In this document: piece after piece, positions 1 to 64,000 of the stretch
How the letters are laid out: the number at the start of each line of letters is the position of its first letter
Position numbering within the stretch: the stretch's first letter is position 1
Assembly (NCBI RefSeq): GCF_000935025.1
Contig: NZ_CP010836.1
Span: 1,178,001 to 1,242,000 of the forward strand
Length of the DNA: 64,000 nt
Direction of reading: 5' to 3'
From: Sphingomonas hengshuiensis
GTDB lineage: Bacteria; Pseudomonadota; Alphaproteobacteria; Sphingomonadales; Sphingomonadaceae
The notes under the pieces: model-generated
What the model was told of the DNA's origin: nothing
The model's database searches: none
The model's input: only the letters and a program-made list of their open reading frames with translations
Made by a program: the position numbers and the translations under genes

Positions 1-2
1 CC

Positions 3-449
3 CGGCCGCTGGTCGGGGCCTGGCTGAGCCGCCAGAAGACACTGACGATGATGGTCGATCGCGGGTCGATCCTGCTGGTCGTCTATTCGGCGTTCAGCGC
101 CGGCGTCGTTGCCGGCATCTGGAGCAAAGTGACGCCGCAGAGCTTTGCGCTGGTCATCCTTCTCGATCTCGTGCTGCTGGTGGTGGCGCTCAGCTTCACC
201 ACCTTGGTCAGCCGTCTGGTGCGCCTGCCGGTGGAGGACGAGATCACCATCGCCTTTTGCGGTTCGCAAAAGAGCATGGCGAGCGGCCTGCCGATGGCGA
301 ACATCGTCTTTCCGGCCAGCACGGTGGGCCTGATCGTCCTCCCGTTGATGCTGTATCACCAGATGCAACTGATGGTCTGCGCGGCGCTCGCCCGACGCTA
401 TGCTCTGCGGCCAGAGCCTCGCGCCGCGATGGCGACCGTGCCGGCATGA
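3..449 (+). CDS. Bile acid:sodium symporter-like permease, C-terminal part
   Basis: The frame is open from the first bases of the window, so the gene is cut at its 5' end; about 148 residues remain. They contain four strongly hydrophobic helices and the short polar stretch FCGSQKSMASG before the penultimate helix. Together these resemble the C-terminal half of SBF-like (BASS superfamily, YfeH-type) inner-membrane transporters. The substrate cannot be told from this fragment. An internal ATG at 48 would start inside the membrane domain and is probably not the true start. The following flavin reductase-like gene begins 38 bases downstream on the same strand, so co-transcription is possible. Confidence 0.75.
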   Translation, partial: RPLVGAWLSRQKTLTMMVDRGSILLVVYSAFSAGVVAGIWSKVTPQSFALVILLDLVLLVVALSFTTLVSRLVRLPVEDEITIAFCGSQKSMASGLPMANIVFPASTVGLIVLPLMLYHQMQLMVCAALARRYALRPEPRAAMATVPA

Positions 450-487
450 CTTCCCTCCAGTCAGTCGCCATTCAAGGATCGAACCCT

Positions 488-1057
488 ATGACCATCCTCC
501 GCGATATCGACGACGACAGCGATCTGCGGCAGCTGTTCGGCCGGTTCCCGACCGGTGTCACGGCATTGTGCGCGATGAATGGGGACCAGCCGATCGGCAT
601 GACCGCAAGCGCCTTCGTGGCGATCTCGCTCAACCCCGCTTTGGTCTCGGTGTGCATCAAGCACGAGTCGTGGACCTGGCAGCAATTGCGCGGGTGCGAC
701 CGGATCGGAATCTCATTTCTGGGCCACGGGCACGCCGCAGTCGCGCGTCAGTTAGCGCAGCGCAGCGACGACCGGTTTCGGGGGCTGGATTATGACGTGA
801 CCACCAACGGCGCGCTGTTCCTCGCCGGTGCAACAGCCTGGCTCGAGTGCGCGCTCGAGCAGGAGATACCTGCCGGAGACCACGACATCGTCCTGTTTCG
901 CCTTCATCGCGCATCGTTGGCCAACTCGGTCATGCCGCTCGTCTTCCACTGCAGCGACTTTCACACTCTGACGCCCGTCAATCAGATGCGCTGTCCAGCG
1001 CCATCTTCAGGGCTCAAGGTCGGAACCCATGTTTCGGTAGCGTGCGCAGATCGATGA
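488..1057 (+). CDS. Flavin reductase-like domain protein (FMN-binding split barrel)
   Basis: A 189-residue protein that aligns by eye with the flavin reductase / DIM6-NTAB family. The N-terminal block FGRFPTGVTALCAMNGD is followed by GMTASAFVAISLNPALVSVCI, the usual FMN-binding segment, and later by a conserved HDIVLFRLHRASL strand. Members bind FMN and reduce it with NAD(P)H, or serve as the reductase half of two-component monooxygenases. The open frame extends upstream to 257, but the ATG at 488 gives the family's normal N-terminus. Its stop overlaps the start of the thioesterase gene (ATGA at 1054-1057), so the two are translationally coupled. The partner monooxygenase, if any, is not in the window. 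Confidence 0.8.
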   Translation: MTILRDIDDDSDLRQLFGRFPTGVTALCAMNGDQPIGMTASAFVAISLNPALVSVCIKHESWTWQQLRGCDRIGISFLGHGHAAVARQLAQRSDDRFRGLDYDVTTNGALFLAGATAWLECALEQEIPAGDHDIVLFRLHRASLANSVMPLVFHCSDFHTLTPVNQMRCPAPSSGLKVGTHVSVACADR

Positions 1058-1851
1058 GCAGCGACTTCGCCGCCGTTGCGCCCGGTACCGTCCAGTTGAT
1101 CGACATGATCTTCCCTGGCGATGCTAACCATCACGGCACGCTGTTCGGCGGTGTGGCGCTCGCGCATATGGACAAAGTGGCGTTCATCTCCGCCACACGT
1201 CATGGCCGCGCACCGTTCGTTACCGCAGCATCGGACAAGATCGATTTCAGGGCACCGGTACGCATCGGCGAAATGGTCGAGGCCACCGGTCGCGTCGTTC
1301 GCGTCGGCAAGAGTTCGCTCGATGTGGAGGTCGAACTCGTTGCCGAAGCCCTGGTTACCGGTCAGCGACGCATCTGCGCGAGCGGGCGCTTTGCGATGGT
1401 CGCGGTGAAGGCGGCCGAAACGGTCCTGCCGCTCCCGCCGCTCGACCTGACGGCTTCCGCGCCAAACGACGATTTCCTGCGGATGATCGAGATCGTATTC
1501 CCACCACAGACCAACCATTATGGTACGCTCTACGGCGGCGACGCGCTCAAGATGATGGGCAAGGCGGCGTTTATCGCCGCGACCCGACACGCGCGCGCGG
1601 TGATGGTGATGGTGATGGTGATGGTGATGGTGATGGTGGCGTCGGACAAGATCGAATTCAAGTCCGCGATCCGTGAAGGTGAGTTGGTCGAACTTGCAGC
1701 CAGGCCGGTTGGTACCGGCCGAACGTCGGTGCAGATCGCTGTCGACCTTTGGGCGGAAGGACTTGTGACAGGCGAACGCCGCCTGGCCGGGTCTGCGCGC
1801 TTTACGATGGTTGCAGTCGACCGCGAAGGACGGCCCACCGCCTTTGGGTGA
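1054..1851 (+). CDS. Acyl-CoA thioesterase with two hotdog domains
   Basis: A 265-residue protein with two tandem hotdog-fold repeats of the YciA/ACOT acyl-CoA hydrolase family. Each has a (N)HxGTLxGG signature (HHGTLFGG near residue 25, NHYGTLYGG near residue 155) followed by FI(S/A)ATRH and ASDKI(D/E)F. The enzyme should hydrolyse acyl-CoA thioesters in the cytosol. In the second repeat the loop between ATRHARA and ASDKIEF is lengthened by an alternating Val-Met run, encoded by a GTGATG hexanucleotide repeat; the first repeat has only a few residues there. The start overlaps the stop of the preceding flavin reductase-like gene. A longer upstream frame (from 847) lies inside that gene and is not used. 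Confidence 0.85.
   Translation: MSSDFAAVAPGTVQLIDMIFPGDANHHGTLFGGVALAHMDKVAFISATRHGRAPFVTAASDKIDFRAPVRIGEMVEATGRVVRVGKSSLDVEVELVAEALVTGQRRICASGRFAMVAVKAAETVLPLPPLDLTASAPNDDFLRMIEIVFPPQTNHYGTLYGGDALKMMGKAAFIAATRHARAVMVMVMVMVMVMVASDKIEFKSAIREGELVELAARPVGTGRTSVQIAVDLWAEGLVTGERRLAGSARFTMVAVDREGRPTAFG
1599..1638 (+). repeat. In-frame hexanucleotide microsatellite (GGTGAT, about 6 copies)
   Basis: About six uninterrupted copies of GGTGAT lie inside the second hotdog domain of the thioesterase and read as alternating Val-Met codons. Gain or loss of a full unit changes the protein by two residues and keeps the frame. The equivalent position of the first hotdog repeat lacks the run, which points to local slippage expansion. 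Confidence 0.9.
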
Positions 1852-2274
1852 CACGTGCCGCTCACTGCCGTTCTTCTACGCGGCCTGCGTCTCATATCCA
1901 AGCGAACCAAAAAAGCAAAAGAACGACGACCGCTTTCGGGAATTCGAGCGGGGATGCTGAACGGCTTATATTGGGGCGCTTTGCAGTCGCGCAGCTTCCG
2001 ACCCAAAGTCGGCCGTTCCTGGATTGGCGCTTGAATGTCTGCAACTGACAGAAGCTGCCATATGCTGGGCATCAATCGGCCAGTCGGAAATGCGGGTGAT
2101 TGAGGCGGAGTATGGCATCCTCGCCTACGACGATGGCCAGAATCACCGACAACGCCAACTCGCCCCGCGCAAACACAGGGCGCGCCGTCCCCGAGCACGA
2201 AGATCCTCAAACGACGGTGTGGACGCCCTTGATGGCGCGAAGTGTCGCGCGCAACCTCATAGAAAAGCCGGCCA
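1852..2274. other. Intergenic region, no gene recognised
   Basis: This 423-base gap separates the rightward thioesterase gene from the leftward nitroreductase gene, so it carries the 3' ends of two convergent units. Several open frames cross it on both strands, but none has a credible start site, composition or family resemblance. I found no clear terminator hairpin or RNA gene. Confidence 0.4.
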
Positions 2275-3372
2275 TCACGTCTCGATCACGGCGGCGGCGG
2301 GCCGGCGCGGCGACCAGGGCAGCGACAGCCCATAGCCGAAGCGCATGACGATGTCGGGACGTCGGCCCTTTAAACCGACAAGTGCTGCCAGATCGGGACG
2401 CAGGCTGGCGACTTCTACAGGCTGATTGATAAAGGCGTGCTTGAGCCCAAGCGCCGTCGCCTGCAACGCAAAGCGTTGGCAGGCCTGGCCGACCGCCACC
2501 CAGTTCGCCGGCGATTCCCCGGCACCCACGAAGATTGCGATGCCCGCGGACGAACGGATCTGGCGCGCATAGGCGTCGTTCTGCGATGCCGCCGTCGACA
2601 GCCAGTCGAACGCTGGTGGTCCCAGCCAGTCCGGAAGCGCAGGGTTGCCGCTCGCCACGCTATAAAGGCCGTCGCCCGTTCGCAGCGCCTGACGCGGGTT
2701 GAAGCGCAGCCAGGACTTCAATTCGCGCACGAAAGCCGCATCGGCCATCTGCGCAGTGTTGCCCGTCACCACCAGATCGCGCAAACGGTCGATCCGCGCG
2801 CGATCCGTAAGCAGCGCCAGATCGACGCCGGGAACGGTCGCCGCCTTAGCGAGCAGATCGAGATCGATCGAACTGACCGTGCGACCGTCATAGTCGGCAC
2901 GCGTGGACTGGCGCTTCGGGATCGCGTCGAAGAGGGCCGACGTTCGCACCGGCCCATTCGCAAAATCGAGAGCGACCGATCCAGCGGCGGATGGATCGAA
3001 GCGGACGCTTCCGGGGCGACCACGCGCTGCGGATGCCAATGACAGGTTTTCGGCGGCGCAGCCGAGACTGACGAACAGATGGTGATCGTCATGATCGACG
3101 ACCGGTGTTCGGCGAGAAAAATCCGGTAAGATTTGGATCCGCTTCTCTCTGAGCCCAAACCGCCAAGGCTGCGTGTTGTGACCATTGGGCGCGAGCGTGG
3201 CGTAGCGGATGAGATCGCGGAACGACGCAGGATCGTCCAGCGGCTTGCGGAGCGGGGCAATGTCGGCCGCATAGTCCACAGAGGACCCCATGCCCGACAG
3301 GGTGAGCAGAGTCGCGCTTCCGCCAAGCGCGACAGTCGTGCCGGCGCCGATAAGCAGTTGCCGCCTGTTCAT
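2275..3372 (-). CDS. Acg-like nitroreductase family protein with Tat-type signal
   Basis: A 365-residue protein. The N-terminus NRRQLLIGAG followed by a hydrophobic stretch looks like a twin-arginine signal, suggesting export of a folded, cofactor-loaded protein. The body resembles the Acg / putative nitroreductase family: an N-terminal half with APNGHNTQPWRF, a typical FMN-phosphate-binding block, and a second half with ALGLKHAFINQPVE. Acg proteins bind FMN but often lack normal nitroreductase activity. It is the last gene of a leftward operon; its start overlaps the stop of the AI-2E-family permease gene (ATGA). The company of a P-type ATPase and a universal stress protein recalls hypoxia/dormancy regulons, which is inference. 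Confidence 0.8.
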   Translation of the reverse strand: MNRRQLLIGAGTTVALGGSATLLTLSGMGSSVDYAADIAPLRKPLDDPASFRDLIRYATLAPNGHNTQPWRFGLREKRIQILPDFSRRTPVVDHDDHHLFVSLGCAAENLSLASAARGRPGSVRFDPSAAGSVALDFANGPVRTSALFDAIPKRQSTRADYDGRTVSSIDLDLLAKAATVPGVDLALLTDRARIDRLRDLVVTGNTAQMADAAFVRELKSWLRFNPRQALRTGDGLYSVASGNPALPDWLGPPAFDWLSTAASQNDAYARQIRSSAGIAIFVGAGESPANWVAVGQACQRFALQATALGLKHAFINQPVEVASLRPDLAALVGLKGRRPDIVMRFGYGLSLPWSPRRPAAAVIET

Positions 3373-4475
3373 GGACTTTTCCTCACCGGTGGCGTCGGGA
3401 GGATCGCCAAGGCAGGCGGTTGCGTGCTTCCGAAGATTTCCCAGACGGCCATGAACAGTGCCGCAATCACCGGCCCTACGACGAAGCCGTTGAACCCCAT
3501 GAGTTCGAACCCGCCGAGCGTGGCGATGAGCACGACGTAATCGGGCATGCGCGCGTCGCGCCCGACCAGGATCGGGCGGACGATATTGTCGACGCTGCTA
3601 ATGATGAAAAAGCCGCACGCGCCCAGCACGGCCGCCTGCCAGATCGCGCCGGTCGCCAGCAGGTAGAGCGTCACCGGCACCCAGACGAGCCCGGTGCCGA
3701 CGGCGGGGAACAGCGAGAAAGCGCCCATTGCGACACCCCAGAGCAACGCACCCGGGATGCCGATCGCCCAGAACACGAGGCCGCCGGTCGCCCCCTGCAG
3801 GACAGCGACGATCAGGCTGCCTTTGATGGTCGCGCGGATCACCGCGACGAACTTCGCGATGAGGACCACGCGCTGGTCGGGGGGCAGCGGAATGGCGCGC
3901 TCGATCCGCGCAGCCAGCGCGTGCCCGTCGCGCAGCAGGAAGAAGGTCAGGTACAGCATCACGCCGAGGGCGAGGAAGAAGGCGAATGTCCCCTGGCCAA
4001 TATTGAGAAGCTGTCCGGCCACACTTTGGAAGCTGCTGGCAAAGCCCTGGCCGAGTTTGGTGCGTACGCCGCCCATGTCGCCGAGGCCGATATCGGCGAG
4101 CCAACTTCGGGCCCAACTGGGCAGGTGTCCCTGCGTATCCACGAACAAGCGCCCGAGATCGATGTCTCCACTGCGGATGCGCGCGTAAAAGGCGGTGGCC
4201 TCGCGTAGAAGGGCCGCCGCCAACAGCATCGCCGGCACCACCACCACGATGACGATGACAAGCAGCGTGATGATCGCAGCGCTGCCCCGCCGCCGTGGCA
4301 TCCCGCGAAGCACGCGCGTGTTGAAGGGTTCGAAGAGCACGGCTGCGATCACGGCCCAGAGAATCGCGCCCGAGAAGGGCGCGATCAGCCAAAGGAAGGC
4401 GAGCGTGGCAACGGCGACCAGCGCCACGAGCGTGATACGTGCGAGTCCCGTGGTGGCGGGTACGCCCTCGCTCAC
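3369..4475 (-). CDS. AI-2E family transporter (UPF0118 permease)
   Basis: A 368-residue inner-membrane protein with about eight hydrophobic helices. The N-terminal pair is followed by a soluble loop (residues about 80-150) and a C-terminal bundle. It contains segments typical of the AI-2 exporter (TqsA/YdiK/PerM) family, for example FPAVGTGLVWVPVTLYLL and the late DNIVRPILVG motif. Members export signals or ions, and the substrate here is unknown. Both ends overlap neighbours: its start overlaps the P-type ATPase stop and its stop overlaps the nitroreductase start. It is therefore a middle gene of one transcript. Confidence 0.85.
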   Translation of the reverse strand: MSEGVPATTGLARITLVALVAVATLAFLWLIAPFSGAILWAVIAAVLFEPFNTRVLRGMPRRRGSAAIITLLVIVIVVVVPAMLLAAALLREATAFYARIRSGDIDLGRLFVDTQGHLPSWARSWLADIGLGDMGGVRTKLGQGFASSFQSVAGQLLNIGQGTFAFFLALGVMLYLTFFLLRDGHALAARIERAIPLPPDQRVVLIAKFVAVIRATIKGSLIVAVLQGATGGLVFWAIGIPGALLWGVAMGAFSLFPAVGTGLVWVPVTLYLLATGAIWQAAVLGACGFFIISSVDNIVRPILVGRDARMPDYVVLIATLGGFELMGFNGFVVGPVIAALFMAVWEIFGSTQPPALAILPTPPVRKSP

Positions 4476-7030
4476 GGTGCCACCATGCGTTTGCGGACGG
4501 AGACCCGCGCCGCCAGCCGCCGGACCAGCGGCTTGCAGCTTTCGAGCAGCACCAGCAGGACAATGCCCAGGCCGACCGCGAGCGCCATATCGCTCCAGGC
4601 GATGGCCCCGAACTTCAGCAACAGCTGCGCCTGCGGCAGGAACAGGATCAGCGCGGTCACGCCGCTGATCGCAACCGCGACATAGCGCAGCGCCGCATTG
4701 TGCCGGACCAGCGCTTGCCCAAGCGACGCGCTGAACGAGCGGTTGACCAGGATCAGCGCGACGATCTCGGCGATTAAGGCGAAGAATATCAGCGCACGCA
4801 GTTCGATCTCCGGCATTCCGCCCCAGGTCTCGACCAGAAAGACCGTCGCCAGCATCGCGAAAGCGAGGCCCCCCTGGAACACGCTCCAGACGATCATCGG
4901 CAGCGAGAACAGCGGCTCAGAGGGATCGCGTGGCGAACGTGCTATGATATCGTCTTCGTCGCGCTCGGCCTCGAACACGAGGGCACAGACGGGGTCGATC
5001 ACCATTTCGAGCAGCGCGATATGGATAGGACCGAACAGGATCGGCAGGCCGAAGAACAAGGGCAGCAATGCCAGGCCAGCGATCGGGACATGGACCGCGA
5101 AGATGAATGCCATCGCCTTGCGGATATTGTCGTAGATTCGCCGCCCGAGCCGGACCGATTGGACGATCGATCCGAAATCATCCTCGAGCAGCACCATGGC
5201 GGAGGCTTCGCGCGCGACGTCGGTGCCGCGCTTGCCCATCGCGATGCCGATATGTGCCGCTTTCAGTGACGGCGCGTCATTGACGCCGTCCCCGGTCATC
5301 GCGACGATCTCGCCATCGGCCTTGAACGCTTGCACGATCCGCAGCTTCTGTTCGGGCATGATCCGGGCGAAGACCGTGACGGTCTTCAGGCGCTCGGCGA
5401 GTTGTGCGTCGTCGAGCGCTTCGAGGTCGGAACCGGTCAGCACCTCGCCGTCGGCGATCCCCGCCTGCGTCGCGATCGAGCGGGCGGTTGCGGCATAGTC
5501 GCCGGTGATCATGACGACGCGGATGCCGGCGCTGCGGCATTCGGCGACCGCAGCCGGCACGCTCGCGCGGATCGGATCGGCGAGGCCGACAAGACCGGTC
5601 AGCGTGTAGGTATAGGCGCGCTGGGTTTCGGCCCAGTCGCGATTTGGTGGCGTGGCTGTCGCGACGGCAAGCACGCGGATTCCGCGGATCGCCATCGCTT
5701 CGACGGCGGCTGTCATGGCTGCGAGCGCGTCCCCGGTAAGGTGGCAAAGGCCGGCGATCGCTTCCGGGGCGCCCTTGGCCGCGATCGACAGCGTATCGGC
5801 ATCCTCCCAGATATTCGACATCGCCAGCAGGTCGGGGCGCAGCGCATAGGCGTGCACCGGTCCCCGGTTCGGCAACGCGATCGACGGGATTGCGGCGCGA
5901 GCGCCATGCAGGGCGATATCCATCGGATCGGTCGGATCGGCCGCGCTCGCCAGCGCCGCGGTCGCGATCAGGGCGTGATAGGCGTCCGGGACCGTAACCT
6001 CAGGCCCGACCATGAAGGCGTTGCCCGTTGGCAGCCACAATTCCGCGAGCGACATGCGGTTTTCGGTCAATGTGCCGGTCTTGTCGGTGCACAGCACGGT
6101 CGCCGACCCCAGCGTTTCGATCGCCGCCGCACGGCGCGTGAGCACCCCGACCTTGCCGATCCGCCAGGCGCCCATCGCGAGAAACACCGTCAGGACGACG
6201 GGAAACTCCTCGGGCAGCATCGACATGCCAATGGCGATGCCCGCCAGCACCGCCTCGATCCAGCCGCCGCGCAGCAGGCCGTAGAGCGCTACCACCAGTA
6301 ATGCGACCGTGCCGCCGCCGATGGCGCACCACGTGACGATTCGCGTCGTCTCGCGGCGCAGGCGAGGGGCTTCCGTATCGAGGGTTGCCAGCGACTGCCC
6401 GATCCGGCCGATCTCGCTGCGGGGTCCGGTGGCCAGCACGCGCGCGGTGCCGCTGCCGCGCGCTACCAGCGAGCCGGAATAGACATAGGGCTGCCCGTCG
6501 CCACCGGGGCGGCGCGTTTCGTGCTCGGCCTCTTCGGTCGCGACGACCTTGCCGACCGGAAGGGATTCGCCGGTCAGCAGCGACTCGTCGGTTTGGAGAT
6601 CGCTCGCCTCGATAAGCACCGCATCTGCGGCGATGCGATCGCCCTGTTCCAGCACGATCAGGTCGTCTCGAACCACCTCGCGCCCCGCGATGTGCACGCG
6701 CACGCCGTCGCGGATGACGCGCGCGCGCGGCGCGGACAGGTCACGCAATGCCTCCAGCACATGCTCGGTGCGGGTTTCCTGGATGACGGTCACGCCGACC
6801 GAAAAGGTCGCAAAGCCGAGCAGGATCAACGCCTCCGTCAGATCACCGAGCAACAGATAGGCGACACCGCCCGCCAGCAGGAGCGCCAGCATCGGTTCGC
6901 GCAGGACCTCGAACGCGATCCGCAGGACCGATCGCCGCCTCGCCCGGGCAAGCTCATTCGGGCCGTCCGCTGCAAGCCGCGCAGTCGCTTCTGCCGAGGA
7001 CAGTCCGTTGGCGCGGAGGCCGGTCACCAC
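4472..7030 (-). CDS. Cation-translocating P-type ATPase
   Basis: An 852-residue P-type ATPase with the expected order. There is an N-terminal cation_ATPase_N segment, a first membrane hairpin, an actuator domain with LLTGES, and membrane helix 4 with PEEFP. The phosphorylation motif DKTGT has its aspartate near residue 316. The hinge TGDGVNDAPSLK and a C-terminal bundle complete the protein. The helix-6 segment EMVIDPVCALVFEAE fits the calcium/monovalent-cation-like P2 branch, but specificity cannot be assigned. The frame starts with GTG at 7030; no ATG or better start lies upstream, and this GTG overlaps the stop of the universal stress protein remnant. The size and domains are complete. Confidence 0.9.
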   Translation of the reverse strand: MVTGLRANGLSSAEATARLAADGPNELARARRRSVLRIAFEVLREPMLALLLAGGVAYLLLGDLTEALILLGFATFSVGVTVIQETRTEHVLEALRDLSAPRARVIRDGVRVHIAGREVVRDDLIVLEQGDRIAADAVLIEASDLQTDESLLTGESLPVGKVVATEEAEHETRRPGGDGQPYVYSGSLVARGSGTARVLATGPRSEIGRIGQSLATLDTEAPRLRRETTRIVTWCAIGGGTVALLVVALYGLLRGGWIEAVLAGIAIGMSMLPEEFPVVLTVFLAMGAWRIGKVGVLTRRAAAIETLGSATVLCTDKTGTLTENRMSLAELWLPTGNAFMVGPEVTVPDAYHALIATAALASAADPTDPMDIALHGARAAIPSIALPNRGPVHAYALRPDLLAMSNIWEDADTLSIAAKGAPEAIAGLCHLTGDALAAMTAAVEAMAIRGIRVLAVATATPPNRDWAETQRAYTYTLTGLVGLADPIRASVPAAVAECRSAGIRVVMITGDYAATARSIATQAGIADGEVLTGSDLEALDDAQLAERLKTVTVFARIMPEQKLRIVQAFKADGEIVAMTGDGVNDAPSLKAAHIGIAMGKRGTDVAREASAMVLLEDDFGSIVQSVRLGRRIYDNIRKAMAFIFAVHVPIAGLALLPLFFGLPILFGPIHIALLEMVIDPVCALVFEAERDEDDIIARSPRDPSEPLFSLPMIVWSVFQGGLAFAMLATVFLVETWGGMPEIELRALIFFALIAEIVALILVNRSFSASLGQALVRHNAALRYVAVAISGVTALILFLPQAQLLLKFGAIAWSDMALAVGLGIVLLVLLESCKPLVRRLAARVSVRKRMVAP

Positions 7031-7185
7031 GCAAGCTGGAGCGGCAGGCGGGCTTTGTCCAACAGGTTGCGGGTGACGGCGCCAAATATCACCTCGCGTA
7101 GCCGCTCCGCCATCATGTCGGCGGAGCGAATGACCGGATGGGCGGGCGGCGAATTTTCGACGACAAGCAGAATGTCCTGGATCAT
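7024..7185 (-). pseudogene. Universal stress protein remnant, 53 aa, internally deleted
   Basis: This short frame starts at an ATG preceded by an AAAGGAA ribosome site. It encodes a recognisable UspA N-terminus (MIQDILLVVENSP) joined after about 28 residues to a recognisable UspA C-terminus (RLREVIFGAVTRNLL then RLPLQLA). A full UspA domain is about 140-150 residues and has its ATP-binding G-x2-G-x9-G(S/T) segment in the part missing here. The reading frame survived the deletion and its stop overlaps the ATPase start. It may now act only as a leader that delivers ribosomes to the ATPase gene. The family assignment rests on the two end segments. Confidence 0.65.
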
Positions 7186-7233
7186 GATGGCGTTCCTTTT
7201 GGCGTTCGGTTGATCTCTGAAGGGGGGGCGGGT

Positions 7234-7965
7234 TCAGTCATCGCCCCCGCCGCCGCGGTGCTCTTCACCTTCGCGACCTTCGCCGGAGGCGCTGCGATGG
7301 CAGCGCGCACAGTTCTCGATGTTCCGGATCCCTTCCTCGGCGTGCTTGGCACGGATCTGGTCGGGCTGGTGCTCGTGGCAGCTGAAACAGGTGTAGCGGC
7401 GGGTATCGCCACCGGTGTGGCAGGTCGCGCAGGACGCTTTGTGCGGGCCCGTCAGCGCAAAGAAGCGGGCATGGTCGAAGGTCGCGGGCTTCCACCCGGA
7501 TTGGGTGTGACACGCCGCACAGTTTTTCCCGGCCTGCGCATGCAGCGGCGTTTGCGGTGCGCGGTGGCAGGTCGCGCACTGGCCACGCACGTCGGGCCGC
7601 AGCAGGACGTGGGCGAAGCTTTTCCGCGACGCCTTCACCAGATGGGGCGCGCTATGGTCGGTGTGGCAGGCCATGCAGTTGGGCGTCGTCAGCGACTGAT
7701 GGAAGGCGACCGCATTGCCGCGCGCTTTGACCGCCGCGCCCGTCGTGGTCCGGATGCCGATCTCGGCGACCTTGTGGCAATTGGTGCAGCGATCGACCGA
7801 CGCGCCCTTGAACGGCGCATGGCACGCGAAGCAGTTCGTCGTGATGCTCGCGTGCGCCGGGATCAGCGGCTCCGGCGCAACCATCAGGTGCGGCAGAGCG
7901 AAGACAAGCGCGATCAGCCCGCACAGGTTGATGACGATCAGCCAGAGACCCCAACGGCGCATCAT
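7234..7965 (-). CDS. Membrane-anchored octaheme c-type cytochrome
   Basis: A 243-residue protein with one N-terminal hydrophobic helix (residues about 5-27, uncleaved anchor or signal) and eight CxxCH haem c attachment motifs: CFACH, CTNCH, CMACH, CATCH, CAACH, CATCH, CFSCH and CARCH. It resembles cytochrome c3/c7-type multihaem proteins and should sit in the periplasm as an electron wire or sink. The acidic, glycine-rich tail has no haem motif. The start is the ATG pair at 7965-7960, which overlaps the stop of the membrane b-type gene; a longer frame upstream runs inside that gene. Its likely electron donor is encoded by the two genes before it. Confidence 0.85.
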   Translation of the reverse strand: MMRRWGLWLIVINLCGLIALVFALPHLMVAPEPLIPAHASITTNCFACHAPFKGASVDRCTNCHKVAEIGIRTTTGAAVKARGNAVAFHQSLTTPNCMACHTDHSAPHLVKASRKSFAHVLLRPDVRGQCATCHRAPQTPLHAQAGKNCAACHTQSGWKPATFDHARFFALTGPHKASCATCHTGGDTRRYTCFSCHEHQPDQIRAKHAEEGIRNIENCARCHRSASGEGREGEEHRGGGGDD

Positions 7966-8549
7966 CTCCACCCCCAGAACAGGCAGATCGCGATGATATG
8001 CGCCAGCGCCAGCACGCCGAACGCCAGCGTGATCGGCAGGTGGACGACGCGCCATGCCTTGACGACATCGAAGGTGAGGCTGTCCCAATAGGTCTGCTCT
8101 TCAAGCGCTTCCGCCGACAGCCCCTGCGCGCGCAACCGCGTGCGGGTCGCTTCCAGTCGTTTGCGCGATCGTCCCAGCAGATATTTGCCGGTCAGGCCGC
8201 TGGCGATGTTGATGAGCATCGCCCAAGCCGCGAGCCAGGCGAGGATCGCGTTGAAATGGATGCCGGCATGGACGAGGACCAGCAGCGATCCTGCCCAGGC
8301 GAGCCGCTCATGCCAGCGGAGCAGGTTGGCCGGCTTGCCCGACTTGATCAGCTTGCGCTTGCGCATCGAATAGCCTGACGACGCAAGAATCAGCAGGACC
8401 CCGGGAATGCCGAGATAGCGACCGATCCAGACGGCATTGGCAAGGTGCAATGCCGCGTCGAGTGCCAGTGCAGCACCCCCGAGCGCGGCGAGCGACAGGT
8501 AGAACGGGATGACCTCGCGGCTCAACAGGCTGGTGCGCAGGCCGCTCAT
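7962..8549 (-). CDS. Cytochrome b-like / ferric reductase-like transmembrane protein
   Basis: A 195-residue integral membrane protein with four or five hydrophobic helices. Histidines sit in or beside helices (WHERLAW, LVLVHAGIHFN, VVHLPIT, LALAHIIAI), a pattern that suits bis-histidine b-haem binding as in cytochrome b561 or ferric-reductase-like domains. The start at 8549 overlaps the reductase stop (ATGA); an earlier frame start at 8597 lies within the upstream gene. It would pass electrons from the cytosolic reductase across the membrane to the octaheme cytochrome. The haem ligands are inferred from position only. Confidence 0.7.
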   Translation of the reverse strand: MSGLRTSLLSREVIPFYLSLAALGGAALALDAALHLANAVWIGRYLGIPGVLLILASSGYSMRKRKLIKSGKPANLLRWHERLAWAGSLLVLVHAGIHFNAILAWLAAWAMLINIASGLTGKYLLGRSRKRLEATRTRLRAQGLSAEALEEQTYWDSLTFDVVKAWRVVHLPITLAFGVLALAHIIAICLFWGWR

Positions 8550-9772
8550 GCCTGGAGCACCAGATCGCCGGTCGGCACAGCGACACAGAGCAGGCAATGG
8601 CCCTTGGCAACCTCGAAGGACGACGGTTGCGCGTAGCCGACTTCACCCGCCGTCAGCGCCGTCTCGCAGGTGCCGCAGCTTCCCGATCGGCAGCCGGAGT
8701 CGACCGCGATGCCGTGGCGTTCGGCGAAGTCGAGCAGGTTCGTGTCAGCGCCTGTCCAACTCAGCGTCCGGGCCGAGGTCACGAACTGTATCTCGATCGG
8801 CGTTTCGAGCGGGGCTGCGATCCCCTGTTCGGGGGACTCGATCGAGGCCGGACCGAACGCTTCATAATGGACAGCGTCGCCTGCCACGCCCCATTCGCGC
8901 AAAGCGGGAACGAGGCTCGCCATCATCGGTGGTGGCCCGCACACATAAAAGCTGTGCCGACCGTGCGGCAGAACGCGGCGCAGCAGCGCGACATCGATGA
9001 AGCCTGTGGCGTGAAAGCTGTCCCCTTCGGCCTTCCCCGGAAGCGGGCAACTTTGGACGATCGTCACGTGGAAATTAGGATGCTGCTGCTGCATCGCCAG
9101 CAGGTCGGCCTCGAACACCAGTTCGCGACGGTCTTGGACGCCGTAGAACAGATGGAGCGCGCGGTCAGGCTGCGTCGCGAGCGCAGCGCGCGCCATTGCG
9201 AATAGCGGCGTGATGCCGATACCGCCCGCGATCAGGACTGCGGGGACGCTGGGATCGTCTCCAAGCACAAATGCCCCGGCAGGCGCGCGTAGCTGAAGGA
9301 TGGCACCCGGTGCGACCCTGTCGAGGAAGTGATTCGAAACGAGCCCAGGCGACAGATCGGGCCGATCGCGCGGCGCTGGGACCCGCTTCACCGTGATCCG
9401 AAACGCTTGCGGGTCATGCCGGTCGGACAGCGAATAGCAGCGGGTGACCCGTCTAACCTGGCCCTGGGCATCGGGCAGCTCGAGCTGGAACGTCAGGAAC
9501 TGGCCGGCGCGATATGGGGCAAGCGGCTGCTGATCGACGGGCTCAAGGTAGAAGGAAGTCTGGCTGGTCGCGTCATCTTCATCCTCGCGCGATCGGACGC
9601 GAAAGGCGCGTAAGCCCGTCCAGGCCGCGTTTGGGAGCGAGCGGCCCTGGACAGGGTCCACCAAGGACGGTCGGGGGCGAAGTGCCGTGACGAGGATCGC
9701 AACGATGACCTGGGCCAGCAGCGCGGCGGAAATATAGCCGAGGAGCGCGAGCGCCGTCACCCGTACCAGCAT
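8546..9772 (-). CDS. NAD(P)H:flavin / [2Fe-2S] ferredoxin-type reductase, membrane anchored
   Basis: A 408-residue protein in three parts. Residues about 5-32 form a hydrophobic anchor. Residues about 50-300 are a ferredoxin-NADP reductase domain with the FAD-binding RCYSLS, the nucleotide-binding LIAGGIGITPLFAM and the late FYVCGPPPMM. Residues about 320-408 are a plant-type [2Fe-2S] ferredoxin domain with cysteines at about 361, 366, 369 and 393 (CxxxxCxxC then C). It oxidises NAD(P)H and delivers electrons singly. Its position before the b-type membrane protein and the octaheme cytochrome, with overlapping genes, suggests one transmembrane electron-transfer complex. Confidence 0.85.
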   Translation of the reverse strand: MLVRVTALALLGYISAALLAQVIVAILVTALRPRPSLVDPVQGRSLPNAAWTGLRAFRVRSREDEDDATSQTSFYLEPVDQQPLAPYRAGQFLTFQLELPDAQGQVRRVTRCYSLSDRHDPQAFRITVKRVPAPRDRPDLSPGLVSNHFLDRVAPGAILQLRAPAGAFVLGDDPSVPAVLIAGGIGITPLFAMARAALATQPDRALHLFYGVQDRRELVFEADLLAMQQQHPNFHVTIVQSCPLPGKAEGDSFHATGFIDVALLRRVLPHGRHSFYVCGPPPMMASLVPALREWGVAGDAVHYEAFGPASIESPEQGIAAPLETPIEIQFVTSARTLSWTGADTNLLDFAERHGIAVDSGCRSGSCGTCETALTAGEVGYAQPSSFEVAKGHCLLCVAVPTGDLVLQA

Positions 9773-9797
9773 TTGGGCGAAGTGGGGGCGCGGTGTT

Positions 9798-10499
9798 TCA
9801 TACCGCGGTTCCTACCAGCAAGCCGATCCCGGCTGTCAGCGCCATTGCCAGCGCGCCCCAGAAGGTGACGCGGATTGTCGCGACCCAGACCGGCGCGCCA
9901 CCCGCCCGCGCTCCAACAGCACCCAGCACCGCGAGGAATAAAAGCGATGCGATGGCTTCGATGACGACCAGCCAGGGCGCTGGCGCAAAGATGACGATCG
10001 CCAATGGCAGCGCGGCACCGGCGGTGAAGGTCGCCGCGGAAGTGAGCGCAGCCTGGATCGGCCGGGCCGTCGTCATCTCGGAGATGCCGAGTTCGTCATG
10101 GGCATGGGCGGCGAGCGCGTCCTTGGCCATCAACTGCCGCGCTACGATGTCGGCGGTTGTCGAATCGACGCCGCGCTTCACGTAAATGCCGGCGAGTTCC
10201 CGGATTTCGGCATCGACGTCGCCGGACAGTTCGGCGCGCTCGCGCGCAAGATCGGCCTGTTCGGTGTCGGACTGCGAGCTGACCGAGACATATTCGCCGG
10301 CCGCCATCGACATGGCCCCAGCGACCAGTCCCGCGACACCAGCGATGAGGATATCGCCCGGCTTCGCTGCGGCGGCTGCTACGCCGATGATCAGGCTGGC
10401 GGTCGAGACGATGCCATCATTGGCCCCAAGCACTGCGGCACGCAGCCAGCCGATGCGCGACACCAGATGGCGTTCAGGGTGAAGGCGCAGCCTAGTCAT
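9798..10499 (-). CDS. VIT1/CCC1 family iron/manganese transporter-like protein
   Basis: A 233-residue protein with the VIT family signature GANDGIVSTASLIIGVAAA in helix 1 and AGAMSMAAGEYVSVSSQ in helix 2. A polar insert (residues about 85-150) and three C-terminal helices follow. Family members move Fe2+ or Mn2+ out of the cytosol into a store or across the membrane. The ATG at 10499 gives the normal N-terminus and sits inside the last codons of a truncated upstream gene (stop 10492-10494). An in-frame start at 10556 is possible but would add 19 non-homologous residues. It opens the intact part of the leftward redox/stress operon, 25 bases before the reductase gene. Confidence 0.85.
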   Translation of the reverse strand: MTRLRLHPERHLVSRIGWLRAAVLGANDGIVSTASLIIGVAAAAAKPGDILIAGVAGLVAGAMSMAAGEYVSVSSQSDTEQADLARERAELSGDVDAEIRELAGIYVKRGVDSTTADIVARQLMAKDALAAHAHDELGISEMTTARPIQAALTSAATFTAGAALPLAIVIFAPAPWLVVIEAIASLLFLAVLGAVGARAGGAPVWVATIRVTFWGALAMALTAGIGLLVGTAV

Positions 10500-10640
10500 C
10501 GCCGTGTTCGCCTTTTTCGGGACCGCCGCCGCGTTCGCCCGCCTCGGCATGAGCACCGGGGGTGAACGCTAGGGGGTCGATCACCGTCGCTCCATACGTA
10601 GTTCCCGCGAACACGATCGCCGCGACGGGCAGCGCCAGGG
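10492..10640 (-). pseudogene. C-terminal remnant of a membrane protein upstream of the VIT gene
   Basis: On the minus strand an open frame ending with TAG at 10494-10492 encodes a hydrophobic stretch (LALPVAAIVFAGTTYGA) and then a Gly/Glu/His-rich tail that ends inside the start of the VIT gene. The overlap with VIT and the coding-like composition indicate the 3' end of a real operon gene. Its upstream part is replaced near 10640 by the ParB fragment on the other strand, so the promoter end of the operon is probably lost or rearranged. The family is not identifiable from about 50 residues. Confidence 0.5.
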
Positions 10641-10650
10641 GCGCCGGAGG

Positions 10651-11016
10651 ATGGGTAGCGCGCTGATCGAAGTCCTGGGCCCGTTGCTCGGCACCGACAT
10701 GGCGCAGGTCTGGACCGGCGACGACACGCTGCTCGACATGATCCGGGACCGCGAGGTGCTGGGGGCGGTGCTGCGCGACGTGGCGGGCGACACGGTGGCG
10801 AAGGCGAACGAGGGTGCGACCGGCAAGGTCATGCGCCGGATTATGCGCGACTGCCTGACCGGCAATGGCCGCGCCAAGGTCGAGGGCTGGGTGCCCCGGT
10901 GGATGGCATTCCCGCCCGCCGCCTACACCGAGCGGGGAGGCGTGCCGACCGTCACCCGGGCCGCGCAGGTCGCTGGCCTTTCCGCCACCTCGGAACCGCT
11001 GCGTCAGGCGGCCTGA
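10651..11016 (+). pseudogene. ParB-like partition protein, C-terminal fragment
   Basis: A 121-residue frame that resembles the C-terminal region of sphingomonad ParB/RepB-type proteins: GTDMAQVWTGDDTLLDMIRDREVL, then NGRAKVEGWVPRWMAFPPAAY. The N-terminal nuclease-like and helix-turn-helix portions are absent, and the sequence before 10651 belongs to something else. It is a scrap of a plasmid or integrative element backbone rather than a working partition gene. No parA is nearby. Confidence 0.6.
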
Positions 11017-11049
11017 GCCTCATGCTGGCGGCATCGCCAAGGTGATGGG

Positions 11050-11736
11050 GTGGCAGCGGCACGGGGTGCACGGCAGCGAGATGGCAGGGCCGGGCTCTGC
11101 GTCTGCTACCCGGTACGCTATGCCGACGACTTTGTGGTGATGGTGTCAGGCACAAGAGAGGATGCCATCGCGGAGAAATCCGCGCTGGCCGAATATCTCC
11201 GCCGAACCACCGGCCTCGAATTGTCACCGGAAAAGACAAGGGTCACGGCGGTGACGGAGGGGTTCGAGTTCCTCGGCTTCCACGTCACCATGCGATGGGA
11301 CAAGCGCTACGGCTACGGCCCGCGCGTCGAAATCCCCAAAGCCAAAGCCGCCGACCTGCGTCGAAAGGTCAAACTGCGTACCACGCTCAATACGGCGCGC
11401 AGTCTTGGCGAAACGCTTCAGGAGATCAACCCTATCCTGCGCGGATGGGCGAACTACTACCGCTACTGCGCCCGGGCCGGACGCGTGTTTACCGGTCTCG
11501 ACTGGTATATCGGCAAAAGGCTCTGGCTATGGTTGCGGAGGAAACGCCCAAAGGCGCACGGGCGCGACATTTTGCGGGATCACCATCTCCGCAGTCTTCG
11601 TCGCCCGACGCGGCGGCTCTGGCGCGAGGGCCATGTCGAGCAGCACCTGCTCGCGTGGACCCCGGTCTGCCGGTACCGCTATAGTTGGATGGGCACGCCT
11701 GACTTTGCCATGTCTTCTGGAGAGCCGGATGCGTAA
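11050..11736 (+). pseudogene. Group II intron reverse transcriptase/maturase, 5'-truncated
   Basis: A 228-residue frame that begins just before the RT catalytic block YADDFVV and continues through the thumb region (GLELSPEKT, FEFLGFHV). It then enters the maturase X domain (INPILRGWANYYRYC) and a C-terminal tail. The first RT blocks are missing, so it cannot be an active intron-encoded protein. The intron RNA 3' end (domain V and the splice boundary) follows directly, so this is the 3' half of a group II intron. Confidence 0.85.
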
Positions 11737-11757
11737 CGAAAGGCGCACGTCCGGTTC
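11722..11757 (+). ncRNA. Group II intron domain V
   Basis: The 36 bases starting GAGCCGGATGCG and ending CGCACGTCCGGTTC fold into the short bulged hairpin with a GAAA-type loop characteristic of domain V. They overlap the end of the maturase frame, as is common. The intron 3' boundary can be placed at 11818, where homology to the uninterrupted nucleotidyltransferase gene (36725-37648) resumes. Confidence 0.8.
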
Positions 11758-11818
11758 GGAAAGAGGCGATCAGAGACCGACCGCCGAAATGCGGCACGGC
11801 GCTGGTCGCCTATTTTAC

Positions 11819-12125
11819 CGCGCGGCGGCTGGGTCGATGAGCCGCACACCGCCAAGGGCTATCAGTCGGATTTCGACCTGTTGGTCATCGTCAACAACGA
11901 CAAGCTGACCGACCGCATCGAGTTCTGGGCGACGGCCGAGGATCGGCTCAACCGCGAATTGGCGATCACCAAGACGCTGCGCACACCGGTAAACTTCATC
12001 GTGCACACGATGCATGAGGTGAACGATGGGCTAGCGCACGGTCGCTACTTCTTCATGGACATCGCGCGGGACGGGATCGCCCTTTATCAAAGCGAGGACA
12101 CCGAATTTCATCAGCCCAAAGCGCG
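11819..12125 (+). pseudogene. Nucleotidyltransferase-HEPN gene fragment (3' exon of the intron)
   Basis: About 100 codons, starting RGGWVDEPHTAKGYQ, nearly match the middle of the intact nucleotidyltransferase-HEPN gene at 36725-37648 (its bases about 36885-37190). The match starts exactly where the intron ends, just after the position of the GSY motif, and stops at about 12125. The frame then runs into unrelated sequence. The 5' exon and the HEPN part are both lost. Confidence 0.8.
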
Positions 12126-12365
12126 AGGTGCACGCTCTCTTCGCGGATGGCTGCGAGAATGGATTGGCAACTGGTGATGGCGGCCGGATTGCTGTCCCCC
12201 TCCGGAATGCCCTTTGCCGACTTCAACACAGCATTCCCGATCATCAATAGAGATTCCTTGGAAGGGGCGTCCTGTTCAAGGAAGCTCCGGGTTGACGACC
12301 GCAGTAACCGCCGCCATGGCAGGATACAAGATATCATATCATTGAATCAAAGCGGGGAGCTATTT

Positions 12366-14414
12366 GTGAAGCATGTGATTTGGGGATTGGGTCTGGCAGT
12401 CATCAGCGGAACGCCGGTATCGGCACAGAGCGCCGCGGACGGCGTTCCGGGCGCGCAACCGGAAGATGCGCTCGTCGTTACCGCGAACCGCACGCGCGAG
12501 AAGCGCGAGAATGTCGCGTCCTCGATGGAGGTGGTGACCGAGGCCCAACTCGATCAGACGGTCGGCGTCACCTTCCTCGACCAGCTCAAGAAGAATGCCG
12601 GGCTGGACGTGATCCAGTATCCGAACGGGCTGGCGGGTATCGGTCTGCGCGGTCTGCGGCCCGATTTCGAATTCACCATTAACCCCCGCACGCTCGTCCT
12701 GGTCGATGGCCGCCCGGCAGGTTCTACCAGCTTCACCACGATCGCGCCCGAGAGCATTGCGCGGGTGGAAGTGCTGAAGGGGCCGGCCTCGGCGCTCTAT
12801 GGCGCATCGGCGGTCGGCGGCGTGGTCAACATCATCACCCGTCGCTCGTCCGGGCCGCTTGCCGGCTCCTTCAATGTCGGCGGTGGCAGCTTCGAGACGA
12901 TCCGTTCGGGCATGCGCCTGGGCGGCGCTCTGCTTGGCGGCACCGATTTCGATCTCGAACTCGGCTACGTCAACCAGATGGGCAATTTCCGCCTGGGCGG
13001 CGGCGAGAAGCGCCCGAACAGCGACTTCCGCCGCGCCTCGGGACGCCTGCGCGTCGGCAGCGACCTGAGCCGGATCGTGCGGATCGACGGCAGCATCGAC
13101 TTTGCGGACCTCGATAACAATGCGCCGGGACCGCGCTCCTTCAACCCGCAGAGCCGCTCGGCGACGGGCACAAATCGGGTCAGCGGCGATGTCCGCGTGG
13201 AAATCACGCCGCAGGATCACGCCATCCGCCTGGTCGCTTATGCCTCGCGCGAGGATTACAATTATTTCGAGGTGCCGGCGGCTGCCACAGGCTACCAGTC
13301 GAACAGCACCGTCACCACCTATCGCGGTGCCCAGCTGCAGGACAGCTGGCAGGTCTTCGCGCCGCTGCGCCTGACCTATGGCTTCGACTGGCAGAAGGTC
13401 TGGGCAGACCGGCTGTCCTACAATGCCAATGGCACCGGCAAGGCGCCGTCCTCCCCGAACGAAAGCCGCGAGACCAAGGCGGTGTTCGCCGAGGCCGGGC
13501 TCAACCTGTTCGGCGAGCGGGTGATCCTGACGGCCGGCGGCCGCTATGACTGGCTCACCGTGATGACCCGGGCGACGCCGTTCCGGACCAACTTCACCCC
13601 GGGCAAGGCCGATTTCGGCGTGTTCAATCCGCGCGGTGGCGCCGTAGTCAAGCTGGGCGCGGGCTTCCGCGCGCACGGCACGATCGGTCGCGCTTTCGTC
13701 CCCGCCCAGGCGATCCAGCTTGCCGGCGAGAGCGAGGAGTTCGCCGGCGTCCAGCGGCGCGTGACCTTCGGCAATCCCGATCTCCAGCCCGAACGCAACA
13801 CCACCTGGGATGCCGGTCTTGGCTTCGCGCGCGGTCTGCTGAGCGCGGACGTCACTTATTTCGACGCCCGTACGCGCAACCGCATCACCACGGCGATCGT
13901 CTCCGAAACCCCGACGCTGCGCCAGACCAGCTATATCAATTCGGACAAGTCGCGCATGCGCGGCATCGAGGGCCAGTTCGCGCTTGATGCCGGCGCGGCG
14001 ATCGGCCTGGCGCCGAGACTGTTTAGCTTGAATGGCAGTGTCACCCGCATCCTCAAGGCCGAGGACGTGCTGCCCTCCGGCGCCGTTACCCCGATCCGCA
14101 ACGTCGCGGACTGGAAGGCCATGGGCTCGGCTACGGTCAATGCCGGGCCGGTCTCGGGCACGGTGACCGTGCGCTACAATGGCGATCGGCTCGATACCGA
14201 CAACAGCCAGGGCAAGATCTTCACCAACGGGGTGGGCGGGCTGTTCACCTATGACCGGTTCACCACGGTCGATTTCAGCAGCCGCTGGCGGGTGACACCC
14301 AAGGACACGCTACGCCTCGAAGTCGCGAACGCCTTCGACATCAACTATTATGAGAAGGCGGACTACGCCATGCCTGGGCGCACGATCTATGCCCGCTATG
14401 TGCGGAGCCTCTGA
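12366..14414 (+). CDS. TonB-dependent outer membrane receptor (BtuB/haem receptor-like)
   Basis: A 682-residue receptor. The GTG start at 12366 follows GGGGAG at the right distance and opens a signal peptide ending near TPVSAQ. A TonB-box-like EDALVVTANR is followed by the plug (LVDGRPAGS; VEVLKGPASALYGASAVGGVVNIITR) and a barrel ending in the expected aromatic/Leu terminus (YVRSL). It should import a large scarce ligand such as haem, porphyrin or a corrinoid. The three genes after it (ExbB-like, DUF2149-like, CobN-like) are spaced by two bases or overlap. I saw no cobalamin riboswitch in the 190 bases before it. Confidence 0.85.
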   Translation: MKHVIWGLGLAVISGTPVSAQSAADGVPGAQPEDALVVTANRTREKRENVASSMEVVTEAQLDQTVGVTFLDQLKKNAGLDVIQYPNGLAGIGLRGLRPDFEFTINPRTLVLVDGRPAGSTSFTTIAPESIARVEVLKGPASALYGASAVGGVVNIITRRSSGPLAGSFNVGGGSFETIRSGMRLGGALLGGTDFDLELGYVNQMGNFRLGGGEKRPNSDFRRASGRLRVGSDLSRIVRIDGSIDFADLDNNAPGPRSFNPQSRSATGTNRVSGDVRVEITPQDHAIRLVAYASREDYNYFEVPAAATGYQSNSTVTTYRGAQLQDSWQVFAPLRLTYGFDWQKVWADRLSYNANGTGKAPSSPNESRETKAVFAEAGLNLFGERVILTAGGRYDWLTVMTRATPFRTNFTPGKADFGVFNPRGGAVVKLGAGFRAHGTIGRAFVPAQAIQLAGESEEFAGVQRRVTFGNPDLQPERNTTWDAGLGFARGLLSADVTYFDARTRNRITTAIVSETPTLRQTSYINSDKSRMRGIEGQFALDAGAAIGLAPRLFSLNGSVTRILKAEDVLPSGAVTPIRNVADWKAMGSATVNAGPVSGTVTVRYNGDRLDTDNSQGKIFTNGVGGLFTYDRFTTVDFSSRWRVTPKDTLRLEVANAFDINYYEKADYAMPGRTIYARYVRSL

Positions 14415-14416
14415 GC

Positions 14417-14956
14417 ATGTGGGCGAAGGACGCGCTGGCGGCGATCTCCGATCTGCTGTTCCTCCCGGTCGTTATCGGCCTGCTCGGCGTCGTCGCCTGG
14501 ACGGCGCTGGCGACCGGCCTGTTCGTGCGCAGTTATGTCGGGCGATTGCGCGGGCGGCGGCCGGCGCGGGATCGCTATCGCGCGGCGATCGATTCCGGGC
14601 TGACGGGCAATGCCCATGACGACGAGCTCGCGATCGAGGAAGTCGTCGCACGGGCCGAAAGTGATGCCGCCCGCTCGCTCAACACGGTCCGCTTCGCCAT
14701 CCGGGTGGGGCCGTCGCTGGGTCTGATGGGCACGTTGATCCCGATGGCGACGGCATTGTCGGGGCTGGCCAAGGGTGATCTCCAGATGCTTGCCTCGAAC
14801 ATGGTGATCGCCTTTTCGAGCACCGTCGTCGGCCTGGCGGTGGGCGTGGTGGCCTATCTGATCGCGATGGTGCGCGAGGGCTGGGCACGCAGCGATCTCG
14901 ATGCGGTGCGTTTCCATGCCGAGCGGGCACTGCGCCGCGAGGAGGACAAGGCGTGA
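14417..14956 (+). CDS. MotA/TolQ/ExbB-like proton channel protein
   Basis: A 179-residue inner-membrane protein with three hydrophobic helices (about 10-35, 95-115 and 130-152). The MotA/TolQ/ExbB core is GPSLGLMGTLIPMATALSGLAKGD. Such proteins use the proton gradient to drive work on periplasmic or outer-membrane partners. It lies two bases after the TonB receptor gene and overlaps the following small membrane protein gene (GTGA). The pairing with a DUF2149-like protein and a CobN-like protein is seen in haem/corrinoid utilisation operons, so it probably energises that apparatus rather than the general TonB system. Confidence 0.8.
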   Translation: MWAKDALAAISDLLFLPVVIGLLGVVAWTALATGLFVRSYVGRLRGRRPARDRYRAAIDSGLTGNAHDDELAIEEVVARAESDAARSLNTVRFAIRVGPSLGLMGTLIPMATALSGLAKGDLQMLASNMVIAFSSTVVGLAVGVVAYLIAMVREGWARSDLDAVRFHAERALRREEDKA

Positions 14957-15318
14957 CCCGCCGGCGCGCCCTGCGCTTCGCCCGCCGCCGCGACGAGGGT
15001 AGCTGGCAGGAAGACCCGCTGTCCGGCGTCGCCAACCTGTTCGACATCAGCCTGGCTTTCATCGTGGCGATGGTGGTCGCGCTCTATTCGATGATGGGCA
15101 CGCCCTCGATGCTTGATCCGCAATCGTCCTGGACGATGACGCGGACGACTGCGGACGGACGGATGGAGATCGTCCGCAAGGACGGCAAGACGATCAAGGT
15201 CGAGCGGGTGAGCGACAAGAAGCTCTCCGGCGATGGCGACCGGCTGGGCGTCGCCTATCAGCTGCCCGACGGCAAGGTCGTCTATGTCCCCGAAAGCAAG
15301 GCTGGAGCCACGAAGTGA
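14953..15318 (+). CDS. DUF2149-like single-pass membrane protein
   Basis: A 121-residue protein with a basic N-terminus, the conserved-looking DPLSGVANLFD just before a single helix (residues about 30-48), and a soluble periplasmic tail rich in charged strands. This matches DUF2149, the partner found beside ExbB-like and CobN-like proteins and probably the counterpart of ExbD/MotB. It starts with GTG overlapping the upstream stop, and its stop overlaps the GTG of the CobN-like gene. Confidence 0.7.
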   Translation: MTRRRALRFARRRDEGSWQEDPLSGVANLFDISLAFIVAMVVALYSMMGTPSMLDPQSSWTMTRTTADGRMEIVRKDGKTIKVERVSDKKLSGDGDRLGVAYQLPDGKVVYVPESKAGATK

Positions 15319-18300
15319 GAGCAATCGCCGCACTGCTGCTGTTGCTGTCGGGGCTGATCCTGCCGGCCTCTGTGCAGGCACAGGCCACGCGGTCGCGTAT
15401 CGCCTTTGTATCGATCCATATTGCCGAGATGCCGACGATCGCCCGCGCCGCGGCGAAGCGGGTGGAAGGCAGTATGGCGATCGACTTCTTCGGTCTTGGC
15501 GGCGGGCTGCTGCCGAGCATCGAAGGCGTCGATCTCGGCACCTATGACCTTGTCCTGATCGACGCCGCCGGGCCGCGCCTGCTCAACTTCTCCGCGCAGA
15601 TCGAAGCGGCCAAGAAACGGACCAAAGTGCTGGTTGTTGGCGCAGGCACGCCGATCACCGGCACCGTCGATCCCGCTTCGCATCCCGATGTCGCTCGCTA
15701 TTGGGACAATGCGACCGAGGACAATTATGGGGGTCTCTTCGCCTATGCCGGCTCGCGCCTGCTGGGCCTTCCGATTCCGGTCCCCGCACCAAAGGTCTTC
15801 CCTGAACTCGCCCTGTGGCATCCAGAAGCCAAAGCGCCGTTCGCGAGGCTTTCCGATTATCTGGCGTGGGAAACCGGCCGCCTGCCTGATGCCGCCACTC
15901 GGCCGCGCGTCGGCATCCTGTTCTATCGTAGCCTGGTATTGGCGAACAACGCGGCGGTGGTCTCGGCGCTGATCCTCGAGATCGAGAAGCAGGGCGGCAT
16001 GCCGGTGCCGATCTGGCGCGAAGGCGGACGCGACCTGGCATCCTCGCTGCTCGGTGGCGAGCGTCTCGATGCGCTCATCCTGTGCGCGAACCGGATAGAC
16101 TATGCCGATGCCAGGGCAGGGGTGGCGGAGGCTGCGCGGCTCGGTGTCCCGCCGCTGATGTGTGCCACCGACTATCGCCGCACGCCCGAGGCGTGGCGCG
16201 ATAGCCTGGGCGGGTTCGCGCCCGAACAGACCGGCGAACTCGCGCTGAGCGAGCTGGAGGGCATTGTCGAGCCGATGGTGGTGGGTGCCCGCGCGGTCGC
16301 GCCCGATGGCGCGGTCGGCTATGCCGCGCTGCCGGATCAGGTGCGCTGGCGCGTCGCCCGCGCAATGGCCTGGGCCCGGCTCCACCGCTTGCCTAACGCC
16401 GAAAAGCGCATCGTCATCCCCTATCACAATGAAGAGCCGGGTGAGGCCGATGTCGGCAGCGATCCCGACAGCTATATGGACGCGCAGGGGAGCATCGCCG
16501 CGCTGCTCACCCGCCTGCGTGCCGAGGGCTATGATGTTGGGCCCGATCCGATCCCCGATGTCGCGACCCTGTCGAAGCGGATGGCGGAGACGGGGTCGAG
16601 CACCCGGACGGGCGACAGGACGGCGCTGCGCGCACGGATCGCGCAGGGTGCGATCACGATCCCGCTTGCAACCTATCTCGACTGGTATGCCACGCTGCCA
16701 GATGAGGTCCGCCGCGCGACCGAGGCGCGCTGGGGGCTGCCGCCAGGCAGGATCATGACCGTGGATGGCCAAATCGTCATTCCGGCGCTGCGCTTCGGCA
16801 AGGTGACGCTGGTCGCGCATCCGATCTGGGGCATTCAGGCCGATGCCGGTGCGCTTGCGGCCAAGGGCGCACTGCCGCCGCATCACCAATATCTCGCCTT
16901 CCATCTCTGGATGCAGAAGGGCGAGCATGCCGATGCCTATCTGCCGATGTTCACCCAGCTCTCGCTGATGCCGGGCAAGCAGGAAGGCCCGGCGGCTGAC
17001 GATGCGGTTGCTGTGCTGATCGGCGCGCTGCCGCATATCCAGCCGCTGCCGCTCCAGGCCAATGGCGGGGTGGGCAACAAGCGGCGCACCCATGCGGTCA
17101 CCATCGGCTTCATGCCGGAGATCGTCCGTGCCGGGCTCAATCCGGATCTGGCGGCGATTGCGAAACTGCTCGGTGGCCAGCCTCTAGACCAACAGGCCAT
17201 TCGCGATGCCGCCAACCGCGCGGGGATAGGGGAGGCGCTCGACTTCGATCCGGCAAGCGCGCCCTGGACGGCGATCGAGCCGGCGCTTCGCCGCTATCTC
17301 CGGGAAGCTGCCGCTGCGCCGATGCCGGTGGGTGGCCATATCCTGGGTCAGGCGCCTGATCCGGTAACCACAGCAAGGCTCGTCCAGGCGATGCTGGCCG
17401 GGAACGGAGGCGCCGCGCCCGACCTCGTCGCGGTGACCCGCTTGCTCGCCGGTGACGACGCGGCGCTCGCCCCGGCGCGGGCAACGCAGGCGCGCGACTA
17501 TGCCGCACGCCTCGCCCAGGCACCGCGCGAGATAGATGCGATCATCGCGGCCCTGTCCGGCGGTTATGTCGCGCCGGGGCCGATGCAGGACGCGATCCGC
17601 AATCCCGATGCGCTGCCTGCCGGGCGCAATCCCTATACGCTCGATGTCCGCGCGATCCCGACACCGGCGGCTTGGCAGGCGGGGGCAAGGCTCGCCGACG
17701 ACATGATCGCCCAGCACCGCGCCCGAACCGGCAAGCCGCCGCGCAAGGTCGCTTTTGTGCTGTGGTCGGGCGAGACCGCGCAGAATGGTGGCACCAGCGA
17801 AGCCCAGATCTTCCGCCTGCTGGGCGTGCGCCCTGTCTGGAATTCGCGCGGCCAGGTAGTGGATGTCGCACTCGAACCGCGCGCGGCGCTTGGCCGTTCG
17901 CGCGTCGATGTGCTGGTCACCACTTCGGGCACCTATCGCGATCATTTCGGCGACAAGCTTGGTCTGATTGCGCGCGCGATCGCGCTGGTCTCCGCCGCCG
18001 AAGAGCCGGACAATCCCATTCGCGCCGAGACCCGGGCGCGGATCGCCGCGCTACGCCGGGCCGGGGTGCCGGCAGATGTCGCCGAGCGCCGCGCCCTGCG
18101 CCGGATTTTCTCGACCGCGCCGGGTGCCTATTCTCCCTCGACCCAGTTCGCCAACCGCGAGGGCTGGAGCCCCGAGCGGCTGAACCGGCTCTACGAGGCG
18201 CGGCTGGGCCATGCTTATGGGGACGGGATTGACGGGGAAGCGGACAGCACCGCCTTCGCGGCCAATCTGGAGCGGGTCGATGCCGCGATATTCAGCCGCT

Positions 18301-19049
18301 CCTCCAGCGCCTATGGCCTGCTCGATACACCGATGCCCGCCGCTTATCTTGGTGGCCTGGCGATGGCGGTGCGCCAGCGCACCGGGCGCAACATCGAAAC
18401 CTATGTCGCCAATGGCCAGGTCGCCGGCGACGTGCGGATCGAGACGCTCAGCCGTTTCTATGCGCGGGAGCGCGACAGCCGCTATCTCAACCCGGAATGG
18501 ATCAAGGGCATGCAGGCGAGCGGTTATAACGGCGCGCGCTACATGGCGGACCTGACCGATTCCATGTCGCTCTGGGAAGCGACGAAGCCCGATCTGGTGA
18601 CCGATCGCGACTGGGAGGCCGTGCGCGACGTCTATTTGCGCGATCGCTATAATCTCGGGCTGGACCGCTTCTTTGCGGAGGCTAATCCGGCGGCGCGCGC
18701 GAAGCTCGTTGCCGCGATGCGTGACGCTGTCGAACGGGGCGACTGGCATGCCGATACCGCCACACGCCTCGAACTGGGGATGGGCACGGTGGCTGCTGCG
18801 CCTGTGCCGGGGACCGCCTCGGTTGCCCGGGCGTCGCGTATGAGTGGTGCCAACGCGGGCAGTCGCAAGGCGCGGGCGCGGGCAGGCCGCGCCTCGCCGT
18901 CGAAATCGGTGTCCGGTTTCGAGCTGGTCCCGCAGCCGCGCGTCTCCACTCAACAGCCCGTCAGAGGTTCCTCGACGGGGTTGTGGATGGCATTGGCCGG
19001 GTTGCTGGTTCTTTGCTGCATGGGCCTCTCTACGAGGCCTCGATGGTAG
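15315..19049 (+). CDS. CobN/HmuS-like chelatase large subunit, exported and membrane anchored
   Basis: A 1244-residue protein homologous to the large subunit of cobaltochelatase (CobN / Mg-chelatase H family). Recognisable blocks include IPYHNEEPGEADVGSD-like (about 370-385), RKVAFVLWSGE near 815, RRIFSTAPGAYSPSTQF near 935 and the C-terminal DYMSLWEATKP-like region. Unlike cytosolic CobN it begins with a signal peptide (cleavage near VQA-Q, residue 22) and ends with a hydrophobic anchor (about 1217-1238). That is a layout for a periplasm-facing, membrane-tethered protein. No CobS/CobT ATPase is present. The receptor plus ExbB-like plus DUF2149-like context fits the Bacteroidetes HmuS type of metal removal from, or insertion into, an imported tetrapyrrole. 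Confidence 0.85.
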   Translation: MRAIAALLLLLSGLILPASVQAQATRSRIAFVSIHIAEMPTIARAAAKRVEGSMAIDFFGLGGGLLPSIEGVDLGTYDLVLIDAAGPRLLNFSAQIEAAKKRTKVLVVGAGTPITGTVDPASHPDVARYWDNATEDNYGGLFAYAGSRLLGLPIPVPAPKVFPELALWHPEAKAPFARLSDYLAWETGRLPDAATRPRVGILFYRSLVLANNAAVVSALILEIEKQGGMPVPIWREGGRDLASSLLGGERLDALILCANRIDYADARAGVAEAARLGVPPLMCATDYRRTPEAWRDSLGGFAPEQTGELALSELEGIVEPMVVGARAVAPDGAVGYAALPDQVRWRVARAMAWARLHRLPNAEKRIVIPYHNEEPGEADVGSDPDSYMDAQGSIAALLTRLRAEGYDVGPDPIPDVATLSKRMAETGSSTRTGDRTALRARIAQGAITIPLATYLDWYATLPDEVRRATEARWGLPPGRIMTVDGQIVIPALRFGKVTLVAHPIWGIQADAGALAAKGALPPHHQYLAFHLWMQKGEHADAYLPMFTQLSLMPGKQEGPAADDAVAVLIGALPHIQPLPLQANGGVGNKRRTHAVTIGFMPEIVRAGLNPDLAAIAKLLGGQPLDQQAIRDAANRAGIGEALDFDPASAPWTAIEPALRRYLREAAAAPMPVGGHILGQAPDPVTTARLVQAMLAGNGGAAPDLVAVTRLLAGDDAALAPARATQARDYAARLAQAPREIDAIIAALSGGYVAPGPMQDAIRNPDALPAGRNPYTLDVRAIPTPAAWQAGARLADDMIAQHRARTGKPPRKVAFVLWSGETAQNGGTSEAQIFRLLGVRPVWNSRGQVVDVALEPRAALGRSRVDVLVTTSGTYRDHFGDKLGLIARAIALVSAAEEPDNPIRAETRARIAALRRAGVPADVAERRALRRIFSTAPGAYSPSTQFANREGWSPERLNRLYEARLGHAYGDGIDGEADSTAFAANLERVDAAIFSRSSSAYGLLDTPMPAAYLGGLAMAVRQRTGRNIETYVANGQVAGDVRIETLSRFYARERDSRYLNPEWIKGMQASGYNGARYMADLTDSMSLWEATKPDLVTDRDWEAVRDVYLRDRYNLGLDRFFAEANPAARAKLVAAMRDAVERGDWHADTATRLELGMGTVAAAPVPGTASVARASRMSGANAGSRKARARAGRASPSKSVSGFELVPQPRVSTQQPVRGSSTGLWMALAGLLVLCCMGLSTRPRW

Positions 19050-19576
19050 ACTTGGTTAGTAATCTTGCCCTCAGCGCCCGAAGTCCTCCCGCTACGATAG
19101 TAGCGCTCGAGGAAGCGCGATCTCAAACTCAGACCTTGAAGTCGATCACGTCTGCATTCGGGTTGGCTGGCTGGCCAGGTTGAGCGGCTGGAAAGGGGTC
19201 GGTGCTGCGTTTGGCATGGACCTGCGGCGAATGCCAGCTATCGAGATTATCGGGCCAAGAGCGGACTGGCCGCTAGCGTTCAGAGTTTCGGACGCCGTGA
19301 GGCGTCGGAAAGTCGGCGGTGCCCGAACCCGCGGGCGCCCGGCGGTGCGCTATGGGGATTTCGACTTTCGGCGGGTCTGGGCGCTGGTGGGCGCTGCCGA
19401 TATGCGGACGTATTTGAGAGCGGATCGTCCGCTTTTTGGACGGCGATGAGGGTGCGTAAATGCAGACCGTCCGATTTTGGCGGGTCTGCGTCTGCTTTTG
19501 GGCGGGGTCGGTGCAGGCGCTCTCGTTCCCCGAAGCATGGTTGCTGCGGGAGCGATCCGTGGTGGGCCGTGCCGGG
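19050..19576. other. Non-coding stretch with short degenerate repeats
   Basis: Between the CobN-like gene and the fused transposase no credible gene is seen. The segment contains a 41-base sequence with a second imperfect copy at 24448-24488. It also has several variants of a (G/C)GTC(C/T)G(C/A)TTTT(T)GG-like motif between 19350 and 19510. It looks like eroded mobile-element or island-edge DNA. Confidence 0.4.
19236..19276 (+). repeat. Dispersed 41-bp imperfect repeat, copy 1
   Basis: It runs from AGCTATCGAGATT to CGGACTGGCCGCTAG. The copy at 24448-24488 has the same ends and length and differs at only a few central positions. The two copies bracket the IS91-like and IS110 elements. Confidence 0.65.
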
Positions 19577-21673
19577 TCACGACGCCGATCTCCCGGTTGC
19601 GGTTACGAAGGGCGGCGGCGCGCGCGGTTGATATCTACGTTCGAGGATCTCGATGATGATCATCTGGCCGCCGCAGCACGGGCATGGCGGTCGGACGTCG
19701 GGCGGCTCCTCCATTGCATCGTCGGTCGGCGGCGCGACGTTCAGCAGGGCACGGGCGCGTTCGAGGTTGCCCTTGCGCGTGCCGCTGGCGAGCAGACCAT
19801 AATGGCGGATGCGGTGGAACCCGCGCGGCAGAGCATGCAGCAAGAAGCGGCGGATGAACTCGTCGTGGCTGAGCGTCATGACCTGCTGGCGGTCGGTGCC
19901 GCTGCGGCGATAATCCTTGTAGCGGAACGTGACGCCCGCCTCGTCGAAGCCGATGAGGCGGCTGCTCGAGATGGCGACGCGGTGGGTGTAGCGCGACAGA
20001 TAGGCGAGCACCGCTTCGGGGCCGGCGAACGGGGGCTTAGCATAGACCACCCATCGCTTTTTGCGGACGGGCGACAGGTGGCGCAGGAATGCGCGGCGTT
20101 CGGCGAGAGGTGCCATGCTGCCATAAAAACGGAGCCGACCGTCCTGGTGGAGCGCGATCAGCCGCGTCAGGAAAAGGCGGCGGAACAGCGCGCCCAGCAC
20201 CCGCACGGGTAGGAGGAACGCCGGTCGCGCGGAGACCCAGCGCTCTCCGCCCTGCGAGATGCCCCCACCCGGCACGATCATGTGGATATGCGGGTGATGC
20301 GTCAGCGCCGATCCCCATGTGTGCAGCACGGCGGTGATGCCGATCCTGGCACCGAGATGCTTGGGATCGGCGGCGATGATCTGCATCGTGTCGGCCGCCG
20401 CGCGGAACAGCAGGTCGTACACCAGCGCCTTGTTGTGAAAGGCGATGGCGCCGACCTCGGCCGGAAGCGTGAACACGACATGGAAGTAGCCGACCGGCAA
20501 CAGGTCGGCCTCGCGCTCGGCCAGCCAGGTGCGCGCGGCAGCGCCCTGGCACTTGGGACAGTGCCGGTTGCGACAGCTATTATAGGAGATCCGCCAATGG
20601 CCGCAGTCGGTGCAGGCCTCGACATGACCACCCATCGCAGCGGTGCGGCAATGCTCGACCGCCGACATGATCTTGAGCTGGTGCAGGCTCAGGTGCCCGG
20701 CATGGGTCGCGCGATACGCAGGCCCTGCCGCCCGGAAGATGTCGGCGACCTCGATGGAGGCGCGCATCGGGCCTAAACCGTCAGGCGGTCCCCCGGGAAG
20801 CAGCAGCCGGTCGAGCGGACTGGTCACCGCGCGCATCGTCTTGGTCGCCACCTGGGTATAGAAAGCGGTGGTGTTGAGCTTGGCGTGACCGAGCAGCGCC
20901 TGAATGACGCGGATATCGACCCCGTCCTCAAGCAGGTGGGTGGCGAAGCTGTGCCGCAAGGTGTGTGGCCCGACGCGCTTGGCGATGTCGGCCGCTTCGG
21001 CTGCCTCGACGACGACCCGGTACAGCTGGCGCGTGCTGATCGGCACCATCGCTCTCCGTCCCGGAAAGAGCCAGCCATCGGCGTATAACACGCCCTGCTG
21101 TCGCCCGGCGCGCCACCAGTCCCGCAGCAGCACGAGCAGGCCTTCGGGCAGCATGGCGTTGCGGTATCGTCCGCCCTTGCCCTGCTCGATACGGAGCAGC
21201 ATGCGCTCGCTGTCGATATCGCGTACCTTGAGATGCGAGACTTCGGCGACGCGCAAGCCTGCGCCATAGGCGACCGACAGTGCGGCCTGGTGCTTGAGGC
21301 AAGTGGTCGCCTCGAGCAGCCGCGTCATCTCCTCAAGGGTCAGCACCACCGGGATCTTGCGGGCATGCGCGGTGCGGATCAGCTTGCGCGCGAGGTCGGG
21401 CCGGTCGAGCGTGTGCGTGAAGAAGAACCGCAGCGCCGCGACGATACTGTTCATCGTCGGCGCGGGCACGCCGGCATCCTGCTGCTCGATCTGGAACCGG
21501 CGAAGATCCTCCGCCGTCGCGGTATGCGGCGAGCGCCCCAGCCACGTCGCGAACCGCCCGACGTCGCGGATATAGTTGCGCTGCGTCTCGTGGCTGAACC
21601 GGCGCATGGTCATGTCGTCGATCAGCCGCTGGCGAAGCGGGCTGGCGGCAATAACGGGTATCAGGTCGTTCAT
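19577..21673 (-). CDS. Tyrosine recombinase fused to IS91-family transposase
   Basis: A 698-residue fusion. Residues 1-300 are a tyrosine recombinase: an SAM-like N-terminal domain, then GAGLRVAEVSHL, HTLRHSFATHLL, LLGHAKLNTTAFY with the box-II residues and the likely nucleophile tyrosine. Residues about 315-698 are an IS91-type rolling-circle transposase. This part has a zinc-binding block (CTDCG, CRNRHCPKCQ), the HUH-like HHPHIHMIVPGG and the Y-box YLSRYTHRVAI. IS91 relatives usually carry these as two adjacent genes, and here no stop separates them. The joint lies near LLPGGPPDGLGP. Both halves look intact, so the protein could have either or both activities, or be made from an internal start at the joint. 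Confidence 0.85.
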   Translation of the reverse strand: MNDLIPVIAASPLRQRLIDDMTMRRFSHETQRNYIRDVGRFATWLGRSPHTATAEDLRRFQIEQQDAGVPAPTMNSIVAALRFFFTHTLDRPDLARKLIRTAHARKIPVVLTLEEMTRLLEATTCLKHQAALSVAYGAGLRVAEVSHLKVRDIDSERMLLRIEQGKGGRYRNAMLPEGLLVLLRDWWRAGRQQGVLYADGWLFPGRRAMVPISTRQLYRVVVEAAEAADIAKRVGPHTLRHSFATHLLEDGVDIRVIQALLGHAKLNTTAFYTQVATKTMRAVTSPLDRLLLPGGPPDGLGPMRASIEVADIFRAAGPAYRATHAGHLSLHQLKIMSAVEHCRTAAMGGHVEACTDCGHWRISYNSCRNRHCPKCQGAAARTWLAEREADLLPVGYFHVVFTLPAEVGAIAFHNKALVYDLLFRAAADTMQIIAADPKHLGARIGITAVLHTWGSALTHHPHIHMIVPGGGISQGGERWVSARPAFLLPVRVLGALFRRLFLTRLIALHQDGRLRFYGSMAPLAERRAFLRHLSPVRKKRWVVYAKPPFAGPEAVLAYLSRYTHRVAISSSRLIGFDEAGVTFRYKDYRRSGTDRQQVMTLSHDEFIRRFLLHALPRGFHRIRHYGLLASGTRKGNLERARALLNVAPPTDDAMEEPPDVRPPCPCCGGQMIIIEILERRYQPRAPPPFVTATGRSAS

Positions 21674-22061
21674 CGGTCGACTCCTCGTGTTGAAGGAGTC
21701 GAAATGTTCTGCCCGGGGCGGGCACCGCTCAATCCAGGTGAAGCGCTCGGAGTCCTGGGCTTACCTCACCGCAAGCGCCAATCCCGCGCAGCGGGTCGTC
21801 TAATCGCTCGCGCGTCAAGGGTTGTGCATGTCGCTCATACGTCCTGACCGATGTGGTTTGCCGGGTACAGGGTCGTCTACGCGGTCGATGCGAAACTGAT
21901 CGCCGCAGGATGGGTTCCGTCGGCGAGACCTTCCTATGTTCGTGACGCAATCTGCCAGTGGGCAGTTGCTTCCCGCTACGCGGAATGATCTCAGCCGCGT
22001 CCCGGCAGGGACGGCTCGGTGCGTCCGGGTGACGCTATGGGGTTGAACAAAGGATCAAGGA
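21674..22061. other. Region between IS91-like and IS110 elements
   Basis: A 388-base stretch without a credible gene. The left part should hold the upstream end of the IS91-like element and the right part the downstream end of the IS110 element. I could not place either boundary with confidence. Confidence 0.4.
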
Positions 22062-23093
22062 TCAGCCTGCGGTGCTTGGCCCGGCTTGTGGATCGAACAA
22101 CTCGCCCGTCTTCAGCATCGCGTGCATGATCACCGCCAGCTTCCGCGCAAGGGCTACTGCGGCCCGCTTGAAGCCGAGCCTTTCCTTTAGCGCCAGCGCC
22201 CAGGTTCGTAACACGCTGGCATCCGTCGATCGGTTCAGGATGACCGCGGCCGCTTCGTATAGAAGGCTGCGCAACTGGTTGTCGCCACGACGGGAGATAT
22301 GCCCGTCGTGATCGACTTCGCCGGATTGGAAGCGTCGGGTGGTCAGCCCTACCCAGGCGCCGACAGCGCGCGAGTTCTTGAAGTTGGCCGGATCTTCCAC
22401 GGCAGCGACGAAGGCAGTAGCGGTAACGGTGCCGACGCCGGGCACCGAGGTGAGCAGGCGGCAGCGCTGATCCTCGCCTGCCGTGGCGACAAGCTGCTTG
22501 CTCAGTTCCGCCACCCGCAGCCTAATATCACGCCAGGCTTGAAGCATCGGCAGGACGATGCGCGCCAGCTTGTCCTCACCCTGCAAGAGAGTCCGGACGT
22601 TGCGTTCGAACACGCTGCCGGCGCCCTTGGGCACGACTAAGCCGAACGTCTTCATGAGGCCGCGTATCTGGTTGGATATCTGCAACCGCATCTTCAGCAG
22701 CTGGCGTCGTGCCGTGACCAGCGTGCGGATCAGCATGCTGTCGAAGCCCTTCACCCGGACCTCCCGATAAAAGCCGACCTCGGCCAGATGGGCCAGGCCG
22801 TCGGCATCGTTCGCGTCGGTCTTGTTCGCCGCCATGTCGAGCGCTGCCTTGGCATGCCGTGCGTCGATGCAGATCACCGGTAAACCTTCGGCTGTAAGGG
22901 CATGGTAGAACCACACCGACAGCGGCCCCGTCTCGAACACCACCCGCCGGGCATGCGGCGCGCGCTTGCGGATCATCGCCGCAAGCAGTTGCGGGTCTGA
23001 GGCGCACTTGCCGCGCCAAATCCTCTTGCCATCCTGGCGGATCGAAACCGCAGTCTCTTTCATGGACACGTCGAGGCCGATATACTGCTCCAT
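22062..23093 (-). CDS. IS110 family transposase
   Basis: A 343-residue DEDD-type transposase. The N-terminal RuvC-like domain starts IGLDVSMKETAV, with further acidic positions at FETG and KTDANDADGLA. The C-terminal transposase_20 domain has SVPGVGTVTATAFVA and the serine-containing RSLLYEAAAVI-like region. The length is normal. The 199 bases upstream (23094-23292) have no gene and would be where an IS110-group element encodes its bridge RNA. Confidence 0.9.
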   Translation of the reverse strand: MEQYIGLDVSMKETAVSIRQDGKRIWRGKCASDPQLLAAMIRKRAPHARRVVFETGPLSVWFYHALTAEGLPVICIDARHAKAALDMAANKTDANDADGLAHLAEVGFYREVRVKGFDSMLIRTLVTARRQLLKMRLQISNQIRGLMKTFGLVVPKGAGSVFERNVRTLLQGEDKLARIVLPMLQAWRDIRLRVAELSKQLVATAGEDQRCRLLTSVPGVGTVTATAFVAAVEDPANFKNSRAVGAWVGLTTRRFQSGEVDHDGHISRRGDNQLRSLLYEAAAVILNRSTDASVLRTWALALKERLGFKRAAVALARKLAVIMHAMLKTGELFDPQAGPSTAG

Positions 23094-23292
23094 GGCTGTT
23101 CTCCGTTCGATGCTTGGGCCCGGTCATCATCGTGAGCCCGTTCTTCATCATATCGGGGGACAGCCAACCGCCACATATCCGAACATCTCCGGCACGCGTC
23201 ACATCGCCGTCGCTCCCGCGATTACGTCATGTTCGTGCTTCGGCCCATCAGTTGCATGGGAAGGGAAAAGCGTGTTCAGGCCCCGCCCAAAT

Positions 23293-24303
23293 TCAGGTGC
23301 TACGGGTCCCCGGTGGGCTAGCTGGAACAATTCCAAGACTCAGACCTGGCGGTAGATTTTCGACGGCAATCAGCTTGGCGTTGTCGGACACGAGGCGACC
23401 GTCACTGAGTTCGGCGAAAGACGGATACCAAAGGTCATCACGGGGGTGAAATTCATAGACGAGCCGAACCGGGCTCAGCCCTCCCGCTTTAATCCGCGCG
23501 ACGAGATGGGCAGCGCGAGCGGCTGCGTTGGGTAGAGTGTCATGCGCCTTATAATGGCGTGCGACATTTCCACCCCGGAACATGAACGAGATACAACATT
23601 CGCCTTGGAATGACTGGATCTCAACTACGGGATCTTGGCGTTCCCCGATACGCGCGGTCAACTCTCTGAGCCACTTTCGGATGGCCGCGTAGGCATCTTT
23701 GCTGGCTTCGTTGGCGAGCGTCGTGACGAAGGGGTTCCAGACCAATGCCATGAACAGCACCGACACGGTGACAAAAGCATGTAGCGGATCCGCAGCGTTG
23801 TTCGACCGCGCTTGAACATCGATGGGGACCGGAGCTGCGCGGGCAAGGTCGTCCAATGATTCAAGGTCAACCTCCCGCGGATCGGCGGCGAGTTGGAACC
23901 GAAGCTCTGCCGGAAGCGCCGGCAAGATTGGCGGCGATGGCGCACTAGCGGCTCCATCTATGCCCAGGTCGCCAAAGCCCAGCGCTGGAGGGTTGTCATA
24001 GAAGCCGAGCACCGCGGCGACGAAAACTTCGCCGGTCGGATTCTCGAAGACTTTAGCGCTGATCACTTTCCCCAACGGCCGTCCTGGGTCGTGACCCAGA
24101 AGCAACGGAAAGGGGTTGGTATTGATTTTAGATGCGAGTTGGACGGGATCGAGCGGGATCAGCAAAGCCCCATTTGTGTCTGTGGCATTCGACCAAATTA
24201 CCGAACTGGCGACCCGCCCGAACACTGCCCGGTCGGCATGAGCGGCGAGGGCTTCTGTCATCCATGCAGTAGCCTCAGGGCTCTTTTTAATCAGATCCGG
24301 CAT
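23293..24303 (-). CDS. Hypothetical protein with one membrane segment
   Basis: A 336-residue protein of unknown family. The ATG at 24303 is preceded by AGGGG at the right distance; a GTG at 24309 is also in frame. The N-terminal half looks soluble (LLIPLDPVQLASKI; PLGKVISAKVFENPTGEVFVA). A proline-rich linker follows near residues 125-140, then one hydrophobic segment (about 178-197), then a C-terminal domain of mixed strands. No catalytic motif was recognised. It stands alone between IS110 and the tRNA fragment, so it is accessory cargo. Confidence 0.55.
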   Translation of the reverse strand: MPDLIKKSPEATAWMTEALAAHADRAVFGRVASSVIWSNATDTNGALLIPLDPVQLASKINTNPFPLLLGHDPGRPLGKVISAKVFENPTGEVFVAAVLGFYDNPPALGFGDLGIDGAASAPSPPILPALPAELRFQLAADPREVDLESLDDLARAAPVPIDVQARSNNAADPLHAFVTVSVLFMALVWNPFVTTLANEASKDAYAAIRKWLRELTARIGERQDPVVEIQSFQGECCISFMFRGGNVARHYKAHDTLPNAAARAAHLVARIKAGGLSPVRLVYEFHPRDDLWYPSFAELSDGRLVSDNAKLIAVENLPPGLSLGIVPASPPGTRST

Positions 24304-24634
24304 CGTCACCCCTAGATAGTGGAACTAAAAAGCTCTCCCGAAGCCATCACGGCGCTACCATATGGCATGTGGGGCTTTTTCCAAGGAACGCCGATATGGG
24401 TGTTGGCCGGGGGCCAGTCCGGGAGGGAGCGCGAAGCCAAGGACATCAGCTATCGAGATTGCCGGACCAGAATCGGACTGGCCGCTAGGCCCAGAAGCAG
24501 CCGGTAGAGGAGAGGGGGCGAAGCGCATCATCCCGGCGCAAAAAGGTCTCGCGGCGTCGCATGGCATCCGCTACCTAAAATGCTACCTTGGAAAGTGACC
24601 GCAGCTCGCGATGGGCGCTAAGTCATTGAAAAGG
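24304..24634. other. Intergenic with second copy of the dispersed repeat
   Basis: No gene is recognised in these 331 bases. It contains repeat copy 2 (24448-24488) and ends against the tRNA-Lys fragment. Short frames here have no start signal or family resemblance. Confidence 0.4.
24448..24488 (+). repeat. Dispersed 41-bp imperfect repeat, copy 2
   Basis: It matches 19236-19276 in length and at both ends, with a handful of central differences. It lies about 150 bases before the tRNA-Lys fragment, which suggests it belongs to an element or island border. Confidence 0.65.
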
Positions 24635-24681
24635 TGGTGGACGCACTTGGGCTCGAACCAAGGACCCGCTGATTAAGAGTC
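24635..24681 (-). pseudogene. 3' half of a tRNA-Lys(CUU) gene, likely attachment-site scar
   Basis: Read on the minus strand, the 47 bases run from the anticodon loop (GACTCTTAATCAG, anticodon CUU) through a normal variable region and T-arm (GGTTCGAGCCC) to the acceptor 3' strand ending GCGTCCACCA. The D-arm, the 5' acceptor strand and the 5' anticodon stem beyond the first bases are absent, so it is not a working tRNA. A 3' tRNA half ending in CCA is the usual trace left where an integrative element used the tRNA gene as its attachment site. Confidence 0.75.
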
Positions 24682-24985
24682 TTCTATTTGCGCGCAGCCC
24701 CGCATCTGCCCTTTCTGCTATAGTTTTACCGCTTTTGACGATGCCGTTGATCCGCGAAGGGAGCAAGCACGACCGTTGCGTCGTCGAACCTCTTGAAGGA
24801 AGCGGCCGCCGCGAACGGCGGCCCGAATCCGGTAAGGCGGTGATGGCCCGCAACCAAGGTGTGTTGGCCTCGGATGACTACAGCGCTTGCCAAAGACACG
24901 GTCGGACAAGTCGCGTTGCAGGTCCCCTGCGCCTACATGTAGGCGCGATCGCCCGAGCATCAGAGAATAGGCGGGCAGAGCGGCC
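24682..24985. other. Intergenic between tRNA fragment and protease operon
   Basis: A 304-base stretch with no supported gene. Frames on both strands lack starts and family resemblance. It receives the 3' end of the leftward trypsin-like gene. Confidence 0.4.
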
Positions 24986-26206
24986 TCACCAGCCCAGCTC
25001 GTCCGCGACCCCTGGCTTGGTTTCCCGAACATGGGCCATGATTGCCGATATTTTGACAGCTTTGTTCACTCTGTCCGCAGGGCACATGGCGGAAGCGACC
25101 TTCTGGTGCCCCAGGTGATGTATCGCGATCAGTCGGCCTTTCGCATCGAATATTGGCCCGCCAGACGCGCCCGGCTCTGAATCGCAATCATGCGTTAGTT
25201 CGGGATATTTTCCCGAGGTCCCCTGCGGATCGGTCCAGGCGTGCCGCATGGTGCTCTGCACCCGACATTTGTCCGAGATCAGCTTTGGTCGACAGCTGGC
25301 GTGGTGGATCAGCGACACTGGTTCGAATTCTATCAGCGGGTCCCTCGATATCCGGGCAGGAAATATGGTTCGACCGCCCTTGAGGCCAATTGCCTGGCGC
25401 ACTCTCAAGATGGCGTAATCGAGTTCAACATCCTTGGCGACAACGTCGGTGGCGCTGAACTGCCGTCGGACCGAGCTCTTCTCCCAGGCGAGATCGATGA
25501 CCGCATTCTGCAGCACCTCGCCGTCCCAGCGTTGCTTGGGCCCGGCACAATGCCAATTGGTCAGGAATAAGTCGGAGCCGACCATTACGCCGGAGCAGCA
25601 CCAAGACGCGCGACTGTCTGGAGAGGATTCCGGCGGTTCCGCATAGGTGTTGTCCACCAATATACCGACCGTTTCCGCGGTTTCGCGCTCCAATATCGAG
25701 GTCGTAGGATAGACGCTTCGCCAAGTCGCCTCCTTGCCCTGCAACGAGAAAGCTTCGGACCCGTCTGCCGATCCCGCATCAGCGATGGCCGCGCGGATCT
25801 CGAGTTCCGTTTGCGCATCCCCCCGGCGCAAGCTCAGCGTGATCGAAGAAGCTTCAAGACGCCCCGTCCACACCGTTGCCCCGGCGGTGGCGAAGTCTGA
25901 GCGCTCGATCTGAGCGATCAGATGGCCGGCCTGATCGCGTATCATGAGCACCCAAGGGGAACTTCCCAATGCGGTCGCGGCAATCAAGACGCGCATTGTT
26001 TCGGCGTTCTTGCCGTCCGCCTTAGGGGCAAGAACGCGAGTCGGACTCGCCGGGCTGAGCGGGACCGAGTAGCTCGTCCAGGTTCCAAATCGCGTGAGGA
26101 GTTCGGCTGGCCGGCATACGCCGCCCTCCTGCTGTGCCAAAGGCGGGCTCGAAGCAGTAACGAGCGCCGCGGCGAGCGATGCGCAGGCAGAAAGCAGTCT
26201 ATTCAC
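24986..26206 (-). CDS. Exported trypsin-like serine protease
   Basis: A 406-residue protein with a signal peptide (residues 1-24) and an N-terminal jelly-roll-like region of unknown role (about 30-165). A chymotrypsin-fold peptidase follows, with the catalytic triad visible: His219 in TNWHC, Asp263 in ELDYAILRV and Ser348 in PGASGGPIF. Cysteine pairs such as CCSG/WHC suggest disulphides and a periplasmic or secreted protein. The start codon overlaps the 3' end of the large dual-protease gene by eight bases, so the two are made from one transcript. It could process its neighbour or act on the same targets. Confidence 0.8.
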   Translation of the reverse strand: MNRLLSACASLAAALVTASSPPLAQQEGGVCRPAELLTRFGTWTSYSVPLSPASPTRVLAPKADGKNAETMRVLIAATALGSSPWVLMIRDQAGHLIAQIERSDFATAGATVWTGRLEASSITLSLRRGDAQTELEIRAAIADAGSADGSEAFSLQGKEATWRSVYPTTSILERETAETVGILVDNTYAEPPESSPDSRASWCCSGVMVGSDLFLTNWHCAGPKQRWDGEVLQNAVIDLAWEKSSVRRQFSATDVVAKDVELDYAILRVRQAIGLKGGRTIFPARISRDPLIEFEPVSLIHHASCRPKLISDKCRVQSTMRHAWTDPQGTSGKYPELTHDCDSEPGASGGPIFDAKGRLIAIHHLGHQKVASAMCPADRVNKAVKISAIMAHVRETKPGVADELGW

Positions 26207-29200
26207 AGACGGTCGGTCCGCGGGTGATGGTTGGCAGGATCACCTCTTCGATATCCGCGACCAGTACGCTTCCATCGCAAAGCAGCAGTTTCGCCTGGCC
26301 ATCCATCAGGGACATCGGACCCCAGCGGCGAACATAGCCGCGCTTCCGCGGCGTCTTCTCTGACGCCAGGTAAAGCGCAAAGCTGGCTTCCGGCTTTCCT
26401 GGGCTGACGTTGAGGACCCGAAGTACCCTGTCGGAGTCGAAAACCTCGATATTGCCCTCAGCGTCGATAAATCGCAGCGACCCGGACCAGCCCTTTAGCT
26501 TCACGTCGCGCCATCCGCCGGCATCCTTGAGCCAGGTTTGCGAGGGGTCGAGCATGGCTCGTTGATAATCGACGACGCCGGACGCGACCTTGGTCCAGGC
26601 GGTGTCCATGGGATCGCTGGTCGGCAGGATCGGCCACGCCGTCAATTGCAGGCGTCGCTTCACCTGCTCGGCCTGCAGGTAGAGCGCCGGATACCGCGCG
26701 ATCATGTCCGCCGCCACGCCCGAAACATAGGCCGCGGCCGGGCTCGTTCCCTGCGAGGCGCTGACTTCGGCGCTGCTCACCCAGCCGGGAAGGGGTTTTC
26801 CGCCAGGGGCTGCTAGGTGCACGATCGGGTCTGGCCAGACGCCAAAAAAAGCAGACGGCTGCAACACCACCTTGCCTCTCGTACATATCTCGCACGCCGT
26901 GACCACGACCACGTTTTCGAGGTCGCCGAGCCCTTGGGGGGCATGCGCTGATGTGGTTGTGAGCCGCACGGGCGGGCTTCCGTTCTCGGACTGGCCCGCC
27001 GCCGCTATCAGTAGCGGCCGCGCCTCGAACACAGCCTTATGGGCAAGCGTGAAGTTTTGACGCGTCGCGGCACTCCGCAACTGACCTTCCTTGTCCAGTT
27101 CCGTCTCGGTGTATTGCTTGAACTCGCTGGCGATCAGAAAGACGTCCAGTCCGGGCTGACCGGTCACCTGGTCTATGACCGTCGCAAGCCGATATTCCCT
27201 GTCGCTCGTCTGGACCAGCTTCGGTGGCGTTCCTTGGTCGGCACGATGCCATTCGATTGATCCGATCAAGGCGGTAGAGGCGAGTCCGATGAAACCCTGG
27301 TTGTTCCTGCTGGCGATGATGCCCGCCATGTGATTTCCATGATGCAGAGCTTCGACGAAATCGACCCACCGGCAATTCCATGGCGAAATCGAAGCAGCGG
27401 CTGGGCTGTCGAGCAACGCCCCCGACAAGGCGGGGTTGGGCTGCACCTTGGTGTCGATGATATAGACGACCGGCTTCCCGTTTGGTGGCGGCAATTTTGC
27501 CAGCTGGGGCCCCAAGTCCTTGTCGGCGTCAACGAAGAACTCATAGCCAAGTGTCGAGGGCGGCGGCGCCGGCTTTCCGCCTTCAGCCTGTGGCGGCCCA
27601 CACATCGACTTGTAGTCCTGGTCGGTCGAGAATGCCTTTGCCGGCCGGGATTGCGTGAGCTGCGTGTCGATGATGACGTTTTGCGAGCGCAGGGACTTCG
27701 CCTCGGGCACCGTAAGCCGCAGAAGCGCCGCGACGACCTGGACATCGCTGTCGAGCGGTATGGTTGCGTCATATGCGTTGAACTCGACGCGGTCGAAGCC
27801 ATTGACGGATTGCAGGATAGTCGACTTGCTTTGCCAACCGTTGAGAATCGCTCTTTTCTCGGCCTGCTCGGCCCGGTCGCGCGGTATGAACACACGCGCG
27901 GTGCGCCGCGTGGTGACGCGAAGGCTGGGAAGGACGATAGTCTCTCCGGCCTTCACCTTCCGGCTGTCGAAGCCGGGACCATTCAAGGTTCGCAGCAGCT
28001 GCTCGATGCCGGCATTAGATATCGGCACACCGAGCGTCTTAAGGAGGCTTTCCGGTGTCTGCCCCCTGGTGACTTGCATGGTCTCGGTCCGCAATATCCG
28101 CGGCGCGGCTGCAAGCCGGTTCAGCGTGGCGGCCATGTCGGTCATCACGGTGCCGCCGAGGAATGATATTCGCAACGCAGGTTGATCGGGACGCTGCTGT
28201 CCCGGAACGGCGTCCTGCAGCGAGGTCGCCCTGTCCTGCGAAGCGACTGGAACCGTCTGAACCAGGCCGGCCGAACCTTCCCCGGGAGTTCCATGTTCGA
28301 TGGGGCCCTTTGGCGGGCCCGCGCCCGAATACACCGCCGTATGACTTGTCCTGTCCGTTTCCGTCAGCGCGAGCTTGAGCCCGGCGGGATCCTTGCAAAA
28401 ATAATGCATGACGGATCGCGGGTCATAATCGCTCAGCGGCATCCAGCTGCCGGACTCGGCTTGCCAGCAACCCGCGTCCTTCTGAATATTCTCGTGCCTG
28501 TATCCTAGGATGTGACCGAGCTCGTGCCTGAACACTCCGACGTAATCATATGAGGTGTCGGCATATCCTGGGAACACATGCAGATATCTCTTCTCCGACG
28601 CATCTCCCGGGAAGAATGCCAACGCCAAATAGGGGCTGGGGACCTTGTTGTAGCGAACGATAAAGGTCGATTGCCCTTCTTTCGGTGCCAAATCCTGCTC
28701 TGTCAGGTGCCGGATCGACAAACCGCAGGTGATGCAGACATTCATCCACTCCTTGGCGGCCGCCCCGAGCGATTTTACGACGAGATCGTAGGTTGCGGTG
28801 TCCGGGAAACTGTTGCGGTCCACAGCATAGGTGAGGGCGCGCGCTCCCTTCGGCCAGAATTGCGGCTTGCCGGCGACCACATGTATGGTCAGTTCTGGCG
28901 TGACCTGGGTGAGATCCTGCTTTCCCTTGCCCCGCAGTACTTCGCGCCTGACTTCGTCTCGCCTAAGGAGGAGATCGCCTTCGTAGACATAGTAGCGCTG
29001 CACTGACGCGCCTTCCTCCAGCGTTATCGTCGGAAGTTTCGACAGGAACGCGGAGAACAAGGCCTCGTCTTCGGGATTTGCGCGGACTGCGGCATAGTCT
29101 GCCGGCGTGAGCCGCTCGTCCGCTTGGCCCTGCGAGACGGAGGGTGCCGCGCCAGCAAGCAAGGCGCTTCCGAACAGGAACGCCAGCCACCTTAGACCAA

Positions 29201-29207
29201 GCCTCAT
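26199..29207 (-). CDS. Exported dual protease: metzincin-like domain plus subtilase domain
   Basis: A 1002-residue protein with a signal peptide (1-28). Residues about 110-280 form a zinc metalloprotease with HELGHILGYRH (zinc ligands His228, His232, His238; Glu229 catalytic) and a Met-turn-like SVMHY (265-269), as in metzincins. Residues about 375-425 look LysM-like (VTRGQTPESLLKTLGVPIS ... GETIVLP). Residues about 575-870 form an S8 subtilase with Asp585 (VVYIIDTKV), His623 (HGNHMAGIIAS) and Ser822 (SQGTSPAAAYVSG). The usual oxyanion asparagine appears as glutamine in AAAGQ. A beta-rich C-terminal region follows. Two unrelated peptidase folds in one chain is unusual. It is co-transcribed with the trypsin-like protease and follows a lipoprotein gene. 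Confidence 0.8.
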   Translation of the reverse strand: MRLGLRWLAFLFGSALLAGAAPSVSQGQADERLTPADYAAVRANPEDEALFSAFLSKLPTITLEEGASVQRYYVYEGDLLLRRDEVRREVLRGKGKQDLTQVTPELTIHVVAGKPQFWPKGARALTYAVDRNSFPDTATYDLVVKSLGAAAKEWMNVCITCGLSIRHLTEQDLAPKEGQSTFIVRYNKVPSPYLALAFFPGDASEKRYLHVFPGYADTSYDYVGVFRHELGHILGYRHENIQKDAGCWQAESGSWMPLSDYDPRSVMHYFCKDPAGLKLALTETDRTSHTAVYSGAGPPKGPIEHGTPGEGSAGLVQTVPVASQDRATSLQDAVPGQQRPDQPALRISFLGGTVMTDMAATLNRLAAAPRILRTETMQVTRGQTPESLLKTLGVPISNAGIEQLLRTLNGPGFDSRKVKAGETIVLPSLRVTTRRTARVFIPRDRAEQAEKRAILNGWQSKSTILQSVNGFDRVEFNAYDATIPLDSDVQVVAALLRLTVPEAKSLRSQNVIIDTQLTQSRPAKAFSTDQDYKSMCGPPQAEGGKPAPPPSTLGYEFFVDADKDLGPQLAKLPPPNGKPVVYIIDTKVQPNPALSGALLDSPAAASISPWNCRWVDFVEALHHGNHMAGIIASRNNQGFIGLASTALIGSIEWHRADQGTPPKLVQTSDREYRLATVIDQVTGQPGLDVFLIASEFKQYTETELDKEGQLRSAATRQNFTLAHKAVFEARPLLIAAAGQSENGSPPVRLTTTSAHAPQGLGDLENVVVVTACEICTRGKVVLQPSAFFGVWPDPIVHLAAPGGKPLPGWVSSAEVSASQGTSPAAAYVSGVAADMIARYPALYLQAEQVKRRLQLTAWPILPTSDPMDTAWTKVASGVVDYQRAMLDPSQTWLKDAGGWRDVKLKGWSGSLRFIDAEGNIEVFDSDRVLRVLNVSPGKPEASFALYLASEKTPRKRGYVRRWGPMSLMDGQAKLLLCDGSVLVADIEEVILPTITRGPTVCE

Positions 29208-29239
29208 TCAGCCCCCCGACGGACGTGTGCGCTCCAACA

Positions 29240-30241
29240 TCACTTGCAGTTTGCCGGGTCCGTCTTGCAGACGATAAGCCGCTGTTGCTGCACGATCAGG
29301 TCGGATTCCGCCTTGAGCTCGGCGGCCTTTTGAGCGGCGGTGTCACCAGCCGCGAACTTGAGACCGGCATCGACGGCGTTGAGCGCCGCGGCACTGCCGT
29401 TCGTGGATGCAAATTGCATCGATTTGACAGCACCTGACTCCGCGAAAGTAATTGCGAGCGCCTTCTTCCCGAAGGCGGCAGGTGCGGGCAGGGGAATCTC
29501 GTAGGCCGCGCCGAACTCTGTCGAGAGCACCTTTCCTCGATAGACAACCGCATTGCCGCTACTGACCTCGATCGAAACGTAACCGGGTTGCTTGGCCTTG
29601 ACTCGACGTTCGCCCAGCCCTCCCTGGGTGACGAACGGCGGCTCGACTGCGTCATGGCCGAGCACTATGGCGGTGACACCGCCTATTAGTATGTCGATGG
29701 GGTCCGCATAGGCCGCATCTTCGGCACGAGGCGGTACCACCTGCGCTTGGCTGCTGGCCAAGTTAAGCTTGCCTTCGTAGATGAGCGTCAGCGGCTTATC
29801 GCCACCGAACTGCTTGATTTTCTTGCAGGCGTCCGGCGCCACCGAGAGACCAGCGGCACCGGTCAGCTTCAGGAGGGTTGCGCCGGTGGTGAAGGCTGCC
29901 TTGAGGATTGCCTCGCCTTGACCAGTGCTTGTAGCATTGATTGCCGTCAGCCGGCCGTCTTCCGTAAGCTCAATTTTGATGTCAGCGTCCGACAAGGCGC
30001 CGTTCAAGCTGCTCAGATCGATTGAGTGAACCGTGTTCTCGGCGAAGTAACGCGTCGATGGCTGGACCGTGTTCGAGGCAAATATCTCGAAACTGACGTT
30101 GCAGCCGAGAACTCTCGTTACCTTTACCGCAACCTCGCTGTCGGCAAGGTGGTATTGAAGCTTCCCCTTGGGAAGGCTGGCGCAGCTGCATAGCCCCAGG
30201 CTGACGATCACTATCGCGATATGTCGTGCGAGCTTCCCCAT
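29240..30241 (-). CDS. Lipoprotein of unknown function, first gene of the protease operon
   Basis: A 333-residue protein. The ATG at 30241 is preceded by GGGGGTGAAG; a GTG two codons earlier is possible. The signal peptide ends in a lipobox-like GLCSC, so it should be lipidated. The remainder is predicted beta-rich with a middle hydrophobic patch (about 185-200) and a helical, Ala/Gln-rich C-terminus. No known domain was recognised. It ends 32 bases before the dual-protease gene on the same strand. That suggests it acts with the proteases, for example as an anchor, inhibitor or substrate; this is inference. Confidence 0.65.
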   Translation of the reverse strand: MGKLARHIAIVIVSLGLCSCASLPKGKLQYHLADSEVAVKVTRVLGCNVSFEIFASNTVQPSTRYFAENTVHSIDLSSLNGALSDADIKIELTEDGRLTAINATSTGQGEAILKAAFTTGATLLKLTGAAGLSVAPDACKKIKQFGGDKPLTLIYEGKLNLASSQAQVVPPRAEDAAYADPIDILIGGVTAIVLGHDAVEPPFVTQGGLGERRVKAKQPGYVSIEVSSGNAVVYRGKVLSTEFGAAYEIPLPAPAAFGKKALAITFAESGAVKSMQFASTNGSAAALNAVDAGLKFAAGDTAAQKAAELKAESDLIVQQQRLIVCKTDPANCK

Positions 30242-30965
30242 CTTCACCCCCAGCCAATGGTCAGCAAGGTAGATGATTCTAATATTGTTCGCAATGGGCG
30301 CATCGTCGCGGGTGAATGGCGAGATTTCTATCGATGCGCTTTAGTCCATTATGGAGAGACAGGCTTCGGATCGCGGAGCGCGGGTGATCATCTATCTGTC
30401 CAATCCGATGGATGTGGCGATTGTCAGAGATCGCGGAGGTGCATAAGCGAGACGGCGCGAGCGGACCTTTCGAGTGTCGGTCCTAATCTTTCGCTCCCTT
30501 TGCAGGTTGAGAGGCTGGAGTGGCCGGAGCCGCTGGAGCGGCTGATCGGTGCGGTCCAGGACAATTATCAGAAGCCCAACCACTCGCCGTTCCCGCTCTC
30601 GAGCGTCGGGCAGAGCAACAAGGAGTTGCTCGCCGAGCTCAAGGAAGTATTCGGCTCGATCAAGGCAGCGGTCCGCGCGGCCGGCGAGAATCATATCCGC
30701 TTTGTGGGCACCACGGTCGGCCGGGAAGCGGTCGCCAGCCGAGATTAGTGCTGCGCTGGACGTGCAGATTCAGGAGGAGACCGCGAGCCGACGCCAGGCG
30801 GCCGCGAGATCATCAGAAACGAAAAAATCTTCGGTGGGTTGGCGCTCGCAGATTTCTCAAGGCCTGCTTTCAGCATCGCTCATGCAACCTAAAGCGCACT
30901 ACTGAGCTTGCAATGTAGGAAATCATGGCAGCATATCGCCTCCCCCAAACGCGAAGGAGCCAATC
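30242..30965. other. Intergenic with a possible eroded gene on the plus strand
   Basis: Between about 30500 and 30900 there is coding-like sequence. A first block (LEWPEPLERLIGAVQDN ... KELLAELKEVFGSIKAAV) ends in a stop at 30748. A second block in another frame (EISAALDVQIQEETASRR) runs on to 30905. These may be two parts of one gene broken by a frameshift near 30720. There is no convincing start upstream. The family is unknown. Confidence 0.35.
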
Positions 30966-31103
30966 ATGGGTATAGACAGAGACGACGGAATGCCCGCTGA
31001 TGTCTGTGATGAATGCGGTAACCCAATGGAAGACAATGGCGACAATGAGGGCAAGCTCGTCTGTTCAAACGACCAATGCCCAGCATCCTCAGAAGACTTC
31101 TAG
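30966..31103 (+). CDS. Small zinc-ribbon-like protein, 45 aa
   Basis: A short frame with a strong ribosome site (AAGGAG, seven bases before the ATG). The very acidic product has two cysteine pairs, CDEC at about residues 14-17 and CSNDQC near residues 33-38. That spacing fits a minimal zinc ribbon. It precedes the HEPN-like gene by 21 bases on the same strand, so it likely belongs to that unit. It may be a regulator or antidote, but nothing in the sequence proves this. Confidence 0.65.
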   Translation: MGIDRDDGMPADVCDECGNPMEDNGDNEGKLVCSNDQCPASSEDF

Positions 31104-31124
31104 AGCTTAACGGGGGAGGGTAAA

Positions 31125-31679
31125 ATGGGCGGCGTCGATTACGATTGGCTCGAAGGCATGCAGCGCGTAATGCGTGCTGAAGTCAAACTGGACGAGCATT
31201 GGGTGGAAATCATATCCCTTCACGCTGCGCTCGAAACTGAGATCGACGCGATGTTAGTGCTTAGCCTTCCGTGCGGCGAAGCTGTCACCAGTAATAGGCC
31301 ACGCATAACGTTCGGCCACAAGGTGGCGATTCTGAAGGCGGCATGGAAGGGCGAGCGAGAGGAGGCGGAAAAGCTTTGCGCCATCCTGCTGACGTTTAAC
31401 GAGCTTCGCAACGCGGTAGCTCACCCTGAAATGAAGAAGACCGCAGCTGAGGTCGCCAAGTTGACGGCTGCATACAAGGCGCTCGTGCCGGACATGGGCC
31501 ATGAGCCCACAGTGGCTGAGATCGCTCAAGGTGCCGTGGCATTCATGGGCGATGGCATTCTTCCGCATGAGCTTGAGGAGATCGTTGGGAAGCTTGATCA
31601 TCTGGTGCACGACGAGATGCCTGCGGCGCTCGGGAGAAGACCGACCGCTACAGAGGTTGGCGACGCGTCAAAAAAATGA
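31125..31679 (+). CDS. HEPN-like protein (RNxxxH motif)
   Basis: A 184-residue mostly helical protein preceded by a very strong GGGGGAGGG ribosome site. It contains FNELRNAVAHPE, with R95-N96 and H100 forming the R-N-x3-H (R-x4-6-H) signature of HEPN domains, many of which are RNases in toxin-antitoxin or abortive infection systems. The stop overlaps the start of the next gene (ATGA), so both are translated together. The partner was later truncated by an IS3 element. Toxicity is inference; the motif is seen directly. Confidence 0.6.
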   Translation: MGGVDYDWLEGMQRVMRAEVKLDEHWVEIISLHAALETEIDAMLVLSLPCGEAVTSNRPRITFGHKVAILKAAWKGEREEAEKLCAILLTFNELRNAVAHPEMKKTAAEVAKLTAAYKALVPDMGHEPTVAEIAQGAVAFMGDGILPHELEEIVGKLDHLVHDEMPAALGRRPTATEVGDASKK

Positions 31680-32036
31680 GCGGCAAGGAGTCAAAAGAAC
31701 ACCATTGGTGGCCGGTAGGCCTCCAGAGCTATTGGGCAGACCGGAATGGCGATGTCTCTTGGATTATGCCGGACGGCTCGATTGAAAAAAAGCGCTTCCG
31801 CAACGGCAAGATTGGTCAAAAGCGTCGCGGTCACACCCTTCTCAGAGGGAGCGCTTGGAAGACGAATTTCGAAGGCGAGTTCTCGATCGACAACAAGGTT
31901 CATGATATTGTCGAGGTGCTAATCGCACTTGTGCCCGATGGTATCCATCCATTGGAAATGAGGCAAGGTTTCCTTGAGGATCAGCTTAACCGCGATCTCA
32001 GAGATGGCTCGGTTCATTTGAACAGCTCGGCGCGAT
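31676..32036 (+). pseudogene. Hypothetical partner protein, truncated by IS3 insertion
   Basis: About 120 native codons (starting SGKESKEHHWWPVGLQSYW) remain before the IS3 left end at 32037; the frame then reads through transposon DNA to a chance stop at 32188. The EHHWWPV start resembles a widespread uncharacterised family encoded on plasmids and islands. Translation is coupled to the HEPN-like gene. The missing 3' part is not found after the IS, so the insertion was accompanied by a deletion or rearrangement. Confidence 0.6.
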
Positions 32037-32060
32037 TGCTAAGTGGAGCGTTTGCCGGTT

Positions 32061-32885
32061 TCATGCCGCTGCGAGAAGCGGCCGGTCGAAATAAACCTGA
32101 TCGGGTGTCCTGCGGTCAAGCGACGAGTGCGGGCGTCGTCCATTGTAGAATGCCAGATAACGGCCGATCGAGCCGCGGGCCTCGCTGACCGAGCCATATG
32201 CCCGCAGGTAGACCTCCTCGTATTTCACAGAACGCCATAGCCGCTCTACGAACACGTTGTCGCGCCAGGCGCCGCGACCGTCCATGCTGATCGCGATTCT
32301 CTCGCGCTGCAGGACGGCGATGAACGCCATGCTGGTAAATTGGCTGCCCTGATCGGTGTTGAAGATTTCCGGCGCCCCGAAGCGCGTAAGCGCTTCCTCC
32401 AAAGCCTCGATGCAAAAATCGGTCTCTAGCGTGATCGACAGCCTCCAGCTGAGCACCCGCCGGCTGAACCAGTCGACGATGGCGATAAGGTAGACGAAGC
32501 CGCGCGCCATCGGGATGTACGTGATGTCGGTCGCCCAGACTTGATTGGGCCGCGTTACCGCCACCTTGCGAAGCAGATACGGATAGATCTTGTGCCCCGG
32601 TGCCGGCTTCGAGGTGTTTGGCCGCCGATAGATTGCCTCGATCGCCATCTTCTTCATCAGCGTCGATACGTGCAGCCGGCCGACCTTTATGCCTTCGGCG
32701 GCAAGCAGGTCGCGCAGCATCCGGCTACCCGCGAATGGGAAATCCATGTGCAATGCGTCGATCCGCCGCATGAGGGCAAGGTCGGCAGCCGAGGTCGGCC
32801 TTGGCAGATAATAGACGCTGCCGCGGCTGATCCCCAACTCGCGCACTTGCCGCGTCACTGGCAACGCGTGCGAACGGTCGATCAT
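32061..32885 (-). CDS. IS3 family transposase OrfB (DDE integrase core)
   Basis: A 274-residue protein with an HTH_21 region (HMDFPFAGSRMLRDLL) and an rve integrase core. The first Asp is in WATDITYIP, the second in FNTDQGSQFTS, and the Glu is near RDNVFVERLWRSVKYEEV. The family-typical end RRPHSSLDRRTPDQVYF is present. Its start overlaps the orfA stop (ATGA); IS3 elements usually make an OrfAB fusion by frameshifting in this area. Confidence 0.9.
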   Translation of the reverse strand: MIDRSHALPVTRQVRELGISRGSVYYLPRPTSAADLALMRRIDALHMDFPFAGSRMLRDLLAAEGIKVGRLHVSTLMKKMAIEAIYRRPNTSKPAPGHKIYPYLLRKVAVTRPNQVWATDITYIPMARGFVYLIAIVDWFSRRVLSWRLSITLETDFCIEALEEALTRFGAPEIFNTDQGSQFTSMAFIAVLQRERIAISMDGRGAWRDNVFVERLWRSVKYEEVYLRAYGSVSEARGSIGRYLAFYNGRRPHSSLDRRTPDQVYFDRPLLAAA

Positions 32886-33196
32886 CGTTTTGCGCTCGGC
32901 AACAGTCCTGCTTTGCCGAGCGCCCCGGACAAAAAATCGTTCACCAGCGTCAACTCGCCGATCTTGGCGTGAAGCGTCTTCACGTCGATCGCAGGCTCGG
33001 CCGGCTCGCTATGGCCCTCCGATCCGAAAACTCCCGCCGCCCCTTCCAGCAACTGGCCGCGCCACGTCGTGATCTGGTTCGGGTGAACGTCAAACTGCTG
33101 CGCCAACTCGGCCAGCGTCTTCTCGCCCTTCACAGCAGCCAAGGCCACCTTCGCCTTGAAGGCCGGGCTGTGGTTCCGGCGTGTTCGTTTCGTCAT
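32882..33196 (-). CDS. IS3 family transposase OrfA (HTH protein)
   Basis: A 104-residue HTH_8-type protein: RRNHSPAFKAKVALAAVKGEKTL followed by the recognition segment FDVHPNQITTWRGQLL and a leucine-rich C-terminus. It is the DNA-binding partner of OrfB in the same element. Confidence 0.9.
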   Translation of the reverse strand: MTKRTRRNHSPAFKAKVALAAVKGEKTLAELAQQFDVHPNQITTWRGQLLEGAAGVFGSEGHSEPAEPAIDVKTLHAKIGELTLVNDFLSGALGKAGLLPSAKR

Positions 33197-33252
33197 CTGA
33201 TCTCCTGTTCGACGCCATGCTGGCCGCCTTCAGGCAGAAACTCCACTTAACA

Positions 33253-33870
33253 GCCTGTGCAAATTTGCCGAGCCACCTCTTTCTGGCGTAGATTGAATTT
33301 TTTAGACGCGAGCTCTCAAGGCGTCTCACGCCTCCGGCATGACTGCGCTCTCACGCCGCGAATCGCGGCGCCGAGTCGCTCTGCGGCGTCTCGGCCCATC
33401 GGGTTTTGATCGCTGACGCGGGCCGATCCTGCGGATCGTTGGCCGGCGGATGCCGGCAGCGGAACGCGGGGGCGGTGCGCGCACTCGCGCACGCCTACGG
33501 CGACACCAGGGCGCGCATGTTGTTGGTGCCCGCGTAGCACACTTGCCCGGGCGGGAGGCACGGGCGGCGGCTGGCGCACGGGCTGGCGCGCGCACGCCGC
33601 CCGCGCGGTCCGCCCGGTTGCAAGGGCGCGGTTTTGGTCCGGGCGCCGGTGGCGCCCGGCAGCGCGGTTGCGCTGACAGGATGGTCGCCGCGCTGAGGCG
33701 CGGCGGCGTTGGTGCGCCGGCACGCGGAAAGGGCGGGGGGAGCGTCGCTCGCCTCTAGTCCTGCCGCGGCATGCCGCAAGCCGGGCGGTGCCCGGCTCCT
33801 CCTCTGATGAGGTGGGACGGCTGCGGGATACCATCAGTTGCTGATTCGCAGCATGACAGGAGGAACGGAG
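33253..33870. other. GC-rich non-coding region left of the IS1111-like element
   Basis: There is no supported gene in this stretch of about 620 bases. It is extremely GC-rich with many small palindromes, for example CGCCGCGAATCGCGGCG near 33352. The last 30 bases contain a CAGGAGGAACGGAG ribosome site for the transposase at 33871. The boundary of the IS element is not clear. Confidence 0.4.
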
Positions 33871-34893
33871 ATGGAGATCGCAACGATCGGTTTGGATATC
33901 GCGAAGCACGTGTTCCAAGTGCACGCGGTGGATGCGGCGGGCACGGTAGTGCTCCGCAAGCGCTATTCTCGAGCGCAGCTCGTTCGGCTATTCGAAGAGA
34001 TCCCGCCATGCCTCGTTGGGATCGAAGCGTGCGGCACGGCGCATTACTGGGGTCGCCATCTCCAGTCGCTCGGCCACGATGTTCGCCTCATGCCGGCGCA
34101 CTACGTGAAGCCCTATGTGAAGCGCGGCAAGAACGATGCGGCCGACGCGGAGGGTATCTGCGAAGCGGTGACCAGACCGACCATGCGCTTTGTGCCGATC
34201 AAGGCGCCGGACACACAGGCGCTGGCCTTGATGCATCGGCTGCGGACCCAGTTTGTCGGTCAGCGCACCGCCATGTTGAACGCCCTTCGCGCCGGGATGG
34301 CCGAGTTTGGCATTGTGACCAACCAGGGGCTTGGCGGCGCGACCGAGATTCTGCGCATCGCGAGCGCGGGCGACGATCGCCTCCCGGAGTTGATCCGCGA
34401 GCCCTATCGATTGCTCGCTGATGCTATTCGAGCGGTGGAAGCCCGGTTGGTGACCCTCGATCACCAGATCGCGGCCAGCACGCAGTTCGACGATACCTGC
34501 AAGCGGCTGAGTACGATTCCGGGCGTGGGACCGGTGACCTCGACAACGATCATTGCGCTTGCCGGGGATGTTTCTAGATTTCCAACGGGCCGCGACTTCG
34601 CAGCCTGGCTTGGCCTGACACCGCGCCAGAACTCGACCGGCGGCAAGGCCCGGCTCGGGCGAATCACCAAGGCGGGTGATCAGACCCTGCGAACGCTGTT
34701 GGTGCTTGGTGCCTTCTCGGTAATCAAGCGCGCCCGCGTCGCGCCAGAGAAGGCCTCGCCCTGGTTGATGGCGCTGATGGAACGTCGGCCACCGCTGGTC
34801 GCGGCCGTCGCGCTGGCGAACAAGATGGCGCGGATCATCTGGGCGATCCTCACGCGCGGCGGCAGTTTTCGCGCGCCGGCGAGGACATCATGA
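33871..34893 (+). CDS. IS110 family (IS1111-type) transposase
   Basis: A 340-residue DEDD transposase: IGLDIAKHVFQVHAV at the N-terminus, IEACGTAHYW, KNDAADAEGICEA, and the C-terminal STIPGVGPVTSTTIIA and GRITKAGDQTLRTLL blocks. The ATG at 33871 has a GGAGG site; the frame also opens upstream. The 200 bases after the stop share several blocks with the sequence after the related transposase at 52944-53971. This fits the IS1111 layout, in which the guide RNA lies downstream. Confidence 0.9.
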   Translation: MEIATIGLDIAKHVFQVHAVDAAGTVVLRKRYSRAQLVRLFEEIPPCLVGIEACGTAHYWGRHLQSLGHDVRLMPAHYVKPYVKRGKNDAADAEGICEAVTRPTMRFVPIKAPDTQALALMHRLRTQFVGQRTAMLNALRAGMAEFGIVTNQGLGGATEILRIASAGDDRLPELIREPYRLLADAIRAVEARLVTLDHQIAASTQFDDTCKRLSTIPGVGPVTSTTIIALAGDVSRFPTGRDFAAWLGLTPRQNSTGGKARLGRITKAGDQTLRTLLVLGAFSVIKRARVAPEKASPWLMALMERRPPLVAAVALANKMARIIWAILTRGGSFRAPARTS

Positions 34894-35096
34894 CGCATTT
34901 GTAGAGTTTCCCGCGGAGCCTGGCTCCGAAGGAAGCGAGGTGGTGCCCAAGCCATGATGACGAACCGGTTGAGCCGGGGATTGCTCAGTTCGGAAAACGA
35001 AGGGAGCCTTCGAGCCCGTTTCTCTGATGGAACGTGCGATCCGCGGATTTCATCAGGGCCAGCGGTCGTCGACCGCACCAACAGGCCGGACACATG
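34894..35096 (+). ncRNA. Candidate bridge (seek) RNA region and right end of IS1111-like element
   Basis: This non-coding segment shares CCGGTTGA, ATCAGGGCCAGCGG and GGCCGGACACATG, in the same order and spacing, with the region after the second IS1111-like transposase (53972-54174). Conservation between elements with diverged transposases suggests a functional RNA plus the element end. The boundaries and the RNA itself are inferred. Confidence 0.45.
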
Positions 35097-35538
35097 ACCG
35101 CACCCGACCGATCGAAGTCATGCTCGGTGTCACCTCGCATAATTTATCGAAGAGCTCAGTGGACGCCGCGCTGTCGCGCGGCGGCGTGTCTGTTGGCCTG
35201 ACCCCCGAAGCGGGATGGCCGGCTCTCCCTGCTAGGCCCGCCTCGGCGAGCCGCAACCGGCGCTGCGCGCCGGTCCTCCACGGTGTTGCGGCCCTTCGGG
35301 TGCAGCCCGCCTTTGCGGCGTGCCTTTCCGGTCGATTTTCGCCGCCCACCCCACTCCGGGGTTCCGGTGCGGGAGGAGGGAAGTAGGGTTTGCAGAAGCC
35401 GACTTGCAGGGGCCGTCCACACATTCGTTCCGGCCCTGCGGGTGCTGCCTGCCTCTGACGGCAGGACTGCCGGTTCGCTCCTGCCGCTCCCCCCGCCCTT
35501 CCGGCGCCGGTTGCGGTGTTTTGGAAGGAGAGTGGACC
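35097..35538. other. Leader region of the antirestriction gene
   Basis: About 440 GC-rich bases with no supported gene. It probably contains the promoter of the ArdC-like gene, whose ribosome site GGAAGGAG lies at 35523-35530. Several short inverted repeats are present but none is a clear terminator. Confidence 0.4.
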
Positions 35539-36447
35539 ATGGGTGTCAGGAACGAGAATCGTGCAAACCTCTATGCCGAGGTGACGGGGCGCGTGATTGC
35601 CGAGCTGGAGCAGGGACGGCTGCCCTGGGTGCAGCCTTGGGATGCTGCGGCGTGTGGCTGTGCGATGCCGGCCAATGCCGTGACCGGGCGGCGCTATTCG
35701 GGGATCAATATTCTGATCCTCTGGGCGGCGGTCATCGAGGGGCGGTATGCCTCGCAGCGCTGGCTGACCTTTCGGCAGGCCCAGGCGGCGGGTGGCAATG
35801 TGCGACGCGGCGAGCGGGGGACGACGATCTGCTATGCGGATCGCTTCACGCCGAAGGATGAGGCCGAGCGGGCACGCGACGAGGATCGCGAGGCGCGGCA
35901 ACTGGCGTTTCTCAAGCGGTTCACGGTCTTCAATGTCGACCAGTGCGAGGGATTGCCCGAGCGTCTGACGGCGGTGGAGCAGGGCGCGCCGGTGGCCGAA
36001 GCCGACCGCATTCCCGCCGCGCATGCGCTGATGGAAGCGTGCGGCGCCGATATCCGGATCGGGGGCGGGGAGGCCTATTACAGCTCGGCGGGTGACTATG
36101 TCGCGGTGCCGCCGCAGCTGGCCTTCTACAATCGCATCAACTGGTATCGTACCGTGTTGCACGAGCTGGGGCACTGGACCGGGCATAGCTCGCGACTGGC
36201 TCGCGAGCAGTCGGGCGCGTTTGGCAGCGCCGCCTATGCGCGAGAGGAGCTGATTGCCGAGATGGCTAGCGCGTTCACCTGCGCGTCGCTGGCGATCCGG
36301 CCGACCGTCCGGCACGCGGATTATGTCGGCAGCTGGCTGGTGGTGCTGCGCGAGGATGAGAAGGCCATCTTCCGGGCGGCGAGCGCTGCCAGCAAGGCGG
36401 CGGATTTTCTTCTGGCCTTCGTCTCTGAAGGGGAGGCGGGGCAATGA
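35539..36447 (+). CDS. ArdC-like antirestriction protein (ssDNA-binding, zincin-like domain)
   Basis: A 302-residue protein. Residues about 5-130 are the ArdC N-terminal ssDNA-binding domain: LYAEVTGRVIAELEQGRLPWVQPW, then the NAVTGRRYSGINILILW and YASQRWLTFRQAQAAGG blocks. Residues about 180-300 are the metallopeptidase-like domain with YRTVLHELGHWTGH (HExxH plus a further His) and EELIAEMASAF. Such proteins protect incoming plasmid DNA from restriction. The ATG at 35539 has an excellent ribosome site; the upstream open frame is not used. The stop overlaps the next small gene, and mobilisation genes lie within 2.5 kb. Confidence 0.85.
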   Translation: MGVRNENRANLYAEVTGRVIAELEQGRLPWVQPWDAAACGCAMPANAVTGRRYSGINILILWAAVIEGRYASQRWLTFRQAQAAGGNVRRGERGTTICYADRFTPKDEAERARDEDREARQLAFLKRFTVFNVDQCEGLPERLTAVEQGAPVAEADRIPAAHALMEACGADIRIGGGEAYYSSAGDYVAVPPQLAFYNRINWYRTVLHELGHWTGHSSRLAREQSGAFGSAAYAREELIAEMASAFTCASLAIRPTVRHADYVGSWLVVLREDEKAIFRAASAASKAADFLLAFVSEGEAGQ

Positions 36448-36653
36448 GGCGCTGGCTTCGTCTGCGGCGGATGCGCCGCGCCTTTCGCGCAATGCCTGAG
36501 CGCGATCGGGCTATCTTCGGATCGGTGCGGTTCGATGACCGGGATTACGTCGAAACGGCCGAGTTGCATGGCTGCACGGTGGCGGAGGTCGAGCAGACCG
36601 TCGCCCGCGTGCTCATCGCGCTCGGTCGGGCGGAGCGGGGCGAACAGCCATGA
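36444..36653 (+). CDS. Small sigma-70 region 4-like HTH protein
   Basis: A 69-residue basic protein translationally coupled to the ArdC-like gene. The pattern MPERDRAIFGSVRFDDRDYVETAELHGCTVAEVEQTVARVL resembles region 4 of sigma factors (an acidic/helical start, then a helix-turn-helix). It could be a small regulator of the neighbouring mobile genes. The alternative is a degenerate sigma fragment kept by coupling. Confidence 0.55.
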   Translation: MRRWLRLRRMRRAFRAMPERDRAIFGSVRFDDRDYVETAELHGCTVAEVEQTVARVLIALGRAERGEQP

Positions 36654-36724
36654 GCGATGCCACTCCTCGCCCGGTCAAACCGGGCGAGGTGTACGCCGCC
36701 GCATCAGCGCGTTAGGATCGGAAT

Positions 36725-37648
36725 ATGAGGACCAGCCTCGATCATCTGCCCCCGGCAAAACAGCGCGAGCTGGAGCGTGTCGTCCAGATCCTGTTTGAGG
36801 AGTTTGGCGACGCGATCGCCATCGCGACCTCGGACTGGAAGAAGCAGGCGCGCATCCTCAAGGTCTTGCTCTACGGTTCATATGCGCGCGGCGGCTGGGT
36901 TGACGAACCCCATACCGCCAAGGGTTATCAGTCGGACTTTGACCTGCTGGTCATCGTCAACAACCCGAAACTGACCGACCGCATCGAGTTCTGGGGGACC
37001 GCCGAGGACCGGCTCAACCGCGAACTGGCGATCACGAGGACGCTGCGTACGCCGGTCAATTTCATCGTGCACACGTTCCAGGAAGTGAACGACGGGCTGG
37101 CGCATGGGCGCTATTTCTTCATGGACATCGCGCGGGACGGCATCGCGCTCTACCAGAGCGAGGACACCGGGTTTCACGAGCCCAAGCCGAAGACGCCGGA
37201 GCAGGCGCTGGCCATGGCGCGGGAGTATTTCGAGGAGTGGTACCCGAGTGCGAGCAAGCGCTTCGACGGAGCAAAGTTCCATCTAGAACGAGGCAACCTG
37301 AAGGACGCGGCGTTTGACTTTCACCAGACGACAGAGCGGCTCTATCACTGCGTACTTCTAGTCTGCACGTTCTATACCCCTCACATCCACAATCTGGGCT
37401 TCTTGCGCACGCAGGCAGAGCGGATCGATTCGCGTCTGGTCGACGCATGGCCACGGGACAGTCGCGCCGACCGATCTCGCTTCGAGAAGCTGAAAGAAGC
37501 CTATGTGAAGGCCCGATACTCCAAGCATTTCCGGATCAGCGAAGACGAGCTGGCGTGGCTCAGCGAGCGCGTCGAGGTCCTCGGTCAGGCCGTGCAGGTT
37601 GTCTGCGAAGAGCGCATCTCGGCGCTGGAGCAGAGCGTAGCCGCCTAG
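36725..37648 (+). CDS. Nucleotidyltransferase-HEPN fusion protein
   Basis: A 307-residue protein with two domains. Residues about 10-135 form a minimal nucleotidyltransferase: G51-S52 in LLYGSYARGG and the metal-binding D71-x-D73 in SDFDLLVIV. Residues about 160-300 form a HEPN domain with FDFHQTTERLYHCVL and KARYSKHF. In two-gene MNT-HEPN systems the nucleotidyltransferase neutralises the HEPN toxin by modifying it, and here both are in one chain. The canonical R-x4-6-H motif is not clear (RYSKH is R-x3-H). A partial copy, interrupted by a group II intron, exists at 11819-12125. Confidence 0.8.
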   Translation: MRTSLDHLPPAKQRELERVVQILFEEFGDAIAIATSDWKKQARILKVLLYGSYARGGWVDEPHTAKGYQSDFDLLVIVNNPKLTDRIEFWGTAEDRLNRELAITRTLRTPVNFIVHTFQEVNDGLAHGRYFFMDIARDGIALYQSEDTGFHEPKPKTPEQALAMAREYFEEWYPSASKRFDGAKFHLERGNLKDAAFDFHQTTERLYHCVLLVCTFYTPHIHNLGFLRTQAERIDSRLVDAWPRDSRADRSRFEKLKEAYVKARYSKHFRISEDELAWLSERVEVLGQAVQVVCEERISALEQSVAA

Positions 37649-37655
37649 CACACGG

Positions 37656-37682
37656 CGCGCCGGACGCAGTGCGTCCGGCGCG
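37656..37682. terminator. Hairpin between convergent genes
   Basis: A perfect 12-bp stem (CGCGCCGGACGC / GCGTCCGGCGCG) with an AGT loop lies between the stop of the nucleotidyltransferase-HEPN gene and the stop of the converging mucR-like gene. There is no long T run on either side, so it may act as a structural barrier or a shared terminator. Confidence 0.6.
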
Positions 37683-37688
37683 TTGAGT

Positions 37689-38204
37689 TCAGGCTTTCGC
37701 GGGCGCCTTGGCCCTAGGCTTGCGCGAGGGCTTCGCAGCGGGCGCTGTGGTGGTGCTGCTGCCGCGCGCGGCCCGGCCCTTGGCGCCGAGGCCGATCTTG
37801 TGGGCCATCGCGCGGCGCGCTTCCGAATAGGTCGGGGCAACCATCGGATAGTCGGATTTGAGATTGTAGCGGGCGCGATACTCTTCCGGCGTCAAGCCGT
37901 GTGTAGAGAGGTGGCGACGCAGCGTTTTGTACGGCTTTCCGTCGATCAGCGAAATGATGTGATCCTTCGACGCCAGCGATTTCCGCACCGTTACCGCCGG
38001 CGTGAATTCCTGCTCGGGAGCGACTTCTTGTGCGTCGTCGCCGGCAGTCGACGAACCGCCTGCCAATTCGGTGACCGTTGCGTGCATGGTACGCAAAAAG
38101 GCCGGAACGTCTTCGGCGGAGACGCGGTTGTTCTGATTGCCGAGCCAGGCGATCGTGAGTTCGGTCGCGAGCTCGACCGCGTTCAGAGAGTTTTCATCGG
38201 ACAT
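37689..38204 (-). CDS. MucR/Ros family regulator lacking the zinc-finger cysteines
   Basis: A 171-residue protein. The N-terminal half (TELTIAWLGNQNNRVSAEDVPAFLRTMH) is the MucR oligomerisation region. The C-terminal half carries the Ros/MucR DNA-binding signature KPYKTLRRHLSTHGLTPEEYRARYNL, and an Ala/Lys/Arg-rich tail follows. In classical Ros a CxxC precedes this signature; here the place reads IISLIDGKPYK with no cysteine, as in several sphingomonad and rhizobial MucR proteins that fold without zinc. It probably binds AT-rich promoters and may silence the island genes. Confidence 0.85.
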   Translation of the reverse strand: MSDENSLNAVELATELTIAWLGNQNNRVSAEDVPAFLRTMHATVTELAGGSSTAGDDAQEVAPEQEFTPAVTVRKSLASKDHIISLIDGKPYKTLRRHLSTHGLTPEEYRARYNLKSDYPMVAPTYSEARRAMAHKIGLGAKGRAARGSSTTTAPAAKPSRKPRAKAPAKA

Positions 38205-38315
38205 CAGGGTTCCTATTCAGTTGTGTGGCGACCACATTGGCGCCTTCGCGAACCGTCTCCCCCGGTTGCATTGTTCCATGTCGAACGTCCGTTTCGAATT
38301 CAACTGCCGAGATGC

Positions 38316-38558
38316 TTAATCGTCGGGAGAGTGTTCAAATGCGCGCTTGCCGCGACGCCGCCACAAGGTCAGCGCTTGCTGGCGATGTTCGCCGCGCAGC
38401 GTTGCCGCACCTTCGATCATCAGGCCTAGGATCACCGCGCGATCGTCGTCGGTCAGTTCGGGCAGCCCGGCTTTTGCAACAAGCCCGCCCAACTCGATCA
38501 ACTGGCGGGTGCGTTCGCGCCGCTTCATCACCCAGCCTCGCTTGTCGTCACGCGCCAT
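38316..38558 (-). CDS. traD: Conjugal transfer protein TraD-like (Ti-type)
   Basis: An 80-residue protein with RRERTRQLIELGGLVAKAGLPEL followed by DDRAVILGLMIEGA, the pattern of the small TraD of Ti/sphingomonad plasmids (DNA transfer and replication region, not the VirD4-type coupling protein). The start at 38558 overlaps the traC stop; a later Met at 38528 or the much earlier one at 38714 are alternatives. It lies downstream of traC and divergent from traA, as in Ti-type mobilisation regions. Confidence 0.65.
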   Translation of the reverse strand: MARDDKRGWVMKRRERTRQLIELGGLVAKAGLPELTDDDRAVILGLMIEGAATLRGEHRQQALTLWRRRGKRAFEHSPDD

Positions 38559-38868
38559 CCTGGCTTGTAGCCGATGACGTGCGGCTGTCGCCCGCCGGGT
38601 CGCTGCGCGCGTAACCGCGAGCGCGGCCGCCAGATTTGCGCGCGCCTTGAAAGAACGCAGCGCCGCGTTTGCGCCAGCCCTCCTTCGCGGCGGCATCGTT
38701 GCTGTCGACGGCACTCAACAATGCGCCGGCAAGCAGCTCAATTGGCAGCGCGTCGGCGCCGGTTGCGGCGACAACTTCGCCGAGCTGCTGAACCTTGCGT
38801 TCCTTGAGCAGCTTCGCCTTGTCGTTGAGTGCGTGCAGTTCCGAATCGTAATCTCTGGGTTTGCGCAT
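38548..38868 (-). CDS. traC: Conjugal transfer protein TraC-like (Ti-type)
   Basis: A 106-residue protein. Its N-terminus DYDSELHALNDKAKLLKERKVQQLGEVVAATG is a coiled-coil region typical of the small TraC family, followed by ELLAGALLSAVD and an arginine-rich C-terminus. These proteins assist relaxosome assembly at oriT. It is transcribed away from traA with the probable oriT between them, and overlaps traD. Confidence 0.65.
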   Translation of the reverse strand: MRKPRDYDSELHALNDKAKLLKERKVQQLGEVVAATGADALPIELLAGALLSAVDSNDAAAKEGWRKRGAAFFQGARKSGGRARGYARSDPAGDSRTSSATSQDGA

Positions 38869-38946
38869 CGTGCTGTCCTCAATTGCTGTTGAAGGACGCT
38901 TCAGTTAGGAACTAAATCGATCAGCGTAAATAGCATGAAACATTGT

Positions 38947-39010
38947 GGGACGAACGGGTCCCGAGAAAGATGAATTCTTTCGAGTGCGCGCTTATACGTC
39001 GTGCCGACGT
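38947..39010. other. Probable origin of transfer (oriT)
   Basis: In the gap between traC and traA there is an inverted repeat GGGAC-GAACGG-GTCCC (38947-38962). It is followed by GCGCGCTTATACGTCG, which matches the Ti-plasmid nic-site core GCGC(n)2TTATACGTCG. A second perfect hairpin ACGTCG-TGC-CGACGT lies at 38996-39010. Position, the divergent traC/traA genes and the core sequence all fit a Ti-type oriT. The exact nick site is inferred. Confidence 0.65.
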
Positions 39011-39039
39011 GCTCGTTTAGTAGTAGATGGACGATCGCT

Positions 39040-41856
39040 ATGGCGATCTATCACTTCTCCGCGAAAGTCATCTCCCGCGCTTCAGGATCGAGCGCGGTTG
39101 CTTCCGCCGCCTATCGTTCCGCGTCGCGGCTTCACGATCAGCGGCTCGACCGGCACCATGGCTTTTCCAACAAGGCGGGCGTCGTTCATTCCGAGGTGAT
39201 GCTGCCGGATGGCGCGCCCGAGCATCTGTCCGATCGCGAAAAGCTGTGGAACGAGGTCGAAGCCGCCGAGAACCGTATCGACGCGCAACTCGCCCGCGAG
39301 ATCGAGTTCGCGATCCCCCGCGAACTTGACCATGCCGAGGGCATCCGACTTGCCCGTGAGTTCGTGAAGGCCGAATTCGTCGATCGCGGCATGATCGCCG
39401 ATCTCAACGTGCATTGGGATGTCGGCGCGGATGGGATGCCGAAGCCCCACGCGCATGTGATGCTGACCATGCGGGAGGTTGGCGAGGACGGGTTCGGCAA
39501 GAAGAACCGCGACTGGAACCGCACCGATCTTTTGGAGAAGTGGCGCGAGCGCTGGAGCGAACACGTCAACCAACGGCTAGCCGAACTCGATATCGACGCA
39601 CGCGTCGATCACCGGTCGTTTGAGGCGCAGGGCATCGACCTGGAGCCACAGCACAAGATCGGCCCAGCTGCATCGCGGATGGCGGCGCAGGGTCTGGCAT
39701 CGGAACGGCTCGCCGAGCATCACGAAATCGCCCGCGCGAACGGCGAAAAGATCATCGCGCAGCCAGGCATCGCGCTCGATGCGATCACCCGCACGCAAGC
39801 GACCTTCACCAACCGCGATCTCGCGATGTTCGTGCACCGGCACAGCGACGACAAGGACCAGTTCGACCGCGTGATGGCAGCGGTCAAGGCCCCGCCTGAG
39901 CTTGTCGCGCTCGGCAAGGACGGGCGCGGCGAAGCTCGCTTCACGTCACGTGCGATGATCGAGACCGAGCAGCGCCTTGAGCGTGCGACAAGCGTGCTGG
40001 CCAATCGTGAGCGGCATGGAGTGTCGGAGCGCCAACGCGATGTTGCGCTCGCGCGCGCTGCGGCGCGCGGCATGTTCCTGTCGCCAGAGCAACGCAGCGC
40101 GTTCGATCACGTCACCGAGGCAAAAGGACTTGGGGTCGTTATCGGCTACGCCGGTACCGGCAAGTCCGCGATGTTGGGTGTGGCCCGTGAGGCGTGGGAA
40201 GGTGCGGGCTATTCAGTCCGCGGCATCGCGCTGTCTGGCATCGCTGCGGAAAATCTTGAAAGCGGATCGGGCATTGCGTCCCGCACGATCGCGAGTCTCG
40301 AACATCAATGGGAACAGGGGAGGGAACTCCTCACCAATCACGATGTGCTCGTGATCGACGAGGCCGGGATGATCGGCACGCGTCAGATGGAGCGTGTGCT
40401 CTCCGAAGCCGAAAAGCGCGGCGCCAAAGTGGTGCTGGTCGGCGATCCCGAACAACTGCAGGCGATCGAGGCAGGTGCGGCGTTCCGGTCGATTGCGGAA
40501 CGCCACGGCGGCGTCGAGATCACCGCCATTCGCCGCCAGCGTGAAGACTGGCAGCGTGACGCAACCCGCCAACTCGCCACCGGTCGGACCGCAGAAGCTG
40601 TCCGTGCCTATGGCGACGCCGGACATGTGCACGCGGCCCAAACGCGAGAGCAGGCCAGCGCCGGTCTGATCGACCGCTGGGACCGGGACCGCCAGGCGCA
40701 TCCTGATGCGAGCAGGATCATCCTCACCCACACGAACGACGCCGTGCATGAGCTCAACCTTGCAGCGCGCGACCGGCTGCGCGCGGCCGATGAACTGGGC
40801 CAAGACATCACGATCGCCGCCGAACGCGGGCGTCGCGCCTTCGCGCCCGGCGACCGGATCATGTTCCTGAAGAACGAACGCAGCATGGGCGTTAAGAACG
40901 GGTCGCTCGGCACCGTCCAGAACCTCACGCAAACGCGTATGGCGGTGATGCTCGACGATGGACGATCGATCGCTTTCGATATCAAGGACTATAACCAGAT
41001 CGATCACGGCTACGCCGCCACGATCCACAAGGCGCAGGGGGTGACGGTTGACCGCGTGCATGTCCTCGCTACGCCGGGGCTCGATCGCCATGCTGCCTAT
41101 GTCGCGCTGTCACGGCACCGCGACCAGGTCGACCTTCACTATGGTCGCGATGACTTCGCCGATCAGGGCAAGCTGGTCCGCACGCTCAGTCGAGAGCGTG
41201 GTAAGGATATGGCTTCGGATTATGCACGAGCGCCCGCTCACGAACCCGCGCAGCCAACGCCACCCCGCAGTCGGTTCGCCGGGCTGAAGCTCAAGCCGAT
41301 GGCCGTCGAGCCACAGGCGACGCCGCTCGAAAAGGCGGTCGAGCGCTATGGGCGCGCCGCCGCCGACATCGTCCGAATGCGCCGGATGGACCTCGGGCCG
41401 CTGGAGCACCAGAAGATCGCGTTTGCCGAAGCCGGCAAGGCGCTCAATGCGCTGCGACCGGACGCCGCACGCGATTTGCGGAGTGCCATGAACGCCGACC
41501 CGGCGCTGATCGACCAGGCGGCCAATGGCAAGCCCGCCGCCGCAATCCGCGCGATGACACTGGAGAGGGAGATTCGGATCGACACAGCGCAGCGCGCCGA
41601 CCGCTTCGTCGCCGAATGGCAGCAGAAGAGCAGGCAGCTTCAGTCGCTCAATCGCACCGGCGATTACGACGCGATCCACCGCGTCCAGGACAGGATGGTC
41701 GGGATGGCCAAGAGCCTTCACCGCGACCCGCAGCTCGAGTCGCTGCTTCGAAACAGGATCAAAGACCTCGGAATCGGCAGTTCGAACGGAGCATCATTGT
41801 CTCATGACCTCCAGCAACTACCCAGCCTCTGGCGGGGTCGTGGATTGGGGCGATAG
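39040..41856 (+). CDS. traA: TraA relaxase/helicase (Ti-type, MobQ family)
   Basis: A 938-residue relaxase. Residues 1-230 are the MobA/MobL nickase domain: MAIYHFSAKVISRASG with the region after it, LNVHWD, and the histidine triad area KPHAHVMLTMREV. Residues about 340-730 are a RecD-like 5'-3' helicase with Walker A GYAGTGKS, Walker B LVIDEAGMI, GDPEQLQ and the late YAATIHKAQGVTVD. A helical C-terminal region follows. The ATG at 39040 gives the family start. It nicks oriT and unwinds the transferred strand; no type IV secretion genes are in the window, so the element may be mobilisable rather than self-transmissible. Confidence 0.9.
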   Translation: MAIYHFSAKVISRASGSSAVASAAYRSASRLHDQRLDRHHGFSNKAGVVHSEVMLPDGAPEHLSDREKLWNEVEAAENRIDAQLAREIEFAIPRELDHAEGIRLAREFVKAEFVDRGMIADLNVHWDVGADGMPKPHAHVMLTMREVGEDGFGKKNRDWNRTDLLEKWRERWSEHVNQRLAELDIDARVDHRSFEAQGIDLEPQHKIGPAASRMAAQGLASERLAEHHEIARANGEKIIAQPGIALDAITRTQATFTNRDLAMFVHRHSDDKDQFDRVMAAVKAPPELVALGKDGRGEARFTSRAMIETEQRLERATSVLANRERHGVSERQRDVALARAAARGMFLSPEQRSAFDHVTEAKGLGVVIGYAGTGKSAMLGVAREAWEGAGYSVRGIALSGIAAENLESGSGIASRTIASLEHQWEQGRELLTNHDVLVIDEAGMIGTRQMERVLSEAEKRGAKVVLVGDPEQLQAIEAGAAFRSIAERHGGVEITAIRRQREDWQRDATRQLATGRTAEAVRAYGDAGHVHAAQTREQASAGLIDRWDRDRQAHPDASRIILTHTNDAVHELNLAARDRLRAADELGQDITIAAERGRRAFAPGDRIMFLKNERSMGVKNGSLGTVQNLTQTRMAVMLDDGRSIAFDIKDYNQIDHGYAATIHKAQGVTVDRVHVLATPGLDRHAAYVALSRHRDQVDLHYGRDDFADQGKLVRTLSRERGKDMASDYARAPAHEPAQPTPPRSRFAGLKLKPMAVEPQATPLEKAVERYGRAAADIVRMRRMDLGPLEHQKIAFAEAGKALNALRPDAARDLRSAMNADPALIDQAANGKPAAAIRAMTLEREIRIDTAQRADRFVAEWQQKSRQLQSLNRTGDYDAIHRVQDRMVGMAKSLHRDPQLESLLRNRIKDLGIGSSNGASLSHDLQQLPSLWRGRGLGR

Positions 41857-41865
41857 GCTCGATTT

Positions 41866-42450
41866 ATGACAGACAATCTCAACCCAACTGCTCCAGCAGA
41901 TGACATCGATCAGGCATTCGAAGCGCTGCGCGGCGAGGTTAGTCTCACACGTCGCGCGGTCGAGGGGCTGACTGCGGCACGCGAGCGGGTGCCCGACTAT
42001 AGCGCAACGCTTGGCCAGATGGCGGAGGCGTTGAAGCGAGCAGCCGAAGGCATCGCTCGTGTCGAGCGAAGTCCGGCCGTCCGCCTGACGCCAGCGGCGC
42101 TCACCGATGAAATTGTCAAGGCGAGCGCAGAAACTCGGGCTGAGGATCGGGCGCTGTTGCGGGAAGCGCGCGACGCGTTGACGCGATCGATTGGGCGCGT
42201 CGACGGGATTGTCGAGCGCGGGCAGGCGGCGGATGTCCAGATCCGGTGGCTTATCTGGACCGGCGCTGGCGGCGCACTCGGCGGGATGTTGCTGATGGCA
42301 ATCTTGCCTGGCGCCGTTGCACGGTCGCTTCCTGCCAGCTGGCATGTGCCCGAGTGGATGGCTGCCCGTACAATCGGGTTGGATCAGCGCGCGGCGGGCG
42401 AGCGTATGATCGCGACTGCTGCCCCAAAGCCACCATCTGACGCCGAATAA
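41866..42450 (+). CDS. TraA-linked membrane protein (DUF6118-like)
   Basis: A 194-residue protein starting 10 bases after traA. The N-terminal two thirds are helical and charged, likely coiled coil (EALRGEVSLTRRAVEGLTAARERVPDYSATL). One hydrophobic segment (about 128-150) follows and then a short C-terminal domain. A protein of this type commonly follows traA in sphingomonad plasmids and islands; its function is unknown. The assignment to DUF6118 is from memory of context and pattern. Confidence 0.65.
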   Translation: MTDNLNPTAPADDIDQAFEALRGEVSLTRRAVEGLTAARERVPDYSATLGQMAEALKRAAEGIARVERSPAVRLTPAALTDEIVKASAETRAEDRALLREARDALTRSIGRVDGIVERGQAADVQIRWLIWTGAGGALGGMLLMAILPGAVARSLPASWHVPEWMAARTIGLDQRAAGERMIATAAPKPPSDAE

Positions 42451-42897
42451 ACGATCCAATTTCTGCCGTTCCCGGTCATCCTGCCGACGCCGTACCTGCC
42501 GTCCGTTCGATCATCGCATATCGAAGAGCGGAACGTCTTATTTTGGGGACTTTGCTGCCCGACTGCTTAGCGCCTCCAGACCGCGAAAGCGGACACTGAT
42601 GCAGCAGAATGAGAATAGGGTTGCGGGTACAAATTCTCGATCATGGCCGTAACCTAAGTTGGGTATCTGGGGAAAGTCGGCTATCGGCACATGAAACACA
42701 GTGGAACGCCATTCAGATGAAATCACGAATACTGATAACACGGGCATCTACCGAACGCAGACCACAATTGCGCCGTGATATTTTACTTCAAGTATCCTAT
42801 ATTTTTGATCGGCATACTGGCACGTGATTTCGGAATACCTAATTATTATAGTAGACGCACGCAGAAGTACTATCGATGAGTTTTTTGCTGACTTTCC
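42451..42897. other. AT-richer non-coding stretch
   Basis: There is no supported gene in these 447 bases. The part 42740-42900 is clearly AT-richer than the surroundings. It receives the 3' ends of two convergent units (traA operon and envelope cassette). No strong terminator was identified. Confidence 0.4.
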
Positions 42898-43521
42898 CTA
42901 TTTCGGAGACCAGTTTCCTTCGGCGTCTCTGCACCAGACTTGGTTGCCGGACTCACTTCCATCACCTACCGCTCGACACTCCCGATCAGCCTTCAGTCTA
43001 ACAGCGGTCAGCCTGAGAGCCGTCGCTTCCATCCTCGTCTTAGGTTTGCGCCCCTCGTCCAGCCAATGCAGCAGGATGCCTCCGTCCGACTTGTCGATCA
43101 CCAGGCGTCCCCAGACCGGGCATTTGACGCTGCGGCCGGATTTGTAGTTCAGCGTTTCGCGAAAGACGAGCTGGCCGCCCGTACTGGAAACCAGGTCCAG
43201 CTGGCTCCTGCAGAGGCTCGACGGTCGCCGAGCATCGCCGGCGAAATAGGCAATCAATGCCTCCGGCAGGCCATCGTCGGCACCATTGAACTTGATCTCG
43301 ATATTGTAGCTGTCCTTGAGCTTGAAGGCCTTCCCGTCGACTTGAACCTGCCAAGCGCCAAGGAGATCAGAAGGCATTTCGGGTCCCGGATTTGCGCGGG
43401 GCGCGAATCCGGGCGCCCCGGTCGGCACGGTCTGTGCGAAGCCCGGACTTTGCGGGGGCAGGACCAGGAGACAGCACAGCGCAATGACGGCCTGCCCCTC
43501 GCTAACCCGCTTGCCGCTCAT
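42898..43521 (-). CDS. Exported hypothetical protein, last gene of envelope cassette
   Basis: A 207-residue protein with a signal peptide (residues about 10-30, ending FAQ). The mature part is beta-rich, with LLGAWQVQVDGKAFKLKDSYNIEIKF suggesting a lipocalin-like or other small beta-barrel/sandwich fold, and it contains a few cysteines (possible disulphides). The ATG follows a GGAGACC site. It lies 62 bases after the previous gene of the leftward cluster. The family is not recognised. Confidence 0.55.
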   Translation of the reverse strand: MSGKRVSEGQAVIALCCLLVLPPQSPGFAQTVPTGAPGFAPRANPGPEMPSDLLGAWQVQVDGKAFKLKDSYNIEIKFNGADDGLPEALIAYFAGDARRPSSLCRSQLDLVSSTGGQLVFRETLNYKSGRSVKCPVWGRLVIDKSDGGILLHWLDEGRKPKTRMEATALRLTAVRLKADRECRAVGDGSESGNQVWCRDAEGNWSPK

Positions 43522-43583
43522 CCCGGTCTCCTTGTCCGATCAGCGACTCACGGGGTGAGACCAACGGTCCATGCGATTCAGCC

Positions 43584-44516
43584 TTAGCGCGTCCGCCGAC
43601 TCGCGTGCATCGCCAATTGCTGCTCTGCCTTCCGGCGCCGAGCGAGGCGTTCCAAGGATTCCGTGGCATAGCGTTCGCTTCGGTCGAGTTCCGCGGTGCG
43701 GCGGTACAGTTGCTCCGCCTTGTCATAGTCTCGATCGGATTCGGCGCACAGGCCGAGATTGAACAGCGTCGGAGCATGATTGGGGACGAGATAATCCACT
43801 TCGGTCCACAGTTTGCAGGCGGACGCCACATTGCGCTTGGTCGCCGCAATGCCGTTCTTGAAGGTCTTCTTGGCTGCGCCCTGCAGGCCGGATGTGCCTT
43901 CCTTGACGCGGATATCGGTTCGCACCTGCGCCGGGGCAAATTCGAAGCGCAATTCGCGGGCGGCATTCGATATCAGGCTGGCGATGACAACCTCGACCGG
44001 CGCGACATTGTAGGTCTGCGGACAGATCAGATTCGACGTCACCGAGGGCTTGCTCATCGAATAGAGCCGCTCTCCCCGCGGGCTGACGACGGACAATGTA
44101 TAGGTGAGCGTGACGGATCGACGCGTGCAGCGGATATTGACGACTCGCTTCTCGATGCACTTTCCCTTGTCGTTCTTCGCTACGCACTCGGTCTCCTGAA
44201 CAATTTCGACATTGTTTTCGACCGAACTATAGGCGCTGCCGGTCACCGTACCGTCCGCCCTGGGTCCGCCGCCGCCGACGAAGATCTGGTAATAGGCTTC
44301 GCCGCGCACCGAGACGTTGCGCAACTGCTGCTCGAGTTCGAGCGCCAGCGACGAACCGTCTCGTCCGTTGAACGATCCCATCCGGAGCGTGTTCAATATG
44401 GCCAGATTGTCGCTGCCGGCCGGATAGACCGCTTCGATCGGCAGTGTTTCCGCGTGCGCGGGAACAGCCGCCGCCATCGCAGCGAAGAGCACAACTGGAA
44501 GTCCGGACTTTCGCAC
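43584..44516 (-). CDS. Exported TPR-like protein of envelope cassette
   Basis: A 310-residue protein. The GTG start at 44516 has a strong AGAGGGGG site and opens a signal peptide ending in AHA-E (residue about 23); the longer open frame upstream is not used. The middle part resembles CsgG-like or lipoprotein-type beta domains (a Gly-rich FVGGGGPRADG loop, then strands). The C-terminus (about 240-300) has a tetratricopeptide-like pattern (APTLFNLGLCAESDRDYDKAEQLYRRTAEL). The protein probably works in the periplasm with its cluster neighbours. The domain assignments apart from the TPR are weak. Confidence 0.6.
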   Translation of the reverse strand: MRKSGLPVVLFAAMAAAVPAHAETLPIEAVYPAGSDNLAILNTLRMGSFNGRDGSSLALELEQQLRNVSVRGEAYYQIFVGGGGPRADGTVTGSAYSSVENNVEIVQETECVAKNDKGKCIEKRVVNIRCTRRSVTLTYTLSVVSPRGERLYSMSKPSVTSNLICPQTYNVAPVEVVIASLISNAARELRFEFAPAQVRTDIRVKEGTSGLQGAAKKTFKNGIAATKRNVASACKLWTEVDYLVPNHAPTLFNLGLCAESDRDYDKAEQLYRRTAELDRSERYATESLERLARRRKAEQQLAMHASRRTR

Positions 44517-44671
44517 GAGAACCCCCTCTGTAATATCCGTTGGCATATTGCCCGTTGCTACGAGCGAGACAGTCTTCAACTCGACGGTTACCTTAGCGCC
44601 ATCCTGTTTGTCCGCAATCCCCGGCGCAACAGTTCCCTGCCGCAAGAGAAGCTTTCGACGAACGCAGTACA

Positions 44672-46012
44672 CTATTGCTGGGTCGCCGATACCGACAGGG
44701 CCGGCTTGGCAGGATCGGACGAAAGCTGCACCTCTTCGTCCTTGACTTCCCCCTTCAGCGTCTCGCCCTTGATGGTGAATTCGAAATCCCGCGCGCCGGC
44801 CAGGGGCATTTCGGGTTTGAACTCCTTGGCTGCGTCGGAGCTCGATTTCCACTGCTGCGCGAAGCCCGACTTGTCGGAGATGATCTTGCAGTCTTCGTCG
44901 GTCTCGCAAATCATCGTGCCGGACATCGGCGTGACGCTGGCATTGCTGCCGAGCAAGGCAAAGAAGGAATAGACGAGGTTGTTCCGGTCGTCCCTGGCGA
45001 CGACCATCTGCACCGACTCGGGTCCTGCGTCATATTCGACGCGCCCGGCAAATTCGAGCGACTGGACCGGCGGACGGGTCGCCACGGTGGGCACGCTCGA
45101 GCCGAAATAGGCCAGCTTCGCGCCCTGGCCGAGGATGAAGCCGCCCAGATACTCCTTTTCCTTCAAGGCCGACCCTGGCGGCTGGACCAGGTAGACCTCG
45201 GAGAATCTGAGCACTTGACCGACCTGCTTGGCGGACGCGATCCCCCTGAATTTGGGGCTTTCATTGGCCTCCGGGCCCTTTTTGCCGGCCTCCGGGCTCA
45301 TTTTGCTCGCCTCCGCCCCTTCTTGACCGGCCTCCGGGCCATCGTACCGGAACCGCGACAGGTCTGACACCAGGAAGATCCGCCGCGCGGATCCCTCGGC
45401 TGGCTCGAGCAGCTGCTGCGACGCCGCGAGCGACTGGACAAGCGCCGAGCTCGCGAATGGGCCGCCTGTGGATTTTCCGGCACCGTCCAGCTCACCAGCG
45501 GATGCGAAGATCGCGGCGAGGAGCGACTCCGTGAACTTGCCGCCGGCGTTGGTGACTTCGGCCAGGGGATCGCCCGAGGTCCATTTCTCCCAGCCGCTGG
45601 TGCCCGCAAGCACCTTCGCCTGCTCGTCGATGGTCAGGCCGGGGACGCAGCCGGTGAAAATCAATCGCCCGGCGGACCCGTCGGCCGGCAGGACGATCAG
45701 CGAGACTCGCTCGCGCGGCGCGATCATTCCGCTTGGAAGCCCGCGGTCGGGGCCGACGACGGACAGCAACAGCTCGCGAATGAAGCCGTTCTGCTCCCGA
45801 AATTCCTCGGGAGAGCTGGAGGGCTTCATCGCGACGGCATCGATGACCACGAAGCTGTGGCGCTTCGAAGGCGGCAGGTCGTCGATGTTGCAATAGGCTT
45901 CTTCCCGGTCGGTACCGGAAACGGCGCGGCTCTTCTTGTCCTTCTCGGGTCCGCACGACGCGAGCACTGCCGCTGCTGCGAGCGCGACGATCATCCGGAG
46001 TCTCAACATCAT
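44672..46012 (-). CDS. Lipoprotein with vWA-like region
   Basis: A 446-residue protein with a lipobox (VLASC, Cys20). Residues about 50-220 suggest a von Willebrand A-like fold: the first strand FVVIDAVAM, SLIVLPAD, and RRIFLVSDLSRF; but the classical DxSxS motif is not intact. Residues about 225-250 contain short imperfect Glu/Ala/Gly/Lys repeats, then a C-terminal beta-rich part. The start overlaps the stop of the coiled-coil membrane protein gene (ATGA). The likely location is the outer or inner membrane facing the periplasm. Confidence 0.6.
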   Translation of the reverse strand: MMLRLRMIVALAAAAVLASCGPEKDKKSRAVSGTDREEAYCNIDDLPPSKRHSFVVIDAVAMKPSSSPEEFREQNGFIRELLLSVVGPDRGLPSGMIAPRERVSLIVLPADGSAGRLIFTGCVPGLTIDEQAKVLAGTSGWEKWTSGDPLAEVTNAGGKFTESLLAAIFASAGELDGAGKSTGGPFASSALVQSLAASQQLLEPAEGSARRIFLVSDLSRFRYDGPEAGQEGAEASKMSPEAGKKGPEANESPKFRGIASAKQVGQVLRFSEVYLVQPPGSALKEKEYLGGFILGQGAKLAYFGSSVPTVATRPPVQSLEFAGRVEYDAGPESVQMVVARDDRNNLVYSFFALLGSNASVTPMSGTMICETDEDCKIISDKSGFAQQWKSSSDAAKEFKPEMPLAGARDFEFTIKGETLKGEVKDEEVQLSSDPAKPALSVSATQQ

Positions 46013-47280
46013 GCCTCCGCCTTGTAGAGATACAACCGCGCCGCGGCGAATTCCGCTAGGCTGAGATCTTCGGAATCGTCGTCCGGAAACGATTGTGCCG
46101 TGTTCTTCTTAAAGCGCAAATCACCGCTTTTGGGCCTGATCGCCTGCCGAAGCCGATTGCGATACTCAGTCAAGAGGCCAATTACCCGGTTATCCTGCTC
46201 TTCCAGTTTATTCAGCTCTCCCAGCAGCTCTGCGAAACCATCCATTCCATCCATTTGCCGGGCTTTATCCTTGATCCTACGATTGTCCAAGTCACGCTTT
46301 TCGATCAGTTTCTCCCTGGGATCGTATACATTCTTCTTCTTTAGTTTCGCCAGCCGCTCCTCGGCTTCATTCAGTTTTTCAGCCAGCTCTGCGAATTCGG
46401 GGTTAGGGTCATATTGTTTCGCGGTGGTCAGGACGCCGATAAGGTATATGGCAAGATTGAATCCAACCAGCTGAATAACGATCAAAAATATATTCGGAGC
46501 ATCCTTGCCAATTAGCTCCGCTCGTTGCACATCTTCCTGTAGACCAATGTATCTTATAGCAAAAACTATCGCCAAGATGATGAACAGCGCAATAAAGCCG
46601 CCGGCGGTAATCATAATGTTCTTTTGTCGTTCCTGGCGGCCGGCTTCCATCCAATATCCACGCTCGGCCAGCCCCTTTCCGAGAAAATGAACACCAAAAG
46701 CTACAACCAGTACTATCACCAGTGTAACGCCTAGAGATATCAACCCGCTAGGAAGTACTTCGATTAGATTTGAATAATTGAAAATTCCTTCGATGATGCC
46801 GGCAAGAGCGGGCGGCGCGGATTTTATGAAGAAGCTTCTGTTGATCGCGTCTCGCCCTATTTCCGCTTTCATCTTACTATATTCTGATCGCAACTGTCTC
46901 TTGCTGCTCAAGTCCGAACCGTACTGCTGCTTGAAGTCAGTATAGAGTTTGCTGATATCCCAGTTCAGTTTTCGTTCGAGGCGATCCTGCTCGATCGAAT
47001 ATACGATCCCCGTGATGTCGCCTCCCCGGTCGCCCAAGCGAAACTTCCTCGCTTGCTGTTCGATCTCGCCCAGCATCTTTTGCCGGGCGGGGACGACGTT
47101 GAAGGCCATCCAGCTGTTCATCTCCGGCGTAAGGTTCTCGCTCCACGAACCCGGGTCGCCATCGCCGGTAAGGACGATGTCTTCTTCGTGCATCGCCTCA
47201 CCAGCGATCTTCCCGAACAGGTCGGCAGCGATCTTGCCTTCCTTGCTCAAGTCGAGATTAAGATATTCGTCACCAGTCAT
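46009..47280 (-). CDS. Inner-membrane protein with three helices and coiled-coil tail
   Basis: A 423-residue protein starting after a run of G ending GGGGGGGAACTTC. Residues 1-165 are soluble and charged. Helices lie at about 178-200, 222-245 and 265-290. Residues about 300-400 form a long charged coiled coil (FAELAEKLNEAEERLAKLKK). No known family was recognised. The layout (short-loop membrane bundle plus long cytoplasmic helix) is loosely like MotA/ZorA-type proteins but without their sequence signature. It overlaps the vWA-like lipoprotein gene and follows the OmpA gene by 21 bases. Confidence 0.6.
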   Translation of the reverse strand: MTGDEYLNLDLSKEGKIAADLFGKIAGEAMHEEDIVLTGDGDPGSWSENLTPEMNSWMAFNVVPARQKMLGEIEQQARKFRLGDRGGDITGIVYSIEQDRLERKLNWDISKLYTDFKQQYGSDLSSKRQLRSEYSKMKAEIGRDAINRSFFIKSAPPALAGIIEGIFNYSNLIEVLPSGLISLGVTLVIVLVVAFGVHFLGKGLAERGYWMEAGRQERQKNIMITAGGFIALFIILAIVFAIRYIGLQEDVQRAELIGKDAPNIFLIVIQLVGFNLAIYLIGVLTTAKQYDPNPEFAELAEKLNEAEERLAKLKKKNVYDPREKLIEKRDLDNRRIKDKARQMDGMDGFAELLGELNKLEEQDNRVIGLLTEYRNRLRQAIRPKSGDLRFKKNTAQSFPDDDSEDLSLAEFAAARLYLYKAEA

Positions 47281-47301
47281 GAAGTTCCCCCCCCCGAATA
47301 T

Positions 47302-48318
47302 TCATTTGCTAGCGCTTGCAAGTTCAACCTGTCGATTCACGGGATTGATAACAAGCCTCGGTGCATTGCGCGGAATGACCACCACCCTGGTCGGTGCCTC
47401 TGGCGCCGTTTCCCGAGTGCTGTTCGATTGGCCGATCGGTTCGCGTCCACGGCCGGAAGGAGCGGTTGGCGGCCTGGTCGGCGAGCGTGCAGTCACCCGC
47501 TGGCGTTTCGCTCGCACAGTGACTTGGCGCGTCGGTCCGGGGTCCGGACTGACCACTCGCGTCGCTACATAGCCGGGCAGCATCAGGAGGCTGGCCAGGC
47601 ACTTGGCGCTTTCCGCGGTGCTTCTCGAGTGGCAAAGATCCGGGTCCGCCAGCCATACCGCGATGGGTTCGGGCTTGGCGGAGAAGAGAAATTCGATGCG
47701 ACGATTTTGCCCCCAGGCGACTTCGTCTTCCCCGGCCACCAACGGCAGGTCCTCGCCGAAGCCGATCCGCCAGACCATGCTCTGATTGATGCCGTAGCGG
47801 AAGATCGTCGTTGCCACTGCGTCTGCCCGATTGATCGACAAGGCCTCGTTGTAGTCGGGATCGCCGCGGCGATCGGCGTGCCCCGCAACGAACAACGTCA
47901 CGTCCGGGGGCTCGCGCCGCAGCGACTCGGCGATGATGCTGGCGATCTCCCGCGCTTCGGGCCGCAACTCGCTCCTCGCCGTGTCGAAGAAGACGCGGTC
48001 CGGGAATACGACCCGCAGCACAGGGATATCGACTCCATAGCCTTCAGGCAGCCGGAAGCGCGGAATTACGGTTTCGAAGAACTGCGGCCGCTCGTCCGGC
48101 GGCAAGTAGGATGACAGGCGCTGCAAGCGCTTGATACGGTCGCAATGCTCGAGCGCGACGGTCCCCTGCCACGGGGCGACGCGTCCCCGATGTTTCGCGT
48201 CGAGCAATGATCGGCAGTCATCTGGCAAGGCGCCAACAGGTCTGGAGGATTGCGCCAGCAGGGGCGTGGACAAAACCATTGCGATTGCGAAGAACAGGGC
48301 CGCCGTGATTTTCCGCAT
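47302..48318 (-). CDS. OmpA family peptidoglycan-binding protein, first gene of cassette
   Basis: A 338-residue protein with a signal peptide (residues 1-22, LLAQ). An OmpA/MotB C-terminal-type domain lies at about 105-215: VFFDTARSELRPEAREIASII, then FVAGHADRRGDPDYNEALSINRADAV and the NRRIEF end. The C-terminal 100 residues are a Pro/Arg/Ser-rich disordered tail. It should bind peptidoglycan and tether the complex made by the following four genes. It has no N-terminal beta-barrel, unlike OmpA proper. Confidence 0.8.
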   Translation of the reverse strand: MRKITAALFFAIAMVLSTPLLAQSSRPVGALPDDCRSLLDAKHRGRVAPWQGTVALEHCDRIKRLQRLSSYLPPDERPQFFETVIPRFRLPEGYGVDIPVLRVVFPDRVFFDTARSELRPEAREIASIIAESLRREPPDVTLFVAGHADRRGDPDYNEALSINRADAVATTIFRYGINQSMVWRIGFGEDLPLVAGEDEVAWGQNRRIEFLFSAKPEPIAVWLADPDLCHSRSTAESAKCLASLLMLPGYVATRVVSPDPGPTRQVTVRAKRQRVTARSPTRPPTAPSGRGREPIGQSNSTRETAPEAPTRVVVIPRNAPRLVINPVNRQVELASASK

Positions 48319-48800
48319 AGCCTGAAGATTCCACCTCAGTTTTTTGACCGGCCAGCTTTCTTATTTAGATGTAGCCGATCCGAGTCAACGACGGTGGTGG
48401 TTCAGTTAGTTTAGCGGAAATCAGTATGCTGCGGCGCCCGCATCTTTGTAAGGTCGCCTCGCGGAATATCCCACACTGAATGTTCGGAGAATTCGGGGAT
48501 GTGATATGCAGAACGCCCGGCCTTGGGCTCGTGCTCAAAGTCGATCAAGGCTTGAGCTGTTACCCAGAGCTGACATTGCTCACGGACTAAGCCACTGAAT
48601 AAACAATTCAATGTACAACAAAATCGCTCTTTTTTTATGGCAGCTTTCGGGCCTGAGCGGCCCGAGGCTGAATGACGAGGATTTGGGTCGGGAGCCGCCG
48701 GGCGGCTTCGCGCCCCAATTACAGTCGTCTAGCTGCAGCAACGAAGACGCCGAAAGCGGACATTCGATCACGCCGGACAGAATCGAGACTGGGTGTCGAT
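48319..48800. other. Intergenic between divergent envelope cassette and defence-like cluster
   Basis: This gap should hold the promoters of both divergent units. On the minus strand 48411-48611 there is a 66-codon open frame with protein-like composition (FEHEPKAGRSAYHIPEF) but only a TTG start; it may be a gene fragment. Nothing else is supported. Confidence 0.4.
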
Positions 48801-49514
48801 ATGCAGCTGCGGATATGCGAAGAGACACTGAACGCACCGCCCGCCTATGGAGATCGTGTGGACTCACTCCTAACGGATTTGGAGCGCTATGGCTGGTGCC
48901 GGTTTGCTACAAGCTTGGAGTGTGAGGCGGAGATCGCTCTCGCCGCCGACCGAGCAGCCGAGCTTCTAGGCCGCCCCACCTCCGGGCGAGCTGGCGCAAC
49001 TCAAGAGGCGATTGTTCCCCGCGTTCGGACAGAAGCGCATCCCCGCTCTCAAAGCGCCACGCATGGTCTTGACGCGCTTCCGCTCCATGTCGAGCTGAGT
49101 CACAGGTCGGTGCCTTGCAGATACGTTGTTCTGGGCTGTGCCGATCCCGGGCACCCCGGCAGCGCTACGACGACTTTGGAATGGCGGACACTTGGATTTA
49201 CGGCTGATGAGATCGCTCTGCTGAAGGGCGCACCGCTGCTAATCCGGAACGGGCGAAGGTCATTCTACTCAACGGCCCTCCCCCGTGATGGACGCTTCCT
49301 TCGCTACGATGGCGAATGCGTAGAAGCGGTCGATGCGAGGGGCCACGCTGCCCTTGAGGCGATCCGAGCTCGTCTCTCGTCGGTGACACCCACTGCGCAC
49401 TGCCTGCAGCGAGGTGAGGTTTTGGTAATCGACAACTGGCGGATGCTGCACGGGCGTGAAGTCGTCGCCGAACACAGCGGACGAAGGCTTACGAGGAGAC
49501 TGGTGGATGCCTGA
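48801..49514 (+). CDS. TauD/2-oxoglutarate dioxygenase-like protein
   Basis: A 237-residue protein. ALPLHVELSH in the middle resembles the HxE/D iron-binding motif of clavaminate-synthase/TauD-like Fe(II)/2OG dioxygenases. LVIDNWRMLHGREVV ... RRLTRRLVD near the C-terminus supplies the distal His and the 2OG-binding arginine in the expected order. The N-terminus is short for the family. The ATG at 48801 is chosen; longer in-frame starts exist upstream. The end overlaps the start of the HEPN/zinc-ribbon gene by eight bases, so the two are co-translated. A hydroxylase in a defence-like operon is unusual. Confidence 0.6.
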   Translation: MQLRICEETLNAPPAYGDRVDSLLTDLERYGWCRFATSLECEAEIALAADRAAELLGRPTSGRAGATQEAIVPRVRTEAHPRSQSATHGLDALPLHVELSHRSVPCRYVVLGCADPGHPGSATTTLEWRTLGFTADEIALLKGAPLLIRNGRRSFYSTALPRDGRFLRYDGECVEAVDARGHAALEAIRARLSSVTPTAHCLQRGEVLVIDNWRMLHGREVVAEHSGRRLTRRLVDA

Positions 49515-50442
49515 CGACGTTTTCATCGCGATCAGCGGAGAGGCGCTTCATGCCAAGTCCAAGGTCTACATCGGTCGCGCAATGGCACGAAAGGCGGCTG
49601 AGGATCTCGACGAATACCAGTTGTGGGCGTCGCTGGCGCTGGAACTGCTTGGCAAGGCAGCGCTGGCTTACCGACATCCCAGCCTAGTAGTGGACCCGAC
49701 GAACTGGAAGTCACTGTTCGTGGCGGCAGGCGTTAACGTGACCACCGACGTGAAGACGATCACTGCCAAGACCTTGTTTGAACGGTTGGCACATCTCGTA
49801 CCGAGGTTCGATCCGTTGATGCACAAGTTTTGCATGGATATCTCGGAACGGCGAAATGCTGAGCTGCACTCTGCCGACATTCCGTTTCGCGCCATGCGCC
49901 TTGGGGCGTGGGAGGCAAGATACTGGCATGCCTGCGATGCGATACTCCGTGCCATCGAGTCGTCGCTTGAGGATTGGCTGGGCGCTGATGCGGAAGCACC
50001 GAGGCAGATCGTTGCAGAGGCGGCCGCAGCGAGTGATGCCGCCGTGAAGCTCAGGGTGGAAACGGCAAAAGCTTGGTTCGCCGGGTTGAAAAAGGCGGAG
50101 CGGGAAACGCTCGCACAAGAGGCGGACGGTATGATGCCTATCGATCAGGTCGCCAGCTTCGCAGTTGCCTTCGACCAGATATGGATCGAGACCTGCCCCG
50201 GATGCGGCTGTCGCGCCTTCTTGGCCGGCGATCAGACGGGCGAGGACATCAAACAGGAGAACGACGAATACGCGATGTGGGAGATCGTGGAGCGTGAGTT
50301 CGTCGGCGACGAATTTAGGTGCCCGACCTGCAAACTCGTCCTTCTAGGCGGCGATGAACTCGATTCAGCGGGCATAGACTATATCCACACCGACGAGGTC
50401 GAGCGCGAGATGGAATACGAGCCAGACTATGGAAACGATTAG
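49507..50442 (+). CDS. HEPN-like protein with C-terminal zinc ribbon
   Basis: A 311-residue protein. The N-terminal helical domain carries ISERRNAELHS, with R116-N117 and H121 forming the R-x4-H HEPN signature. A helical linker follows, and then a zinc ribbon with CPGCGC (Cys230, 233, 235) and CPTC (Cys272, 275), ending in an acidic tail. HEPN domains with this motif are often RNases activated during phage or plasmid conflict, and the ribbon could sense or bind nucleic acid. It is coupled to the dioxygenase-like gene before it and 184 bases before the GHKL-nuclease gene. A second HEPN plus zinc-ribbon protein is encoded at 54251-55282. Confidence 0.65.
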   Translation: MPDDVFIAISGEALHAKSKVYIGRAMARKAAEDLDEYQLWASLALELLGKAALAYRHPSLVVDPTNWKSLFVAAGVNVTTDVKTITAKTLFERLAHLVPRFDPLMHKFCMDISERRNAELHSADIPFRAMRLGAWEARYWHACDAILRAIESSLEDWLGADAEAPRQIVAEAAAASDAAVKLRVETAKAWFAGLKKAERETLAQEADGMMPIDQVASFAVAFDQIWIETCPGCGCRAFLAGDQTGEDIKQENDEYAMWEIVEREFVGDEFRCPTCKLVLLGGDELDSAGIDYIHTDEVEREMEYEPDYGND

Positions 50443-50626
50443 CGGCGGACCGATTTAACCAAATCGCCTCTTTTTGACGTCAGATTTGCCTCCGACATTC
50501 GGTCGTTCGGTGCTGACAGCGTCCATTCCAAAGGCCGCCATTTGGGCAGCCACGCCGCTTGACCTGTTCGTAGGCGCCGGTCAAAACGGCTGCAGAATAC
50601 GGCCCCTTGGTGAACAGCACACGAAC

Positions 50627-52756
50627 ATGACACTCGATATCCGGGGCAGCATCAAAAATACGAGGCTCAGCAAGAACCGCTATGTCGTGTTCGAAGAGCT
50701 GATCTCGAACGCGATCGACTCCTTCCTTATCCGCAAGAAGGCCGAAGGAGCGGTGGCGCCGCTATCGATCCTGATCGACGTCGATTTCACGGCGGCCGAC
50801 CTGCTCGGCGAGCGCGAAGCGATGGCGGTCGCGTGCGCGGACAATGGCTGCGGGCTCGGCGACGAACAGCTGAAAGCCTTCCTTACCAAGGACACCTCCT
50901 ACAAAGATGACCTCGGCATCGTCGGCATCGGCAAGTGCAAGGGTGCAGGGCGCATCCAGTTCTTCCACCATTTCGCCGAGATGGCGATCGACACCCGGTA
51001 TCGCGATGGCGACGATGTCTGCCGCCGCACGATGCATTTCGCCGAGCCGCGCAAACAGATCGAGTTCGATGATTTCACTACGGTCGCGGCGCCGGGCGCC
51101 GATCTCGGCACGACAATCCGCCTCGAGCAGCTCAAGGAGCTCGTGCGCGAGCGCGTTTTCCAGAATGAGCGGCTGAGCGAGATTTTCGCCGCGCCGACCC
51201 TCCGCCGCGTCACACTCGTTGCCTTCCTGCAGCGCCTCGTCGGACTTGCCGATGAGCTGGGCGATTTCGAGATGCGGTTCCGTACGCACCACTGGACGCA
51301 GGGGGAGAAGATCGAGTGGCTGCGCCGCGCGGATCTGCCGGCGATCACGCGCGAAGTTCCGGTCCAGGTCGAGGAGCACGATCCTCGGAGCGGAGAAGCG
51401 CTCGGATCGCACCAGCTTTTCACGCTGTCGCACTACCAACTCGACGCGGCAGACTATGATCTGCCGCGCAACGCTATCGCGTTCTGCGCGAAATCATCAC
51501 CGGTCAAAGACATCACGGCTTACTATCTGCGGACCAAAACCGAGCAGCGCAGTCCGGTCGGCGGCTTCCATCACATCGTGCTGATCGAAGGCGAATATCT
51601 TGACGGCCATGTGAACGAGCAACGCGACGATTTCGACGACATTCCCGAAGAGGTCGGCACAGGCGGCCTCTTCGGGGGTGAGAAGCTCTCTTACGCGGCT
51701 ATTCACGAGGCGATCGACCCGGTGATCGAGGAGATGGTCGCGCCTGCGGACTGGAAGAAGGAGGAGGTCCTCAAGGATATCCTCGAACAGTTCGGTGTCG
51801 GTGTGGGCATGCTCGCCGATACCGAAACGCGAATCCGACATGGCGACAGCGCGCAGCAGGTCGTCGAGCGGGTGCTACGCAAATATCAGGAGCGCGTGAT
51901 CAACGCGACGGCGGAGATCTTCGACCTCAAGGAGGACATCATCAACACCCAGCCGGATACCGACGAATTCCGGACGAAGATCAATGAGCTGTCGTGGAAA
52001 TATACCGCATCGCTCAAGGATTTCGACATGGCGAACCTATCGCAGCTGATCGTCCGGCGCGCTGCGATCGTCGAGATCCTTGATCTCGCGTGCCGCAAGC
52101 AACTCGCAATGCAGGCGAGCACGGCGACCGGCAAGCGCCGCGACGAGCGCATCATTCACAGCATCTTCTTTCCGATGCGCAAGGACAGCACTGAATTCGC
52201 CGACCATGACATTTGGCTGCTTAGCGAGGAGTATCAGTATTTCGACCATATCGCGTCGGATAAGCCGCTCGCGCAGATACCTTGGTCAGAAACGGAGAAA
52301 ATCTTTGACAGCGATATCGACGCGGAGTTTCGAAAGCTCCTGCAGAAGCGCGCCGATGACAATGCCGGTAAGCGGCCCGATATCGCGCTTTTTAACAAGG
52401 AGGGATCGGCGATCATCGTCGAGTTCAAAGCACCCGATGTGTCGCTCGATGATCATATCGGCGATCTTTTCGAATATGCGCATCTTCTAGCCGCCAAATC
52501 GCATGGCAAGCTGCGCAAATTCTATTGCTATCTGATCGGCGACACGGTCAATCCGCTCAGGCTCAACAACTGGATTCCGTTTCCGGACGGGAAGGGGTAT
52601 TTCCAAGCGAGCACAATGCTCGATCCGGTAACCCGCGCACCGCTTGGCGAGATCTACTCCGAGATGCTTTACTATGACGATGTCGTCGCGCGCGCGAAGA
52701 AGCGGATCGCGGTCTACCAGCAGAAACTGAAGATCGATTTGCGCAGCGGGCGCTGA
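50627..52756 (+). CDS. GHKL ATPase (MORC-like) fused to PD-(D/E)XK-like nuclease domain
   Basis: A 709-residue protein. The N-terminal GHKL ATPase has an N-box FEELISNAIDS (Glu24, Asn28, Asp31), a G1 motif ADNGCG (Asp72) and a G2-like GIGKCKGAG (about 100-108), as in MORC/MutL/Hsp90. The middle is a transducer-like and helical region with a coiled coil (about 400-480). The C-terminus has PDIALF (Asp585) followed by VEFK (Glu599, Lys601), the spacing of a PD-(D/E)XK nuclease core. ATP-driven clamp plus nuclease is a defence-type design. The ATG at 50627 is chosen because homology starts there; the frame is open from 50474. Confidence 0.75.
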   Translation: MTLDIRGSIKNTRLSKNRYVVFEELISNAIDSFLIRKKAEGAVAPLSILIDVDFTAADLLGEREAMAVACADNGCGLGDEQLKAFLTKDTSYKDDLGIVGIGKCKGAGRIQFFHHFAEMAIDTRYRDGDDVCRRTMHFAEPRKQIEFDDFTTVAAPGADLGTTIRLEQLKELVRERVFQNERLSEIFAAPTLRRVTLVAFLQRLVGLADELGDFEMRFRTHHWTQGEKIEWLRRADLPAITREVPVQVEEHDPRSGEALGSHQLFTLSHYQLDAADYDLPRNAIAFCAKSSPVKDITAYYLRTKTEQRSPVGGFHHIVLIEGEYLDGHVNEQRDDFDDIPEEVGTGGLFGGEKLSYAAIHEAIDPVIEEMVAPADWKKEEVLKDILEQFGVGVGMLADTETRIRHGDSAQQVVERVLRKYQERVINATAEIFDLKEDIINTQPDTDEFRTKINELSWKYTASLKDFDMANLSQLIVRRAAIVEILDLACRKQLAMQASTATGKRRDERIIHSIFFPMRKDSTEFADHDIWLLSEEYQYFDHIASDKPLAQIPWSETEKIFDSDIDAEFRKLLQKRADDNAGKRPDIALFNKEGSAIIVEFKAPDVSLDDHIGDLFEYAHLLAAKSHGKLRKFYCYLIGDTVNPLRLNNWIPFPDGKGYFQASTMLDPVTRAPLGEIYSEMLYYDDVVARAKKRIAVYQQKLKIDLRSGR

Positions 52757-52943
52757 TAGGGCGAATCTCGGAAAGCAGTACAAAGCCAGAATTGAACCCG
52801 CGATTGCGCCCTGTGATGGTGCCCAAGTCAGCAAGTCAGCTTCTTCCAGAACATGTCAAAAAGCTGTCTGCAGTTGATGCTGTGGACGGCTCTCCACCCC
52901 TCCTGCGGTAGTATCGCGGGGTTGAGCTGGAAGGAGAGTCGCC

Positions 52944-53971
52944 ATGGAGAAGGTTACAACGATCGGTCTGGATATCGCGAAGTCGGTTTTTCAGGTGCAT
53001 GGGGTGAATGCGGATGGTGAGGTGGTAGTCCGCCGCCAGTTGACGCGAGCCAGGATGCTGCCGTTCTTCGCGAAGCTGCCGCGCTGTCTCGTGGGCATCG
53101 AGGCGTGCAACAACTCGCATTACTGGGCGCGCGAACTGACCGCGCTGGGTCATGATGTGAAACTGATGCCGGCGCAGTACGTGAAGCCCTATGTCAAGCG
53201 AGGGAAGAACGATGCTGCCGATGCCGAGGCGATCTGCGAAGCGGTGACACGCCCGACGATGCGCTTCGTTGCGGTGAAGAGCCCGGAGCAGCAGAGCCTG
53301 ATGATGTTGCACCGGGTGCGGCTGATGCTGAACCGGCAGCGCACGCAGCTCTCCAACGCGATCCGTGCCACATCTCGGAGTTTGGCATCGTGGCGCCAGT
53401 TGGCAGGCTCGGCGTTGATCGGCTGCTCGAGGTGGTCGCCGATGCTAGCGACGATCGCGTTCCAGAGGATGCGCGTCTCTGTCTGCAGATGCTGGCAGCG
53501 CAGCTCGAAGTCGTGAAGCAGCAGATCCTCGAGAACGATCGGCGCGTGCTTGCCAGCGCGCGGCGAACCGAGCTCGGGCGCAGGCTGATGGATATCCCCG
53601 GTGTCGGGCCGCTCCTGGCGAGCGCGTTCGTCGCCTCGGTTGCCGACCCCACCATGTTCAGGACAGGTCGCGACCTGGCCGCCTGGATCGGCCTCGTGCC
53701 CAAGCAGAACTCATCTGGCGGGAAGGATCGGCTCGGCAGCATAACGCGTGCCGGCAACCGTTATCTCCGGCAGATGCTCGTCGTCGGCGCCATGGCGGTA
53801 ATCCGCTACGCGCAGCGACACGGCACAAAGCGGGCTTGGCTAGTGCGACTGCTCGCACGCCGGCCGACCAAGGTTGCCGCAGTGGCACTCGCCAACAAGA
53901 ACGCCCGGATGGTCTGGGCGCTGATGACCAGCGGCGAGCGCTATCGCGAGCCGATGCCGATAGCGGCGTAG
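52944..53971 (+). pseudogene. IS1111-type transposase, frameshifted
   Basis: The two reading frames 52944-about 53369 and about 53371-53971 together make a normal IS110/IS1111 transposase closely related to the one at 33871-34893. The first has IGLDIAKSVFQVHGV, IEACNNSHYW and KNDAADAEAICEA. The second has DIPGVGPLLASAFVA and GSITRAGNRYLRQML. Between NAIRA and SEFGIVAP one C appears to be missing at about 53369-53370. The ribosome site GGAAGGAGAGTCGCC precedes the ATG. The copy is inactive unless frameshifting restores it. Confidence 0.8.
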
Positions 53972-54174
53972 AACTTTAGCGCGAGGCTCGCGCATACGAG
54001 GTTGGGAAGGGCAAAGAGGAGTTGATGCACAAAGCCGGTTGAAACCGCCGGATCGGGAAAACCCATTTTGGGCCTGGCGCTTCAAGCGCGAGCAATAGGT
54101 CGGGACCCGGTTCGCGCGAAAGGCATCATGGCCAGCGGCGCATGTCAAAGCCGCATCGAAAGGCCGGACACATG
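53972..54174 (+). ncRNA. Candidate bridge (seek) RNA region of the frameshifted IS1111-like element
   Basis: Non-coding sequence downstream of the transposase that shares ordered blocks (CCGGTTGA, ATCATGGCCAGCGG, GGCCGGACACATG) with 34894-35096. This suggests the conserved guide RNA and right end of the element. It is inferred from the comparison of the two copies in this window. Confidence 0.45.
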
Positions 54175-54250
54175 GCAGCCTCGACCAGCGGAATGCACAT
54201 CCTCAGAAAACCCTTTGCCAACGGAGGGCCGTCCACACACGGCCCATTTC

Positions 54251-55282
54251 CTATGCGCTGCCCGACTCGCCGTCAGGGTCCAGCGGTCCCTCAATCTGTC
54301 TGCGCCCCGCGGCGATGCGCGCATCCATCGCGGCCTTGTGGCGCGCGCGGCGGATAGGTTCGCGGGCATCATTGACCTGATTGCAATGCAGGCAAGTGCC
54401 CCATTTGTAATCGTCCTCGGCCAGCACATCGCAGCGGCAGCCATCGACCCCGCAGGACTCGCGCAGGACGGTTCTGGTAACGGCGCACACCGCGCAGAAC
54501 AGCTGATCCTCGCTTCCGTCGAGAAGCTGGGCGAAGCGCGAGCCGGCTTCCCAGTCGAGCTGATCGCTCGAGCAACTCAGGCACATGAACGCCCGTCGCC
54601 GCTTGTCGAACCCGAAATGCTGGCGGATATAACGCGGCGCGACCACCTTCTGCAGAAGCTCAAAATCGTTAAGGAGCCCGGTCTCGACATCGGCGCCGCC
54701 CGCGATCGCATAGCCGTCGTTGAGTTCGTGATCCATGCGCGCCGCGGCCCATCTCACCTCGGGAAACAGCGCAGCATGGGTATCGAGGATCAGTATCAGG
54801 ATGTCGCGTGCGTCCGATACGATCCGATGACCGCCAAGGTGGACGATTTTGTTACGCGCGCGCCGGCCCTCCTCGAAAAGCCTTGTGAAATTGGCATCGA
54901 GCGGTGTGTCGCAAACCGTATTGTGGACGCGCACCAGATCGGCGGCATCGAGGGTGCGGAACTCCTCGAACGAGGTCGGTCGCCGATCAGCGCCGGAGGG
55001 CCATAGCCGCGGTTCGCCGACCAGCAGCAGATAGGGGCTGACGGCTGCTACGCGCGCCTTTAGCCCCAGTTCCTGCGCTTGGTGGACCATGACCAGAGCG
55101 TGGCGCAGCGCCGGCTGGCGAGAGGCATGGTATTCCTCGCGGACACTGCCGTCATCGTCCCAAGTCTCAACCTGGGTCCGCTCAAGCAGCCGGAACACTC
55201 CGAGCGCGGTCTCCCAAGCCATGTTCAGCAGCGCTCGTGCCGAGCCATTGAGATCGTCGGACGTTGGAAGGTCGGTGATCAT
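54251..55282 (-). CDS. HEPN-like protein with multiple C-terminal zinc-binding motifs
   Basis: A 343-residue protein. A helical N-terminal domain includes EEGRRARNKIVHLGG, with R143-N144 and H148 giving the R-x4-H HEPN signature. The C-terminal part has CLSC, CAVC, CGVDGCRC and CLHC clusters, enough for two or more zinc ribbons, then an arginine-rich tail. The overall plan (HEPN then zinc ribbon) repeats that of the protein at 49507-50442. The ATG at 55282 is used; a TTG nine codons upstream is possible. It is encoded alone, opposite in strand to the defence-like cluster, and next to the tRNA-Glu that borders the core genome. Confidence 0.6.
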   Translation of the reverse strand: MITDLPTSDDLNGSARALLNMAWETALGVFRLLERTQVETWDDDGSVREEYHASRQPALRHALVMVHQAQELGLKARVAAVSPYLLLVGEPRLWPSGADRRPTSFEEFRTLDAADLVRVHNTVCDTPLDANFTRLFEEGRRARNKIVHLGGHRIVSDARDILILILDTHAALFPEVRWAAARMDHELNDGYAIAGGADVETGLLNDFELLQKVVAPRYIRQHFGFDKRRRAFMCLSCSSDQLDWEAGSRFAQLLDGSEDQLFCAVCAVTRTVLRESCGVDGCRCDVLAEDDYKWGTCLHCNQVNDAREPIRRARHKAAMDARIAAGRRQIEGPLDPDGESGSA

Positions 55283-55561
55283 TGGATTGATCTGTCCGTT
55301 AGCGTTCAACGACTGCTATAGCTACCCGCGAATTTTAAAGCTGCCAGTCCGGAACCGGCCCACAACCGGTCATTTTCCCATTCAATTTCTCGTTAAGTGG
55401 GAGACGGTCGATTGTTCGCCCCTGATCTAAAACGGCAATTAATGGCCCAGATAGGTCCAAGACCGCCCATTAAAGCCGACAGAAAGTGTGGGACCGAATG
55501 TGGGCACAGAATTCGCGATACCACCAAAAAGCACCGAATCCCGTCGATTCTGGCTTGACGA

Positions 55562-55636
55562 TGGTGACCCCTACGGGAATCGAACCCGTGCTTCAGCCGT
55601 GAAAGGGCCGCGTCCTAACCGCTAGACGAAGGGGCC
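55562..55636 (-). tRNA. tRNA-Glu (anticodon UUC)
   Basis: Read on the minus strand, the 75 bases start GGCCCCTTCGTCTAGCGG and end GGGGTCACCA. They fold into a full cloverleaf: acceptor pairs, a D-arm with TAGCGGTTAGGA, an anticodon loop CTTTCAC (UUC), and a T-arm GGGTTCGATTCCC. The 3' CCA is encoded. It separates accessory DNA on the left from conserved housekeeping genes on the right and could serve as an island attachment site. Confidence 0.95.
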
Positions 55637-55686
55637 GTTTAGCGTGGAGCGGGCAACTAGGCAAAGCGGGGCCGCTGGTCAAGCCG

Positions 55687-57450
55687 TCAATCGGCCCATG
55701 CTGCATCTTCCACATGTAATTCGGCGGCGGGGCGGCTGCCCCAGTCGTCGATGCGGGCGCGGCCGGCGAGCCACAGCTTGCGGTGGCGGGGGGCGGAGAG
55801 CAACGCCTGGCCCAGTTCGCTGTCGGCCTGGCGGAACGCCATCGCCTTCAGGCTGCCGCCGTCGCCGCCGGTGACGATCGCGCGGACATGGCCGTTGCCG
55901 ACGACATCGGCCTTGATCACGCTCACCGGTCCTGCCGCCACGCGCGGGGCGGGCCAGCCCATGCCGTAAGGGCCGCCGGCCTCCATCGCGGTCACCAGCC
56001 CGGGCGACACCCCGCCGGGCGCCAGCACGGCGTCGAGCAGCAGCGCGCGCTCGCCCATCGCCTCGGCGATCCGAGTCGCTAGGCGCTCGTCGAGGAAATC
56101 TGCGAACGCATCGATCGCGTCCTCGGCGATCGTCACGCCGCATGCCATCGCGTGCCCGCCGCCGGCCTGGAGCAGCCCGGCCTCCTTCGCGGCCAGCACC
56201 GCGGCGCCCAGGTCGACGCCGGGGATCGAGCGCCCCGAACCCTTGCCCACGCCGTGTTCGTCCACCGCGATGACGATCGCCGGGCGCCCGAGCTTTTCCT
56301 TGAGCCGCCCCGCGACGATCCCGATCACCCCGGCATGCCATCCGCGCGCGGCCACGATCGCGACGCTGCGATTGCCCTTGGCGCCGGTCAGCGCCTCGGC
56401 GGCAAGCTGGACCTCGCCTTCGATCGCGCGCCGCTCTTCGTTGAGGATATTGAGCTCCTCGGCGATCGCCCGCGCCTCGTCGGGATCGCGCGTCGTCAAC
56501 AGCCGCACCCCCAGGTCGGAGCGGCCCACGCGCCCGCCGGCATTGATCCGCGGCCCCAGCGCAAAGCCCAGATCGGTGCAGCCCGGCGCCTTGGTCAGCC
56601 GCGCCGCCTCGATCAGCGCGTTCATCCCGATATTGCGGCGCTGGCCCATCACCTTGAGCCCCTGCGCGACAAAGGCGCGGTTGAGCCCTTTCAGCGACGC
56701 CACGTCGGCCACCGTGCCCAGCGCGACCAGATCGAGCAGATCGAGCAGCCGCGGCTCCGGGCGGCTGCCGAAATACCCCCGCGCGCGCAGAGTCCGCACC
56801 AAAGCCGCGCCGAGCAGGAACGCCATCCCCACTGCGGCAAGGTGCCCGAACGCCGCGCCCGCATCCTCGTCGAGCCGGTTGGGGTTCACCAGCGCAAAGG
56901 CGGCGGGCAGTTCGGGCGTGCATTTATGATGGTCGCACACGATCACCTCGGCGCCCGCGTCGCGCGCCATCGCCAGCGCCTCGAACGCCTGCGCGCCGCA
57001 ATCGACCGTGACGATCAGGCTCGCGCCCTCGGCCTTGAGCCGCACCAGCGCCTCGCCCGACGGGCCATAGCCCTCCATCAGCCGGTCGGGGATATAGGGC
57101 CGCGCCTCGATCCCCAGGTCGCGCAGCAACAGGATCAGCAGCGCCGCAGAGGTCGCCCCGTCGACATCGTAATCGCCGAAGATCGCGACCTGCTCGCCCG
57201 CCTGCACCGCATCGGCGAGCCGCTCGGCGGCCTTGTCCATGTCGCGGAAGATCGAGGGGTCGGGCATGAACGCGCGGATGCTGGGCGCGCGGTGGTCGTC
57301 CAGCGCCTCGCGCGGGCAGCCGCGGGCGAGGAGCAGCTGGGTGACGAGGTCGTCGGGGGCGAAACCGGGGTCGCGCGCATCCGCCGCCAGCCCGCGCCAG
57401 CGCCAGGGCTGGCCGAGGATCGACCGGTGGATATTCAATACGGAGGACAT
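55687..57450 (-). CDS. recJ: Single-stranded-DNA-specific exonuclease RecJ
   Basis: A 587-residue protein with the DHH phosphoesterase motifs of RecJ: FGDYDVDGATSAALL (about residue 90), IVTVDCG, VCDHHKC (the DHH motif) and VALGTVADV. The DHHA1 domain carries GWHAGVIGIVAGRL, and GSGRSIPGVDL and GGGHAMACG follow. It degrades ssDNA 5' to 3' in recombination and mismatch repair. The ATG at 57450 gives the usual N-terminus; the longer frame runs into the lptG gene. It lies 50 bases downstream of lptG on the same strand. Confidence 0.95.
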   Translation of the reverse strand: MSSVLNIHRSILGQPWRWRGLAADARDPGFAPDDLVTQLLLARGCPREALDDHRAPSIRAFMPDPSIFRDMDKAAERLADAVQAGEQVAIFGDYDVDGATSAALLILLLRDLGIEARPYIPDRLMEGYGPSGEALVRLKAEGASLIVTVDCGAQAFEALAMARDAGAEVIVCDHHKCTPELPAAFALVNPNRLDEDAGAAFGHLAAVGMAFLLGAALVRTLRARGYFGSRPEPRLLDLLDLVALGTVADVASLKGLNRAFVAQGLKVMGQRRNIGMNALIEAARLTKAPGCTDLGFALGPRINAGGRVGRSDLGVRLLTTRDPDEARAIAEELNILNEERRAIEGEVQLAAEALTGAKGNRSVAIVAARGWHAGVIGIVAGRLKEKLGRPAIVIAVDEHGVGKGSGRSIPGVDLGAAVLAAKEAGLLQAGGGHAMACGVTIAEDAIDAFADFLDERLATRIAEAMGERALLLDAVLAPGGVSPGLVTAMEAGGPYGMGWPAPRVAAGPVSVIKADVVGNGHVRAIVTGGDGGSLKAMAFRQADSELGQALLSAPRHRKLWLAGRARIDDWGSRPAAELHVEDAAWAD

Positions 57451-57500
57451 GGCGGCGTTCTGGACGCGGCAGGAAGCGATGTCGAGGGCAGGCGGGGCCG

Positions 57501-58598
57501 CTACTCCTCGGTGCGCAACAACACCGCCTCGCCGATCATCAGGAACAGCAGGAACGGCGCCCATGCGGCGAGGAAGGGCGGGTAGGCGCCGAGATTGCCC
57601 ATCGCCAGCGCGAAATTGTCCGCGACGAAATAGAGGAAGCCCAGCGCCATCCCCATCACCGCGCGCACGAACAGCTTGCCCGATCGCGCCAGCCCGAACG
57701 CCGCGACGGCGCCCAGCAGCGGCATCAGCACCGAAGAGAGCGGCCCGGACAGCTTGTGCCACAGCGACCCCTCCAGCGCCTTGGTGGGGCGTCCGGCGGT
57801 CTTCAGCTCGTCGATCGCTTCCTTCAGCCCGCCGAACGACATGCTGTCGGCATCGACATGCGCCAGCGTGAACTGGTCGGGGCGCACCCCGCCGGCGATC
57901 TGCACCGTGCCTTCGTTGAAGATCGTCCCGCTGGCGACGTCGAAGCGTTTGGCATTTGCGATCCGCCAGCCATTGCCATGGCGCCAGCCCTGGGTGCTGG
58001 TGATGATCGAATCGAGCGTGCCGCCCTTGCGCTGATAGGCGGTGATGCCGAACAACTGCACCTGCTCGCCGCGCCCCCTGATCTGGTCGACCGCGATCAG
58101 ATGGTCGCCGTCGCGCACCCACACATTCGCCCGGTCACCGCGGTCGATCGGCAGCGGGCCGTAATCGACCTTTTTCCACTGCGCGAGCGTGGCGGTCGCG
58201 CGGGTGACGACTCGGTCGTTGAATGCGAACGAAATCACCGCGACAACAAACCCGCTCAGGATCAGCGGCACCAGCACCTGATGCGCCGACAGGCCTGACG
58301 CCTTCATCGCGATCACTTCGCTGTTCTGGTTGAGCTGCGACAGCGTCAGGATGGTGCCGAGCAGCACCGAAAAGGGCAGGAAGTTCGACACGATCTGCGG
58401 AATGCGCAGCGACAGATAGCGCCAGATCTGCGCGTCGCCATTGCCCGCATAGGCCAGGATCTTGCCCGATTCGCTCAACAGGTCGAGCGCCTGGAGAACC
58501 AGCACCAGCGCCATCAATATGGCGAAGGTGCGGACCAGGAACATCCGCGCCATGTAGAGCGCGACCGCCGGCGACGGGAACAGGTTGAACAGGTTCAT
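57501..58598 (-). CDS. lptG: LPS export ABC transporter permease LptG
   Basis: A 365-residue YjgP/YjgQ family permease. Three N-terminal helices are followed by a periplasmic beta-jellyroll domain (about 125-265, including GRGEQVQLFGITAYQRKGG) and three C-terminal helices. It forms the transmembrane part of LptB2FG with LptF, pulling lipopolysaccharide or, in sphingomonads, related glycolipids out of the inner membrane. Its start overlaps the lptF stop (ATGA). Confidence 0.85.
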   Translation of the reverse strand: MNLFNLFPSPAVALYMARMFLVRTFAILMALVLVLQALDLLSESGKILAYAGNGDAQIWRYLSLRIPQIVSNFLPFSVLLGTILTLSQLNQNSEVIAMKASGLSAHQVLVPLILSGFVVAVISFAFNDRVVTRATATLAQWKKVDYGPLPIDRGDRANVWVRDGDHLIAVDQIRGRGEQVQLFGITAYQRKGGTLDSIITSTQGWRHGNGWRIANAKRFDVASGTIFNEGTVQIAGGVRPDQFTLAHVDADSMSFGGLKEAIDELKTAGRPTKALEGSLWHKLSGPLSSVLMPLLGAVAAFGLARSGKLFVRAVMGMALGFLYFVADNFALAMGNLGAYPPFLAAWAPFLLFLMIGEAVLLRTEE

Positions 58599-59806
58599 GC
58601 GGCGGCACTCGATCCGGGCGCCCGGCGGCGGCGGAAGGGAAGATAGCGGCCCAGCGCCTTGCCCAGCTTGGAGAATGCCTTTTCAAGCGCGCCGATCGGC
58701 TGCCCGCCGGGGACATAGGCCAAAGTATAGTACATCCAGAAGGTCAGCCCCGCGAAGATCGCAAAGGGCACCCACAGCGCGATCAGCGGGTCGATCCGCC
58801 CCAGGCTGCCGATCGCCTGCGCATATTCGTTGACCTTGTGATAGGTCACGATGATCACGATCGACAGGAACACGCCCAGCGCCGAGGTCGATCGCTTGGG
58901 CGGCACGCCGAGCGAGGCGGCGAGCATCGGCAGCAGGAACATCGACATCACTTCGGCCATCCGGAAATGGAAGGCCGCGCGGCTGGTCTCGCGCTCGACC
59001 GGATCCGCGTTGCGATCGCGCCCGATCACGGCGAGTTCGGGCAGGGTGCGCTCGATATTCTTGTCGCCGCGGCGGCGGAACTGCTCATATTTGGGCAGCG
59101 GGATCGGCAGATTATGCGTGGTGAAGGTCAGCACGCGCGGCACCGGCGAGCTTTTGTCCGAATGCACCAGCGTGCCGTTGGTCAGCCGCAGGATGATCGT
59201 GTCGGGATCGTCCGATCGCAGGAACTGGCCCTTTTCGGCGGTCACCGCCAGCGGGCTGCCTTCGTTGGTCATCATCTGGACGAAGATGCCCGAAAGGTCG
59301 CGGCCCGAATTGGCGCTGCCTTCGATGCGCAGCGTCATCTTCGCGCCGAACTGGGTGAATTCGCCGACCTTGATCGACGCGCCGAGCGCGCCCGAGCGCA
59401 GTTCGAAGCGGAGCTGCTCGTAATTATAGCGCGCGCGCGGCTGGATATAGCCGACGATCGCGAGGTTGAGCAGCGCCAGCGCGACCGCGTACATATAGGG
59501 GACGCGCAGCATCCGCGTGTAGCTGATCCCCACGCCGCGCAGCACGTCGAGCTCGGACGATGTCGCCAGCCGCCGGAACGCGAGCAGGCAGCCGAGCATC
59601 AGCCCGATCGGAATGCCCAGCCCCAGATATTCGGGGAGCAGATTGGCCAGCATCCGCCAGATCACATTGACCGGCCCGCCCTCCGCCGCGACGAAATCGA
59701 GCAGGATGCGCATCCGGTCGAGGATCAGCAGCATCGCCGCGATGAGCAGCGTGGAGATCAGCGGCATGGCCATCAGCCGCGCCATATAGCGATCGATCAG
59801 GTGCAT
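58595..59806 (-). CDS. lptF: LPS export ABC transporter permease LptF
   Basis: A 403-residue YjgP/YjgQ family permease starting MHLIDRYMARLMAMPL. It has helices near 15-35, 55-85 and 100-120, a jellyroll domain from about 125 to 280, and three C-terminal helices, ending in a basic tail. It is the partner of LptG, translationally coupled to it. Which of the pair is LptF and which LptG follows the usual gene order. Confidence 0.85.
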   Translation of the reverse strand: MHLIDRYMARLMAMPLISTLLIAAMLLILDRMRILLDFVAAEGGPVNVIWRMLANLLPEYLGLGIPIGLMLGCLLAFRRLATSSELDVLRGVGISYTRMLRVPYMYAVALALLNLAIVGYIQPRARYNYEQLRFELRSGALGASIKVGEFTQFGAKMTLRIEGSANSGRDLSGIFVQMMTNEGSPLAVTAEKGQFLRSDDPDTIILRLTNGTLVHSDKSSPVPRVLTFTTHNLPIPLPKYEQFRRRGDKNIERTLPELAVIGRDRNADPVERETSRAAFHFRMAEVMSMFLLPMLAASLGVPPKRSTSALGVFLSIVIIVTYHKVNEYAQAIGSLGRIDPLIALWVPFAIFAGLTFWMYYTLAYVPGGQPIGALEKAFSKLGKALGRYLPFRRRRAPGSSAAA

Positions 59807-59968
59807 GGGCGTCGCGCGCTAGCCTTGTGCTCATGGAACGACGGCCAGGCGCCATTCGGTACAATGTGGACAGCCTATACCGGCGCTTCGGGCAGGCGCC
59901 ACCCCGAAAGTGGCGAACTGCCCACGCCATGGGGTGACGGACGGGCGCACTTCTCTATATGACGCGAC

Positions 59969-61018
59969 ATGCATTTTCTCGATCAAGCAAAGATTTTCGT
60001 CCGTTCGGGCGCCGGTGGACCCGGTGCCGTCAGTTTCCGGCGTGAAAAGTTCATCGAATATGGCGGCCCCGATGGCGGCAATGGCGGCAAGGGCGGCGAT
60101 ATCATCTTCGAAGCCGTGCCGGGGCTGAACACGCTGATCGACTTCCGTTATACCCAGCATTTCCGGGCGCCGCGCGGGCATGGCGGCTCGGGTTCGAACC
60201 GGACCGGCGCGGGCGGCGACGATCTGCTGATCAAGGTGCCGATCGGCACCCAGATCCTGGCCGATGACGATGATCGCACGTTGCTCGCCGACCTGACCCA
60301 GGCCGGCCAGCGCATCGTGTTCCTGCGCGGCGGCGATGGCGGGCGCGGCAATGCGAGCTACAAGACCTCGACCAACCGCGCGCCCCGCCAGCACGGCACC
60401 GGCTGGCCCTATGAAGAGGCCTGGGTGTGGCTGCGGCTCAAGCTGCTCGCCGATGCCGGGCTGGTCGGGCTGCCCAATGCGGGCAAGTCGACCTTCATCA
60501 ACCAGGTGACCAATGCCCAGGCCAAGGTCGGCGCCTATGCCTTCACCACCACCCGGCCCCAGCTCGGCGTGGTGCGGCACAAGATGCGCGAATTCGTCGT
60601 GGCCGATATCCCCGGCCTGATCGAGGGCGCGGCGGACGGGGCGGGGATCGGCGACCGCTTCCTCGGGCATATCGAGCGGTGCCGCGTGCTGCTCCATCTG
60701 GTCGACGCCAACGACGCCAGCGTCGCGGAAAGCTATCGCATCGTCCAGGACGAGCTGGAAAATTACGGCGCCGGCCTCACCGACAAGCGCGTGATCGTCG
60801 CGCTCAACAAGATCGACATGCTCGACGACGAACTCATCGCCGCGCTTTCGGCGGAGCTGGAGGAGGCGAGCGGCGCCGAAGTCATCCCGATCTCGGCCGC
60901 TGCGGGCACCGGAGTCGACTGGGTGCTCGACAAGCTGCTCGAGGCGATCGGCGACAGCGCCAGCCCGGTGAGCGCCGACGACGAGGGCGAGGACGAGATC
61001 ACCTGGTCGCCGGTGTGA
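59969..61018 (+). CDS. obgE: GTPase ObgE/CgtA
   Basis: A 349-residue Obg GTPase. The glycine-rich Obg fold (1-158, DGGNGGKGGDI; HGGSGSNRTG; GGDGGRGNASY) is followed by the G domain with G1 GLPNAGKST, G2-G3 FTTTRPQLG and DIPGLIEGA, G4 NKIDML and G5 ISAAAG. The short acidic C-terminus is normal for alphaproteobacteria. The protein is essential for ribosome assembly and growth control. It is divergent from lptF. Confidence 0.95.
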   Translation: MHFLDQAKIFVRSGAGGPGAVSFRREKFIEYGGPDGGNGGKGGDIIFEAVPGLNTLIDFRYTQHFRAPRGHGGSGSNRTGAGGDDLLIKVPIGTQILADDDDRTLLADLTQAGQRIVFLRGGDGGRGNASYKTSTNRAPRQHGTGWPYEEAWVWLRLKLLADAGLVGLPNAGKSTFINQVTNAQAKVGAYAFTTTRPQLGVVRHKMREFVVADIPGLIEGAADGAGIGDRFLGHIERCRVLLHLVDANDASVAESYRIVQDELENYGAGLTDKRVIVALNKIDMLDDELIAALSAELEEASGAEVIPISAAAGTGVDWVLDKLLEAIGDSASPVSADDEGEDEITWSPV

Positions 61019-61066
61019 GGGCCTCGGGCGCTTGGCGGCGGCGGGGCGGAGGCGTATAACCGCCTT

Positions 61067-61624
61067 ATGGCGACGCGAACCGAATATCCGCTGCTGACCG
61101 CCGAGGAGTTCCTCCAGATCGATTTCGGCGACCGCAAGGCCGAACTCGACAATGGCGTCATTCGGATGATGGCGGGCGGGACCGCCCGCCATGCACAGGT
61201 GCAGACGAACATACTCGTCGCGCTCGCCCCGCGTTTGCGCGGCACCGGCTGCGCGCCGTATAATTCGGACATGGGCGCCCGCACGCGCGATCATTCGGTG
61301 CGCTATCCCGATGTCAGCGTCTATTGCGGTCGCGGCGACGCCTCCAACGACGACGCGCTCACATTCGACGATCCGCGCGTGATCTTCGAAGTCCTGTCCG
61401 CGGGGACCGCGCGTACCGATCTGCGCGTGAAGCTGGACGAGTATAAGGAAATGCCCAGCGTCGATACGATCGTGTTCGTCGACATCGCCAGCGAACGCCT
61501 GCGCGTCGTGCAGCGCACCGGGCCGAAAGGCTGGAACGAAGTGGTGCATGACATGCCGTTCGACGTGCCGCTGCCGTCGTTGGGCCTCACCATCCCCCAC
61601 GCCGAGATTTTCGCCCGCGATTGA
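61067..61624 (+). CDS. Uma2 family endonuclease-like protein (DUF820)
   Basis: A 185-residue protein with the Uma2 pattern: LTAEEFLQIDF ... KAELDNGVIRMMAGG, then ARHAQVQTNILVAL, the catalytic-type RYPDVSVY, VIFEVLSAGT and KLDEYKEMPSVD. These are PD-(D/E)XK-fold proteins whose biological role is poorly known. It sits alone between obgE and proB. Confidence 0.85.
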   Translation: MATRTEYPLLTAEEFLQIDFGDRKAELDNGVIRMMAGGTARHAQVQTNILVALAPRLRGTGCAPYNSDMGARTRDHSVRYPDVSVYCGRGDASNDDALTFDDPRVIFEVLSAGTARTDLRVKLDEYKEMPSVDTIVFVDIASERLRVVQRTGPKGWNEVVHDMPFDVPLPSLGLTIPHAEIFARD

Positions 61625-61660
61625 TTGGCGCCGCGCCGCGCAGCCGCTAAGCGACCCCGC

Positions 61661-62767
61661 ATGCTGCTCTTCCCCCCCGCCGCCTGTCCCCGCCTGATCG
61701 TCAAGATCGGCTCGGCGTTGCTCGTCGCGCCCGATGGCAGCGTGCGCCGCGCCTGGCTGGAGGGGATCGCCGCCGACATCGCCGCGCGCGCGCAGGCGGG
61801 GCAGCAGGTTGCGGTGGTCTCCTCCGGCGCGATCGCGCTCGGCGCCCGGCGGCTGGGGCTGCCCAAGGGCGGGCGCGCCAGCCTGGAGGACGCACAGGCC
61901 GCCGCCGCCACCGGCCAGATCGCGCTCAGCCAGGTCTGGGCCGAAGTGCTGGGCGCCGAGGGCCTCACCGCCGCGCAGATGCTCGTGACGCTCGACGATC
62001 TCGAGGACCGCCGCCGCTATCTCAACGCCTCGGCCACGCTCGACCGGCTGCTCGGCCTCGGCGTCGTCCCGATCCTCAACGAGAATGACAGCGTCGCGAC
62101 CGAGGAGATCCGCTTCGGCGACAATGATCGCCTCGCCGCGCGCGTGGCACAGGCGGCGGGGGCGGCGGGGGTGATCCTGCTCTCCGACATCGATGGGCTC
62201 TATGATCGCAACCCCGCGCTCCTTGGCGCGGTGCACATTGCGCGAGTCGAGCGGATCGACGCGGGGATCGAGGCCATGGCCGATCGCGGCTCGGCTTCGG
62301 GCATGGGATCGGGGGGCATGGTGTCGAAGATCGCCGCCGCGCGCATCGCCAACGCCGCGGGCGCGCATCTCGCCATCGCCTCGGGCCGCATCGATCGCCC
62401 GCTCTCCGCCGAGGCCCGCCACACGCTCTTCGTCGCCGAGAAATCGGCCCCTGCGCGCAAGGCGTGGCTGGCCGGGGGGATCACCGCGCGCGGCACGATC
62501 CATGTCGATGCCGGCGCCGCCACTGCGCTCGCGGCGGGCAAGAGCCTGCTCGCGGCGGGCGCCACCCGCGTCGAGGGCGATTTCGCGCGCGGCGACCTGA
62601 TCGTCATCGCCGCCCCCGACGGCCGCCCGCTGGCGCGCGGCCTCTCCGAATATCCCAGCGACGACGCCGCCCGCATCGCCGGCACGCGCAGCGACGAACA
62701 TGCCGCCCTGCTCGGCTACACCCCGCGCTCGACATTGGTCCATCGCAGCCACATGGCGCTGCTGTGA
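61661..62767 (+). CDS. proB: Glutamate 5-kinase
   Basis: A 368-residue protein with an amino-acid kinase domain (LIVKIGSALL, VSSGAIALGARRL, PILNENDSVATEEIRFGDNDRLAARV, LLSDIDGLYDRNP, GMGSGGMVSKIAAA). A C-terminal PUA domain follows (ARGTIHVDAGAATALAAGKSL). It phosphorylates glutamate in the first step of proline synthesis and is feedback-regulated by proline. The ATG at 61661 is used. Confidence 0.95.
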   Translation: MLLFPPAACPRLIVKIGSALLVAPDGSVRRAWLEGIAADIAARAQAGQQVAVVSSGAIALGARRLGLPKGGRASLEDAQAAAATGQIALSQVWAEVLGAEGLTAAQMLVTLDDLEDRRRYLNASATLDRLLGLGVVPILNENDSVATEEIRFGDNDRLAARVAQAAGAAGVILLSDIDGLYDRNPALLGAVHIARVERIDAGIEAMADRGSASGMGSGGMVSKIAAARIANAAGAHLAIASGRIDRPLSAEARHTLFVAEKSAPARKAWLAGGITARGTIHVDAGAATALAAGKSLLAAGATRVEGDFARGDLIVIAAPDGRPLARGLSEYPSDDAARIAGTRSDEHAALLGYTPRSTLVHRSHMALL

Positions 62768-62838
62768 GGGGCGGGAGCCGTTCGCCTCTGCCCGCCCTTC
62801 TGCGGGCGGGGCAAGGCCGCGCCGACACCTTTCTTCTT

Positions 62839-62930
62839 CCGTCATGCTGAACTTGTTTCAGCATCCAACCCTCAACCCGCGTCGCCGCTGCTGTGGCGCC
62901 GTGGGTGCTGAAACAAGTTCAGCATGACGG
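62839..62930. repeat. REP-like long inverted repeat
   Basis: Two 28-base arms (62839-62866 and 62903-62930, starting CCGTCATGCTGAACTTG) are complementary with a single mismatch and are separated by a 36-base loop. This motif is a common intergenic repeat in sphingomonad genomes. It lies between proB and the epimerase gene and may also stop transcription from proB. Confidence 0.85.
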
Positions 62931-63017
62931 TGAAGAGAGGGCGACCGCTGGCTTCGCATCCGATCTCCCCGTGCGAACAGCATGCGCCACCCCCCGCGCC
63001 CCCAAGGAGCAGCTGAC

Positions 63018-63941
63018 ATGGCCACCCTCTCGATCACCGGCGGCACCGGGTTCGTCGGCACCCGGCTGATCGCGCTCGCGCTCGAGGCGGGGCACGGCGT
63101 CCGCGCGCTCACCCGCCGCGACCAGCCCGCGCGCGCGGGGCTCGTCTGGGTCCGCGGCGACCTGACCGACACCGCCGCGCTGGCCGAACTCGCGACCGGC
63201 GCCGACGCGGTGATCCATGTCGCGGGGGTGGTCAACGCGCCCGACCGCGCCGGGTTCGCGGCGGGCAATATCGACGGCACGCGCGCGATGCTCGCCGCCG
63301 CGCAGGGGGCAGGGGTCGCGCGCTTCGTCCATGTCTCGTCGCTCGCCGCGCGCGAGCCCGGCCTCTCGGCCTATGGCTGGTCCAAGGCGGAGGGCGACGC
63401 GCTCGTCATGGCCTCGGGGCTCGACTGGAGCATCGTCCGTCCGCCCGCAATCTATGGCCCCGGCGACATGGAGATGCTCGAGCTGTTCCGCCTCGCCCAG
63501 CGCCGCCTCGCGCTGCTCCCCCCCGGCGGGCGGCTGTCGGTGATCGAAGTCGGCGACCTCGGGCGCCTCCTCCTCGCGCTCGCGCTGACCGATCGCTGCC
63601 CGCAGATCCTCGACCCCGATGACGGCGTCGCGGGCGGATGGAGCCACAAGGACTTCGCCCGCGCGATCGGCACCGCGGTGGGCCAGCGCGTCGCCGCCTT
63701 CGCCCTGCCGCGCCCGGTGCTGATGGCGGGCGCGCATCTCGACCGGCTGGCGCGCGGCAAGGCGGCCAAGCTCACCCCCGATCGCGTCGCCTATTTCTGC
63801 CACCAGGATTGGGTCGCGGACGCCGCGCACCGGCCGCCGGAAAATCTCTGGACGCCGCAGGTGGCGACTCCCGAGGGGCTGGCGGCGACCGCTGCCTGGT
63901 ATCGCGCGCAGGGGCTGCTCGCCGGCGCGGCGCGGCGGTAA
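63018..63941 (+). CDS. NAD-dependent epimerase/dehydratase family protein
   Basis: A 307-residue extended SDR-type protein. It has the nucleotide-binding GGTGFVGTRL at the N-terminus, a WVRGDLTD segment, HVAGVVN, and the catalytic-type YGWSKAEGD (Tyr-x3-Lys). RPPAIYGPGD follows. The ATG at 63018 has an AAGGAG site. The substrate is unknown; relatives include NADH:ubiquinone oxidoreductase-linked NDUFA9-like proteins and sugar epimerases. Confidence 0.85.
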   Translation: MATLSITGGTGFVGTRLIALALEAGHGVRALTRRDQPARAGLVWVRGDLTDTAALAELATGADAVIHVAGVVNAPDRAGFAAGNIDGTRAMLAAAQGAGVARFVHVSSLAAREPGLSAYGWSKAEGDALVMASGLDWSIVRPPAIYGPGDMEMLELFRLAQRRLALLPPGGRLSVIEVGDLGRLLLALALTDRCPQILDPDDGVAGGWSHKDFARAIGTAVGQRVAAFALPRPVLMAGAHLDRLARGKAAKLTPDRVAYFCHQDWVADAAHRPPENLWTPQVATPEGLAATAAWYRAQGLLAGAARR

Positions 63942-64000
63942 GGGCGGGGCCACACGGCGCGCCCGCCGGCGCAACGCCACGGCGCCCCTTTCGCCGCGCC

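Follow-up and report, generated by a model that had tools for sequence, protein, structure and literature searches.

In the 64,000-nucleotide stretch of Sphingomonas hengshuiensis DNA analyzed here (the window), the gene for a small Fe(II)/2-oxoglutarate (2OG) oxygenase is the first, and the gene for a HEPN RNase-like protein the second, of a conserved pair. The two apparently make up a self-contained module that is horizontally mobile and occurs in several bacterial phyla. The GHKL–PD-(D/E)XK gene downstream is a stand-alone, defence-like ATPase-nuclease, which merely co-travels with the pair in this genome.

Gene organization of the locus

An ORF check of the window established that the three predicted genes are real ORFs on the plus strand. 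Together with the motifs and surroundings discussed below, they are as follows:

48801..49514, plus strand: TauD/TfdA-type Fe(II)/2OG oxygenase, short form, 237 aa, ATG start (Pfam TauD, locus context, conserved triad)
49086..49094, plus strand: H96-x-E98, presumed proximal metal ligands of the oxygenase (divergent-set alignment)
49449..49451, plus strand: H217, presumed distal metal ligand of the oxygenase (divergent-set alignment)
49507..49514, plus strand: 8 bases shared by the 3' end of the oxygenase gene and the 5' end of the HEPN gene (ORF coordinates)
49507..50442, plus strand: HEPN RNase-like domain with C-terminal zinc ribbon, 311 aa (fold match and alignments)
49852..49869, plus strand: HEPN catalytic motif R116-NAEL-H121, Rx4H (alignments)
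50194..50331, plus strand: zinc-ribbon cysteines C230/C233 and C272/C275 of the HEPN protein (alignments)
50428..50439, plus strand: conserved acidic C-terminal HEPN tail Y308-G-N-D311 (C-termini of relatives)
50627..52756, plus strand: 709-aa fusion of a GHKL (MORC/Hsp90-like) ATPase and a PD-(D/E)XK nuclease core at the C-terminus (start by alignment, motifs)
48703..55362, no strand assigned: span repeated in the same genome at C1:~2,872,236-2,880,294 (sequence alignment)
54251..55309, minus strand: possibly another protein of HEPN type, containing RNKIVH and pairs of cysteines (by eye; weak PADLOC matches)

The oxygenase and HEPN genes form a conserved pair

Of 38 genome loci, 36 had the TauD gene directly upstream of the HEPN gene and two had a broken HEPN gene; TauD also immediately preceded HEPN in all 10 plasmid regions opened from 26 plasmid records and at all eight HEPN loci of a 398-genome sample. 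The distribution of the pair was patchy (7/398 genomes), with members in Proteobacteria, Verrucomicrobia and Actinobacteria. Some overlap between the two genes was present in 53 of the 57 pairs measured, and sequence comparison of divergent members showed that oxygenase and HEPN co-diverge. Only three HEPN genes lacked an oxygenase, one of them at a contig edge, and all three were broken, as would be expected if the lone RNase were harmful.

No constant biosynthetic neighbour of the pair was found among the 50 loci compared. Restriction genes were identified at few loci, with HsdS adjoining the pair at L029 and HsdR at L032, both verrucomicrobial. A TrlF-like gene was positioned directly upstream in 8 of the 50 loci and downstream in L048, where its product matched Ppl of PADLOC at 1.9e-141; in the genome of the window, no TrlF was detected above the cut-off, and signals below it were also obtained in all 14 control genomes. 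A phage origin of the pair was rejected, as HEPN relatives were absent from 50,697 phage records; one locus on a viral contig was found, and it carried the pair. Literature searches on the pair, TrlF and defence oxygenases, covering titles and abstract openings in one paper collection, turned up no description of an oxygenase–HEPN pair, and the two-gene unit appears to be undescribed so far.

Features of the oxygenase

A Pfam scan of the oxygenase ORF, begun at 48798 (the gene itself starts with the ATG at 48801), returned TauD with an E-value of 1.5e-12 and 48.4 bits, above the cut-off of 27. In the divergent set, H96 and D/E98 were both present in 24/24 members, H217 in 23/24, R228 in 24/24 and R232 in 23/24. 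By analogy with the TauD/TfdA family, we take H96, E98 and H217 to be the metal ligands and R228 and R232 to be candidate 2OG-binding residues. The HxD/E...H triad and the arginine were both recovered by regular expression in 113 of the 120 closest relatives. Family profile and triad with arginine are thus both present, in line with the initial annotation, which had proposed a possible 2OG oxygenase. These 120 relatives have a median length of about 228 aa, compared with 273–403 aa for the solved chains listed. The structure model, in which the double-stranded beta-helix fold of the family would be expected, was of poor quality (pLDDT 51.9). Pfam detected no nucleic-acid-binding domain.

Features of the HEPN–zinc-ribbon protein

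No Pfam family scored above the cut-off for the HEPN protein, and NCBIfam, PHROGs, Pfam and PADLOC provided no usable match. Its AlphaFold model (mean pLDDT 78.8) aligned best with the structures of HepT/HEPN toxins, Csm6 and AbiV, which supports a HEPN helical-bundle fold for the predicted product of 49507–50442. At E ≤ 0.001, Foldseek retrieved no structure from either PDB or BFVD, and profile searches of PDB sequences yielded nothing useful for either the HEPN or the GHKL protein. The HEPN domain spans approximately residues 9–153 of the 311. The relatives of the protein numbered 955. R116 and H121 were conserved in 25/25 divergent members, and RNxxLH in 120/120 of the closest relatives. 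The four zinc-ribbon cysteines were also kept in 25/25 divergent members, with paired CxxC motifs at the spacing of the regular expression in 118/120 close relatives. Fold match, Rx4H motif and CxxC pairs thus agree with the earlier assignment as a HEPN RNase-like protein with a zinc ribbon. HEPN RNases are frequent effectors in bacterial conflict, and the protein is probably an RNA-cutting toxin.

The protein ends in YGND in 117 of the 120 closest relatives. This tail, modelled with low confidence (mean pLDDT of 57 for residues 301–310 and 39 for residue 311), is a candidate for contact with, or modification by, the oxygenase.

The GHKL–PD-(D/E)XK gene is separate from the pair

The GHKL ORF opens at 50474; since 24 of 28 aligned relatives start no earlier than the Met at 50627, the gene was assigned to 50627–52756 (709 aa). 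Counted from there, D72 falls within DNGCG and D585, E599 and K601 within RPD...EFK, which fits the residue numbers Asp72 and Asp585/Glu599/Lys601 given in the initial annotation. Matches to HATPase_c and HSDR_N were below the Pfam cut-off, and some relatives carry precomputed GHKL Pfam domains. The motif columns (N-box, DxGxG and glycine lid; D...ExK) were invariant or nearly so in the alignment, which bears out the proposed fusion of a GHKL ATPase with a PD-(D/E)XK core. The GHKL protein has at least 566 relatives. Among 120 of them, regular expressions retrieved the N-box in 113, DNGCG in 118, the glycine motif in 117 and PD...ExK in 96. A match to PHROG 6203 (2.4e-6) was confined to the nuclease end.

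The GHKL gene adjoined none of the 38 oxygenase–HEPN loci, no full-length relative was present in the genomes of those loci, and the pair was missing from all eight GHKL loci opened. Co-occurrence of the three families, which had been suggested as a check, was therefore confirmed for oxygenase and HEPN and failed for the GHKL gene. Because co-occurrence splits the gene set in this way, the earlier idea of an ATPase clamp, a nuclease and an RNase working as one machine is unsupported, and three-gene unity was rejected. The three genes are adjacent in the window and are found again in a second copy of the block, with an insertion in between; this copy is, however, a near-identical duplicate and no independent evidence. 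A single three-gene defence system appears very improbable.

The three genes lie in a duplicated, mobile block

Both the pair and the GHKL gene are contained in the block that is present twice. Its aligned pieces (48703-50432, 50421-52874, 54240-54357 and 54348-55362) are 99.1–99.7% identical, whereas the two copies do not have the IS110 part (about 52875-54239) in common. The setting of the three genes is mobile. The gene at 54251..55309 also belongs to the duplicated span, the second copy holding part of it; its product matched HEC-08 (0.016) and DUF3644 (0.027) of PADLOC weakly. Attachment repeats at the tRNA-Glu were rejected, as stretches of 18–40 bases from its ends showed no exact recurrence elsewhere in the window or in locus L043.

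Proposed mechanism and alternative explanations

We consider it somewhat probable that the pair comprises a HEPN RNase effector held in check by a coupled Fe(II)/2OG oxygenase, in a toxin-antitoxin- or abortive-infection-like arrangement of which the GHKL gene is independent. The HEPN endoribonuclease with its zinc ribbon would be the effector, and the small oxygenase, made by coupled translation, may control it by oxidizing a partner; the module would then resemble HEPN–MNT but use oxidation, its role being that of toxin-antitoxin or abortive infection. The most likely substrate would be HEPN itself, with the acidic Y-x-N-D tail as candidate site, and the RNase would be freed when the oxygenase is no longer supplied, when 2OG, iron or O2 is lost, or when a phage triggers a change. 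More tentatively, the oxygenase could be an antitoxin that hydroxylates HEPN, probably at the Asn/Asp of this tail, with the restraint, dependent on O2, iron and 2-oxoglutarate, collapsing on infection.

Other roles for the oxygenase were also weighed. It might hydroxylate host RNA, e.g., tRNA, so that HEPN spares marked and cuts unmodified RNA. Such self-marking would follow a restriction-like logic, consistent with the proximity of the pair to HsdS or HsdR at the two verrucomicrobial loci, and HEPN proteins such as HepT are described as RNases in PMC7641770. We nevertheless regard it as unlikely, given that several of the nearest solved oxygenase relatives use amino-acid-type substrates (judging from entry names) and that Pfam shows the enzyme without a nucleic-acid-binding domain. 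Less likely still is an activator or sensor, whereby oxidized HEPN or an oxidized small molecule would turn the RNase on in response either to a product of the phage or to the status of 2OG, iron or oxygen: fixed pairing and co-divergence fit inhibitor and activator alike, whereas the broken state of the oxygenase-less HEPN genes, in only three cases, one of them at a contig edge, speaks against it.

Clavaminate-synthase-like enzymes often make small molecules, and the pair could be metabolic or regulatory, the oxygenase producing such a compound and the HEPN–zinc protein acting as regulator with no role in defence. To this we give very little credence, in view of the patchy, partly plasmid-borne distribution without a constant biosynthetic neighbour at the compared loci and of an RNase motif intact in every divergent HEPN member.

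The restrained-RNase reading draws its interest from a constant oxygenase partner, found across several phyla, on plasmids and on islands, and without a match in the defence library used. If true, hydroxylation would join the known means of toxin control, abortive defence would be tied to metabolic state, and an oxygenase antitoxin would be the oxidative counterpart of HEPN–MNT AMPylation and a new class of toxin control. With two genes, the module is directly testable by experiment.

Comparison with known systems

Searches of the anti-phage library PADLOC-DB 2.0.0 of 2023 gave no match for 24 TauD members, 29 GHKL members or the three proteins of the window, while 4 of 25 HEPN members matched DUF3644 weakly (best 0.0025). 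Ppl/TrlF-family ATPases are neighbours at some pair loci, are not required and were not seen at most. The oxygenase belongs to the same sequence family as TauD/TfdA and clavaminate-synthase-like oxygenases, sharing the HxD/E...H triad and the arginines, and its nearest solved relatives include clavaminate synthase, AsnO (asparagine oxygenase), arginine beta-hydroxylase and lysine 3-hydroxylase; it differs from these solved enzymes in being shorter and encoded with HEPN. PrrC and RloC are anticodon nucleases associated with type I restriction. The pair resembles them in placing a HEPN RNase beside restriction genes (at L029 and L032), but it has no ATPase fusion and has a separate oxygenase.

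In HEPN–MNT (HepT–MntA, type VII) systems, the antitoxin enzyme covalently modifies the toxin by AMPylation/nucleotide transfer. These systems likewise consist of two genes, for a HEPN RNase with an Rx4H motif and for an enzyme partner, and HepT-type structures are those to which the HEPN model aligned best. The partner there is an MNT nucleotidyltransferase, whereas here it is a TauD-type oxygenase. Class I HEPN–MNT pairs, according to PMC7641770, carry RX4HXY, with the acceptor Tyr two residues past the His; in the HEPN proteins described here this tyrosine is replaced, position 123 being G in 19, A in 5 and S in 1 of 25 members, and the zinc ribbon and conserved tail set them further apart from HEPN–MNT.

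The three genes lie in a recently copied mobile block

Checking of the ORF coordinates showed that the three genes which the initial annotation had joined into one candidate defence system are present where it placed them in the source genome (5.23 Mb, two contigs). The ORF of the ATPase-nuclease opens at 50474, and aligned relatives place its start at 50627, with which the residue numbers used in that annotation agree.

Features of the block and its surroundings
39001-41856: relaxase/helicase-type gene of ~950 codons, TraA-like by reading
48801-49514, plus: TauD-type Fe(II)/2OG oxygenase gene (TauD)
49507-50442, plus: HEPN-zinc-ribbon RNase-like protein gene (HEPN)
50627-52756, plus: GHKL ATPase with PD-(D/E)XK nuclease core (ATPase-nuclease), start set by alignment
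52944-53971: IS110-family element, following the ATPase-nuclease gene
54251-55309, minus: further gene of the duplicated span, with several cysteine pairs and, behind a region that looks helical, an RNKIVH motif

The same contig carries most of the span 48703-55362 a second time. The copies are 99.1-99.7% identical, and their three genes differ at 6, 6 and 7 bases over the coding parts that were compared. In this second copy, one transposase gene, which by reading appears IS256-like, sits between the HEPN and ATPase genes and alters the last HEPN residues, and another disrupts the counterpart of the gene at 54251-55309. The PADLOC models HEC-08 and DUF3644 matched this gene weakly, and it possibly encodes a second HEPN-zinc protein. 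In the window copy, the IS110 element lies 3' of the ATPase gene, its transposase apparently divided between two ORFs (52944-53516 and 53390-53971). A relaxase-type gene region was found near each copy, on opposite sides, and since these regions share 73% DNA identity, both copies may reside in related conjugative elements. Given the near-identical copy in the same contig, the three-gene adjacency is one mobile block copied recently inside this genome, not a conserved association.

Separately, four minus-strand genes at 43584-48318 encode an OmpA-domain protein with weak ZorB-like PADLOC matches, a membrane protein, a lipoprotein-like protein and a TPR protein, a possible envelope-linked island module.

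The oxygenase and HEPN genes occur as a pair

A scan of a collection in which a single genome represents each species (described as covering 84,980 species) found HEPN relatives at 38 loci. At 36 of them, a TauD-family ORF immediately precedes HEPN in the same orientation; these 36 include two near-duplicates (L005 and L006), one locus with both genes truncated (L020) and one whose oxygenase has no distal motif (L036). Both loci without TauD were broken: at L037 the tblastn HEPN match begins at residue 21, with clear similarity by reading only from about residue 70, and at L038 HEPN is a 26-residue fragment. A HEPN relative was also detected in 26 of 72,556 plasmid records, and an annotated TauD/TfdA dioxygenase lay directly upstream in all 10 records opened, the most distant of them at 24.6% identity.

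In an evenly drawn class sample of 385 genomes, HEPN matches were obtained in seven. Five of these (the source genome, G028, G059, G143 and G189) had TauD beside HEPN, with TauD matches of at least 70 bits. In G077, the HEPN pieces contain stop codons and TauD gave no match, although the contig extends for only ~420 bases ahead of them; the G323 match (21 bits) was taken as chance. TauD matches were found in 62 of the 385 genomes; apart from those five and a truncated ORF in G300 (48 bits, no distal motif, no HEPN match), the remainder reached at most ~29 bits and covered only short parts of the C-terminus, the pattern that ordinary dioxygenases should give. In a phylum sample of 398 genomes, which shares G000, G028 and G189 with the class sample and includes two genomes (G507 and G511) resembling those of L023 and L025, TauD was adjacent to all eight HEPN loci (seven genomes). 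HEPN lay beside eight of the nine TauD loci scoring at least 130 bits, and the ninth (G451) stops 135 bases before its contig runs out. A further five TauD matches scored lower (37-67 bits) and were inside longer frames of 335-360 codons.

Among 57 pairs measured, near-duplicates included (L005/L006, window/L043, L023/L108, L025/L109), the overlap was 8 bases in 24 pairs, 4 bases in 26 and 11, 7 or 1 in three, and four pairs were separated by 1-24 bases. The start nearest to the stop was taken, which biases the measure towards small values. Further, pairwise identities of the two proteins correlated at r = 0.88 across 24 loci hand-picked for diversity (0 of 2000 permutations as high); therefore, the two genes have diverged together.

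A search on the pair, its parts or neighbours within one library of papers returned no description of the pair. Neither "dioxygenase" nor "oxygenase" occurs in the main text of the 2013 HEPN superfamily survey (PMC3710099), and the passages of PMC8195603 and PMC7159879 that mention HEPN and dioxygenase concern unrelated matters.

The ATPase-nuclease is found apart from the pair

No ATPase-nuclease was present at the 38 HEPN loci (flanks up to 8 kb), nor was a full-length relative found in a search of those 38 genomes, which gave two short partial matches (model positions 463-551 in G385 and 16-126 in G400). In the class sample, five of 385 genomes had a match, full length in the source genome only. 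Reciprocally, neither TauD nor HEPN of this kind was found within the flanks of eight opened ATPase-nuclease loci (the best 4 of 25 plasmid records by rank and four on viral contigs). The proposal that this gene belongs to a three-gene unit was thus not borne out. At these opened loci, the neighbours included UvrD together with a restriction endonuclease in L099, and SIR2 and DarT-macro genes along with an ATPase in L097. The gene has at least 566 relatives at E <= 1e-3, and 29 family members gave no PADLOC model match. The third gene reads as a stand-alone defence-like ATPase-nuclease.

Four relatives on contigs classed as viral (L104, L105, L106 and L107; 67, 66, 61 and 43% identity) are possibly cargo of prophage-like elements.

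Genomic neighbours of the pair

Across 50 compared loci, TauD was the only constant partner of HEPN. A TrlF-type ORF lay directly upstream of the pair in eight of the 50, named TrlF in the three of these that are annotated, and a TrlF gene lay downstream in L048 (PADLOC Ppl match, 1.9e-141). A GIY-YIG gene was found 3' of the pair in four loci, HipA beside it in L002 (the L010 neighbour falls in the same ORF cluster), UvrD in L015 and a HerA-type helicase in L033. In Verrucomicrobia, the pair sits directly between HsdS and a caspase-domain gene (L029) or directly next to HsdR (L032), HsdS and HsdR being type I restriction genes. Other loci carried SIR2 (L047), AbiV and AbiH (L049), VapBC (L051) or UvrD and an ATP-dependent endonuclease (L052) within ~10 kb. 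These neighbours are a plain listing, not an enrichment over background, and many pair loci have no identified defence neighbour.

A possible role for the oxygenase

The oxygenase matched Pfam TauD at 48.4 bits (cut-off 27), and alignment of 24 oxygenases showed H96, D/E98 and R228 in all 24 and H217 in 23. It is short (median 228 aa in 120 relatives), and its own structure model was of too poor a quality for use. A profile search returned 17 solved chains at E <= 0.01, including clavaminate synthases, L-lysine 3-hydroxylase, asparagine oxygenase and L-arginine beta-hydroxylases, as well as gamma-butyrobetaine dioxygenases and carbapenem synthases. Going by their entry names, several of these oxidise amino-acid-type substrates, a weak hint that the substrate here is an amino-acid side chain. 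The obvious candidate is Asn or Asp in the HEPN tail (Y308-G-N-D311).

The gene order would have the oxygenase made ahead of the RNase, and the oxygenase may hold the predicted RNase in check by acting on the HEPN protein. We favour this restraint for three reasons: in the three cases where HEPN lacks an oxygenase its gene is broken (a small number, and one of them lies at a contig edge), the oxygenase class leans towards amino-acid substrates, and the HEPN tail is conserved yet apparently exposed. Activation of HEPN by the oxygenase and action of the oxygenase on RNA are less probable alternatives.

The anatomy of the pair agrees with a toxin-antitoxin-like or abortive RNase unit in which the other component is an enzyme. 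The known HEPN-MNT toxin-antitoxin kind likewise combines HEPN with an enzyme partner; its partner transfers a nucleotide, whereas oxidation is proposed here.
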